Origin: Candidatus Poribacteria bacterium
GTDB lineage: Bacteria; Poribacteria; WGA-4E; WGA-3G
Assembly: GCA_022822275.1 (NCBI GenBank)
Contig: JAJEBZ010000145.1
Coordinates: 1 to 42,362 of the forward strand
DNA length: 42,362 nt
Direction: 5' to 3'
Under the pieces are notes generated by a model that did not search any database, was not told the origin of the DNA, and was given only the letters and a program-made list of their open reading frames with translations. The position numbers and the translations under genes are program-made. This document shows, in pieces, positions 1 to 42,362 of the stretch. Positions within the stretch are counted from its first letter, which is position 1. Each line of letters opens with the position of its first letter.

Positions 1-1
1 C

Positions 2-553
2 TCTGTTGACTGTGCCGACCAAAACGCGACAGCTCTGCTCCGCAAGGCGGGTTTCAGAATCCAGGAACCCAAAAAATCCAAAGTCGCACAAATTGACATC
101 ATCAAACAACGTCTCAAGATAGACAGCACAGGCAAACCCTCGATCTCCTTCTTCCGCGACAGATTAGTCCACGACCCCGACCCAAGCTTACAGGAAACGT
201 ATCGCCCAACAGATGTCGTTGATGAGTTCCTTACCTGCACCTATGACGAAAAAATCACAGGCACTGGCAAAGACGACGAAGCCATCAAAGGCGATCATCA
301 CGGCATAGACAGCACAGCATACCTGCTGCTTAGCCAAAAGGAAAACAGCACCGTCGGCACCGGCAAAAACATGTTCTTCGCCATGGGCATCCCCAAAGAG
401 CAGTGGGACCCCGAAAAGCACATCGGCGGCGTCGACCCCGAAAAATTCATGAAAGAATACAACGAAAAGAAAAAAGACGAAAAGCAAGATGAAGAGCAAA
501 AAACAAAGAAAAAACCCAAATTTACAAAAGTCCCAGGAATACCATCAAGATAA
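2..553 (+). CDS. Phage terminase large subunit, C-terminal fragment (partial at left edge)
   Basis: An open frame enters from the left edge and runs 183 codons to a TAA; the ORF track lists only the last 60 residues because the frame has no early ATG. The translated text has the look of a terminase large-subunit RNase H-like nuclease domain: an acidic DEFLTCTYDEKI segment, followed by GDHHGIDSTAYLLL, which resembles the conserved DHxxDAxRY ending of this family. The enzyme would cut concatemeric phage DNA during packaging. The last ~50 residues are a lysine/glutamate-rich tail. No capsid, portal or integrase gene follows, so any prophage would lie to the left. It could also be a degraded orphan copy. 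Family assignment is from motif memory only and is moderately secure. Confidence 0.6.
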   Translation, partial: SVDCADQNATALLRKAGFRIQEPKKSKVAQIDIIKQRLKIDSTGKPSISFFRDRLVHDPDPSLQETYRPTDVVDEFLTCTYDEKITGTGKDDEAIKGDHHGIDSTAYLLLSQKENSTVGTGKNMFFAMGIPKEQWDPEKHIGGVDPEKFMKEYNEKKKDEKQDEEQKTKKKPKFTKVPGIPSR

Positions 554-637
554 CCCTGGTTCAGAAAAACCGTAACAAAAAAATAACCCATATCCCAAAC
601 AAAACGATCTAATGCAAATGTCTTATCCGCGTATTCC

Positions 638-774
638 GCGAAATCCGTGTAATCCGCGATTCAGAAAACAACCTGCGAAATCCGTGTAATCCGCGATTCA
701 GAAAACAACCTGCGAAATCCGTGTAATCCGCGATTCAGAAAACAAACCCGCGAAATCCGAGATTCAGAAAAACC
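638..774. repeat. 37-bp tandem repeat, 3 copies plus a truncated fourth
   Basis: Copies start at 638, 675 and 712 and begin GCGAAATCCGTGTAATCCGC; a shortened copy starts at 750. Copies 1 and 2 are identical over 37 nt and copy 3 has one extra base. The core (AATCCGCGAAATCC, CCGTGTAATCCGCGATTC) also occurs inside the two large MITE-like elements near 9.7 and 39.1 kb. No spacers separate the copies, so this is not a CRISPR array. The rest of the 554-812 gap shows no gene. Confidence 0.85.
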
Positions 775-812
775 GCAAATCAAACAAAAAACCTTATGCA
801 CACCATAATTCT

Positions 813-842
813 TTGACACATCACCTAATTAGAAAGTATAAT
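813..842 (+). promoter_or_regulatory. Sigma70-type promoter for the wHTH-glgP operon
   Basis: TTGACA (813-818) and TATAAT (837-842) are both perfect consensus hexamers separated by 18 bp. Transcription would begin near 849, which puts the ORF-track ATG at 848 at or before the start of the mRNA and supports the downstream ATG at 890. Confidence 0.7.
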
Positions 843-889
843 TACTAATGAAAACAAACATAAAAAATCACACATTATCGGAGGGAAAA

Positions 890-1126
890 ATGTTTGACGA
901 AATCGGAAAAACTGCCGGAGAAATATGGCAGTACCTTGAACAAAACAATGAAGCATCAGTCGGAAAATTAACAAAAGAACTGAAAAAAACCGAACGCCTG
1001 ATCCTCCTCGGCATCGGATGGTTAGCACGAGAAGGAAAACTCAGCATAGAAAAACGCCAAAGAGCAACATATTTCATGCTAAATAAAATGGTAACCCCCG
1101 AAAACGAGGAGAACGCACAAGAATGA
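890..1126 (+). CDS. Small winged helix-turn-helix protein (DUF2582-like)
   Basis: This 78-aa protein fits the short winged-helix family PF10771 (DUF2582): a GEIWQYL helix, a KLTKELKKTERLILLGIGWL recognition-helix region and an EGKLSI wing. It may bind DNA, but its target is unknown. Start ATG 890 is preferred over the ORF-track ATG 848 because GGAGGG lies at 880-885 with 4-nt spacing and the promoter at 813-842 would start transcription near 849. Its TGA overlaps the glgP ATG (ATGA at 1123-1126), so the two are translationally coupled. That context suggests, but does not prove, a regulatory link with glucan breakdown. Confidence 0.8.
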   Translation: MFDEIGKTAGEIWQYLEQNNEASVGKLTKELKKTERLILLGIGWLAREGKLSIEKRQRATYFMLNKMVTPENEENAQE

Positions 1127-3735
1127 AGCCAATTCGCCAATTATCAGTCGTGCCAACACTTCCACAGAACCTTGAACCATTACGGGAATTGGCACTAAAC
1201 TTGTGGTGGACATGGGACAATGACGCACTCAGCCTCTTTCGACACCTGGATGCTGAACTCTGGGAAGAAACATACCACAATCCCATCGCAATGCTCGGAA
1301 AAATCTCACAGGAAAAACTACAAACCGCAGCAAAAAACGAAGTCTTTTTAGCGCACCTCGACGTCATCCACAACAAGTTTAAAGCATATCTCTCTTCACC
1401 ATCATGGTTCGAAAATTATTCACAAGAAAATTCGCTGGAGAACCTAAAAATCGCATACTTTTCAATGGAATTCGGATTGACGGAGTGTATGCCACTCTAC
1501 TCAGGCGGACTGGGTGTCTTAGCAGGTGACCACCTAAAATCTACCAGTTATCTCGGACTGCCCTTTGTCGGTGTCGGCCTCCTCTATCAACACGGATATT
1601 TCCGACAAACGCTAACAGCAGACGGATGGCAAATGGCAGATTACCCAACAAATGACTTTTACAACATGCCAATTAAGCCTGAACTGAAACCAGACGGCAG
1701 CCAACTCCTAATTGAAGTAGAGTACCCAGAAGGAAAGGCAGTCGCAAAGGTCTGGCGCGCACAAGTCGGACGCATCTCGCTATACCTATTGGACACAAAT
1801 ATACCTGAAAATCAAGATACCGGACTGCGCGACATCACAGATTATCTTTACGGCGGCGATGAACGCATGCGAATCAAACAAGAAATACTACTCGGAATCG
1901 GAGGCTACAGAGCTTTAGCAGCACTCAAAATCAAACCAACCGTCTGCCACATGAACGAAGGACACGCCGCATTCCTCGCACTCGAACGCATACGACAACT
2001 GATGGAAAATACTGACATAGGGTTCGACGAAGCACGAGAAGCTACAACAGCAGGAAATATATTCACTACACATACGCCTGTCCCCGCAGGTATAGACTGG
2101 TTTCCACCCGACTTAGTCATGCAGTATTTTAAAAACTATTTGAGCGGACTCGGAATCTCCGAAGAAAAATTCCTCGGATTAGGAAGAAAAAATCCTGATG
2201 ATAATACCAGCGAATTCAGTCCCGCATTAGTCGCACTAAGACTCTCAACAATGTCAAACGCAGTCAGTCAATTACACGGAAAAGTCTCACGAAAAATGTG
2301 GAACGCACTTTGGAACAATCTGCCTGTCCATGAAGTCCCCATCAAAGCTATCACAAACGGAATACATACACGCTCTTGGGTCTCTGAAGATATGCAAAGC
2401 CTATTTAACAGATACCTCGGACCAAAATGGATCGTTGACCTCACAAACCAAGATGTCTGGACACAAATCTCACATATCCCAGATACCGAATTGTGGAGAA
2501 CCCATGAACGCCGACGCGAACGACTCATCGCTTTCGCTTTGCATAGACAAAGCCAAAAACGCCGAAAACAATCAGAACAAAACATCACAACACTGGAAAC
2601 ACACCAAGAAACAGGTGCAACCGCAAAAATACTAAACCCAGAAGCACTCACAATCGGTTTCGCAAGACGATTCGCTACATATAAACGCGCAACGCTGCTC
2701 TTCAACGACCTTGACCGACTCGCAAAAATACTCAACGACCCAGAAAGACCCGTACAACTCATCTTCGCTGGAAAAGCACACCCACACGACTATGAGGGAA
2801 AAGTCCTAATACAACATATACACCGTATCGCCGCAGAAACACGCTTCCGTCATAAAATCCTATTCATCGAAAACTACGACATCTGTGTCGGACGCTACCT
2901 CGTTGAAGGCGTTGACGTATGGCTAAACACCCCAATGCCACCCAACGAAGCAAGCGGCACAAGCGGAATGAAAGCCGCAGCAAACGGGGCTCTCAATCTC
3001 AGCATGGCTGACGGATGGTGGACTGAAGCCGAAAAACTCGGCGGCGGATGGACCATCGACGCAACACCAAAAGCAGATGACCAAAAATCAATAAATAAAG
3101 CACATGCAAACGCCATCTATGACCTGCTCGAAAACGAAATCGTCCCACTATTCTATGACCGACACCCAGTGGATGATATACCCTACGGATGGGTCGCAAA
3201 AATGAAAGCCGCCATGCAACTGCTCGCACCCGTCTTCAACACAAAACGAATGGTCGCTGAATATGCACAACGCCTATACTTTCCCGCACATAAAAGATGG
3301 ACAAAGCTAAACAACGATAACGCACAACGCAGTATCGCACTCGCAAACTGGAAAGCAAATATACGAAAACATTGGACTAACTTGAAAATTGAAGAACGAA
3401 TAACTAACGCCAAAAGAGAGACACCACAAAAAAGTAGCACAGCACATGTTGTCGGGGAATCGGTTACAATCCAAGCGATTATTCACACCGATACTTTCTT
3501 CCCAAACGAACTTGCCGTACAAATCTATCACGGTGTCCTGCAAGCAACAGGTGAAATCCAAAACGGAAACGTAACACAGATGGAGTACAAAGAAAACATC
3601 GCCAACGGAAAATTCCTCTATGAAGCACAACTCACACTAAACCAAACAGGACTGCACGGATACACACTCCGCGTCCTACCATACCACGAGGACCTACAAT
3701 CTATCTACGATCTCGGACTCATCACATGGGCATAA
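1123..3735 (+). CDS. glgP: Alpha-glucan (glycogen) phosphorylase
   Basis: 870 aa, a usual length for the TIGR02094-type alpha-glucan phosphorylases. It releases glucose-1-phosphate from the ends of glycogen or maltodextrin using pyridoxal phosphate, in the cytoplasm. The N-terminal ~100 residues are the DUF3417 segment (LALNLWWTWDNDALSLF). The catalytic core follows, with YSGGLGVLAGDHLKS, NEGHAAF, TTHTPVPAG, FARRFATYKRA and the PLP-lysine motif GTSGMKAAANG (Lys about 617). The C-terminal ~130 residues form the expected beta-rich end. It is coupled to the wHTH gene upstream, and hisB and glgC follow within 1.1 kb, so storage-glucan synthesis and breakdown are clustered. The third codon positions are visibly rich in A and C compared with genes after 10 kb. 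Confidence 0.95.
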   Translation: MKPIRQLSVVPTLPQNLEPLRELALNLWWTWDNDALSLFRHLDAELWEETYHNPIAMLGKISQEKLQTAAKNEVFLAHLDVIHNKFKAYLSSPSWFENYSQENSLENLKIAYFSMEFGLTECMPLYSGGLGVLAGDHLKSTSYLGLPFVGVGLLYQHGYFRQTLTADGWQMADYPTNDFYNMPIKPELKPDGSQLLIEVEYPEGKAVAKVWRAQVGRISLYLLDTNIPENQDTGLRDITDYLYGGDERMRIKQEILLGIGGYRALAALKIKPTVCHMNEGHAAFLALERIRQLMENTDIGFDEAREATTAGNIFTTHTPVPAGIDWFPPDLVMQYFKNYLSGLGISEEKFLGLGRKNPDDNTSEFSPALVALRLSTMSNAVSQLHGKVSRKMWNALWNNLPVHEVPIKAITNGIHTRSWVSEDMQSLFNRYLGPKWIVDLTNQDVWTQISHIPDTELWRTHERRRERLIAFALHRQSQKRRKQSEQNITTLETHQETGATAKILNPEALTIGFARRFATYKRATLLFNDLDRLAKILNDPERPVQLIFAGKAHPHDYEGKVLIQHIHRIAAETRFRHKILFIENYDICVGRYLVEGVDVWLNTPMPPNEASGTSGMKAAANGALNLSMADGWWTEAEKLGGGWTIDATPKADDQKSINKAHANAIYDLLENEIVPLFYDRHPVDDIPYGWVAKMKAAMQLLAPVFNTKRMVAEYAQRLYFPAHKRWTKLNNDNAQRSIALANWKANIRKHWTNLKIEERITNAKRETPQKSSTAHVVGESVTIQAIIHTDTFFPNELAVQIYHGVLQATGEIQNGNVTQMEYKENIANGKFLYEAQLTLNQTGLHGYTLRVLPYHEDLQSIYDLGLITWA

Positions 3736-3745
3736 TCAAACAATG

Positions 3746-3833
3746 TCAGGACTTACGCATTCCCCTCGCTTGCTATTCTTAGCCCCGCTTGCGGGGGGTT
3801 GGGGGGGCGGGATAAAGGGGGGTAAAGTCCTGA
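3746..3833. repeat. Short inverted-repeat element behind glgP
   Basis: TCAGGACTT (3746-3754) and AAGTCCTGA (3825-3833) are perfect 9-bp inverted ends. Inside is the hairpin CCCCGC-TT-GCGGGG (3783-3796). The left end continues ACTTACGCA, the same sequence as the ends of the element behind hisB, so it is probably a shorter relative. The hairpin could also end glgP transcription, but no U-run follows. The rest of 3834-3967 holds only a possible TATAAT box at 3882-3887, without a good -35, ahead of hisB. Confidence 0.6.
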
Positions 3834-3967
3834 ACGTATCAAATTTATACTCTGCCGTTCCGAAAACACCTATTACTAACGTATAATTGATTAGATTGAC
3901 ACCAAATTGAAATCACACAAACGGGAACAACAGATTTAAACCCAATAGATTGGACACGAAAACTCAA

Positions 3968-4570
3968 ATGGCAAAAACGCAAATGAAAAGAAAAGCACAA
4001 ATCTCAAGAGAAACAAGAGAAACACAAATCCAACTCAGCCTCAACCTTGATGGAAACGGAAATTCCAATATCCACACAGGCATCGGATTCTTAGACCACA
4101 TGTTAGAACTCTTCGCAAAACACGGATTCTTTGATCTGGAAGTCAAAGCAAAGGGAGACCTACATGTTGACGCACACCACACAACTGAAGATGTCGGAAT
4201 CTGTTTAGGGCAAGCATTCCATCAAGCTGTAGGTGACAAAACTGGAATGATCCGCTTCGGAAACTTCACCGTCCCTATGTACGAAGCACTCGCAAGAGTT
4301 GATCTGGACATCTGCGGACGCCCCTTTCTATACTATAAAACACCCCTTGAATTCGGAAAAGTCGGGGAATTCGACATTGAACTAACGGAAGAATTCTTTC
4401 ATGGATTCGTAAACCACAGCGGCACAACATTGCACATAAATGTACCCTACGGCACAAACCAGCATCACATCATTGAAGCAATTTTTAAGGCGGTCGCAAA
4501 GGCATTAGATATCGCAACACACATGGACAATCGCATCACGGGAGTCCTCTCCACCAAAGGAAGTCTATAG
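3968..4570 (+). CDS. hisB: Imidazoleglycerol-phosphate dehydratase
   Basis: 200 aa from ATG 3968. It dehydrates imidazole-glycerol phosphate to imidazole-acetol phosphate in histidine biosynthesis, binding Mn2+ through histidine pairs. Visible family motifs are GIGFLDHML, DAHHTTEDVG and NQHHIIEAIFKA. It is the monofunctional dehydratase, with no HAD phosphatase half. The start is uncertain: the ORF track begins at TTG 3950, but ATG 3968 and ATG 3983 (MKRKAQISRETRETQI) fit the family N-terminus better, and none has a clear Shine-Dalgarno. No other his gene is in the window; it sits alone between glgP and glgC. A repeat element begins two bases behind its stop codon. Confidence 0.93.
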   Translation: MAKTQMKRKAQISRETRETQIQLSLNLDGNGNSNIHTGIGFLDHMLELFAKHGFFDLEVKAKGDLHVDAHHTTEDVGICLGQAFHQAVGDKTGMIRFGNFTVPMYEALARVDLDICGRPFLYYKTPLEFGKVGEFDIELTEEFFHGFVNHSGTTLHINVPYGTNQHHIIEAIFKAVAKALDIATHMDNRITGVLSTKGSL

Positions 4571-4572
4571 AA

Positions 4573-4786
4573 CAGGGCTTACGCGTTCCCCCCTTGAATG
4601 AAGTTTAAATAAATATTTCGGTAATCCAGCAGAGAAAAACGTCCGTAGGGGCGGGGTTTCCCCGCCCGAAAATTACCGAATTAATAACTTAATCTTCATA
4701 TAAGGGGGGTTAGGGGGGGTAAAAAGTCGTTATTTTAGGTATTTAACCCCCTTATCAAGGGGACTTTAAGAGGTATTGCGTAAGTC
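4573..4786. mobile_element. Non-autonomous MITE-like element with GNCTTACGC ends, inserted behind hisB
   Basis: The left end reads GGGCTTACGCG and the right end CGTAAGTC in reverse, forming imperfect terminal inverted repeats. Outside both ends lies the direct repeat TATAGAA; counted with adjoining bases, AAGTCTATAGAA is present at 4561-4572 (over the hisB stop) and 4782-4793. This looks like a target-site duplication. Inside are nested palindromes: TTCGGTAAT/ATTACCGAA (4617-4625/4672-4680) around GGGCGGGG-TTT-CCCCGCCC (4649-4667). No ORF is present, so it cannot move by itself. The remaining 4787-4820 carries only the glgC ribosome site. Confidence 0.65.
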
Positions 4787-4820
4787 TATAGAATACTGAA
4801 CTCACAAACACAGGAGAATT

Positions 4821-6113
4821 ATGAGCACAGGAAACGTTATCGCAGTCATATTGGGAGGCGGGCGCGGCACACGCCTATTTCCACTCACACGCGACCGCGC
4901 AAAACCAAGCGTACCCATCGCAGGAAAATTCAGACTCGTCGACATACCCATAAGCAACTGCCTACACTCAGGAATGGACAGAATATATGTACTCACGCAA
5001 TTTAACTCTGTCTCCCTAAACAGACATATCGCACAAGCTTACCGCTTCGATAGCTACCGCAGCGGATTCGTACAAATCTTGGCAGCACAACAAACACTCA
5101 TGGGCGATGAATGGTACCAGGGAACAGCAGACGCAGTCAAACACAATCAACCTTATATCCTAAATCCAAGATTCTCAGATGAATACGTCCTGATCCTCGC
5201 TGGAGACCATCTCTATCGTATGGATTATCGCAAAATGTTCGCCGTTCACACCGATACCAACGCAGACATCACCGTTTCTGTCATTCCTGTCAAAAAAGAA
5301 ATTACAAGCGGACTCGGAATACTCCAAACTGATGCAAACGGAAAAATTACCGATTTTATAGAAAAACCACAGAATGAGGCTGAATTGCAAAAACTACGGG
5401 TTGAACCTAACGTGTTTACCTCGCGGGGAATTGATCCAAAACAGAGAGAATATATCGCATCTATGGGCATATACATCTTCAACCGTGAAGTCCTACAGAA
5501 TGTGCTACAAGACGATACCAATGTAGACTTCGGTAGAGATATTATCCCAAAGTGCATCAAGACGCGCAAAGTGTCCGCATACTTCTTTGATGGATACTGG
5601 GAAGACATAGGTACCATCCGATCCTTTTACGATGCAAATATCGCACTTACCAACGTCTCACCAGAATTCAACTTTTACGATGAACAAGCACCTATCTACA
5701 CAAACCGAAGACACCTACCCAGCACAAAAGTCAACAGCAGTAGTATACGCTCCTCTATCCTCGCAGAAGGCTCTATCATTGACGACTCGGAAATCGACAG
5801 AACTATCGTCGGTATCCGCAGCAGTATCGCAAACGGTAGTCGTATTTACCAATCTGTCCTCATGGGTGCTGATTTCTATGAGTCCGACACACTACGCGCA
5901 GAAAACAACTTAAATGGAATACCAAACGTCGGAATCGGAAAAAAATGCCTTATTCAAAACGCAATTATTGACAAAAACGCACGAATCGGGGATAATGCTG
6001 TCATCGCAAATACAAAAAACCTTGACAATTATGACGCAGACAACTATTATATCCGGGACGGGATCGTTATCGTACCAAAAGACGCTACAATCCCACCCGA
6101 TACAGTGATCTAA
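4821..6113 (+). CDS. glgC: Glucose-1-phosphate adenylyltransferase
   Basis: 430 aa, the normal length for bacterial ADP-glucose pyrophosphorylases. It makes ADP-glucose from ATP and glucose-1-phosphate, the committed step of glycogen synthesis, in the cytoplasm. The nucleotide-binding motif GGGRGTRLFPLT is followed by KPSVPIAGKFRLVDIPISNC, then WYQGTADAVK, LAGDHLYRMDY, FIEKP and YWEDIGTIRSFYDAN. The last ~140 residues are the left-handed beta-helix part with isoleucine/serine-rich hexapeptide-like repeats. AGGAG at 4811-4815 fixes the ATG. It stands opposite glgP in metabolism. Allosteric effectors cannot be read from the sequence. Confidence 0.95.
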   Translation: MSTGNVIAVILGGGRGTRLFPLTRDRAKPSVPIAGKFRLVDIPISNCLHSGMDRIYVLTQFNSVSLNRHIAQAYRFDSYRSGFVQILAAQQTLMGDEWYQGTADAVKHNQPYILNPRFSDEYVLILAGDHLYRMDYRKMFAVHTDTNADITVSVIPVKKEITSGLGILQTDANGKITDFIEKPQNEAELQKLRVEPNVFTSRGIDPKQREYIASMGIYIFNREVLQNVLQDDTNVDFGRDIIPKCIKTRKVSAYFFDGYWEDIGTIRSFYDANIALTNVSPEFNFYDEQAPIYTNRRHLPSTKVNSSSIRSSILAEGSIIDDSEIDRTIVGIRSSIANGSRIYQSVLMGADFYESDTLRAENNLNGIPNVGIGKKCLIQNAIIDKNARIGDNAVIANTKNLDNYDADNYYIRDGIVIVPKDATIPPDTVI

Positions 6114-6170
6114 ATCCTATAAACAATTTACAACATTACTGCTTTTATCACAGAAAGGCAGATACAATAT

Positions 6171-6446
6171 ATGGTTGAATTAAGACAGCAACTTCTGGTG
6201 CTACATTTACACACACCAGACCTAAACAGCCACGTCGTCGCATGGGCAATGTACGACGGCACCGGCAAAAAACGCTATACCACCGGGGATAGTGACGCAC
6301 CACCCTACAACTCCGTTGTTGAAGCAATGCAAGATGGGTGGCGGGTTATACAATTTCCACAACAATTCCCCGCTTTTCCCGGTATGGAGTATCACACTTC
6401 CTATCTAAGATTTGAATATATCTTGGAAAAAATGGAGGAAATCTAA
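6171..6446 (+). CDS. Conserved-looking 91-aa protein of unknown function
   Basis: A small, mostly polar protein (for example NSVVEAMQDGWRVIQFPQQF) with no signal peptide, membrane segment or motif that I recognise. The reading frame has good codon texture, and its TAA shares its last base with the ATG of the PhyH gene (TAATG at 6444-6448), so the two are translationally coupled. AAAGGCAG upstream of ATG 6171 is a plausible ribosome site. The coupling suggests a partner or accessory role for the dioxygenase, which is inference only. Confidence 0.75.
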   Translation: MVELRQQLLVLHLHTPDLNSHVVAWAMYDGTGKKRYTTGDSDAPPYNSVVEAMQDGWRVIQFPQQFPAFPGMEYHTSYLRFEYILEKMEEI

Positions 6447-7267
6447 TGGTTGATAAACAACATCTCCTGACAACAGAACAGATGGCGAGCTTCGTAGCTG
6501 ATGGCTACCTCCGCTTTGATGACTTTATCCCCGATGAATACAATAAAGCCGCACATGAAGAAATGGCTTCAGGGGTGTCAACGCGCGGGGGCGGCGGCAC
6601 CGTCCTAAATGATGTATGGGGTGAAAATTCCGCAGTCGGAAACGTCTTCCGCTTACCGAAAGTACAAGGGATTATCCAAAGTCTTGTCGGCGAAAATCCA
6701 TTATACGACCATCATGCCGTGCACATCGTCCGGCCAAATAGTGAAACCGGACAAATATGGCACGCAGATGCAATCATCGACTTACGCATGCACTTTGATA
6801 TACAGTTCTTCTATTTTTCACACGATACACCACGGGAAATGGGCGGCACCATGATCCTACCCGGCAGCCATTTCAGACGTGTCTGTGAAACTGATATCGC
6901 ACGCTATCAAAACTTCCTCAGTCAACACGCAGTCGTTTGTAATGCCGGCACACTCCTTGTCGTCCACCACGGGATGTGGCACTGCGCACAACCCAACCTC
7001 ACCGACCAAACACGATATATGTTCAAGTTACGCCTAAACCCAACTGTACGCCAACTCAAACTCTGGAACACAGATGACCTGAATACTGCTGGTATCCGTG
7101 GAATCTTGAGCCGGAACCACAGGTGGTACGGAAATGATGTGCGACTTGAAATCGTGAACCGAATAAAACTATGGCGGTTCCTCATCGGCGATGAGTCCTA
7201 TGATGTCGGTTACTGGTTGTCCCGTCTGGAAAACATGCCTGAAAACGTGCCAAACGTCGCCGCATAG
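6446..7267 (+). CDS. Phytanoyl-CoA dioxygenase (PhyH) family protein 1
   Basis: 273 aa. The family comprises Fe(II)/2-oxoglutarate oxygenases with a double-stranded beta-helix that hydroxylate diverse small molecules; the substrate cannot be read here. The iron triad is visible: His106-x-Asp108 in IWHADAI and a distal His179 in HHGMWHC, with Arg190 (DQTRYMF) placed to bind 2-oxoglutarate. GGTMILPGSH is the usual family strand. It overlaps the stop of the 91-aa gene by one base. It is unlike PhyH genes 2 and 3 outside these motifs. A hairpin lies 20 nt after its stop. Confidence 0.88.
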   Translation: MVDKQHLLTTEQMASFVADGYLRFDDFIPDEYNKAAHEEMASGVSTRGGGGTVLNDVWGENSAVGNVFRLPKVQGIIQSLVGENPLYDHHAVHIVRPNSETGQIWHADAIIDLRMHFDIQFFYFSHDTPREMGGTMILPGSHFRRVCETDIARYQNFLSQHAVVCNAGTLLVVHHGMWHCAQPNLTDQTRYMFKLRLNPTVRQLKLWNTDDLNTAGIRGILSRNHRWYGNDVRLEIVNRIKLWRFLIGDESYDVGYWLSRLENMPENVPNVAA

Positions 7268-7286
7268 CACTCAGACAGCATAAAAA

Positions 7287-7322
7287 TACCTCACAAGGAT
7301 TATCATAATCTCTTGTGAGGTA
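7287..7322 (+). terminator. Hairpin behind PhyH gene 1
   Basis: TACCTCACAAG (7287-7297) and CTTGTGAGGTA (7312-7322) form a perfect 11-bp stem with a 14-nt loop, 20 nt after the stop. The following bases (ATCAATAAATC) are not a T-run, so termination efficiency is doubtful. Confidence 0.5.
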
Positions 7323-7338
7323 ATCAATAAATCAAATC

Positions 7339-7428
7339 GTTAGGTGAGGTTTCCTAACCAATTCAGAATACCATACGCGTATTCTGATGAACCAAGGAAC
7401 TGCACGTAGGGGCGAGGTTTCCTCGCCC
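7339..7428. repeat. Cluster of three short palindromes including a dispersed 23-mer
   Basis: Three hairpins follow each other: GTTAGG/CCTAAC (7339-7358), CAGAATAC/GTATTCTG (7364-7386) and GGGCGAGG-TTT-CCTCGCCC within GTAGGGGCGAGGTTTCCTCG (7406-7428). The third matches 4645-4667 at 21 of 23 positions, and the two differences are complementary across the stem. The 7268-7469 interval lies between convergent genes and contains no ORF. Confidence 0.7.
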
Positions 7429-7469
7429 GTGAAAACAAGACTAATCATGTTAATTTGGTATTACAGCAC

Positions 7470-8276
7470 TTACTTATCGCTCAAAGATTTTAATCTATGT
7501 TCAAGTTCTTGATATTTTTCCTTTTCTCTCTCAATTACACGTCTGAATCGAGGAGATTGTCTTTTCGCCTGTGAAGCACTTTTCCACATTTCTTTTATCC
7601 TTCTTTCTCTATCTTTCAAAACCTGTTGTATCTTTTTCCTTTCAGCTGCAATTTCAGCCGATTTTTTGGATCTGGACTCTCTGTTGTTACTTTCGTTTCG
7701 CTGATAGGACTCTGAACGGTTTGAATCACGGCTACCGCCACCACTACGACTATCACTATTGAGGAACTGCATATTCCCACTGTTAAGCGTAAGGGTTTCA
7801 CCGTCATTGTCCAAACTGACCTGCTTCTGTCCAATATCTTTGACAACCATATCACCGACTTTTTCGCCAATGCTGACAACATAGAATTGATTACTGCCTT
7901 TTTCCAACACGAATGCTTCCGAATGGTTGCCATTCGGATCAATCGCAGTACCAATCAAGGTATACGCGGGTTCTTTATGCGGTGGTTCCCAACCGAGCGG
8001 GCGAAAAAGGTTATTGTCAATGATCACCTGATAATAATCTGAATTATCATCAGACTTACTGTTTTCTGGCTGTTCCTTTGAACGCCAATAAGATGTCTTT
8101 TGATGGGTTGAAGACTGCCCCTTATGAGGCATCGCTTCTGATTTCAGTTCTTCTGCTTTTACCTGTGTACTTTCCTTTTTATTTGAATATTTTGCTTGAA
8201 GTCCAACCCCGAAAACAAAGAGTAGACCTATTATACAAGCAATTCCAAGTACAACCAGGATTTTTGAAAAATTCAC
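7470..8276 (-). CDS. Membrane-anchored GspC-like protein, paralog B
   Basis: 268 aa, starting at GTG with AAAGGAG at proper spacing. A transmembrane anchor (residues ~5-26) is followed by a charged linker and a central domain around residues 80-175 (VIIDNNLFRPLGW, YTLIGTA, GEKVGDMVVKDIGQKQVSL). That pattern of value, GD-turn and GxxxxL resembles the periplasmic homology region of type II secretion GspC/PilP proteins; no other secretion gene is nearby. The tail is serine/arginine/lysine-rich and predicted coiled-coil. It is paralogous to the next gene upstream, 8464-9336. The secretion role is inference; domain naming is tentative. Confidence 0.75.
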   Translation of the reverse strand: MNFSKILVVLGIACIIGLLFVFGVGLQAKYSNKKESTQVKAEELKSEAMPHKGQSSTHQKTSYWRSKEQPENSKSDDNSDYYQVIIDNNLFRPLGWEPPHKEPAYTLIGTAIDPNGNHSEAFVLEKGSNQFYVVSIGEKVGDMVVKDIGQKQVSLDNDGETLTLNSGNMQFLNSDSRSGGGSRDSNRSESYQRNESNNRESRSKKSAEIAAERKKIQQVLKDRERRIKEMWKSASQAKRQSPRFRRVIEREKEKYQELEHRLKSLSDK

Positions 8277-8380
8277 ATTATGCTCCTTTCAAACTATCAA
8301 CACAAAAGATTGATTTATAACACTATAGACGCAAACGATTTAATTATGTTTATATTATTTACGTCCAAAATAGGAAAACA

Positions 8381-8426
8381 ACAACAAACCCTATAAGTGA
8401 CGTGTGCCACTTATAGGGTTTGTTGT
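8381..8426 (-). terminator. Perfect 19-bp hairpin behind the upstream GspC-like gene
   Basis: ACAACAAACCCTATAAGTG (8381-8399) and its exact reverse complement (8408-8426) flank an 8-nt loop. It lies 37 nt past the stop of the minus-strand gene 8464-9336. On that strand it is followed by TGTTTTCCTATTTT, a moderate T-rich tail. The second paralog would need its own promoter or read-through. Confidence 0.7.
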
Positions 8427-8463
8427 CGTGCGAATACAAAAGGATTATGATTGTAAATACAAA

Positions 8464-9336
8464 CTACCGATCTCCTCCACGACGTCCTCTGAATCCGCCG
8501 CGGTCACCTCCACGGGAACTGCCCATGCGTTCACGGAATTGACGCATCATCTGTTCACGTTGCTCAGGAGAGGCATTTCGGTATCTACTCATACCTTCTT
8601 GCCATCTTCGTGATCGTTCTTCTCTGGCTCTTCGTTCAGCTTCTTCTTTAGCTTTTGCTTCTGCAGCTGCTTTTTCTTTATCTGAAGACCTTGATGAAGT
8701 GCGGCTATCTTCATCTCTGTTGTCGTTTCTGTTGTTTCCTCTGGACGAACCGCCCCGTGAACTGCCACCTTGGAGAAACTGCATATTTCCGGCTTTGAGG
8801 GTAATTACCTCACCATCTTTGTCTAATATGATCTGCTTCTGTTTGATGTCTGTAACAACTGCGTCTCCGATTTTATCGCCAATCACTGCGGTATAAAACT
8901 TATTTGACCGCCTCTCTAAGATGTATCCCTCTAATTTTGATCCATCAGTAGAAACAGATGTACCGATGAAAGTATATTCAGGTTCTTGTCTCGGGGGTCT
9001 CCAACCGAGAGGACGAAATATGTTGTTGTCCACAATCACGCGGTAATAATCAGTACTACTTGAGGCGTTAGAATCGTTTGAACGTTGCTGTCCACCCCAA
9101 TTCTGTTGGCGATTTTGCCCGCCCCAGTTCTGTTGGCGTCCTTGTCCGCCCCAGTTTGAACCCTGTTGGCGGTTGCGAAACTGTGCGGATCGTTGTTCCA
9201 TTTGTGATCGGTTTTCTGTCGCCGCAATCAGTTTTTCCTTGTCTTCATTCTGTGCCTGTAGACGTATGCCAAATACAAGCAATAAACCTAATACACAACC
9301 TATTCCCAATATACTGAGGATTTTCTTAAATTCCAC
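8464..9336 (-). CDS. Membrane-anchored GspC-like protein, paralog A, with RGG tail
   Basis: 290 aa, GTG start with AAGGAG at good spacing. It has the same plan as 7470-8276: N-terminal transmembrane segment (LSILGIGCVLGLLLVFGIRL), linker, central GspC-like domain (VIVDNNIFRPLGWRPP, YTFIGTS, GDKIGDAVVTDIKQKQI) and a charged tail. Two oddities distinguish it: the linker contains repeated QNWGGQ units, and the C-terminus is arginine/glycine-rich (RGGDRGGFRGRRGGDR), a composition typical of nucleic-acid-binding tails. The pair is clearly a tandem duplication that diverged outside the central domain. Function unknown; the type II secretion similarity is tentative. Confidence 0.75.
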   Translation of the reverse strand: MEFKKILSILGIGCVLGLLLVFGIRLQAQNEDKEKLIAATENRSQMEQRSAQFRNRQQGSNWGGQGRQQNWGGQNRQQNWGGQQRSNDSNASSSTDYYRVIVDNNIFRPLGWRPPRQEPEYTFIGTSVSTDGSKLEGYILERRSNKFYTAVIGDKIGDAVVTDIKQKQIILDKDGEVITLKAGNMQFLQGGSSRGGSSRGNNRNDNRDEDSRTSSRSSDKEKAAAEAKAKEEAERRAREERSRRWQEGMSRYRNASPEQREQMMRQFRERMGSSRGGDRGGFRGRRGGDR

Positions 9337-9508
9337 TGTTTTCTCCTTATACTCAGTGCAAGTGAAATGAATATAATTATATCATGAAGGTGTTCTTTTT
9401 TAGGTTAGACTTATTAAGTCGTAAAAGGTTCGTTTTTAATGTCAGAATATTTTCTGTTTATAATTATACCACAGTTTTTAAGTTTAAGTCAAATTATGTT
9501 CCTAAGGG

Positions 9509-9824
9509 GGGTGTGTAAAGTAATTGTCACCCTTTTTGTCAGAATCACCAAATCAAGAAATCAACGGTATGAATGCTCTATAGCATTCCCCGGGTATGAA
9601 TGCCTTATGGCATTCCCCGGATTACACGGATTTCACGGAAGGCGCGGAGAAGACCTCTGCATCTAAGTGTATTGCTTAGAGAACACTTATCCGCTGCCAT
9701 TACGATCTCAGTCTGGTATCTTATCCGCGCACTCCGTGTAATCCGCGAAATCCGCGATTCCGCACACAAAGAAAATATGAAATTCCAAAATTGACACTTA
9801 TAGTGAAAAAAACTTTACACACCC
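9509..9824. mobile_element. MITE-like element, long form (316 bp)
   Basis: Perfect 13-bp terminal inverted repeats: GGGTGTGTAAAGT (9509-9521) and ACTTTACACACCC (9812-9824). The interior aligns along most of its length with the element at 38948-39185 (shared CCTTTTTGTCAGAATCAC, AGACCTCTGC, ACTCCGTGTAATCCGCG, TTGACACTTATAGTG). The extra length is mainly a 27-bp palindromic unit repeated twice (9566-9592, 9593-9619; GAATGC..GCATTC). No transposase frame; the short ORFs here are not coding-like. No obvious target duplication was found. Confidence 0.75.
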
Positions 9825-10368
9825 TGGTAAAAAAAGCAACTTGACTTAGACTATGATATTGTGTCATAATTAACTATATCCTTATTATGCTAATCCAAGT
9901 CGTTACCTACAAGATATTAAGCAGATAGTTACGAATTATTATCAATAAAACAACGTTTTTCAACTAATTTTGATGTTTTTTGTTGCTAAATCGGGGTTAC
10001 AAACCCCTCTTACAAGAGTATTCAAAAATAGATGACAACTTGGGTAATATTTAGACTTGAAATATTTTACAAAATCTGGTATTCTTTTAATGAAATCATT
10101 TGTGTAAATTTTGTTCTTTATCTCACTCTTATGTATCGGTTTACTTTCTCATAAAAAGGTGGCATATCATGATATATTCCTTTTCCAAAGATTTATTTAC
10201 CCTGACTACACTTAACGTATCTGGTTATGGGAATATTAGCGGTTCGATTTGTTTCCACTTACATTTATAATACGCATGTCAGAAGTACCGATCACAATGG
10301 ATTTATTTATTGCATAATGAGAGGAGACGTATTGGAATTCAATAATTCGGAACAAGGAGGCAGTGAAG
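9825..10368. other. Gene-free leader region before the partner-switching genes
   Basis: About 540 nt without a credible gene, rich in A and T. A possible promoter is TTGACT (9841-9846) with CATAAT (9865-9870), 18 bp apart, immediately to the right of the MITE-like element. If used, it would give a leader of about 490 nt. No riboswitch or tRNA fold was recognised. Confidence 0.35.
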
Positions 10369-10806
10369 GTGACAAATACAATTTCCAATGACTTAGTGCT
10401 CCTGACTATACCCATGCGTCGAGATATGGAGCTTGCAGCAGCACAGTTAGCTTCTGTCATCGCTGAATCTATGAGTTTTAATGAACAACAAGTAGAAGAG
10501 ATCCAATTAGCAACTATAGAATCTTGTATTAATGCGTTTGAGCATAGCAAGAGCCCAGATCAAAAGGTATTAACCGAGTTTATAATGAGAACAGATGAAT
10601 TAGAAATCAAGATTACGGATCAAGGGATCGGTTTTTCACCTGATAATCATCCTAAGAAAAGTAACAGTAAGCCAGATTTACATCCAGAAATGCGGAAACG
10701 CGGCTGGGGGTTAGAAATAGTTCATGCCCTCATGGATAAGGTGCAAATTATGAGTAACAAGAACGGCACCACTATTTCAATGGTAAAATGTAAGAATGAA
10801 ACCTAA
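10369..10806 (+). CDS. RsbW-like serine kinase / anti-sigma factor
   Basis: 145 aa GHKL-fold ATP-binding protein (HATPase_c_2). Such proteins hold a sigma factor, or another partner, and inactivate the antagonist by serine phosphorylation. The N-box ESCINAFEHS (Glu51, Asn55), G1 box DQGIGF and G2 box RGWGLEIV are intact, so it should bind ATP. GTG 10369 is preferred to GTG 10363 because AAGGAGG (10354-10360) is then 8 nt away rather than 2. It heads a row of RsbW-, RsbV- and RsbU-like genes. Its target is not encoded in the window. Confidence 0.88.
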   Translation: MTNTISNDLVLLTIPMRRDMELAAAQLASVIAESMSFNEQQVEEIQLATIESCINAFEHSKSPDQKVLTEFIMRTDELEIKITDQGIGFSPDNHPKKSNSKPDLHPEMRKRGWGLEIVHALMDKVQIMSNKNGTTISMVKCKNET

Positions 10807-10908
10807 CAACACGATTAACAGGATGTAGTTGTCAACAATTGAAATTGATTAGTGTTCGTCCTTGTAATCTTATGCATTGACCACTCTCATTTTTTAGGAG
10901 GAAAAAGT

Positions 10909-11253
10909 TTGGCAAACAAATTTGATATTCAGATTCGTGCTGAAAAACAGTACGCTATATTAGAAACAGCCGGATATTTGAACGACGCACTCGGAGAAAG
11001 ACTCTCAAAGGAAGCACAAGAACTAATTGAAAAGGGATATACACAGTTGGTAATCAATTTGGATAAAACAGCATTGATTAACAGTATTGGTATATCCATT
11101 CTTATAGAAATTATTGAGGCACTTGAGCAGCATGATGGCACATTGAACTTTTGTGGTTTGTCTGCTACTCAGGAACGGACCTTTAGAATGATGGCAATAG
11201 CAAAATACGCAGGTATTTTCCCTGACGAAAAAACTGCAATCGCCAATTTCTAA
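10909..11253 (+). CDS. STAS-domain anti-anti-sigma factor (RsbV/SpoIIAA-like)
   Basis: 114 aa from a TTG start; AGGAGG at 10896-10901 lies 7 nt before it, whereas the ORF-track start at 10852 has no such site. One STAS domain fills the protein. The usual D-x-(hydrophobic)-DSxG motif reads NLDKTALINSIGISIL, with the phosphorylatable serine kept. It should be the substrate of the kinase upstream and of the PP2C phosphatase downstream; the unphosphorylated form would release the kinase's partner. Confidence 0.88.
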   Translation: MANKFDIQIRAEKQYAILETAGYLNDALGERLSKEAQELIEKGYTQLVINLDKTALINSIGISILIEIIEALEQHDGTLNFCGLSATQERTFRMMAIAKYAGIFPDEKTAIANF

Positions 11254-11380
11254 TTGTATCTAAATGCAGCGAACTAATCAAGTAACCCTAAATTGCCTCA
11301 ACCCTTGTTCTTGATTCTAACGGGTTAATAGGATTGAACCCCTAACATAGTTTGAGAAGACCGATAAGGAACAATCCGAC

Positions 11381-13261
11381 ATGCAGCTAAGTACAGCAGA
11401 AGAGACTATACAAAGGTTAATATTTAGTTTATCGGAACTGGAGCATTTAGGACAGACACTAATCTCTGGTCGTAGCAATTTTAATATATCCAGTAAGACA
11501 TATCTCCGAATTACACTCGGTACACTTCAGGTGACGGGAGGAGCTATTCTTTGTTACCAATCGACAGACGATTTTTTGAACATAACCGCTTCAACGCCAG
11601 AGGTAGATGTCCCGCCGATAGAAATTGAACCTGACGAAATTACAAGTCTGTTAGAGTGTTCCTTTGTTGATTTAGATAACCCACCTGACGATCTCCAAGA
11701 ATTTATTGATAGAAACTCAGAAAGTCTAAATTGTAACTCAATACACCAACTCTGGGTGCCTTTAAAAATCCATGATGAATTCCTTGGCATTCTGAGTTTA
11801 GGTAAGTTTTTAGGTCGTTCCAAGTTAGAAGAATGGGAGCAGGAACTTCTAACCATACTTGCCCACCAAATTTCAATTGCGATTGCCTACTCACGTAATG
11901 AGGAACGTATTCAGAGTGAGAAGTTTCGGTTGTTTATGTTGGCAGAAAGTGCCCCACAGATATGTCAACTTTTGCAACCTGAAGATGCTGCCGAACAGGT
12001 CGTCCATCAAGCAGTAGCACTGTTAGACGCTAACGTTGGGGCATTGATGTTTATGCAACCAGAGGAGCAAAATCTTGAACTACGGTATGTGTTCCCTCCT
12101 GACATCATGGATCCAGATGATGAAGAAAACGAAAATACAAGGAACATATTAGTACCATTAAATGGTAGTGAAAATGATACTTCTGAGTCACAATCAATAA
12201 CGTCAGTAGATATGTTAGCTAATGTTGTCAAAGAAGGAAGGACACACCAGTGTTCTGCTAAAGCAGATAAACTTTTTGGCGGCAGAACTCTGATGGCGGG
12301 GCCTATACAGGGACGTGACGGTGATATATTAGGTGTACTTGTAGTTGGTGACAAAGAGGAACGCGGCGGTAGTATTGCTGATTTCACATTTGAAGATGAG
12401 ACCTTGCTTGACTCTTTTGCCAAGCAAGCTGGTGTTGCAATTGAAAACGCTCATCTGCATCAGGAAGCACTTGAAGCACGCCAATTGCAGGCGGAGATGG
12501 AGGAAGCGCGGAAAATTCAAGAAAATCTTATACCAGAGACACTTCCAGAAATACCTGGGTATGAGGTGGCAGGCTATTACGAACCTCGCGGTCCTGTTGG
12601 GGGTGATTATTTCGATTGCATAGAACTTGCAACAGGTGGTTGGGGGCTTGCTATTGCTGATGTTTCTGGGAAAGGTATGCAGGCAGCACTCTTGATGGCA
12701 ACACTCCGTGCAGGGCTGCTTTCTGAACTCTCAAGGGTTCGTGCTGAAAACATACCTATAGATATGAAGAATGAATTGATTGATATGGCCATGACTTTAA
12801 ATTCACTGCTCTATGTCAGCGGAACGGAAGAAAAATATGCAACATTCTTCTATTGTCATCTAAATCCTGATACAGATACAATCACTACATTGAATGGAGG
12901 TCACAACCCGCCACTGATAGTTAAAAGCAGTGGTGACATTGTGTGGCTTGGAGAAGAAGTGGGTGGGCTGCCACTTGGAATGTTTCCAAATGACATGGTT
13001 CCGCTCATCGCGAAATATGAAGCAGAACAGATTAAACTGGAGAGCGGTGATGTTATCATTTTCTATACAGATGGTGTTACAGAAACTGTGAACATTGACG
13101 ATGAATTCTATGATGAAGAACGGCTTGAACAGGTGGCAATAAATAGTGCCAAGAATGATGCAGCCTATATATGCAACTATATCCATCAATCCGTAATTGA
13201 TTTTCAAGGTGATGCAGATCAGTTTGACGATTTGACAATGCTTGTTCTGCGAAAAAAATAG
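11381..13261 (+). CDS. GAF-GAF-PP2C serine phosphatase (RsbU/SpoIIE-like)
   Basis: 626 aa. Two GAF-type sensor regions (about residues 25-180 and 185-365) precede a coiled linker (QAEMEEARKIQENLIP) and a SpoIIE/PP2C catalytic domain (about 400-625). Metal-binding motifs are present: PVGGDYFDC, IADVSGKGMQAALLM, NGGHNPPL, YTDGVTE and QFDDLTML. It would dephosphorylate the STAS protein when the GAF domains sense a signal. No membrane segment is seen, so the signal is probably cytoplasmic. It ends 12 nt before the DUF58 gene, so it may be in one transcript with it. Confidence 0.92.
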   Translation: MQLSTAEETIQRLIFSLSELEHLGQTLISGRSNFNISSKTYLRITLGTLQVTGGAILCYQSTDDFLNITASTPEVDVPPIEIEPDEITSLLECSFVDLDNPPDDLQEFIDRNSESLNCNSIHQLWVPLKIHDEFLGILSLGKFLGRSKLEEWEQELLTILAHQISIAIAYSRNEERIQSEKFRLFMLAESAPQICQLLQPEDAAEQVVHQAVALLDANVGALMFMQPEEQNLELRYVFPPDIMDPDDEENENTRNILVPLNGSENDTSESQSITSVDMLANVVKEGRTHQCSAKADKLFGGRTLMAGPIQGRDGDILGVLVVGDKEERGGSIADFTFEDETLLDSFAKQAGVAIENAHLHQEALEARQLQAEMEEARKIQENLIPETLPEIPGYEVAGYYEPRGPVGGDYFDCIELATGGWGLAIADVSGKGMQAALLMATLRAGLLSELSRVRAENIPIDMKNELIDMAMTLNSLLYVSGTEEKYATFFYCHLNPDTDTITTLNGGHNPPLIVKSSGDIVWLGEEVGGLPLGMFPNDMVPLIAKYEAEQIKLESGDVIIFYTDGVTETVNIDDEFYDEERLEQVAINSAKNDAAYICNYIHQSVIDFQGDADQFDDLTMLVLRKK

Positions 13262-13273
13262 GAAACCAAAAAC

Positions 13274-14230
13274 ATGCAACAGAATACAGAAGGACGCAGA
13301 TTCTTAAATCCAACAATTCTCGCTCAAATTGGTAATCTTGAACTTATTGCTAAATTTGTTGTAGAAGGATTTATCTCAGGGTTACACAAAAGCCCTTACC
13401 ACGGCTTTAGTGTTGAGTTCTCACAATACAGGCAGTATATGCCAGGTGATGATACGAAACACATTGATTGGAAAGTTTACGGTAGGACTGATCGTTATTA
13501 CATCAAACAGTTTGAGGAAGAGACGAATTTGAATTGCTATATTCTGTTGGATACCAGTGAATCTATGTCGCATCCTGCCCCCGAAGATTTAGAGGAGATA
13601 GAAGCTGCAACAGAAACAGAAAGTGTTGTTGGACCACTTTCCAAACTTCGCTATGCCAGTTTTCTAATAGCATCGCTTTCCTATTTCATGGCAAGGCAAC
13701 GGGATGCGGTTGGGTTTGCCTATTTTGATGAAAAGGTCCATCAGTATCTACCGGCTCGTAGCAGTGCTTCACACATGCATACTATATTATTGACATTGGA
13801 AAAACTTCAAACAGCAAAGGAAACGAAAATCGGTGAACCACTACATCAGATCGCTGAACGTCTGACAAAACGCGGATTAGTCATACTGATTTCTGACCTA
13901 TTTGATGAAAACCCAGACGAGGTGATTGAAGGACTTGAACACCTCCGTTACGATGGACACGAAGTGATCGTTTTTCATCTGCTTTCTCAACAGGAGGTAG
14001 ACTTTGAGTTTGAAAGACTGATACGTTTTGTGGATTCAGAAACTGATCAAGAAATCATAACTACACCGCAAGTGATCCGAGACAGTTACCTTAGTAACTT
14101 TAACGATTTTATCCACCATTATCGTACTACCCTGAACCAATCGGATATAGACTACAATTTGATTAACACATCAACCCCGATTGATAGGGCACTTTCATCA
14201 TATCTTGCTAAACGCCAGGGATTTATTTAG
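13274..14230 (+). CDS. DUF58 domain protein (MoxR-associated, VWA-like)
   Basis: 318 aa. The DUF58 signature is clear: FSQYRQYMPGDDTKHIDWK followed by the von Willebrand-type metal site LLDTSESM. Proteins of this family normally work with a MoxR AAA ATPase and BatA-type membrane proteins, in metal insertion or envelope-stress functions that are poorly defined. A BatA-like gene follows directly, but no MoxR gene is in the window. There is no signal or membrane segment. It begins 12 nt after the phosphatase stop. Confidence 0.88.
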   Translation: MQQNTEGRRFLNPTILAQIGNLELIAKFVVEGFISGLHKSPYHGFSVEFSQYRQYMPGDDTKHIDWKVYGRTDRYYIKQFEEETNLNCYILLDTSESMSHPAPEDLEEIEAATETESVVGPLSKLRYASFLIASLSYFMARQRDAVGFAYFDEKVHQYLPARSSASHMHTILLTLEKLQTAKETKIGEPLHQIAERLTKRGLVILISDLFDENPDEVIEGLEHLRYDGHEVIVFHLLSQQEVDFEFERLIRFVDSETDQEIITTPQVIRDSYLSNFNDFIHHYRTTLNQSDIDYNLINTSTPIDRALSSYLAKRQGFI

Positions 14231-14280
14231 CATTTAGTTTGAAAACATCATAATTTAGAATATTAAAGGAGATTAACACG

Positions 14281-16377
14281 ATGGGTTTTTTAGCAGGAGT
14301 TTTTGCGATTGCAGGTGCTGTAGGTGCATCTATACCGCTCATTATTCACCTATTAAACCGAGAACGTGCGCGCAGACTTGTTTTCAGTACAGTGCGTTTT
14401 ATTCAGATGTCGCACCAGACCAATGTGCAACGTCATAGATTAAAACGTTGGTTGCTTCTACTGATGCGAATTTTGATGTTAATTCTCCTCGGTTTTGCAT
14501 TTGCGCGTCCATTTTTCGCTGAGGACCCAGCTACTGCACCTGAATTAGGGGGTGTCCGTAATGCAGTGATCGTCCTGGATACGTCCTATAGTATGCAATA
14601 TGAAGATGTTTTTGCTCGTGCCAAGAATGAGGCTATTGACCGGCTTGGCAGTATGGAATCTGCAGATGCAGTTGCACTTATTCTGTCAGCGGATAAAGCA
14701 CGACAAGTCTTTCCAATAGACTCAGAACATAACCACATCAGAACTGCGATTGAAAATGCTGAACCTACCAACTTTACGACAGATTACCTTGATGCAATCC
14801 AAACTGCTGATGAAATTCTAAAAACAGTTTCTGTCGGTCAAAAACAGATATTCCTTATCGGTGACTTACAGAAAAGTGGTTGGGAGAACTTCCTTGAAAC
14901 TGACAGACTGAGCTCCGATGTTGACATTGAATTCGTCAATATTGGTGAAGAACAACCTAACAATTACGCAGTCACTGATATCAATGTTCCCCCTGTTGTT
15001 CTAATCGATCAAAAAGATACAGAATTGGTTGCCCGTGTCTATAACCATAGCGGAGATCGTGTTGAAAACCTTGCTGTGAGTTTATTCATAGATGATAAAA
15101 AAGTAGAAACAACCCAATTGGATATTGAACCTGAAGACAGTGCTGATGCAGTGTTTAAAGTCAAAATAGATCTACAAAACGAATCTTCACATACGGGTTG
15201 GGTTGAAATTGATAGTGATGCATTGGATATTGACAACAAACGTTATTTTACAGTGCAAAGCATGAAATCTATCAAAGTCCACTGTGTGAATGGTGAACAG
15301 AAAAGGTCTGACATTGAAGATGAAACATTCTTCCTAACAAGGGCACTTAGAACTGTTGGTGATGAAGGAGCACCGATTGACTATACCGAATCAAATACAA
15401 TTCCTTCTGCTGATAAATTGCAACGCTACGATGTCCTCTTTCTGGCAAATGTAAGCACAATCTCTGCAAGTGAATCAGAAAGACTGAAAACTTATGTGAA
15501 TGGTGGAGGTGGACTCATCATCACACTCGGTGATCAGGTTGATACAGGTGTGTATCAACAGCGATTAGGGGGGGCAGATAATTCTTTGTTGCCATGCACT
15601 ATTATGCAAGCAGTCGGTGATCCCATTGGTAAAGATGATTTCCAAGTAATAGCAAGTGTCGATTTTCGTCATCCGATTTTCACGCCGTTTAGCAATCCAA
15701 ACCACGGAGATTTTGCGAAAGGGAGATTCTATCGCTATTATCAGACTGTTCCTACTTCAGAAGCAACAGTCTTAGCTGCTTTTGATGATGGTAACCCGAC
15801 ATTACTTGAGAAAATCTATGGTAACGGACGCGTGCTTTGCTTCACATCAACGATCGATCGGGAATGGAATGATTTGCCTATACATGGTGTTTATCTTCCG
15901 TTTCTTCATGAAACCGTAAAATATCTTGCACTAAAACAGGTAGGAAAAGTACCAGATTATTATGTTGGTGATGCTATAGAATACAGTAGTTCTCAAGAAA
16001 GTGCTGGTAAAGAGGTTGCAGTTTTCAATCCTGATCGTAAAGAAGAACGGTTCGTATTAAATGATCAGGGAGGTCTTTTCTATGAGAACACAGAAAATCC
16101 GGGTATCTATTCGGTACATCGGTCTGGTGAGAAACCGTTCTATTTTGCTATTAATGTGGATACCGCAGAGTCAGACTTAACGCCTCGCAATCCGGAAGAA
16201 TTGACCAGTATGCTTATCGGTTCTACTGAAGTTGACCGTGGTCCTGCTGAACTTACGCACGAAGTTAAACAACAGTACAGGGAAGATGTTGAGAAAAACC
16301 AGAGTATCGCAACTTATCTTTTGTTAGCCGTTTTCGCACTCGCAATAACGGAAATGTTCTTGGCAAACCGGGTGTAA
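14281..16377 (+). CDS. BatA-like membrane protein with von Willebrand domain
   Basis: 698 aa. The N-terminus matches the aerotolerance BatA_N type: membrane segment (GVFAIAGAVGASIPLIIHLL), LLNRERARRLVFSTVRFI, and a second segment (LLLLMRILMLILLGFAFA). A VWA domain follows, with metal site VLDTSYSMQYED, then a beta-rich middle, a glutamine-amidotransferase-like flavodoxin segment (YDVLFLANVSTIS, VNGGGGLIITLGD) and one C-terminal membrane helix (ATYLLLAVFALAITEMFL). It is probably an inner-membrane protein with a large soluble domain. AAGGAG precedes the ATG. It pairs with the DUF58 gene. Confidence 0.85.
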   Translation: MGFLAGVFAIAGAVGASIPLIIHLLNRERARRLVFSTVRFIQMSHQTNVQRHRLKRWLLLLMRILMLILLGFAFARPFFAEDPATAPELGGVRNAVIVLDTSYSMQYEDVFARAKNEAIDRLGSMESADAVALILSADKARQVFPIDSEHNHIRTAIENAEPTNFTTDYLDAIQTADEILKTVSVGQKQIFLIGDLQKSGWENFLETDRLSSDVDIEFVNIGEEQPNNYAVTDINVPPVVLIDQKDTELVARVYNHSGDRVENLAVSLFIDDKKVETTQLDIEPEDSADAVFKVKIDLQNESSHTGWVEIDSDALDIDNKRYFTVQSMKSIKVHCVNGEQKRSDIEDETFFLTRALRTVGDEGAPIDYTESNTIPSADKLQRYDVLFLANVSTISASESERLKTYVNGGGGLIITLGDQVDTGVYQQRLGGADNSLLPCTIMQAVGDPIGKDDFQVIASVDFRHPIFTPFSNPNHGDFAKGRFYRYYQTVPTSEATVLAAFDDGNPTLLEKIYGNGRVLCFTSTIDREWNDLPIHGVYLPFLHETVKYLALKQVGKVPDYYVGDAIEYSSSQESAGKEVAVFNPDRKEERFVLNDQGGLFYENTENPGIYSVHRSGEKPFYFAINVDTAESDLTPRNPEELTSMLIGSTEVDRGPAELTHEVKQQYREDVEKNQSIATYLLLAVFALAITEMFLANRV

Positions 16378-16421
16378 TTACTGGAATTGTATATTTTTGA
16401 ATAGGAGGATAATGTTAACAA

Positions 16422-17345
16422 ATGGGTCCTGAAACGAATGAAAGAATTGAAGTTCCTGATATTGTCTCAGAAAAGGAATGTCAATTTTTTGTAGAAAATG
16501 GTTATCTTGTCGTACCAAACCTTCTTTCCGACAGCGAAATTGAGGAACTTCGGAAAGATACAGTCAGACTTGCGCGTGGTGGATATGAAACGGATAACAT
16601 GAAACCGCTACCAGAAAGCGTTACAGACGAAGAAGCAATCGGTAGAATACTCTGCATTCATCAACCTCATTTCGTTAGTGATACAATTGAGAAATATGTC
16701 AAGCACCCAAAAATCTGTGGGATATTGAGTCAAATCACCGCTGCGCATCTACCGTTTTGGGATGGAAGTGTCAAGTGTATGCAGTCAATGTTGTTCGTCA
16801 AACCACCTAATTTTCAAGGGCAAGCTTGGCATCAAGATGAGATATATATACCAACGCGCGACCGCTCTTTAATTGGGGCATGGATTGCAATGGATGATGC
16901 CACTATAGAAAATGGGTGTTTGTGGGTATTGCCCGGTTCACATCGGCAAGGCTACCTATATCCACAACGCAGCCATGAAAATCCTGACGAATTTGACTTC
17001 ACTCCAGAGAGTTATGGTTTTGATGGAACAAAAGAGGTGCCCGTAGAGGTAACAACGGGAACACTTGTTTTCTTCAACGGTTATTTACTGCACCGTTCCC
17101 ACAAGAATCGTGGTAACACACTTAGACGTGTTCTTGTCAACCATTACTGTAATTCATGGTCTCTTCTACCTTGGTCAATTAAGGAAGGGGAACGTCCTGC
17201 CAGTGCTGACCGTCGTTGTGTTATTCCAGTTTCAGGTGTTGATCCTTATGCTTGGAAAGGATATGATGAACCACCTAAAAGCATTGGTCTGCGATCCTGT
17301 AAAGCAGTAAATGAATTACCCCCTATCACAGAGGAAGGAAAGTAA
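16422..17345 (+). CDS. Phytanoyl-CoA dioxygenase (PhyH) family protein 2
   Basis: 307 aa. Fe(II)/2-oxoglutarate oxygenase fold. The iron ligands are His137-x-Asp139 (AWHQDE) and a distal His in GYLLHRSHKN, with an arginine shortly after (TLRRVLV) for 2-oxoglutarate. LWVLPGSHRQGYL is the standard family strand. AGGAGG lies 13 nt upstream of the ATG, a long but acceptable spacing. Substrate unknown. It sits between the BatA-like gene and a small protein, with no obvious pathway partner. Confidence 0.88.
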   Translation: MGPETNERIEVPDIVSEKECQFFVENGYLVVPNLLSDSEIEELRKDTVRLARGGYETDNMKPLPESVTDEEAIGRILCIHQPHFVSDTIEKYVKHPKICGILSQITAAHLPFWDGSVKCMQSMLFVKPPNFQGQAWHQDEIYIPTRDRSLIGAWIAMDDATIENGCLWVLPGSHRQGYLYPQRSHENPDEFDFTPESYGFDGTKEVPVEVTTGTLVFFNGYLLHRSHKNRGNTLRRVLVNHYCNSWSLLPWSIKEGERPASADRRCVIPVSGVDPYAWKGYDEPPKSIGLRSCKAVNELPPITEEGK

Positions 17346-17350
17346 GAATT

Positions 17351-17554
17351 ATGACAACAGAACAATCAGCAGAACTACAAAACACATTAGAAGAAATGAT
17401 GAGTCGTATAAATACTGGAGAAGACATCACAGAACAGTTACTCCTAATAAAGAAAATCTCCGCTGACATTGAAGCATCTGCCCCAAAAATGCTTACACAC
17501 TACTTAGAACGAAGAAGTTATGCGAAAGCATTAGATTTTCTTAATGAGTTGTAG
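17351..17554 (+). CDS. Small 67-aa helical protein, function unknown
   Basis: A short acidic, all-helix-looking protein (for example [20 protein letters not shown]) starting 5 nt after the PhyH stop, with GAGGAAAG nearby. No signal or membrane segment and no family recognised. Its stop lies 34 nt before the chosen rph start, so it looks like a genuine operon member rather than a chance frame. Confidence 0.65.
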
Positions 17555-17588
17555 TGTCAGTGAGTTCAATAGTGAAAATGAGGATTTC

Positions 17589-18347
17589 ATGACAAGAGAA
17601 GATGGACGAAAAACAGGCGACTTGCGCCCCGTCACAATACAACGTAATTACATCAAACACGCTGAAGGGGCAGTTCTTATAGCCACTGGAGATACGAAAG
17701 TTATCTGCACAGCGTCAGTTGAAGAACGACAACCGAGTTTTATGCGTGAACAGAACCAACGTAATCGCGGGTGGGTTACTGCAGAATATTCTATGCTGCC
17801 GCGTTCCACATCCCAAAGAATGCGACGCGAGGCAACCCAAGGAAGACTTGGTGGCAGGACCCAGGAAATTCAGCGATTGATTGGTAGGTCACTTCGTGCA
17901 GCAGTTGACCTTGACACGTTAGGTGAAAGAACAATCTGGATAGATTGCGATGTAATTCAAGCGGATGGCGGTACGCGGACAGCTGCTATCACAGGGGCAT
18001 TTATTGCACTTTGGGATGCTTGTAAGACACTTAAAAACGAAAGCAAAATTGAACAACTGCCTATCACCGATAATATTGCAGCAACAAGCGTAGGAATCAT
18101 AAAAGGCACTCCGATGCTGGATCTCTGTTATTCTGAAGATTTTGCTGCAGATGTTGATATGAATGTCGTTATGACAGGTAGCGGTAAGTTCATTGAAATA
18201 CAAGGGACAGCTGAACACAACCCGTTTTCGCGGGAAGAATATGAACAATTAATTGACCTCTCTGTTAGCGGTATACAACAACTCATCCGTTTACAGAATA
18301 AGATGATGCTTGAGGACCTTGATGAAGTTAGTCTTAGCAACGCGTAA
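17589..18347 (+). CDS. rph: Ribonuclease PH
   Basis: 252 aa. A phosphate-dependent 3'-to-5' exonuclease that trims tRNA 3' ends. The family opening [13 protein letters not shown] starts right after ATG 17589, which has TGAGGA just upstream; the ORF-track start at 17544 adds 15 residues the family lacks and overlaps the preceding gene. Core motifs [18 protein letters not shown] and [18 protein letters not shown] are intact, as is the conserved EIQGTAE segment. The 3' end overlaps rdgB by 26 nt, a common gene pair. Confidence 0.94.
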
Positions 18348-18966
18348 CCTTGGAAAAGTAAATGAGCTAACTGCAATGCTCAGTAACGAACAAAAACATA
18401 AAGACCTACAACTTTTATCATTACAGGATTTTCCTGATGCACCTGAAGTTGTTGAGGATGGTGAAACTTATGAAGAAAATGCTATAAAAAAAGCAACAGT
18501 CATTGCAGATTACACGGGGTTTCGAACACTTGCTGATGATGCAGGTTTAGAAGTAGACGCACTTGATGGAGCACCAGGGGTTCATTCAAAACGTTGGGCA
18601 GGGGAAGAGGCAACAGATGCCATTCGTATAGAGAAATTGCTTGCTGCGTTAGAGAATAAATCTAATAGGAATGCAAGATTCGTTGCAGCTATTGCCATAG
18701 CGGAACCTACAGTGTCAATAAGCAATAATGTAGTTGACGACACAACTATACATAGAGAAGTTTCAGTTACAAAAAATGTGCAGGTCGTGGTAGGGATATG
18801 TGAAGGGCAAATATCAAACACACCTGTCGGCGATAATGGTTTTGGGTATGATCCGATCTTTGTTCCTGATGGACATGAGAAATCTTTTGCTGAATTGGGA
18901 GATGCAATCAAGAACCAGATCAGTCATAGAAGTCATGCGCTCAGATCAATTCTCAGATTATTATAA
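18322..18966 (+). CDS. rdgB: XTP/dITP diphosphatase (HAM1/RdgB)
   Basis: 214 aa. Cleaves non-canonical purine triphosphates (dITP, XTP) to monophosphates, keeping them out of nucleic acid. Motifs: [44 protein letters not shown] and SHRSHAL. ATG 18322 with TGAGGA 5 nt upstream is preferred to the ORF-track TTG 18310. Compared with usual members there is a longer, serine/threonine-rich stretch near residues 130-160. It overlaps the end of rph, so the two are probably translated together. Confidence 0.93.
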
Positions 18967-19064
18967 AATACTTCCTATTGTAGTTGTGTTTTGATATACT
19001 TTCTTGCAAACACATCATACAAAACAGACAAAGAAATTCAATTTGAAAACAGAAAGGAAAATTA

Positions 19065-19622
19065 ATGGCAGCACTAAAAGATTTACGAAACGGGTTAGTT
19101 ATCCGTCTTGATGATGTCGTCTACACCGTTGTAGATTGCCAGCATGTGAAACCCGGAAAAGGAGGCGCATTTGCTCGAACAAAAATCAAAAGAGTTCGTG
19201 ACGGTGCCGTACTTGACCGAACATTCCGGGCAAATGATACGATTGAAACCGTCAGACTCACCGACCAAGAAATGCAGTACCTTTACAGTGAAGGTGATGT
19301 CCTCTGGTTTATGGATAACGAATCTTTTGACCAAATACAACTATCAAAAACGCTCCTTGGTGAAGATGTCAAATTTCTAAAGGAAGGAGAAAACATAATA
19401 ATCAAAATGGATGGGAATACCCCACTTGCAGCAGAGTTGCCAAATTTTGTTGAACTCCAAATTATTGAAACTGATCCGGGATTACGCGGTGATACAGTGA
19501 GTGGTGGCACAAAACCCGCTAAATTAGAAACTGGTGCTGTTGTCAATGTGCCTCTCTTTGTAAAGAATGAGACCGTCATCAAAGTTGACACGCGGACAGG
19601 GAAATATGTTGAAAGGGTATAA
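19065..19622 (+). CDS. efp: Translation elongation factor P
   Basis: 185 aa, standard length. It relieves ribosome stalling at consecutive prolines. Three beta-barrel domains are expected: N-terminal KOW-like domain with the loop VKPGKGGAFARTK, whose central lysine is the usual modification site, then two OB folds (DTVSGGTKPAKLETG, TGKYVERV end). GAAAGGAAA precedes the ATG. It leads a tight efp-accB-accC group with 3- and 4-nt gaps. No EpmA/EpmB-type modification gene is in the window. The upstream 18967-19064 gap has no strong promoter match. Confidence 0.95.
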   Translation: MAALKDLRNGLVIRLDDVVYTVVDCQHVKPGKGGAFARTKIKRVRDGAVLDRTFRANDTIETVRLTDQEMQYLYSEGDVLWFMDNESFDQIQLSKTLLGEDVKFLKEGENIIIKMDGNTPLAAELPNFVELQIIETDPGLRGDTVSGGTKPAKLETGAVVNVPLFVKNETVIKVDTRTGKYVERV

Positions 19623-19625
19623 GAC

Positions 19626-20141
19626 ATGAAACAAAACAAACAGAGTAAAGAACATGATTCTTCTGACGATACGGAAGTTAATGCTGGTGAGAGTGATAAT
19701 TCTGAATTTGATACCGATCAGATGTTTGCACGCCTTCAGCAACTCATTGACATCGCTGAACGCGCTGATTTAGCATCCGCACGTATACGTGATGGTGACT
19801 TAGAGATAGAGATTTCCCGTACAACCACATATCATGTAGGAGCTGCGCCTGCCCTTGTAAATCCACCCATGCAATCCCTCGTCACTGAGAACGAAACAGG
19901 TGATGATATTATTCGTTCTCCTATGCCAGCACGTTTTTACCGCTCCCCTGCACCCGATGAACCCCCTTTTGTTGAAGTCGGTGATAGTGTATCTGCAGGA
20001 GCTTCTATAGCGACCTTGGAAGTCATGAAAACATACAATGATGTTGAAGCCCCATTCGACTGTGAAATCCTTGAAATTCTCGTTGAAGATGGACAGGCTG
20101 TTGAATTTAATCAAGAGCTATTTCGTGTGAGGCAAAGTTAA
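19626..20141 (+). CDS. accB: Biotin carboxyl carrier protein of acetyl-CoA carboxylase
   Basis: 171 aa. An acidic, flexible N-terminal half is followed by a biotinyl/lipoyl domain (about 95-170). The biotinylated lysine is Lys135 in LEVMKTYND; most AccB proteins have EAMKLMN there, so the hairpin is a variant but the essential MK pair is kept. PMPARFYRSPAPDEPPFVEVGD is the usual entry to the domain. It carries CO2 between AccC and the carboxyltransferase for malonyl-CoA formation. Gaps of 3 nt (efp) and 4 nt (accC) point to one operon. Confidence 0.93.
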   Translation: MKQNKQSKEHDSSDDTEVNAGESDNSEFDTDQMFARLQQLIDIAERADLASARIRDGDLEIEISRTTTYHVGAAPALVNPPMQSLVTENETGDDIIRSPMPARFYRSPAPDEPPFVEVGDSVSAGASIATLEVMKTYNDVEAPFDCEILEILVEDGQAVEFNQELFRVRQS

Positions 20142-20145
20142 GAAG

Positions 20146-21504
20146 ATGTTTCAAAAAATATTGATCGCCAACCGCGGTGAGATTGCAATACGTGTCATTC
20201 GTGCATGTAAAGACATGGATATTAAAACAGTTGCTATCTTTTCCACTGCTGACAAAGACGCTCTCCACGTCAAGCTTGCTGATGAACGTTACTGTATCGG
20301 ACCGCCTCCTTCAACAGAAAGTTATCTGAAATACGCGAACATCATTGCAGTTGCGGATTTTGCTAATGTAGATGCAATACATCCCGGTGCAGGGTTCCTT
20401 TCTGAAGACGCACAGTTCGCAGAAATCTGTGAGGCACACAAAATAAAATTTATTGGACCTTCCATCAATGACCTTACGACTATGGGTGATAAAGTTCGTG
20501 CACTTGAGACCGTCGCCAAAGCAGGATTAAAGCTTGTCCCTGGAAGCCACAACAGAAAAAGAAAAAAAGATAAAAAAGGCACCGTTGAAACGGCTGAGGA
20601 AGCAGCCGAACTTGCTGAAAAAATCGGCTATCCTGTTGGAATCAAAGCATCTGCGGGTGGCGGTGGTCGTGGTATTCGCATCGCACACAATAAACCGAGT
20701 CTGTTCAATCTTTTTCACACAGCACGAGCAGAAAGTGAAGCTGCATTCGGTAATAGTGATGTCTACATAGAAAAATGGATTGAAGATGCACGGCATATAG
20801 AAGTTCAGGTCTTAGGGGATGCACACGGAAATATCGTACACTTTGGAGAACGTGAATGTTCAATTCAACGCAAACAGCAAAAACTCCTTGAAGAAGCCCC
20901 TTCCCCATCTATATCCACAAAACTACGGAACGACATCTGTAAGGCAGCAGTAAAAGCAGCAAAGTCGATTGGATATACAAATGCTGGAACAATTGAGTTC
21001 GTGGTGGACAAAGACGAAAAATACTATTTCCTTGAAATGAATACACGGATTCAAGTCGAGCATACAATAACTGAAAGTATCACGGGAGTCGATTTAATCA
21101 AGGAACAGATCCGATTAGCGATGGGAGAAGAACTCGGATACAACCAATCTGATATTAGTATCAAGGGACACGCAATTGAATGTAGAATTAATGCCGAAGA
21201 CCCAGCTAATCAATTTATGCCGTCACCAGGATTAATTACAGACTACCAGCCACCCGGTGGAATTGGTATTAGAGTTGATGGGTATGTCTACACGGGTTAT
21301 ACAGTACCTCCCCATTACGATTCTCTTGTTGCAAAACTTATCGCCTTTGGCAGAGATCGAAACGAAGCAATTGCCCGGCTAAAACGTGCCTTATCTGAAT
21401 TCAAAATTGAAGGTATTAAAACTACAATTCCACTCCATTTAAATATTCTAAATGATGAGCGATTTCTCAGTCGTAACATCTTTACTAACTTCCTCAAATC
21501 ATGA
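20146..21504 (+). CDS. accC: Acetyl-CoA carboxylase, biotin carboxylase subunit
   Basis: 452 aa. ATP-grasp enzyme that carboxylates the biotin on AccB. N-terminal domain begins ILIANRGEIAIRVIRAC; ATP-binding glycine loop KASAGGGGRGIRIA; catalytic MNTRIQVEHTITE; biotin carboxylase C-terminal domain from about residue 335. A short lysine-rich insertion (RKRKKDKKG) precedes the ATP lid. The carboxyltransferase genes accA/accD are not in the window. It starts 4 nt after accB. Confidence 0.95.
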   Translation: MFQKILIANRGEIAIRVIRACKDMDIKTVAIFSTADKDALHVKLADERYCIGPPPSTESYLKYANIIAVADFANVDAIHPGAGFLSEDAQFAEICEAHKIKFIGPSINDLTTMGDKVRALETVAKAGLKLVPGSHNRKRKKDKKGTVETAEEAAELAEKIGYPVGIKASAGGGGRGIRIAHNKPSLFNLFHTARAESEAAFGNSDVYIEKWIEDARHIEVQVLGDAHGNIVHFGERECSIQRKQQKLLEEAPSPSISTKLRNDICKAAVKAAKSIGYTNAGTIEFVVDKDEKYYFLEMNTRIQVEHTITESITGVDLIKEQIRLAMGEELGYNQSDISIKGHAIECRINAEDPANQFMPSPGLITDYQPPGGIGIRVDGYVYTGYTVPPHYDSLVAKLIAFGRDRNEAIARLKRALSEFKIEGIKTTIPLHLNILNDERFLSRNIFTNFLKS

Positions 21505-21526
21505 TCGCCATTTTTGGTAGCCAACT

Positions 21527-23227
21527 ATGACGCGGAATCCTATTCTATATATCCTGAGTTTCGCATTGCTCGTAATTGTCACATTTGATGGGAATACGCA
21601 ACCTCCTACTTTCGTTGATGTTACACAAGAAGCAGGAATTCGCTTTCAACATGCAAATGGAACTCGCACAAGTATGCTCCCAGAAGATATGGGATCAGGT
21701 GCAGGTTTCGCTGATATAGATAACGATGGTGACCTTGATCTATATATTGTCAATATACCTGGTGTATTTGAGAAATGGCTATCCAAAGAACTTGTAAAAT
21801 CGTCCAAAAACGTTCTTTATAGAAATAATGGAGATGGTACTTTTTCAAATATAACACGCTCTGCGAAAGTCGGTGATCTTGGATATGGCATGGGATGTGT
21901 ATTCGCGGATTATGATGGTGACGGCTACGTTGACCTATATGTAACAAACTATGGAGATAATGTGTTATATCGTAATAATGGAAACAGTACTTTTACAGAT
22001 GTAACTAAAATCGCGGGTGTTGAATGTCCACTATGGAGTACTGGTGCAGCCTTTGCAGACTATGATGGTGACGAAGATCTGGATCTGTACGTGTGTAACT
22101 ACGTAAACTACGATCTTGAGAAGTTTCAACAGAAAAAAGCTGAATCCCTACAATCAGGTAAATTAGTTCCGAATGCACTGAACCCTACAGTTTTTGAACC
22201 ACAAGATAACTTTTTGTATAGAAATAATGGAGATGGTACTTTCACTGATGTTACTGCTGAAGCAGGTGTCGCAGCTTCTGGTGGTAGGAGTATGCAAGCC
22301 ATTTTCAGTGACTTTGACCAAGACATTGATATGGACCTTTATGTTGCAAATGACACCTCCGAAAACCACATCTATCGCAATAATGGAGACGGTACTTTCT
22401 CCGATGTCAGTGCAGAGTCATGGGCAGCAGATTTTCGCGGTTCTATGGGTTTAGCTGCAGGTGATTACGATGCCGATGGAGATGTTGATATATTCATCAG
22501 TCATTGGATTGATCAAGAAAATGTCTTATACAGAAATCTATTAAAAGAGAACCCAAATGTAGACAACAACACATCAATTCCTATTCGCTTTGTTGATGAA
22601 GCCTATTCCACAATGCTGGCAGAGGTAAGCATCAAAGAGATTGGGTGGGGAACATCACTGTTTGATTACGACAACGATGGTGATTTAGATATTTTCGTTG
22701 CAAACGGTAGCACTTTTCAGAAGTTAGACGAACCAGAAACGCTTATTCCACAACATAATCAACTGTTTCAAAACAATAATGATGGGTCATTCAGTGATGT
22801 CAGCATGAGTTCTGGGATTGCTACACTACCTGCACGTGTTAGTCGTGGTACAGCATTTGCAGACTACGACAATGATGGTGATGTAGATATTTTCATCGTG
22901 AATAACTATGACCGACCAACACTATTACAGAATAACACATCTTCAAAAAATGATCCTAATAGTTGGTTGCATATAAAGTTGGTTGGAACGGATAAGAATA
23001 GGAATGCTATCGGCGCAAAAATTCTACTCAAATCGGCAAATACTACACAAGTTCAGGAAGTATACGCGGGAGAAAGTTACATGTCTGCCAATGGATTCAT
23101 AGTGGAATTCGGGTTAGGAAAAGCTACTAAGGTTGACATGATTCAGGTTATCTGGTCAAACGGCAAAACACAGACACTTCAGAATGTCTCAGCGAACCAG
23201 AAAATTCAGATTATACAAAACCCATAA
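21527..23227 (+). CDS. Secreted ASPIC/UnbV protein with seven FG-GAP/VCBS repeats
   Basis: 566 aa with a signal peptide (ILYILSFALLVIVTF). Seven calcium-loop repeats of the form D-x-D-x-D-G-D-x-D-[LI]-[YF] can be counted (DIDNDGDLDLY, DYDGDGYVDLY, DYDGDEDLDLY, DFDQDIDMDLY, DYDADGDVDIF, DYDNDGDLDIF, DYDNDGDVDIF), enough for a seven-bladed beta-propeller. The C-terminal ~90 residues are the ASPIC/UnbV domain (WLHIKLVGTDKNRNAIGA, IQVIWSNGKTQ). Similar proteins resemble animal CRTAC1. Likely extracellular or surface-bound; the ligand is unknown. It follows accC by 22 nt and precedes pncB by 1 nt. Confidence 0.9.
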   Translation: MTRNPILYILSFALLVIVTFDGNTQPPTFVDVTQEAGIRFQHANGTRTSMLPEDMGSGAGFADIDNDGDLDLYIVNIPGVFEKWLSKELVKSSKNVLYRNNGDGTFSNITRSAKVGDLGYGMGCVFADYDGDGYVDLYVTNYGDNVLYRNNGNSTFTDVTKIAGVECPLWSTGAAFADYDGDEDLDLYVCNYVNYDLEKFQQKKAESLQSGKLVPNALNPTVFEPQDNFLYRNNGDGTFTDVTAEAGVAASGGRSMQAIFSDFDQDIDMDLYVANDTSENHIYRNNGDGTFSDVSAESWAADFRGSMGLAAGDYDADGDVDIFISHWIDQENVLYRNLLKENPNVDNNTSIPIRFVDEAYSTMLAEVSIKEIGWGTSLFDYDNDGDLDIFVANGSTFQKLDEPETLIPQHNQLFQNNNDGSFSDVSMSSGIATLPARVSRGTAFADYDNDGDVDIFIVNNYDRPTLLQNNTSSKNDPNSWLHIKLVGTDKNRNAIGAKILLKSANTTQVQEVYAGESYMSANGFIVEFGLGKATKVDMIQVIWSNGKTQTLQNVSANQKIQIIQNP

Positions 23228-23228
23228 A

Positions 23229-24650
23229 ATGCCTAACTTGTTTATGGACATCAACACCTTCACATCAGCAGAACTTACTCACTCAACTTCCCCAAAATCT
23301 GCCCTATTGACAGAAACGGAGATAGCACTTTTTGTTGATTACTATCAACTCACGATGGGACAAGCAGATTTCATTAACCGTAACGATGCTATTATCACTG
23401 CGAATTACTATGTTCGCAAAATTCCGCAAGGTGAATATCTCGTTGCGGCGGGGCTTGAACAGGTCATCCATTACATTCTGAATCTACATTTTACAGATGA
23501 CACCCTTAACTGGCTGTCTCAAAACGGTGAATTGTCCGATGATTACCTTGATTCGTTGAAAGGTTTTCGATTCAACGGTGATGTTTATGCTGTCCCCGAA
23601 GGAACTCCTGTTTTTCCCAATGAATCTATAATCAATGTTACCGGTCTATCCCGGGATGTGCAACTTTTTGAAACTTATCTGCTCTGTGTGATGAATTTCC
23701 AGACGTTGATTGCGACCAAAGCATCAAGGATCATACATTCTGCAAGAGGCAAGCAGGTGTATGATTTCGGGGCAAGACGTGCACATGGAAGAGATGCGGG
23801 TATCCTTGCAGCACGCGCCTCCTTCATCGGTGGGGCACAAGGTACATCCCTTGTGCTCGCAGGTAGGTATTTTGATATTCCTTATGTAGGCACGATGGCA
23901 CATAAGTTCGTGATGGATCGTCCCACAGAAGTTGATGCCTTCCGAGATTACGCAAATGCCTTTCCACACAACGCGACATTTCTGATTGATACCTACGATA
24001 CGATACAAGGCGCAAGAAACGCATGTATGGTTGCACAGGAAATGGAAGAACGTGGATGCCGACTGAGAGCAGTGAGATTAGACAGCGGCGATCTCTTGTC
24101 ACTTAGTAAAGCGGTACGCCGTATTCTTGACGCATCAGGTCTTGACTATGTGCAGATTATCGCCAGCCATGATCTTGATGAATTTGAGATAGACAAATTA
24201 CTGCAGAACGGCGCGCCGATTGATGGTTTTGGAGTTGGCACACGTCTTGCCACGGGGGCAAACTTCAACTCAATGACTGGTGAAGGTGGACCATCTGCCC
24301 TTGGTGGTGTCTACAAGTCAGTTGAACGCGATGGAAAACCTATAGGGAAGCCGTCTCTTGATGAACCTGCCAAAGCCACTGTCCCCGGAAGAAAACAGAT
24401 ATATCGACAAATAGATTCTCACGGAAACTATTGTAAAGACTGTGTTACACTCTGGGATAAACCGCTATCCGAGGGAGAACCGCTCTTAATTTCAATTGTC
24501 AAGGACGGAAAATTGGTGTATAATTTTCCAAATCTGACAGACATTCAGGCGCGAGCAGGGGCAGAACTCGCAAGATTAGATAAATCTCATAAAGTCTTGA
24601 CAGAGGTTAAACCTTATCCAGTTGAAATACATCTGCCATTGAGAAAGTAA
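23229..24650 (+). CDS. pncB: Nicotinate phosphoribosyltransferase
   Basis: 473 aa from ATG 23229, two bases after the previous stop; the ORF-track start at 23184 would overlap the ASPIC/UnbV gene. It joins nicotinate to PRPP in NAD salvage. Motifs: FVDYYQLTMGQADF near the N-terminus, GARRAHGRDAGILAARAS, IPYVGTMAHKF with the family histidine, DTYDTIQGARNA and VRLDSGDLLSLSK. No clear Shine-Dalgarno is visible, so translation probably depends on the upstream gene. Its C-terminal coding end (ELARLDKSHKVLTEVKPY) reappears in altered form at about 28.2 kb, upstream of a TPR ORF. Confidence 0.94.
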   Translation: MPNLFMDINTFTSAELTHSTSPKSALLTETEIALFVDYYQLTMGQADFINRNDAIITANYYVRKIPQGEYLVAAGLEQVIHYILNLHFTDDTLNWLSQNGELSDDYLDSLKGFRFNGDVYAVPEGTPVFPNESIINVTGLSRDVQLFETYLLCVMNFQTLIATKASRIIHSARGKQVYDFGARRAHGRDAGILAARASFIGGAQGTSLVLAGRYFDIPYVGTMAHKFVMDRPTEVDAFRDYANAFPHNATFLIDTYDTIQGARNACMVAQEMEERGCRLRAVRLDSGDLLSLSKAVRRILDASGLDYVQIIASHDLDEFEIDKLLQNGAPIDGFGVGTRLATGANFNSMTGEGGPSALGGVYKSVERDGKPIGKPSLDEPAKATVPGRKQIYRQIDSHGNYCKDCVTLWDKPLSEGEPLLISIVKDGKLVYNFPNLTDIQARAGAELARLDKSHKVLTEVKPYPVEIHLPLRK

Positions 24651-24814
24651 AACGAGTTACATTGATTCTGCTGGCGAGATGTGGTATTCTTAATCATATA
24701 TTTTACATACAAAGTGTAACGCGTCCTAAATTCTGATGCGGCACACACAATTATAATTTTGTCATAACACCATTGTTATGCTATGCAGCTATATGCTGAA
24801 GGAACACAATATTA

Positions 24815-25999
24815 GTGTCTACAGAACCAAACAATTCCCGTTCCGCCCATGCGGCGGATATTGTTCATCCTCAACCTGTGCCTTTTATACTAATTCATCT
24901 CGCATGTTTTGCCATTTTTTGGGTAGATATTCAACCCACGGATTGGATTATATGCGGAGCCCTTTACGTTATCCGTATGTTTGGTATCACCGGGGGATTT
25001 CATCGTTATTTTTCACACCGAGCATTCAAAACAAGCCGTGGTTTCCAATTCTTTTTGGCATTTCTTGGACAGTGTTCAGCACAACGCGCAACACTCTGGT
25101 GGGCCGCTAAGCATCGGGAACATCACAAGTATTCCGATACAGAAAAGGATGTTCATTCACCAGTCAAACACGGATTTTGGTATGCCCATATAGGTTGGAT
25201 TCTGTGCTCACGTGGCCTGAGTGTAGATTACAATTTGATAAAGGACTTTCGGAAATATCCGGAACTCGTCTGGCTTGGAAAATTCCATTCACTACCCGCG
25301 GTATTATTAGGTGTTTCCGTTTGGGCAATTGCAGGCTGGTCCGGCCTGGTCGTGGGTTTTATATTAAGTACTGTGCTTCTATATCACGGAACTTTTTCAA
25401 TTAATTCTCTTTCCCACATTTATGGTAAACAAGATTATGTCACCGGTGATAATTCTCGCAACAACATTTTTCTCGCCATCATCACACTCGGTGAAGGATG
25501 GCATAATAACCACCACCATTTTCCAAGTGCAGCCCCACAAGGATTTCGTTGGTGGCAAATTGATATTACATACTATATCCTAAGACTCTTGTCCGTATTT
25601 AGAATTGTATGGGACCTCCGCTTACCGCCAGCACATGTTGTTGAGGGAAAACGCAAAATGTCTCTCACTACCGTTGAAAACGCTGCACAACAACTTGCTG
25701 CGAGTTTCTCTATTGAACAGATTAGCAAAACGATTTTACAAATATGGGCACATACACCAAAATTAGAAGAACTCCGTAGACGCGCGCGTATCGGTCAAAC
25801 AGAAGTAGAGGCATTTCTCAAAGAGATGAAGATACTTGAATTACCGAAAATAGAAAATCTTAAAGATAAAGCACAAAACATGTTTACTCACATCCCATCT
25901 TTAAATCCGATTGTTGAACGGGCAAATCAAATCATCGTTCAGGCAGTTTCGGTGTGGCTACTTCAAAACGACATGAGTGAGTCAGCAGTTGGAGTTTGA
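24815..25999 (+). CDS. Acyl-lipid/acyl-CoA delta-9-type fatty acid desaturase
   Basis: 394 aa, GTG start with GAAGGA 11 nt upstream. An integral-membrane di-iron desaturase; the three histidine boxes are HRYFSH, HREHH and HNNHH, in the normal order. Hydrophobic stretches lie around residues 20-60 and 155-200. It would introduce a double bond into membrane acyl chains. The last ~105 residues, after the desaturase core, form a charged helical extension (EELRRRARIGQTEVEAFLK) not usual in this family. Its end overlaps the start of the ORF-track frame of the Uma2 gene, but that start is not preferred. The 24651-24814 gap has no clear promoter. Confidence 0.9.
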   Translation: MSTEPNNSRSAHAADIVHPQPVPFILIHLACFAIFWVDIQPTDWIICGALYVIRMFGITGGFHRYFSHRAFKTSRGFQFFLAFLGQCSAQRATLWWAAKHREHHKYSDTEKDVHSPVKHGFWYAHIGWILCSRGLSVDYNLIKDFRKYPELVWLGKFHSLPAVLLGVSVWAIAGWSGLVVGFILSTVLLYHGTFSINSLSHIYGKQDYVTGDNSRNNIFLAIITLGEGWHNNHHHFPSAAPQGFRWWQIDITYYILRLLSVFRIVWDLRLPPAHVVEGKRKMSLTTVENAAQQLAASFSIEQISKTILQIWAHTPKLEELRRRARIGQTEVEAFLKEMKILELPKIENLKDKAQNMFTHIPSLNPIVERANQIIVQAVSVWLLQNDMSESAVGV

Positions 26000-26036
26000 T
26001 AAGAGACATGTCTGCCTTGATATAACCAGGGAGGAA

Positions 26037-26891
26037 ATGATGAATACTCTAACGGACTTTCAATTCAAGCAAAGAAAATATATGCCGACCTTTCCGATAG
26101 CCAACGGGAAACCGACTACATACATAGAAGGTTACCCTTACGAGGACGATGAGCCAATGCCAGCGACTGAATTTCACGGTTTGCAGATTAACATATTTTA
26201 TGACCAACTTTTCCGATATTTTAGGATTAATGATTACGTTCACATCGGTAACGACAACTTTATCTATTATGAAGAAGGTGACATCACGAAAGTAGTCGCG
26301 CCTGATATTTTCGTTGTGTTTGGTGTTAAGAAGTACCCGTTGCGGCGTTCTTTTTATACGTGGTCTGAAGGGGCGGTGCCGGTAGCAGTCTTTGAGTTTC
26401 TCTCTGATGCGACAGCGGATCAGGATCGGCATGAAAAGGTGCAAATATATCTGAAAGAGATGGGGGTTCAAGAGTTCTTTATCCATCAACCTGAGATGGA
26501 TAAACCTGCGGAGTTTTTTGGGTGGCGACGGCGCGCTTCAGGTGATATTGTTGAAATAGTACCAGATGCGGCGGGTGGCTTGTTCAGTGAAGCACTAAAA
26601 CTCTGGTTTCGGTGGGAGGAAGATCACACGACGCGCGTGAGGTTATTGCGTCCATATCTGCCTGATGGCACACCGATAAACACATCTGTGGAGGAAGAAC
26701 AGCTGCGAGAACAAGAACAGCAAATGAGAATGGAAGAACAACACCTTCGAATGGAAGAACAACACCTTCGAATGGAAGCGGAAGCGCGCGCTGAAGAAGC
26801 AGAAAAGCTGGTCCAAGAAGAAACGGAACGGCGGCAGGGATTAGAGGCAGAGATAAAACGTCTCCGCGCGCAACTTTCCAACCGCTCTTAA
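26037..26891 (+). CDS. Uma2 (DUF820) family nuclease-like protein with coiled-coil tail
   Basis: 284 aa from ATG 26037, preceded by AGGGAGG. Residues about 20-190 carry a PD-(D/E)XK Uma2 fold: VVAPDIFVVFG supplies the acidic residue, and VAVFEFLSDATADQDRHEK the E-x-hydrophobic motif and following lysine/arginine. Such genes are abundant in cyanobacteria and Poribacteria, with unknown target. The C-terminal ~70 residues are a glutamine/glutamate-rich coiled coil (EEEQLREQEQQMRMEEQ) with two identical heptads. The ORF-track start 25977 would overlap the desaturase and has no ribosome site. Confidence 0.85.
   Translation: MMNTLTDFQFKQRKYMPTFPIANGKPTTYIEGYPYEDDEPMPATEFHGLQINIFYDQLFRYFRINDYVHIGNDNFIYYEEGDITKVVAPDIFVVFGVKKYPLRRSFYTWSEGAVPVAVFEFLSDATADQDRHEKVQIYLKEMGVQEFFIHQPEMDKPAEFFGWRRRASGDIVEIVPDAAGGLFSEALKLWFRWEEDHTTRVRLLRPYLPDGTPINTSVEEEQLREQEQQMRMEEQHLRMEEQHLRMEAEARAEEAEKLVQEETERRQGLEAEIKRLRAQLSNRS
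26729..26770 (+). repeat. In-frame 21-bp tandem duplication (one coiled-coil heptad)
   Basis: AATGGAAGAACAACACCTTC-G occurs twice back to back (26729-26749, 26750-26770), adding exactly seven residues (MEEQHLR) to the coiled coil without changing frame. Confidence 0.9.
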
Positions 26892-27162
26892 TTTCCGTTG
26901 TAGTATTCATGCAAAAAACTTTACACATCCGTTGAAATATGTTCCTTGATTTTTCTTCACTCTTATCGTATACTGTTTACCAATTCTAATAAATACTGTT
27001 TCATAAAGGAATTCAACTGTTATTGTTTGCTGGAGGGACCTTTCTTCTGTCCGCTTGACCTCTCTATCACTCGGCCAGAATCTGTGTAGTCCCTGAACAG
27101 ATAATTGACAAAATATTTACACACCCAAGATTGTAGGAACTTGATTTTTTAAGGAGACACTC
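26892..27162. other. Intergenic stretch with partial MITE-end motifs
   Basis: 271 nt, no gene. It holds two decayed copies of the 13-bp terminal motif: ACTTTACACATCC (26918-26930, 12 of 13) and ATTTACACACCC (27115-27126), in the same orientation. TTGACA at 27105-27110 has no convincing -10 partner. AAGGAGA just before 27163 is the ribosome site of the next gene. Confidence 0.5.
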
Positions 27163-27501
27163 ATGACAACTAAAGCACCAGTGACTCGTGAAGACCACTG
27201 GAGTCGTCCGGTGGCTATGGATCCTGATGGGCAATGGTTATCTTTACGGGAAGTAGTAGAAAAAGAACCAGCACGGCTGTCATTTATCCAATTATCTCCT
27301 GAACAACAATCAGAATTAGTAGCTGAACGTATTCGGCAACGTCCTAAATTTGACGTGGGTATCTTAGGTTTAGGAATATTGGACAAAAAACGTGCTATTA
27401 ATGAAGTCCGAGCTCGAACGTCTATAGGGCGCACTTTAATTGAGATTGAACAACGAATGATTAAAATGTTGCTTGAACGGGCACGCGAAGGTAACCTCTG
27501 A
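27163..27501 (+). CDS. 112-aa protein of unknown function
   Basis: AAGGAGA sits 6 nt before ATG, so it is very likely translated. The protein is soluble and mainly helical: a Trp-containing N-terminus (DHWSRPVAMDPDGQW), a short LSLREVVE segment, then a positively charged end (GRTLIEIEQRMIKMLLERA). I recognise no family. It lies 57 nt upstream of the caspase-like peptidase gene, and the two could be co-transcribed. Confidence 0.75.
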   Translation: MTTKAPVTREDHWSRPVAMDPDGQWLSLREVVEKEPARLSFIQLSPEQQSELVAERIRQRPKFDVGILGLGILDKKRAINEVRARTSIGRTLIEIEQRMIKMLLERAREGNL

Positions 27502-27558
27502 TCTGCAAAATAATAATGCAGCCTCGGGCAAAAGAAATGTTTTGAATCGGAACCTGAT

Positions 27559-28200
27559 TTGAAAATACTTGCTATTGATTCCAGTTACGATCAGATCACA
27601 CAGGCCTCCTATACTTACCGAAATCGGCATGTTTATCCTTATCTGGAAGCTAAAGGATTTGAACTTGTACGTTGTCAGGGCCAATCGGCGCGCCGCAACT
27701 ACGTTGAACCGGAAGCATGTCAAGAAGACATCGTCTACATAACCGGTGTAGGACACGGTACTGCTACAACATATATGGGTGAATTTTGCAACCCCATTTT
27801 TGATATAGGTAGATATAAACCCGAGGAACCAGATGGCAAAGTTATTCACTTCTTTGCCTGTCAAACAGCTGCAAAACTCGGACCCGACTTGGTGAATTAT
27901 GGATGTCTCGCTTACTTTGGGTACGATGAAGACTTTATAGTTTTGATGTATGTTTCCGACGCTTTTTTTGACTGTGATTCCGAAATAGATCGTGCGTTTG
28001 CTGACGGTTTAACAGCAGAAGAGGTGTACAAACGCGTTGTCGCATATTATAATCAGAAAATATATGAGCTGAAAGAAGGTGGACACTACGATGCGGCTGC
28101 TGCTTTAGAACATAACCGCGATCATCTTAGTGCCCCCTCAATTAATCCAAAATGGGGAAACAGAAAAGCGAAACTGACGACTTGTACCGGTTGGACTTAA
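27559..28200 (+). CDS. Stand-alone clan-CD (caspase/CHAT-like) cysteine peptidase
   Basis: 213 aa, TTG start; there is no strong ribosome site and no in-frame ATG. The layout is that of caspase/gingipain/CHAT proteins: a strand ending in TGVGHGTA (His66-Gly67) and, about 35 residues later, VIHFFACQTAAKLGPDL (Cys101), followed by a GCLAYFGYDEDF strand and a helix pair (FADGLTAEEVYKRVVAYY) like the end of CHAT domains. It should therefore have the His/Cys dyad of clan CD. No prodomain, signal peptide or sensor domain is attached. A TPR frame follows. Substrate unknown; assignment is by motif. Confidence 0.7.
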   Translation: MKILAIDSSYDQITQASYTYRNRHVYPYLEAKGFELVRCQGQSARRNYVEPEACQEDIVYITGVGHGTATTYMGEFCNPIFDIGRYKPEEPDGKVIHFFACQTAAKLGPDLVNYGCLAYFGYDEDFIVLMYVSDAFFDCDSEIDRAFADGLTAEEVYKRVVAYYNQKIYELKEGGHYDAAAALEHNRDHLSAPSINPKWGNRKAKLTTCTGWT

Positions 28201-28202
28201 TC

Positions 28203-28265
28203 GGAAGCAGCCAGAACTTGCGAAGTTGCATGAATCTCATAAAGCATTGACAGATGCTAAGCCTT
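28203..28265 (+). pseudogene. Remnant of a pncB 3' end upstream of the TPR ORF
   Basis: In the TPR reading frame, but before its TTG, the text reads QPELAKLHESHKALTDAKPY, which parallels ELARLDKSHKVLTEVKPY at the end of pncB (about 24566-24620). The DNA also matches: shared CAGAACT, AATCTCATAAAG and TTGACAGA blocks, roughly three-quarters identity by eye over 56 nt. This points to a past copy or rearrangement that placed a pncB tail next to a TPR sequence. Confidence 0.55.
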
Positions 28266-28477
28266 ATACGAAGGAGGCGATTTCAGATTATGATACTGCT
28301 ATTAAACTTAAAACTGATTTTGCAGATGCACACTTCAATCGCGGGTTGGCAAGGGCAAATCTCGGTCAAGCTGCGAAAGCAAAACAAGATTTTCAAACCG
28401 CGTTACAACTCGCTACTCAGACAGGAGATATAGAACTTCAAAACAAAATTCAAGACACCCTACTTAAACTCAATTAG
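28226..28477 (+). CDS. Short TPR-repeat protein (possibly a gene fragment)
   Basis: 83 aa. It contains one full TPR (AISDYDTAIKLKTDFADAHFNRGLARANLGQ) and a second helix pair (KAKQDFQTALQLA) typical of poribacterial TPR ends. TTG 28226 has no ribosome site, and the same frame is open back to 28178 with pncB-like residues, so the true start is unclear and the ORF may be a truncated remnant. If expressed it would be a small protein-interaction module next to the peptidase. (The TPR text quoted is a family pattern, not a functional proof.). Confidence 0.5.
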   Translation: MHESHKALTDAKPYTKEAISDYDTAIKLKTDFADAHFNRGLARANLGQAAKAKQDFQTALQLATQTGDIELQNKIQDTLLKLN

Positions 28478-28648
28478 TGTTGCCCCTATTCTGTGCAGTT
28501 AGGTATAAAGTCTGTCCTTTTTGTGGAGTTCTCTCAGGCATTCACAAAGCAGCCCATCAGGTGTATAGATTGCCTAAACAAAGATTCACAAATCAAGTTA
28601 TTTATTGGTAAAATATTAAAAATTATCATTTTGGAGGTGCTTCCCTTT

Positions 28649-29125
28649 ATGCAACAAATTGATCCAAGACAATTCCTTGAAACCGATACATTGCTCAATA
28701 AGTTCCAAGGACAAATAGTACTCATAACGTATGACGGTATTAAACAACTAAAGATTACTAAAATAGAGAAATATAAGATCCATTCCGCTGATGACTCATT
28801 GCATAAAGCAGATATCGTCTTTTGTCTAACCCCAGAAGCAGCGAATAACTTAGGGGACGCATTGCGGGTAAACAAAAAACTTGAAGCCGAAAAACTCCGA
28901 ACCGATAAAAACCCACAAAAACGACCAAAAATCATTGGGAAACGTCCTATGCGTAAGTTGGCACAGAAAAACGTCAAGGTGACACTCCGAAACGGATACA
29001 TCCTTTACGGCATAGTGATAGAATACAATGACTATAACTTTACAATGAATGTAAATAACCAGATGGTACTCGTCTATAGACACGCTGTCTATCAATTCGA
29101 AATCGTCACTGCAAAAAAGAGGTAA
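28649..29125 (+). CDS. Hfq/Sm-like RNA-binding protein
   Basis: 158 aa from ATG 28649, with GGAGGTG at 28633-28639; the ORF-track start at 28493 lacks a site. The C-terminal ~55 residues read like Hfq: VKVTLRNGYILYGIVIEYND for Sm1 (V-x-L-x-NG-x2-L-x-G-x-I) and MVLVYRHAVYQFEI for Sm2 (compare MVYKHAIS). The N-terminal region (KFQGQIVLITYDGIKQLKI) looks like a second, weaker Sm-type strand set, joined by a basic linker (KNPQKRPKIIGKRPMRK). This would make a two-domain Sm protein rather than the usual ~80-aa Hfq. RNA-chaperone function is inferred from the family. Confidence 0.65.
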   Translation: MQQIDPRQFLETDTLLNKFQGQIVLITYDGIKQLKITKIEKYKIHSADDSLHKADIVFCLTPEAANNLGDALRVNKKLEAEKLRTDKNPQKRPKIIGKRPMRKLAQKNVKVTLRNGYILYGIVIEYNDYNFTMNVNNQMVLVYRHAVYQFEIVTAKKR

Positions 29126-29208
29126 CTCAACAGGCACTCAAAAATAGGATATTTTTTAGGTTGATACAGAATTTGTCCTTATTATTGTCAGACGAAGGGA
29201 GATTATCA

Positions 29209-30108
29209 ATGGAAACTGAACTAACATATCGTGTTGCACCTCCCGGATTCACACCGGAACAGTGGAAAACATTTAACAAAGATGGTATCATCTTCATTGA
29301 GGACGCTATCTCTAATGAAGACGTTGAAATCTACAAGGATGCAATAGATCGGGTCGCATCAAGAAACCCGAAGTATAAACCGGGAAATTACCTTGGCATG
29401 CAGAACATTGTTGAACGCGATCCTGTCTTTACAGGTTTGATAGACAATGAACGACATGTCGGTTATGCTTATGACCTTTATGGTGAACTGCTCAAACTGC
29501 ATATCAGTCAATTTTTTCTGCGTCCACCAGGTGGCAAACAGTACAATCAATGGCATCCAGACGGCGCACGTGCTCTGCCTTATGGTGTCTTTTCTCCGAA
29601 ATTACCGCTGCAAATTAAAATCGGATATTGGTTAACGGACCTTCCGCATGAGAAGATGGGGAATCTCGTTGTGCTGCCGGGAAGCCATAGACAGCAATAT
29701 ATGGACGGTTATGATACCCACAAGAGCATTCCAGGAGAGATGATTGTTTGTCCACGTAAAGGCACAATGACAGTGATGCACTCCAGTATCTGGCATCGTG
29801 TGGAACCAAATGAGAGCACCGTAGTACGATACAACATCTTTGTAGCATATTGTCCGTCTTGGGTAACTCCTGCAGACCGTTTCCATTCTTCACCAGAGTG
29901 GCTAAAGACGCTCAACCGTGAACAACGTATTATCATGCGGAGTTATGGCAACGCTTATCATAATGCGAAACCGCCCGCATCCGAATTTCCACTCTTTTTA
30001 GATCGCGAAACTGGTTCTGAAGCAGATACAGACAAGTATTTGGATCATGTCCAACTTCACAGACGCAAGCGACAGACAATGCCCGAACGAATTGCAGCCT
30101 CCGTTTAG
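29209..30108 (+). CDS. Phytanoyl-CoA dioxygenase (PhyH) family protein 3
   Basis: 299 aa from ATG 29209 (AGGGAG about 9 nt upstream); the ORF-track TTG 29161 has no site. Iron ligands are His116-x-Asp118 (QWHPDGA) and distal His196 (SSIWHRVEPN), with Arg207 for 2-oxoglutarate; NLVVLPGSHRQQYM is the family strand. Substrate unknown. It differs from the other two PhyH proteins in the window and lies between the Sm-like gene and a small membrane protein. Confidence 0.88.
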   Translation: METELTYRVAPPGFTPEQWKTFNKDGIIFIEDAISNEDVEIYKDAIDRVASRNPKYKPGNYLGMQNIVERDPVFTGLIDNERHVGYAYDLYGELLKLHISQFFLRPPGGKQYNQWHPDGARALPYGVFSPKLPLQIKIGYWLTDLPHEKMGNLVVLPGSHRQQYMDGYDTHKSIPGEMIVCPRKGTMTVMHSSIWHRVEPNESTVVRYNIFVAYCPSWVTPADRFHSSPEWLKTLNREQRIIMRSYGNAYHNAKPPASEFPLFLDRETGSEADTDKYLDHVQLHRRKRQTMPERIAASV

Positions 30109-30131
30109 AAGTATTAATAAAAAGGTGTAGT

Positions 30132-30425
30132 TTGAATAAATTCAAGAACTTGCTTAGGTTAATAGCCCGTTCATCCGATATGATATTACATACCATAGTG
30201 TTTATCTGCGGTCTTTGGATTGCGATAACACCCCTTGCATTGACGGTATTCGTCCATGTCCGGGCATGGCGTCGGACAGATCATACTCTCTCAAACTTCG
30301 AACGATTCAATCAGACAATTCATTCTGCGTTTTGGGAAATGGTTCTTTTATGTGTGTTACTAATTGTTCTGCGGAAAATTGTGGTTTGGGCAATTAATTA
30401 TTATGAAGAAAAGGAAAGACAATAA
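30132..30425 (+). CDS. Small two-helix membrane protein, unknown
   Basis: 97 aa, TTG start with AAAGGTG 4 nt upstream, 24 nt after the PhyH stop. Two hydrophobic helices (TIVFICGLWIAITPLALTVF, about residues 21-41, and WEMVLLCVLLIVLRKIVVWA, about 68-87) are joined by a charged loop. No family recognised. Probably co-transcribed with PhyH gene 3. Confidence 0.65.
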   Translation: MNKFKNLLRLIARSSDMILHTIVFICGLWIAITPLALTVFVHVRAWRRTDHTLSNFERFNQTIHSAFWEMVLLCVLLIVLRKIVVWAINYYEEKERQ

Positions 30426-30683
30426 CGCGTATCAATTATCGAGTTTGAAAAATATAATAAAACCTATAATTAATGCGGCACTTCTGTATTGCAAACATCT
30501 TGTTTGTGTCCTTATATCGCATACTGTTAGATTGTACCTGTGAGTGCGTAACTGGAAGTGGATGCCACAACCTCTGTTGCCTGTTATGTTTCCAAAACAG
30601 GTTTATTAAAGTGTCCCAATAGTTCTAAAGTTCACTATAATTGTAGTAAAAACGTTGTTTGGTACAACTGATTAGAGAGAGAT
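30426..30683. other. Promoter region of the ABC/OMP/TRAP operon
   Basis: 258 nt with no gene. A 6-bp stem CCTGTT/AACAGG (30580-30585, 30596-30601) and a TATAAT box at 30636-30641 are the only signals seen; the -35 position is poor. GAGAGAG before ATG 30684 can serve as ribosome site. Confidence 0.35.
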
Positions 30684-31874
30684 ATGAAAACGTTGTTTCT
30701 CAAAGACATGCGCTACCGTCAAGCACGAGTTGTGCTGACAGCCATCGGTATCACCGTACTGATTTCACTGATCCTGTTGTTAGGTGGCATCATGAACGGG
30801 ATGCGAATCCAAGCACAGCAATATGTGAAATCTACAGGGGCAGACATCTGGATTTCTGCGGAAGGTTCTGGGGGTGCGTTCATTGGGTTTTCCCTCCTGA
30901 TAGAAGAAAATATGGCACCACTGAATTCTGGGAAAGACTTTGAGAAAGATACTGTGTCTCCGCTCATTTTTGCCCAAGCACAACCAAAAATCCGTGGAAA
31001 AAATACGAAAGCAATTGTTGTTGGATATAAAGCTGGCAAACTTGGTGGACCAAAAAACGTCGTTGGCGGTAGAATGTTCCAATCCAGCGAATTTGATGAT
31101 TATCGTCCAGAAGACCCAATTCCGCATGAAGTTGTTGTAGATGAAAAAATGGGGCTTGAAATCGGTGAACAAATTACCATCGGAACAGAAACCGTCAAGG
31201 TTGTTGGAAAAACGAGTAGTCTGATGTTTGTTTTAGATACTCCCCTACTTTTTATGGATATTCGTGTAGCACAACAAGTACTACTGGGAAACTATCCGCG
31301 TGTGAATATGATGATAGCAAAGACAAAGGCACATCAAAAACCGGAAGAAGTCGCAGCGAATTTAGATGCTCGCTATGCGATTGAAGCACGGACTGTGACG
31401 CAAACACTCAAAGATATTATCGGATATTATGTTGATGAACCGATGAAAGCAGTACAATTTCTGCGAGTCATGTTATGGTTAGCTGCCGGTTTACTCGTTG
31501 GGATGATTACTTATGTGACTATGTTGGAAAAGACACAGGAAATTGGCGTGCTAAAAGCCATCGGTGCATCCAACGGTTATGTGATGGCATTGCTGCTAAA
31601 ACAGGTTGCAATTATCTCTGTTGTGGGGGTTGTCATGGGATTCTGTCTCTCCTATATATTCGCTGCTGCTGCCCCAATCTTTGTCTCAATACACTTAGTT
31701 GAATCCATCATCGTAGCAATTATCAGCTTTATTGTCTGTTGTGGAAGTGGTTATCTTGCAGCGCGTAAAGCAATTATGGTAGATCCAATGATAGCCTTCC
31801 GCGGTGAGATCGATACCAGCACAACACGGCAAAATTTGGATATTGCTTACAGTCCTGCTAACACCGATGTTTAA
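30684..31874 (+). CDS. ABC transporter permease, MacB/FtsX/LolC type
   Basis: 396 aa. Topology is that of the FtsX/MacB class: one N-terminal membrane helix (VVLTAIGITVLISLILLLGG), a large extracytoplasmic MacB_PCD-like domain (about 40-250), then three C-terminal helices with the FtsX core (EKTQEIGVLKAIGASNGYV, KAIMVDPMIAFRGE). These proteins transmit ATP-driven mechanical work across the inner membrane to extrude lipoproteins, peptides or lipids. The matching ATPase follows after 45 nt and an outer-membrane barrel after that, which suggests envelope export, though the cargo is unknown. Confidence 0.9.
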   Translation: MKTLFLKDMRYRQARVVLTAIGITVLISLILLLGGIMNGMRIQAQQYVKSTGADIWISAEGSGGAFIGFSLLIEENMAPLNSGKDFEKDTVSPLIFAQAQPKIRGKNTKAIVVGYKAGKLGGPKNVVGGRMFQSSEFDDYRPEDPIPHEVVVDEKMGLEIGEQITIGTETVKVVGKTSSLMFVLDTPLLFMDIRVAQQVLLGNYPRVNMMIAKTKAHQKPEEVAANLDARYAIEARTVTQTLKDIIGYYVDEPMKAVQFLRVMLWLAAGLLVGMITYVTMLEKTQEIGVLKAIGASNGYVMALLLKQVAIISVVGVVMGFCLSYIFAAAAPIFVSIHLVESIIVAIISFIVCCGSGYLAARKAIMVDPMIAFRGEIDTSTTRQNLDIAYSPANTDV

Positions 31875-31919
31875 GAAAACAACATTTCTCATCAGGATAT
31901 GCATTAAAGGAAATATAGC

Positions 31920-32594
31920 ATGGCAACCATCGTAGAAGGAATCGGTTTAAAGAAACGTTTCGGTTTCGGTGATGCTGCTGTCACTGCAATTGATTCGGTT
32001 GATATCCAAATTGAAGAGAGCGAATTGGTGATGCTCATGGGAGACAGTGGATGCGGCAAAACGACCCTGATTAGTCTGCTCGGATGCATTCTAACCCCAG
32101 ATGAAGGTGAACTACATATAGACGGTGAAGCGATTGATCCCTCTAATCAAGACTTAAGTGCCGTACGCAGAGAGAAAATCGGGTTTGTTTTTCAGATGTT
32201 TCACCTCCTACCCTATCTCACCGCGCTTGAAAATGTTATGGTTGCGATGGATATTGCAAAGATAAACAGGACTAAAGCCGAAAATCGTGGAATAGAACTG
32301 CTTGCACGTGTCGGTTTAAGTGAACGGTTACATCATCGTCCCGCCCAGTTATCAGGCGGAGAAAAACAACGTGTCTCCTTTGCGCGTGCGCTTGCAAACC
32401 GACCCAAAATCATCTTTGCTGACGAACCCACCGCGAACTTAGATAGTAGACAAAGCGATAACTTGATGAGCCTATTTCAAGAACTACGAGAGGAACATCA
32501 GACAACCATAGTCATCGTAACACACCATGAGGGTTTAAGAAAGAACGCTGACCGTATCATTCACATGAAAGATGGAAGGATTATCGCATCTTGA
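31920..32594 (+). CDS. ABC transporter ATPase, LolD/MacB type
   Basis: 224 aa, single nucleotide-binding domain: Walker A GDSGCGKTT, Q-loop region FVFQMFHLLPYLTALENV, signature LSGGEKQRVSFARALANRP, Walker B IIFADEPTANLD and H-loop VTHHEGL. LolD-family length and sequence style. It powers the permease encoded just upstream. Its TGA overlaps the TTG start of the following outer-membrane protein gene (TTGA), so expression is coupled. Confidence 0.93.
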   Translation: MATIVEGIGLKKRFGFGDAAVTAIDSVDIQIEESELVMLMGDSGCGKTTLISLLGCILTPDEGELHIDGEAIDPSNQDLSAVRREKIGFVFQMFHLLPYLTALENVMVAMDIAKINRTKAENRGIELLARVGLSERLHHRPAQLSGGEKQRVSFARALANRPKIIFADEPTANLDSRQSDNLMSLFQELREEHQTTIVIVTHHEGLRKNADRIIHMKDGRIIAS

Positions 32595-34000
32595 AAAATA
32601 AGACGAAGTTTGAAAATAAATGCACCGATCTTCTTGCAGCTTTAGTGGTCGTTTTCATATATGTTAATCCGTTGAATGCTGAACAACTACTCACCCCAAT
32701 GAATCAACAGAACTTTCTAACAAGCGGGTTTTACGGTGGGGGGCTATCCTTTATCAACGGTGATGCTTATGTTCGCCTCCAATTGCAACCGGAAGTTCCA
32801 ATTGGCAAAGTTCGTGTGGGATTTGACCTTGTTTTACTCTACAACCCTTACACAGAAGATGGTGAAAATCTGTTCCTTGCAGAAGATGGTGAAAAATGGG
32901 AAAGTGCAAGTACGTGGTTACGGTTGATTCGTTTTATCAGTTATGGAGATCCTTACGATCCCTTTTATTTCCGTGTTGGTGAATTCGACTATCTCACGAT
33001 TGGGCACGGTTCGATTATGTCAGGATATTCCAATCATGATCGTCGTGGAATTCACCTGAACGTTAGAAAAGAGGATAACCAATACGGTGTTGAAACGATG
33101 CTCAACGACCTTGGCGATCCTACTATTTTCGGGGGACGTAGTTTTATCCGGCCTTTTCAACAACCTGAAAAGAATAACCTATTTACGCGTTTTGAAATTG
33201 GAGCTACCTATATCACCGATATTGACCCTATCCCGTTAGAAGTTGATGAAGAACCTTTCAATGTGGTGGGTGCGGATGTTGGTTTCCCCATAATTGAACG
33301 AAGTTCTTTTCGCTTGGATTTATACAACGACATTGCCTTGCAGAATCCACCATCTGATCCCGCTATACTTGCCGCGTCAGCAAATAAAACTGAAGAAAGT
33401 GCTGAATCAGATACTGAAGAGACCATGTTAGCAGGGGAACCCATATCAACAGAACTCACATGGGGGAATGCTACAGGAATTGGCTTTACTTCTACCAAAG
33501 CAATTCTAAAATTTGAATATCGCATTTTTGATGATGGATATATTCCAGCTGTATTTGACTATACGTACGAAACGGGTGAACCTGAGTTCTGGGGATATGA
33601 AAAAAGTAGTGTAGCACGTCGTGGGTTTTTCACACAACTTATCTGGCAACCCATTCCGCAACTCCATCTCTTAGGCACTTTTGAAAACTACAATAACAAC
33701 ACCTCCAAAATCTATCTCGGTGTGATAGAATCGGGATTAGTCCCACGTCTCACGTTGCGTGCATTCTACGCAAAACGGAATATCGGTGAAGATGGTGACA
33801 CAAACTTTTTTGCTGACCTCTTTGACCTTGACGAGAAGTCTGCACTCAACCTTGAAATCCGATATATGATCTTCCCACCTGTTGAAACGATTGTCGTTAA
33901 CGAATACCGATTCAGACGTGTACAAACGGATTCTGGTCTGACAGAATTTGAACCTATCCACAAAACTTCTATCATGTTTGGTATTAGTACTGATTTTTAG
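32591..34000 (+). CDS. Putative outer-membrane beta-barrel protein
   Basis: 469 aa, TTG start overlapping the ATPase stop. A signal peptide (LLAALVVVFIYVNPLNA) is followed by alternating amphipathic strands (YVRLQLQPEVPIGKVRVGFD, RLTLRAFYAKRN) and a terminal phenylalanine (MFGISTDF), as in outer-membrane porins. A serine/threonine/glutamate-rich loop lies near residues 262-290. No named family recognised. Its operon position behind an ABC permease and ATPase suggests it is the outer-membrane partner, an inference. Its presence implies a two-membrane envelope. Confidence 0.75.
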   Translation: MKNKTKFENKCTDLLAALVVVFIYVNPLNAEQLLTPMNQQNFLTSGFYGGGLSFINGDAYVRLQLQPEVPIGKVRVGFDLVLLYNPYTEDGENLFLAEDGEKWESASTWLRLIRFISYGDPYDPFYFRVGEFDYLTIGHGSIMSGYSNHDRRGIHLNVRKEDNQYGVETMLNDLGDPTIFGGRSFIRPFQQPEKNNLFTRFEIGATYITDIDPIPLEVDEEPFNVVGADVGFPIIERSSFRLDLYNDIALQNPPSDPAILAASANKTEESAESDTEETMLAGEPISTELTWGNATGIGFTSTKAILKFEYRIFDDGYIPAVFDYTYETGEPEFWGYEKSSVARRGFFTQLIWQPIPQLHLLGTFENYNNNTSKIYLGVIESGLVPRLTLRAFYAKRNIGEDGDTNFFADLFDLDEKSALNLEIRYMIFPPVETIVVNEYRFRRVQTDSGLTEFEPIHKTSIMFGISTDF

Positions 34001-34006
34001 AATCTT

Positions 34007-35902
34007 ATGGAACAAACAGAGACAACAGATGTCGTAGATTTTACGAAGCAACGCACTGAATTAGAAGGCATTTCAAAATGGATATTTGAGATAGCATCAG
34101 TCTTTTTTGTTGGTTTCTACATCTATAGTGCGGGTTTTGGCACGGCTGCGGAACAATATCATCTCGGCATCTATCTTCTTCTTACTTTTGTTTTAATTGG
34201 CTTCCTATATAAATTCCATCAGAGTTCCCCTTCTAAACGTCCCTCTACTATTGATATATTGCTTGCAGGTTTGAGTGTAATTTCCATCGGTTATTGGATA
34301 GTAGAATATCCTAACATTGCTAACCGTGCAGGTGCATATACATCTTTAGATATTGTGATGGCTGCAATTGGTGTCATCATCAGTTTGGAAATGAGTCGGC
34401 GAACAGTGGGTTGGGGGTTACCCATCATCGCAGCGGTTGGAATATTGTACGCACTTTTTGGTCGCTATATGCCAAATGCTATTTCCCACCAAGGTTTTTC
34501 TATACAGCTAATTATTGAGCACTGCTTCTTTGCACAAGATGGGGTTTTCGGCATAATGGCAAGCGTTATGGCGACCTACGTCATTCTCTTTATCTTTTTC
34601 GGTGCGTTTTTAGAGAAATCAGGGGTTGGTCAGTTCTTCATAAACCTCCCGATGTCACTCACGGGGCGTTCAATTGGCGGTGCTGCGAAAGTTTCTGTCG
34701 TAACCTCTGGTTTCTTCGGTTCTGTTGCAGGAAGTGCCATTGCGAACACTGTCACAACCGGTGCTTTTACGATTCCATTGATGAAGCGAACAGGTTTTCG
34801 TCCGCATATTGCAGGTGCAGTTGAAGCATCTGCCTCTGTCGGTGGACAGTTCCTTCCCCCCGTGATGGGTGCGGGCGCATTCTTGATAGCGGAACGGACA
34901 GGTGTATCTTATAGCAAAATTGCCCTCATATCTATTGTCCCCGCAGTCTTATACTTTCTATCAGTTTGGGTGATGGTGCATTTTGAAGCAAAAAAACAGG
35001 GACTTGAACCGATTCCTACCGAAGAAATACCGAAACTTACCACACTCCTAAAAACAGGTTGGTATTACCTTTTACCACTCATTACACTCATTACTTCACT
35101 TATGTTGGGATATTCTCCACATAAATCTGCATTTTATTCTATTCTCGTCACTATTGTTGTAAGTTATTTCCGTCCAGAAACACGGTTAACACCGAAACGC
35201 ATCTGGGAAGCGATGGTCAACGGTTGCAAGAATTCACTTGCCATTGGTGGTGCAGTTGGAACTATTGGTGTCATCGTAGCTGTAATTGATCTGACAGGTT
35301 TAGGCACCATATTTCCAGGTTTAGTCGTTTCAATTGCAGGGAACAACAAAGCGATTGCTATTTTGTTTCTCGCTGCTGCTTCATTAGTGCTTGGTATGGG
35401 GATTCCTGTTACTGCTGCTTATCTCATTACATCCCAAATTGCTGTGCCAATTTTGATGGATCCAGAAATGGGGGTTCCGATGGTTGCAGCACATCTGATA
35501 ATATTTTGGTTGAGTCAAGATTCCAACATTACGCCCCCAGTTGCATTAGGAGCTTATGCGGGTGCTGCTATTGCAAGAGCGGATCCTTGGAAGACGGGTT
35601 GGGCATGTTTTAAATTTGCCAAACTGTTATATATCATGCCACTGTTATTTGCATATACACATATCCTATTTTTATCGGGAACTCTATTGCAACAGGTAAT
35701 GTCAGTTGTAACAGCATTGGTCGGTACAATCATCTTCTCTATTGTAACGATGGGTTTCTTTGTTAGGAAAACGCGTTGGTATGAATCTATATTGCTTGCG
35801 AGTGCTGCGTTTCTTGCATATACACATAACGTTTGGACGTTCATTATAGGCATGGCATTGTTTGCCGTAGTCTTTGTGGTTCAAAAACGGACTGCAGTGT
35901 AA
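34007..35902 (+). CDS. TRAP transporter fused permease (DctQ-DctM, TIGR02123 type)
   Basis: 631 aa, the usual length for fused 4TM/12TM TRAP permeases. The large domain carries the family signatures SGFFGSVAGSAIANTVTTGA and GAVEASASVGGQFLPPVMGAGAF, and a later GMGIPVTAAYLI repeat; at least a dozen hydrophobic segments are visible. These permeases import organic acids using an ion gradient and a TAXI-type periplasmic receptor, but no receptor gene is present in the window. It starts 6 nt after the outer-membrane gene, in the same operon. It ends 8 bp before the opposing gene's stop. Confidence 0.92.
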   Translation: MEQTETTDVVDFTKQRTELEGISKWIFEIASVFFVGFYIYSAGFGTAAEQYHLGIYLLLTFVLIGFLYKFHQSSPSKRPSTIDILLAGLSVISIGYWIVEYPNIANRAGAYTSLDIVMAAIGVIISLEMSRRTVGWGLPIIAAVGILYALFGRYMPNAISHQGFSIQLIIEHCFFAQDGVFGIMASVMATYVILFIFFGAFLEKSGVGQFFINLPMSLTGRSIGGAAKVSVVTSGFFGSVAGSAIANTVTTGAFTIPLMKRTGFRPHIAGAVEASASVGGQFLPPVMGAGAFLIAERTGVSYSKIALISIVPAVLYFLSVWVMVHFEAKKQGLEPIPTEEIPKLTTLLKTGWYYLLPLITLITSLMLGYSPHKSAFYSILVTIVVSYFRPETRLTPKRIWEAMVNGCKNSLAIGGAVGTIGVIVAVIDLTGLGTIFPGLVVSIAGNNKAIAILFLAAASLVLGMGIPVTAAYLITSQIAVPILMDPEMGVPMVAAHLIIFWLSQDSNITPPVALGAYAGAAIARADPWKTGWACFKFAKLLYIMPLLFAYTHILFLSGTLLQQVMSVVTALVGTIIFSIVTMGFFVRKTRWYESILLASAAFLAYTHNVWTFIIGMALFAVVFVVQKRTAV

Positions 35903-35910
35903 GTTGTCAT

Positions 35911-36762
35911 TTAGGGATTATCTGCAATCTCTTGAAGTCTGTTCAAAATTTTCTTTGCTGCTTGATGAGATGCCTCTTCATTGAATTCCTCAACTGTTCT
36001 CCCTGCTCTGTATAAGTTTCCCCTATAATACCGTTGAAAAATGAAGTATGTCCATAATGCTGCATCAATGTAATTTGCTTCCAGTACTGTATCTACCGTA
36101 ACATATCCAAGTACTCCATTTAACAATAGAGCGTTAATCCCACTACGCCATTTTCCTGCATACATCTGCCCCGTACCTGGAACGACTGCCGATAGTACTT
36201 TAGCAAAACGTGTAGATTTTTGCGGTAGATTTGCTGCTTCTTCCAATAGTCTGTTAAGTTTTTCATCATTGGCATAGTTCTGTAATACCTCGCGTGCCTC
36301 TTCCCATCGGAACTGATAAATGTTTGCGACTGTCTGTAAAAAGAGTGAACGTTTGGTTTGGGAATCATCTGCATCTCGTAGCATCACTTTTATCAGTTCT
36401 AACCTTGCAAGATCGTAGTGCTTTGCAGCTATTAATATTACAGCGAGATCAAGTTGATATTCCGATTTCTCCTTCAACGTTGTGGCATGCAGCATAGCAT
36501 TTCGCATGGCTACAGTAGCGTCTTGCCACAATCTTTGTGCTCTAAAGGCAAGCCCGATTTTATGATAGGTTTCGGCTGTCCGTGTATCATCAGGATTAAA
36601 AAACAGAAACCGTTTGTATTCTGTTATTGCAGCATCATAATTCTCTAATGCAAAAAAATGATTGCCTATTACAAGCGGGTTATCGTTAGCAATTGCAATC
36701 ATATTGCACGTAAGAAACACAAAGATCACAGATAAAAGAATAGTAAGACGTTTTAATTTCAT
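35911..36762 (-). CDS. TPR protein with signal peptide and C-terminal membrane domain
   Basis: 283 aa. A signal or anchor segment (LTILLSVIFVFLTCNMIAIA) precedes two to three TPR-like helix pairs (YDAAITEYKRFLFFNPDDTR, AETYHKIGLAFRAQRLWQDA). From about residue 185 there is the motif SAVVPGTGQMYAGKWRSGI and a hydrophobic helix, similar to the DUF5683-type membrane domain. Likely an envelope protein exposed to the periplasm. It converges on the TRAP gene with an 8-bp gap. No partner gene is adjacent. Confidence 0.7.
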   Translation of the reverse strand: MKLKRLTILLSVIFVFLTCNMIAIANDNPLVIGNHFFALENYDAAITEYKRFLFFNPDDTRTAETYHKIGLAFRAQRLWQDATVAMRNAMLHATTLKEKSEYQLDLAVILIAAKHYDLARLELIKVMLRDADDSQTKRSLFLQTVANIYQFRWEEAREVLQNYANDEKLNRLLEEAANLPQKSTRFAKVLSAVVPGTGQMYAGKWRSGINALLLNGVLGYVTVDTVLEANYIDAALWTYFIFQRYYRGNLYRAGRTVEEFNEEASHQAAKKILNRLQEIADNP

Positions 36763-36862
36763 TTCAGAATCAAATGGATTGCGAATTTTTTAGAAAAAAG
36801 GACATATCATTTATATACAAAGTGTAGCATAGTTCGTGTTGTTTTGCAATCTTGTATCAGAG

Positions 36863-36914
36863 TGGGTGTGTAAAGTTTTTCGCGGTTCTGTGTGGCAAAA
36901 ACTTTACACACCCA
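36863..36914. mobile_element. Minimal 52-bp member of the GGGTGTGTAAAGT repeat family
   Basis: TGGGTGTGTAAAGTTTTT (36863-36880) and its exact reverse complement (36897-36914) flank only 16 nt. The outer 13 bp are identical to the ends of the 316- and 238-bp elements. It is essentially two element ends with the middle removed and could fold as a stable hairpin. No target duplication was evident. Confidence 0.75.
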
Positions 36915-37051
36915 TATAATTTACTATAGTTTGGACAATTTTTTTTCAGACATAAAGTTAATAAGAAATTGGTTTACCGCTTTGTGTGATTGTTATGGTT
37001 AGGAAATTGCCCTTATTTTGCGGTTAAAAATGTGTCAAATATTTTTTCAAA

Positions 37052-37069
37052 TCTTACCACGTGGTAAGA
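37052..37069. promoter_or_regulatory. 18-bp perfect palindrome (operator candidate 1)
   Basis: TCTTACCACGTGGTAAGA reads the same on both strands. With the palindrome at 37075-37088 it shares the half-site TACC/GGTA, and the centres are 21 bp apart, two helical turns. No gene starts within 280 bp on either side, so the controlled promoter is uncertain. Confidence 0.5.
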
Positions 37070-37074
37070 AATTT

Positions 37075-37088
37075 CATACCATGGTATG
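37075..37088. promoter_or_regulatory. 14-bp perfect palindrome (operator candidate 2)
   Basis: CATACCATGGTATG is a perfect palindrome, centred 21 bp from the first. The shared TACC...GGTA half-sites suggest a homodimeric regulator bound twice on one face of the DNA. Confidence 0.5.
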
Positions 37089-37394
37089 TTTTGAAAAAGT
37101 GGTGTTACGCCTGTCGTGGTCTGGTCTGATCGGTGTTTTTTTTGATTTTGCATAATTTTTTTATGTGTATATTGGGTTTTGCGATTTTTTTCATGTGTTT
37201 TTTTGCGTTTTTTGTATGATAATATTATATCTCATTTGATGGTGGTTTGGGAGTTTTTTCGTGGTTTGCTTATTGGGATTTCCAATAGGTATACAATAGA
37301 TATCCAAGTGGTAGTCGGTTATCAACTGATTGCTATGTTGTCTGAACAAGGATTTCTGATTTGGTGTAATCCACGATTGAGACAACCCTATACG

Positions 37395-37432
37395 AAAAAC
37401 TTTACACACCCTCAGAGATGTGTAAAGTTTTT
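37395..37432. repeat. Hairpin of two MITE ends, directly before a promoter
   Basis: AAAAACTTTACACA (37395-37408) and TGTGTAAAGTTTTT (37419-37432) are exact inverted repeats with a 10-nt loop. The left half continues as the full 13-mer ACTTTACACACCC. It abuts the -35 box at 37434. Confidence 0.75.
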
Positions 37433-37433
37433 A

Positions 37434-37461
37434 TTGACATATTTTCAAAGTTTTGTATAAT
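37434..37461 (+). promoter_or_regulatory. Near-consensus sigma70 promoter
   Basis: TTGACA (37434-37439) and TATAAT (37456-37461), 16 bp apart, are both perfect hexamers. It is followed by a 6-bp hairpin TTGTAG/CTACAA (37479-37501) in the presumed leader. It would transcribe the doubtful ORF at 37553 or an RNA in this region. Confidence 0.65.
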
Positions 37462-37552
37462 AGTGATGTATAATAAATTTGTAGGAATGATTTTTCTACA
37501 AGTAAACGACTGCTTTTGTCTTTTTTGAGCAATCGCAAGTAATAAGTGTTGT

Positions 37553-37906
37553 TTGATTGGTATTGGCACAGATATTCAAACAGGACGAAGGATGGCGAAA
37601 ATGCAAGATGCTTATAGCAACCGCAATGTTGAATGGACGACTCTAATTCGTCTACACCGCTTCCACGTTTGTTCTATTCTTGGACTCTCTGTGCTTTTAT
37701 CTACTATCCGTTATATTAACTATCGGTTTACCCCCCCCTTCATAAAAATTAACAACTGTAATAACATATCAGTTGACGAACAGGCGAATATCGCTGGTGT
37801 TCATCAACTTTATTATTGTGCCCGTACGCTCTCTATTCACTTGAGTAGTTTGCTGCGGGCTATTTTGTTTGCAGAAAGGGATATCTTAACTATTATTCAG
37901 GGATAA
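37553..37906 (+). CDS. Doubtful 117-aa ORF
   Basis: Open frame from TTG 37553, or ATG 37592 with GACGAAGG close by, about 85 nt downstream of a strong promoter. The sequence has one hydrophobic stretch (VCSILGLSVLLSTIRYINY) and no recognisable family; codon texture is weak. It may be a real small membrane protein, or the transcript may be non-coding. Confidence 0.3.
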   Translation: MIGIGTDIQTGRRMAKMQDAYSNRNVEWTTLIRLHRFHVCSILGLSVLLSTIRYINYRFTPPFIKINNCNNISVDEQANIAGVHQLYYCARTLSIHLSSLLRAILFAERDILTIIQG

Positions 37907-38072
37907 AAATATTAGAGTTTCAAATTTACTTTAGGAACTCTAACTGTAAACCTAATCAGGATTATATTAATTGGTTGACTTAATTTACTGTGTAAATCCT
38001 GATCAATAATTATAAATAGCCAAAAACTGGTATAGCAACCATTTTTGGATTTGAAAACTATAGGAGAATACA

Positions 38073-38843
38073 ATGACTTTCAAGAGTATAAAAGTGACCT
38101 GTATACTCAGTCTATTACTTACAACTATCTGGTATGTAAATGTGACTGATGCGGAGGATTTTGTAACAGATGGACTCGTAGCGATGTATACACTCAATCA
38201 ATCAGACCTTAAAGGGGACGTTGTCATGGATACGTCTGGTAACGATAACCATGCAAAATTAGTTGGCAGCCTTGATTTTGAAGAAGGTCCTATAGGAGAC
38301 GCGCTGAGCTTTAGCGGATCAGCAGGTAATTATGTGGAACTTCCCAATATGGATCCTTTTGAGTTTTCCTCTGTTGAATGTTATGCTTTAACAACAGACT
38401 TAGCTCCAACATATCAAGGCATAATTTCTACCCAAACATGGTCAGCAGGTAAGGTTCATTTCAAATTTCAAGCTAGTCAGATACAAGTTGACAAAAACGG
38501 AGGTGCTAAAATCGTTTCTGCTGCTGTTGCAAACACATGGTACCATATCATCTATACAATGAATTCTCAGGATAACGAACTCAAGTTATATGTAGACGGT
38601 GAGTTGGCTGCAGAAGGGGCTGCTGGTACTGATCCTGAAATCTGGATGAACCGTCGCATTGGTAGTGAACATGATGAAAATCGCTATCTACAAGGTATGG
38701 TTGATAACGTTCGTATCTATGATCGTGTTTTGACTAAAGAAGAGGTCATGCAGAACTTTGAGGCAAAATCCGACTCGCTACCCGTTGAACCTACAGACAA
38801 ACTTTCTACCACTTGGGGAGCACTCAAGAGTAAGAGAAACTAA
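38073..38843 (+). CDS. Secreted LamG-domain (concanavalin A-like) protein
   Basis: 256 aa. GGAG precedes the ATG. A signal peptide (CILSLLLTTIWYVNVTDA) leads to one LamG/jelly-roll domain: GLVAMYTLNQSD, DALSFSGSAGNYVELPN, NTWYHIIYTMNSQDNELKLY and MVDNVRIYDRVLTKEEV. Such domains bind carbohydrate or protein ligands outside the cell. The last ~20 residues (PVEPTDKLSTTWGALKSKRN) form a tail shared with the secreted protein at 41517-42239. The leader contains an inverted repeat ATCAGGATT/AATCCTGAT (37955-37963, 37995-38003) and a CCAAAAA/TTTTTGG hairpin before the ribosome site. Confidence 0.88.
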   Translation: MTFKSIKVTCILSLLLTTIWYVNVTDAEDFVTDGLVAMYTLNQSDLKGDVVMDTSGNDNHAKLVGSLDFEEGPIGDALSFSGSAGNYVELPNMDPFEFSSVECYALTTDLAPTYQGIISTQTWSAGKVHFKFQASQIQVDKNGGAKIVSAAVANTWYHIIYTMNSQDNELKLYVDGELAAEGAAGTDPEIWMNRRIGSEHDENRYLQGMVDNVRIYDRVLTKEEVMQNFEAKSDSLPVEPTDKLSTTWGALKSKRN

Positions 38844-38892
38844 TACCATTTTAAGTGATAATGCCTCATTACTAATTGGAAGAAACTTCATG

Positions 38893-38917
38893 CCCCCATA
38901 CGTTATCGCTATGGGGG
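38893..38917 (+). terminator. Hairpin behind the LamG gene
   Basis: CCCCCATA (38893-38900) and TATGGGGG (38910-38917) form an 8-bp stem with a 9-nt loop, about 50 nt after the stop. The next bases (ACTTCCCTTATCAGGGGGAC) contain no clear T-run and resemble part of the element behind hisB. Confidence 0.45.
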
Positions 38918-38947
38918 ACTTCCCTTATCAGGGGGACTTTTGAAAGA

Positions 38948-39185
38948 GGGTGTGTAAAGTTTTTGGCACCCTTTTTGTCAGAATCACGGATTTCGCGGAT
39001 TACGCGGAAGACGCGGAGAAAGACCTCTGCCTCTAATCGCATTGCTGAGATAACACTTATCCGTTACCATTACGATTTCAGGCTGGTGTCTTCTCCGTGC
39101 ACTCCGTGTAATCCGCGATTCCGTACACAAGGAAAATATGAAATTCCTAAATTGACACTTATAGTGACAAAAACTTTACACACCC
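38948..39185. mobile_element. MITE-like element, 238-bp form
   Basis: Perfect 13-bp ends GGGTGTGTAAAGT (38948-38960) and ACTTTACACACCC (39173-39185). Interior closely matches 9509-9824 without the doubled 27-bp unit. It also carries the AATCCGCG-type sequence of the tandem repeat at 638-774. ORF-track frame 38876-39202 runs through it but has no coding character. It ends 52 bp before galU. Confidence 0.75.
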
Positions 39186-39224
39186 TTAAAAGACATTCTT
39201 AATGGCAATTATTTAAAAAAGTGG

Positions 39225-39230
39225 TATAAT
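39225..39230 (+). promoter_or_regulatory. Minus-10 box for galU, 7 nt from the start codon
   Basis: A perfect TATAAT ends 7 nt before the galU ATG. Transcription from it would begin at about the A of the start codon, giving a leaderless or near-leaderless mRNA. No Shine-Dalgarno is present (AGTTCTT), and the -35 position is weak. Confidence 0.5.
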
Positions 39231-39237
39231 AGTTCTT

Positions 39238-40152
39238 ATGTCAAAGATTCAAAAGGCGATTATTCCGATCGCTGGATACGGAACACGTCTCTTCCCCGCA
39301 ACGAAAGCCGTGCCAAAAGCACTATTTCCAATTATAGACAAAGACGGTTTCGCAAAACCGATCATTCAGTTGATAATTGAGGAAGCACTATCAGCAGGCG
39401 TGGAAGAGGTGTGTCTCGTTGCACAACCCCATCAGGTTGAACCGATTACTGATTATTTTTCTGGGGATGTCCCAGAGGCAATCCGAGAAAAACCTGAATT
39501 GGCTTCACAAGCCGACATTTTGACTGAAATAGGTGAACGGTTGCAATTTGCTATTCAAGCAGATCCGCAAGGGTTCGGACATGCAATCTATTGCGCGCAG
39601 GATTTTGCGGCAGACGATCCTGTTATGATTCTGCTTGGCGACCATCTATATATATCTGAAACAGAATCCTCTTGTGCTAAACAGTTGGTAGATGTCTATG
39701 AGCAAGTTGGACAATCCGTGACGAGTCTTGATGTTTGTGATGAAAGCGAACTCTCTCTGAACGGTATTGTGCATGGCGAAGTATCTGACGAGAATCTAAG
39801 CCTATTCAAGTTAGCACGTATCTCGGAAAAGCCTTCTGTAGACTTTGCCCGAGAACACATGCAAGTTGAAGGGGTATGGGACGCGGGGAAAACACATAAA
39901 TACCTATGCCATTTCGGTATTGACCTTCTTACGCCACTTTTGTTTGATATACTGGATTACAACTACTGCAACAACATTCTGACACACGGTGAGATTCAGT
40001 TGCGGGATGCAATGGCTGAAATGGTGCGACAGGAAGGTATGTACGGTTTCCGTGTTGCTGGCAATCGTTATGATACAGGCAATCCACGAGAATTACTCAC
40101 AACTGCCCATGCCTTTGGTCTTCAAGGTCCTTATTGTGATGCCTTAATCTAA
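39238..40152 (+). CDS. galU: UTP--glucose-1-phosphate uridylyltransferase
   Basis: 304 aa, normal GalU length. It makes UDP-glucose from UTP and glucose-1-phosphate, for cell-surface polysaccharide and galactose metabolism, in the cytoplasm. Motifs: IPIAGYGTRLFPATKAVPKALFPI at the N-terminus, QADPQGFGHAIYCA, VMILLGDHLY and the late RYDTGNPRELL. Together with glgC and glgP it links the window to glucose-1-phosphate. It seems to lack a ribosome site. Its end overlaps the opposing UPF0173 gene by 9 bp. It could instead be another sugar nucleotidyltransferase of the same family, but GalU fits best. Confidence 0.88.
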   Translation: MSKIQKAIIPIAGYGTRLFPATKAVPKALFPIIDKDGFAKPIIQLIIEEALSAGVEEVCLVAQPHQVEPITDYFSGDVPEAIREKPELASQADILTEIGERLQFAIQADPQGFGHAIYCAQDFAADDPVMILLGDHLYISETESSCAKQLVDVYEQVGQSVTSLDVCDESELSLNGIVHGEVSDENLSLFKLARISEKPSVDFAREHMQVEGVWDAGKTHKYLCHFGIDLLTPLLFDILDYNYCNNILTHGEIQLRDAMAEMVRQEGMYGFRVAGNRYDTGNPRELLTTAHAFGLQGPYCDALI

Positions 40153-40854
40153 TGTTCCTCCCACCTCTAATTCTACTATCTCTACATCCTGATTAGCAGT
40201 TAATTGACGGTATTCTTCAACTGTACCGGTCAAAAGTGGAAAAGTGCCGTAGTGCATTGGGAGAACTGTGGGAACATTCAGTAGTTCTGTCGCATAAGCG
40301 GCTTCACGCGGTCCCATCGTGAAATGGTCACCTATAGGAATGATCGCTAAATCAGGTTGATATATTTCACCAATGATTTTCATGTCACCAAAAACACATG
40401 TGTCCCCAGCATAATATATTTTATATCCGTTTGCGAATTCAAGTACAAAACCTGCAGGTTCTCCTAAATAAACTATTGTTCCATCTTCTTCTACGCAGCT
40501 GCTGCTATGGTTGGCTGTAACCATTGTTGCTTTCACACCATCAACTGACACAGTGCCGCCTTTGTTCATTCCTATAGTGTTTTCAACCCCTTTACTTTCA
40601 AGGTATTTTGCTACTTCTATCATAGCCACGACAGTTGGTGAGTGCTTTTTTGCTATTGGGACAGCATCTTCCATGTGATCCCAATGTCCGTGTGTTATCA
40701 GCATAACGTCAAGGTTTTCAAAGGTTTTGAGTTCATCTGGACAAACAGGGTTGCTATCAACCCACGGATCTATTAAGTAGGTTTTACCACCGTTTTCAAT
40801 CTTACATGTCGCATGACCTAACCACGTTAGGTTTATTCCGTTATTTAGTTTCAT
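40144..40854 (-). CDS. UPF0173-type metal-dependent hydrolase (metallo-beta-lactamase fold)
   Basis: 236 aa. Zinc motif THGHWDHMED (HxHxDH), LGHATCKI opening, TANHSSS, GDTCVFGDM and MHYGTFPLLTG are all as in the UPF0173/YtkL family of stand-alone MBL-fold hydrolases, whose substrates are mostly unknown. AGGAAG lies just before the ATG on the minus strand. Convergent with galU. The upstream 40855-41023 gap shows no recognised signal other than AT-rich sequence. Confidence 0.92.
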   Translation of the reverse strand: MKLNNGINLTWLGHATCKIENGGKTYLIDPWVDSNPVCPDELKTFENLDVMLITHGHWDHMEDAVPIAKKHSPTVVAMIEVAKYLESKGVENTIGMNKGGTVSVDGVKATMVTANHSSSCVEEDGTIVYLGEPAGFVLEFANGYKIYYAGDTCVFGDMKIIGEIYQPDLAIIPIGDHFTMGPREAAYATELLNVPTVLPMHYGTFPLLTGTVEEYRQLTANQDVEIVELEVGGTLD

Positions 40855-41023
40855 TTAATCTTCCTATTCTTATCAAACTAATTAGATTGTAATTATATCA
40901 CAATCCAGTTTTTAATAGTGGTCTAAATTTTCCAGGGTTATTTAGTTTTAGGTATTTTGGTCGTTTTTTATCACAATCGTCGATCCTTCGGTTTGCTTAT
41001 TTTGACGAGTTAATTCATTCTTT

Positions 41024-41168
41024 GTCTGAACCAGGATTTTCAGGATTACCAGATTACCAGGATTTTTCTCATCAGATCCTATTCTAAAAGAGAACATAAA
41101 CGCGTATCAAAAATCCTTGATGAGGTAAATCCTGGTAATCTGGTAATCCTGAAAATCCTGGTTCAGAC
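41024..41168. repeat. Large hairpin: perfect 42-bp inverted repeat
   Basis: The arms at 41024-41065 and 41127-41168 are exact reverse complements over 42 nt. They consist of short runs such as CCAGGATTTTCAGGATTACC. A further 7 bp (CTCATCA/TGATGAG) pair inside after a 2-base mismatch. The loop contains GAACATAAACGCGTATC. The right arm is followed by AAAAACTTTACA, a partial MITE end. No ORF is inside. Confidence 0.9.
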
Positions 41169-41198
41169 AAAAACTTTACATCCTATTGTGTTTTTTTC

Positions 41199-41227
41199 TT
41201 GCATTTAATAATCAAAAATGCTATAAT
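41199..41227 (+). promoter_or_regulatory. Promoter candidate for the 41517 gene
   Basis: TTGCAT (41199-41204) and TATAAT (41222-41227) are 17 bp apart. A second TATAAT lies at 41268-41273 with TTGACC 15 bp before it. Either gives a leader of 235-280 nt, which contains no gene and a weak TTGG/CCAA stem near 41451-41472. Confidence 0.5.
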
Positions 41228-41516
41228 TTCATAAGAATTTGTTAATTTGACCTAAAAATAAACGTATTATAATCGTAACAAAGGATAATTTAATTGTAAA
41301 GTTGGCAATATCGGTATCATTTTGCTGGGTTCAGCTGCACTTTATTGCTTGGTTAATGTCAAATTCTGTAATTTACATAACAAGAACTATTTCGGTACAG
41401 CTAGCAAATCGAAATAGAATTAAGATTTATATAACATAATTATGATATTTTGGTAAGCGCGCTTTTTGCCAAGATACCATAAGAATGTGATTGAACGAAA
41501 AGGAGAATTCATAGCT

Positions 41517-42239
41517 ATGAAAAGAACAGCAATTTTATTAATAATAATTGCTTTTATTGCCATCACACCTTCAGTTTTTGCACAAGAGTGGCAACCTGCT
41601 GGTGATACATGGATTGAAAAATGGTGGGGTCTTGATTTAGTGCGTAACACCGGTGAACATGCTGATGCTGCTGCACGCGACTTTCTTGATGAAGGCACGG
41701 GTGGTGAAATTAATAATTATAAGGTCTCCACTCGCTGGGGCGCAGGTCTAACCGGGCAACTCACAGTTAACCTTCCTGACAATGGCGGTGCCCTTGGATG
41801 GTCCGTAATTACACTTGAAACGGGAAGTGATCGGAACATATCCAGGAGTCACGGTTTTGAAGATGAGAGTAATGTTGCATGGCACGGGATTATTCTTGTA
41901 TTGTCTCCAGATGACAGGACAACGACAATTTACCCCACGCATGATGATAATGCTCAAATCTGGCTAAACGGAGTACAAGTCTATAATAACCCATCATGGA
42001 CAAATGGAGTACATAATTCCCCTTCACCCACAGAAGTTGAACTTATTAAGGGTGAAAACTTCATACACTACAAGGTCAGTGAAGGTGTTGGCGGAGATTA
42101 CGTAAATCTGCGCTTTGATGAGGCAGATACTGATCTCAAGATCGCTCCAACCGTTGATGAACGTTTTCTTGATGTGCTTACGCCAGTTGAACCGAAAGGT
42201 AAACTGACAACTATATGGGCAGACATCAAACGTAAGTAA
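41517..42239 (+). CDS. Secreted protein of unknown family with shared C-terminal tail
   Basis: 240 aa from ATG 41517, which has AAGGAGA about 10 nt upstream; the ORF-track TTG at 41466 lacks a site. A signal peptide (AILLIIIAFIAITPSVFA, likely cut before QEW) precedes an all-beta-looking domain with tryptophans (WIEKWWGLDLV), a DDNAQIWLNG motif and GENFIHYKVSEG, reminiscent of secreted carbohydrate-binding beta-sandwiches. I cannot name the family. The C-terminus PVEPKGKLTTIWADIKRK matches the tail of the LamG protein at 38073-38843. A terminator hairpin follows within 25 nt. Confidence 0.8.
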   Translation: MKRTAILLIIIAFIAITPSVFAQEWQPAGDTWIEKWWGLDLVRNTGEHADAAARDFLDEGTGGEINNYKVSTRWGAGLTGQLTVNLPDNGGALGWSVITLETGSDRNISRSHGFEDESNVAWHGIILVLSPDDRTTTIYPTHDDNAQIWLNGVQVYNNPSWTNGVHNSPSPTEVELIKGENFIHYKVSEGVGGDYVNLRFDEADTDLKIAPTVDERFLDVLTPVEPKGKLTTIWADIKRK

Positions 42240-42260
42240 TTCACAAGAAGTGAAAAATGA

Positions 42261-42296
42261 GCAAAAAACCGTTTCCTCTATGGAAGCGGTTTTTGC
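42261..42296 (+). terminator. Intrinsic terminator behind the 41517 gene
   Basis: GCAAAAAACCGTTTCC (42261-42276) pairs with GGAAGCGGTTTTTGC (42282-42296), with one bulge and one G-T pair, followed by CTTTAAATT. The stem's own T-run makes a good rho-independent signal 22 nt after the stop. Confidence 0.75.
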
Positions 42297-42362
42297 CTTT
42301 AAATTAAAATATAATACCATTTCTACTATATAACATACCTTTTTTCGTAGGTCGGGTTGAGG

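Follow-up and report, generated by a model that had tools for sequence, protein, structure and literature searches.

Background

The LPXTG/sortase, PEP-CTERM/exosortase and GlyGly-CTERM/rhombosortase signals each combine a signature motif, a transmembrane helix and a basic cluster (described in PMC1569441 and PMC3237569). The type IX secretion system (T9SS) reads several classes of C-terminal signal. Its type A C-terminal domain (CTD) is a folded seven-strand Ig-like domain (PMC12618676), and the corresponding model, TIGR04183, is 72 positions long. Type B (TIGR04131), with its PorP/SprF shuttles, is the precedent for several signal classes being read through specialised shuttles; it needs as much as 235 aa of C-terminal sequence, and a shuttle gene is commonly the neighbour of its gene (PMC12618676). 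The single-cell study of Kamke et al. in 2014 reported T9SS-type tails in Poribacteria, did not find the Por structural genes, and left open the export route of the proteins concerned (PMC3909097). Later papers assign T9SS to the Bacteroidota (PMC7463736, PMC10202324).

This work concerns a window of 42,362 nucleotides, the whole stretch of DNA that was analysed, from a Candidatus Poribacteria bacterium. The Poribacteria are sponge symbionts and their relatives. Two secreted proteins of the window share a C-terminal tail, and we will argue that this tail belongs with the signals above while matching none of them.

Two secreted proteins and their tails

The relevant features of the window are these.

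38073..38843, + strand: secreted LamG (Laminin_G_3) protein, a tail carrier; ORF of 256 aa, PF13385 with E 2.8e-19
38073..38153, + strand: signal peptide MTFKSIKVTCILSLLLTTIWYVNVTDA of the LamG protein; hydrophobic h-region, modelled helix 4-24, inferred cleavage site
38325..38747, + strand: LamG/concanavalin-like domain; Foldseek matches to LamG/ConA-like lectin folds
38775..38840, + strand: C-terminal tail SLPVEPTDKLSTTWGALKSKRN of the LamG protein; matched by the tail profile, modelled as a low-confidence linker and a detached helix
41517..42239, + strand: second secreted protein (the 41517 protein), a tail carrier; 240 aa from the ATG at 41517
41517..41582, + strand: signal peptide MKRTAILLIIIAFIAITPSVFA of the 41517 protein; h-region 3.7 KD, inferred cleavage site
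42180..42236, + strand: C-terminal tail TPVEPKGKLTTIWADIKRK of the 41517 protein; tail profile E 1.2e-9

Both ORFs are present and end as a preliminary description of this DNA had claimed, the 41517 protein with LTPVEPKGKLTTIWADIKRK, and the signal peptides it reported are clear Sec signal peptides at both N-termini. The likeness of the two tails is far above chance. The same description held that the main domains are unlike, and they are: the LamG protein has its Laminin_G_3 match, whereas no Pfam or NCBIfam family matched the 41517 protein. When signal peptide and tail were removed and the bodies of the two families compared, hhalign returned a probability of 0.7% (no homology), so the bodies are unrelated and common ancestry of the two proteins is ruled out. 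The 41517 protein has three paralogues in its own genome, all bearing the tail, which makes a cluster of four.

The LamG protein was modelled by AlphaFold2 with 45 relatives. The body is predicted as a LamG/ConA-like jelly roll, mostly at pLDDT 90-97, and its Foldseek matches are generic lectin-like. The model breaks at residues 234-239, where pLDDT falls below 50, and the tail follows as a detached helix at 240-253 with a confidence of about 52. This model fits the tail as a flexible linear motif. AlphaFold2 of the 41517 protein from its single sequence reached a pLDDT of 33.

A family of tails in one genome

With the 22-aa LamG tail as sole query there are 78 matching places in the 4.53-Mb genome, and a profile built from 19 tails makes 91 matches there, the best with E 7.7e-12. 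The consensus is V-[ED]-P-x-x-K-[LIA]-[TAS]-T-x-W-[GA]-x-[LI]-K-x0-9. Counted relative to the tryptophan in 85 tails, the best conserved positions are W0 (85), G/A+1 (81), K+4 (80 of 81) and K-5 (77), followed by T-2 and L/I+3 (74 each), V-10 (73), L-4 (63) and P-8 (61), and more weakly by T-1 (56), E/D-9 (55) and T-3 (50). Mostly 1-5 more residues follow K+4, and the C-terminus is basic in most of the 85 tails. The pattern first proposed, PVEP..KL[ST]T.W..[IL]K, pointed to a real family but drew it too narrowly, since taken literally it fits just 7 of 86 tails.

At identical tail residues a codon comparison gives a third-base identity of 0.43, and all synonymous codons are in use at the conserved positions examined. 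Because the codons at conserved residues have diversified, selection acts on the peptide; a recent DNA repeat or mobile element is ruled out as the source of the tail on the same grounds. In the alignment of the LamG family, 6 of the 9 invariant columns fall in the tail.

The position of the tail is equally consistent. All 86 extracted tails of the genome end 0-7 residues before the stop, and among 348 ORFs of own-genome DNA examined no match is truly internal. The one match in those ORFs that was flagged as internal proves to be terminal, the tail there being extended by 9 residues.

A hydrophobic N-terminal signal sequence is found in all 72 full-length carriers of the genome. A crude signal-peptide rule accepts 68 of 74 tail ORFs against 91 of 274 other ORFs (Fisher 7e-21). 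The six tail ORFs that fail this rule have long n-regions or look like broken frames. A lipobox cysteine after the signal peptide is essentially absent, with one doubtful case among the 72 carriers. Type I secretion uses a C-terminal signal without an N-terminal signal peptide, and the full-length carriers have signal peptides. A Sec signal peptide together with a conserved C-terminal signal, the general mark of T9SS substrates, is what the carriers have.

The carriers are not one protein family

The preliminary description allowed that the whole carrier proteins might prove homologous. They are not: once signal peptide and tail are removed, the 72 carriers fall into 16 body clusters without detectable mutual homology. 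The largest cluster is LamG-type (41 carriers) and the 41517 family is a cluster of 4. The other bodies are propeller/TolB-like, NPCBM, CBM9, CBM_4_9, 3-keto-disaccharide hydrolase-like, LRR, right-handed beta-helix and unknowns, and at least 8 Pfam domain types are represented. In three larger carriers (C123, C207 and C148) a YYYR[LI]EDV domain immediately precedes the tail, and metallopeptidase-like and LRR parts are present as well in two of these proteins. The tail is found on short LamG proteins, at times in degenerate form, but the LamG domains within large multidomain exported proteins are without it. The tail therefore lies outside the LamG fold.

Taxonomic range

The tail profile matches all 85 Poribacteria genomes examined, covering 22 of 22 genera. 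The numbers run from 17 to more than 100 per genome, with about 90 in the window's own, so the earlier concern that the pattern might be found in only a few proteins can be set aside. The most deeply branching families have tails of the same sequence type, also terminal. There, 38 of 38 scored ORFs pass the checks on end position and hydrophobic start, the hydrophobic check being permissive; some further ORFs, truncated, stand outside the 38.

A GTDB-wide scan for KLTTTWGxL, covering 84,980 species, gave 221 confirmed places, and the best 80 of the 221 are all Candidatus Poribacteria. As far as these best 80 go, the tail is peculiar to the lineage, as had been suggested. In the same best 80 loci all 160 motif matches lie at most 9 residues from the stop and none is internal, and 148 of 150 complete ORFs have a signal peptide. 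The two exceptions are ORFs without a proper start. Within and beyond the window's genome the tail is tied to signal-peptide proteins, and the possibility that it occurs equally in cytoplasmic ones, raised in the preliminary description, does not hold.

Candidate type IX machinery in the same genomes

The SprA-like gene (TIGR04189, Sov/SprA) is one ORF of about 2155 aa per genome, with collinear matches to the model. The match with E 2.5e-47 runs over five collinear stretches and has 161 bits, under the 200-bit equivalog cut-off. All 14 aligned SprA-like members match TIGR04189 and no other family; a PDB search with the Poribacterial SprA-like profile matched no chain. The gene is present in 84 of 85 genomes and in 56 of the 56 good ones, and the sole miss is a genome 81% complete. 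PorV (NF033709, the PorV/PorQ family) is above cut-off in 9 of 9 genomes, with several PorV-family paralogues, and PorV of the PDB (6h3i_F) is matched at E 3e-10. The PorU-like C25 peptidase of the window's genome matches NF033707 with E 2.5e-125, its 419.5 bits falling just short of the 420-bit cut-off, and PDB PorU (6za2) with E 2e-36; the PorU/C25 family is found in 84 of 85 genomes at E<=1e-20, none above cut-off. GldM (TIGR03517) was found in 0 of 9 genomes by a search without a working positive control. Judged by these profile matches, the Poribacteria have what looks like a divergent form of the type IX machinery, with SprA-like, PorV and PorU-like components.

Canonical type A domains (TIGR04183) make 36-85 matches per genome, on mostly larger proteins. 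The median length is 749 aa for these carriers versus 262 aa for the tail carriers, with little size overlap between the two sets of cargo. LRR modules are common to both.

The preliminary description proposed looking for a processing enzyme that co-occurs with the tail across genomes. SprA-, PorV- and PorU-like candidates do co-occur, but none has a tail-specific link. In the window's genus a PorV gene has a tail gene nearby, and one further case comes from another family (L220); beyond these cases the adjacency was not seen. We dropped the linkage as a pointer to a partner because it is inconsistent outside the genus. Since the tail is universal in the phylum, phylogenetic profiling is unable to tie it to one partner either.

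What the tail may do

We believe its distribution makes the tail very likely a localisation signal, used in a second sorting step after Sec. As an overall explanation, we would say with good confidence that the Poribacteria have in it a C-terminal sorting signal specific to their phylum. The abundance of the tail, the signal peptides of its carriers and their unrelated bodies all favour the original reading of it as a sorting, anchoring or secretion signal. It probably sends mostly sugar-binding proteins to the cell surface or keeps them there.

The steps would be as follows. Carriers would cross the inner membrane by Sec via the N-terminal signal peptide. The flexible tail, V-[ED]-P-x-x-K-L-T-T-T-W-G-x-L-K with 0-9 often basic residues, would be a linear peptide for a dedicated receptor, and this putative receptor would read it in the periplasm or outer membrane. 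The small, mostly carbohydrate- or matrix-binding carriers would then be routed across or onto the outer membrane. The reader may be the divergent type IX apparatus, that is the SprA-like translocon working together with one of several shuttles of the PorV family, and the tail would then be a third, minimal T9SS signal class beside the Ig-like type A domain of the large Poribacterial proteins. We regard this SprA/PorV route as plausible, though with a little more doubt than belief; it rests on the co-occurrence, the precedent of a T9SS with several signal classes (PMC12618676) and the cargo modules in common. Against this route stand the patchy PorV linkage, the SprA-like match under its cut-off and with no chain in the PDB, the GldM result of 0 of 9 genomes (from the search lacking a working control), and a short unfolded tail that is unlike the folded CTDs of T9SS. 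That the tail is a third minimal type IX-type, or an entirely separate, outer-membrane sorting signal, universal in the phylum, not seen elsewhere and read by a PorV-like or other receptor, seems to us just short of an even call.

Other explanations have to be weighed. Export of the carriers may take a different route, with the tail docking them non-covalently to a surface receptor as a dockerin-like address. Carriers that are small binding domains, of the sort usual in a surface coat or matrix, would suit this, as would a tail predicted to be detached and flexible, and PorV paralogues without a fixed partner might act as the receptors. The genomic data are equal for an export signal and a docking ligand, however, and the receptor is putative, so we hold this to be possible but on the unlikely side. 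A covalent mechanism, with cleavage of the tail and transfer of the carrier to LPS or the wall in the style of LPXTG sortase, exosortase, rhombosortase or PorU, is less probable still. The invariant residues and basic end do suggest recognition, and PorU-like C25 peptidases are phylum-wide. But a transmembrane helix before the basic end is found in 0 of 85 tails, which excludes the standard tripartite sortase/exosortase layout, and the NCBIfam sorting models match 0 of 72 carriers.

The tail might instead be an in-plane membrane anchor, an amphipathic helix with L-4, W0 and L+3 on one face and basic residues at the lipid surface. The helix that AlphaFold2 places at the tail and the basic C-termini are what such an anchor would have. 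Its hydrophobic moment is ambiguous: at 100 degrees it is 0.18, versus 0.17 for shuffles, and the maxima lie at 110 and 160 degrees. V, P, T-2 and K-5 show more conservation than an amphipathic helix would require, and the helix is modelled at low confidence. All of this makes the anchor quite improbable. We give almost no credence to the idea that the tail was left behind by duplication of a single LamG family, or is a mobile repeat fusing to gene ends. It is true that 41 of the 72 carriers sit in the one LamG-type cluster and that many tail genes stand in tandem pairs. Yet 15 other clusters bear the tail, including LRR, propeller, CBM9 and NPCBM bodies, the tail codons are diversified, and no tail goes with the LamG domains that sit within large multidomain exported proteins. 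As a full explanation the idea fails on two counts, the unrelated bodies and the diversified codons.

If the sorting signal is accepted, the likely surface proteome of an entire uncultured phylum of sponge symbionts can be recognised by one peptide. Sequence alone is then enough to list the secreted and mostly carbohydrate-binding proteins concerned, as many as about 100 in a genome. If the reading as a third minimal signal is true, a linear peptide of 15 residues directs small lectin-like proteins, again as many as about 100 in a genome. The phylum-wide SprA-like, PorV and PorU-like genes make the export question of 2014 (PMC3909097) directly testable, and outside the Bacteroidota.

Comparison with known C-terminal signals

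The preliminary description knew of no named signal with this pattern, and we have come upon none. The 0 matches of the NCBIfam sorting models to the 72 carriers include TIGR04183. Literature searches, with most subscription papers outside their scope, found no description of this tail, and those on T9SS in Poribacteria gave no account of it.

Docking in the manner of dockerins would account for a common terminal address on so many binding domains. Dockerins, however, are folded calcium-binding repeats, and the tail is predicted to be a linear peptide. It resembles the sortase, exosortase and rhombosortase signals in being a short C-terminal region with a basic end, shared within one lineage by many signal-peptide proteins that are otherwise unrelated. 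Unlike the LPXTG, exosortase and rhombosortase signals it is without a transmembrane helix: the 85 aligned tails have no transmembrane or hydrophobic segment, and at most 13 residues follow the W.

The T9SS signals come closest. Like type A, the tail stands at the C-terminus of Sec-exported proteins and is common to many unrelated cargos, and the two occur in the same Poribacterial genomes; but the tail is 15-20 aa long, has no TIGR04183 match and sits on a nearly separate and smaller cargo set. It is far shorter than the type B signal, and the consistent adjacency to a shuttle gene, here PorV, was not seen. C-terminal sorting tails are a known kind, and by sequence comparison this tail is an undescribed variant of it. 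The variant is new because it matches no NCBIfam model, has no transmembrane helix and is far shorter than the T9SS domains: the CTDs that T9SS reads are folded and about 70 residues or more, whereas the Poribacterial tail is about 20 residues and unfolded.

Candidate secretion components

The Por structural genes of Poribacteria were reported missing in 2014 (PMC3909097). Judged from sequence, this statement would be contradicted by a SprA/Sov-like protein, encoded by a single ORF in genome G000, that is found in 84 of the 85 Poribacterial genomes. The relevant loci (L-numbers) are as follows.

L176 (contig C56), 7181-13645 (-): SprA/Sov-like protein, 2155 aa, TIGR04189 E 2.5e-47
L207, 5390-6391 (-): PorV-family gene
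L207, 6403-11994 (-): PorU-like C25 peptidase, 1864 aa, FlgD-like C-terminal domain
L204, 2845-5847 (+): 1001-aa protein, T9SS-type C-terminal end

The two L207 genes adjoin each other, and very large ORFs (1.7-1.9 kaa) adjoin further PorV genes too. The gene of the L204 protein, which matches no Pfam family, is the immediate upstream neighbour of the best PorV-family gene; L215 and L225 also have a neighbour of similar size.

Tail genes

Tandem pairs of paralogues are frequent among the tail genes of the window's own genome (e.g. L036, L050, L051, L054, L055, L063, L065). Three tail-bearing ORFs lack a start region and are probably frameshifts or pseudogenes.

L046, 3629-4063
L076, 1063-1476
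L086, 4001-4498

Upstream of its tail genes, the window encodes a TRAP transporter permease in fused form at 34007-35902 (TIGR02123, E 3e-184).

In larger proteins of L090, L187 and L189 (contigs C123, C207 and C148), two of which have metallopeptidase-like and LRR parts, the tail comes immediately after a YYYR[LI]EDV domain. In other bacteria this domain is commonly followed by a T9SS domain.
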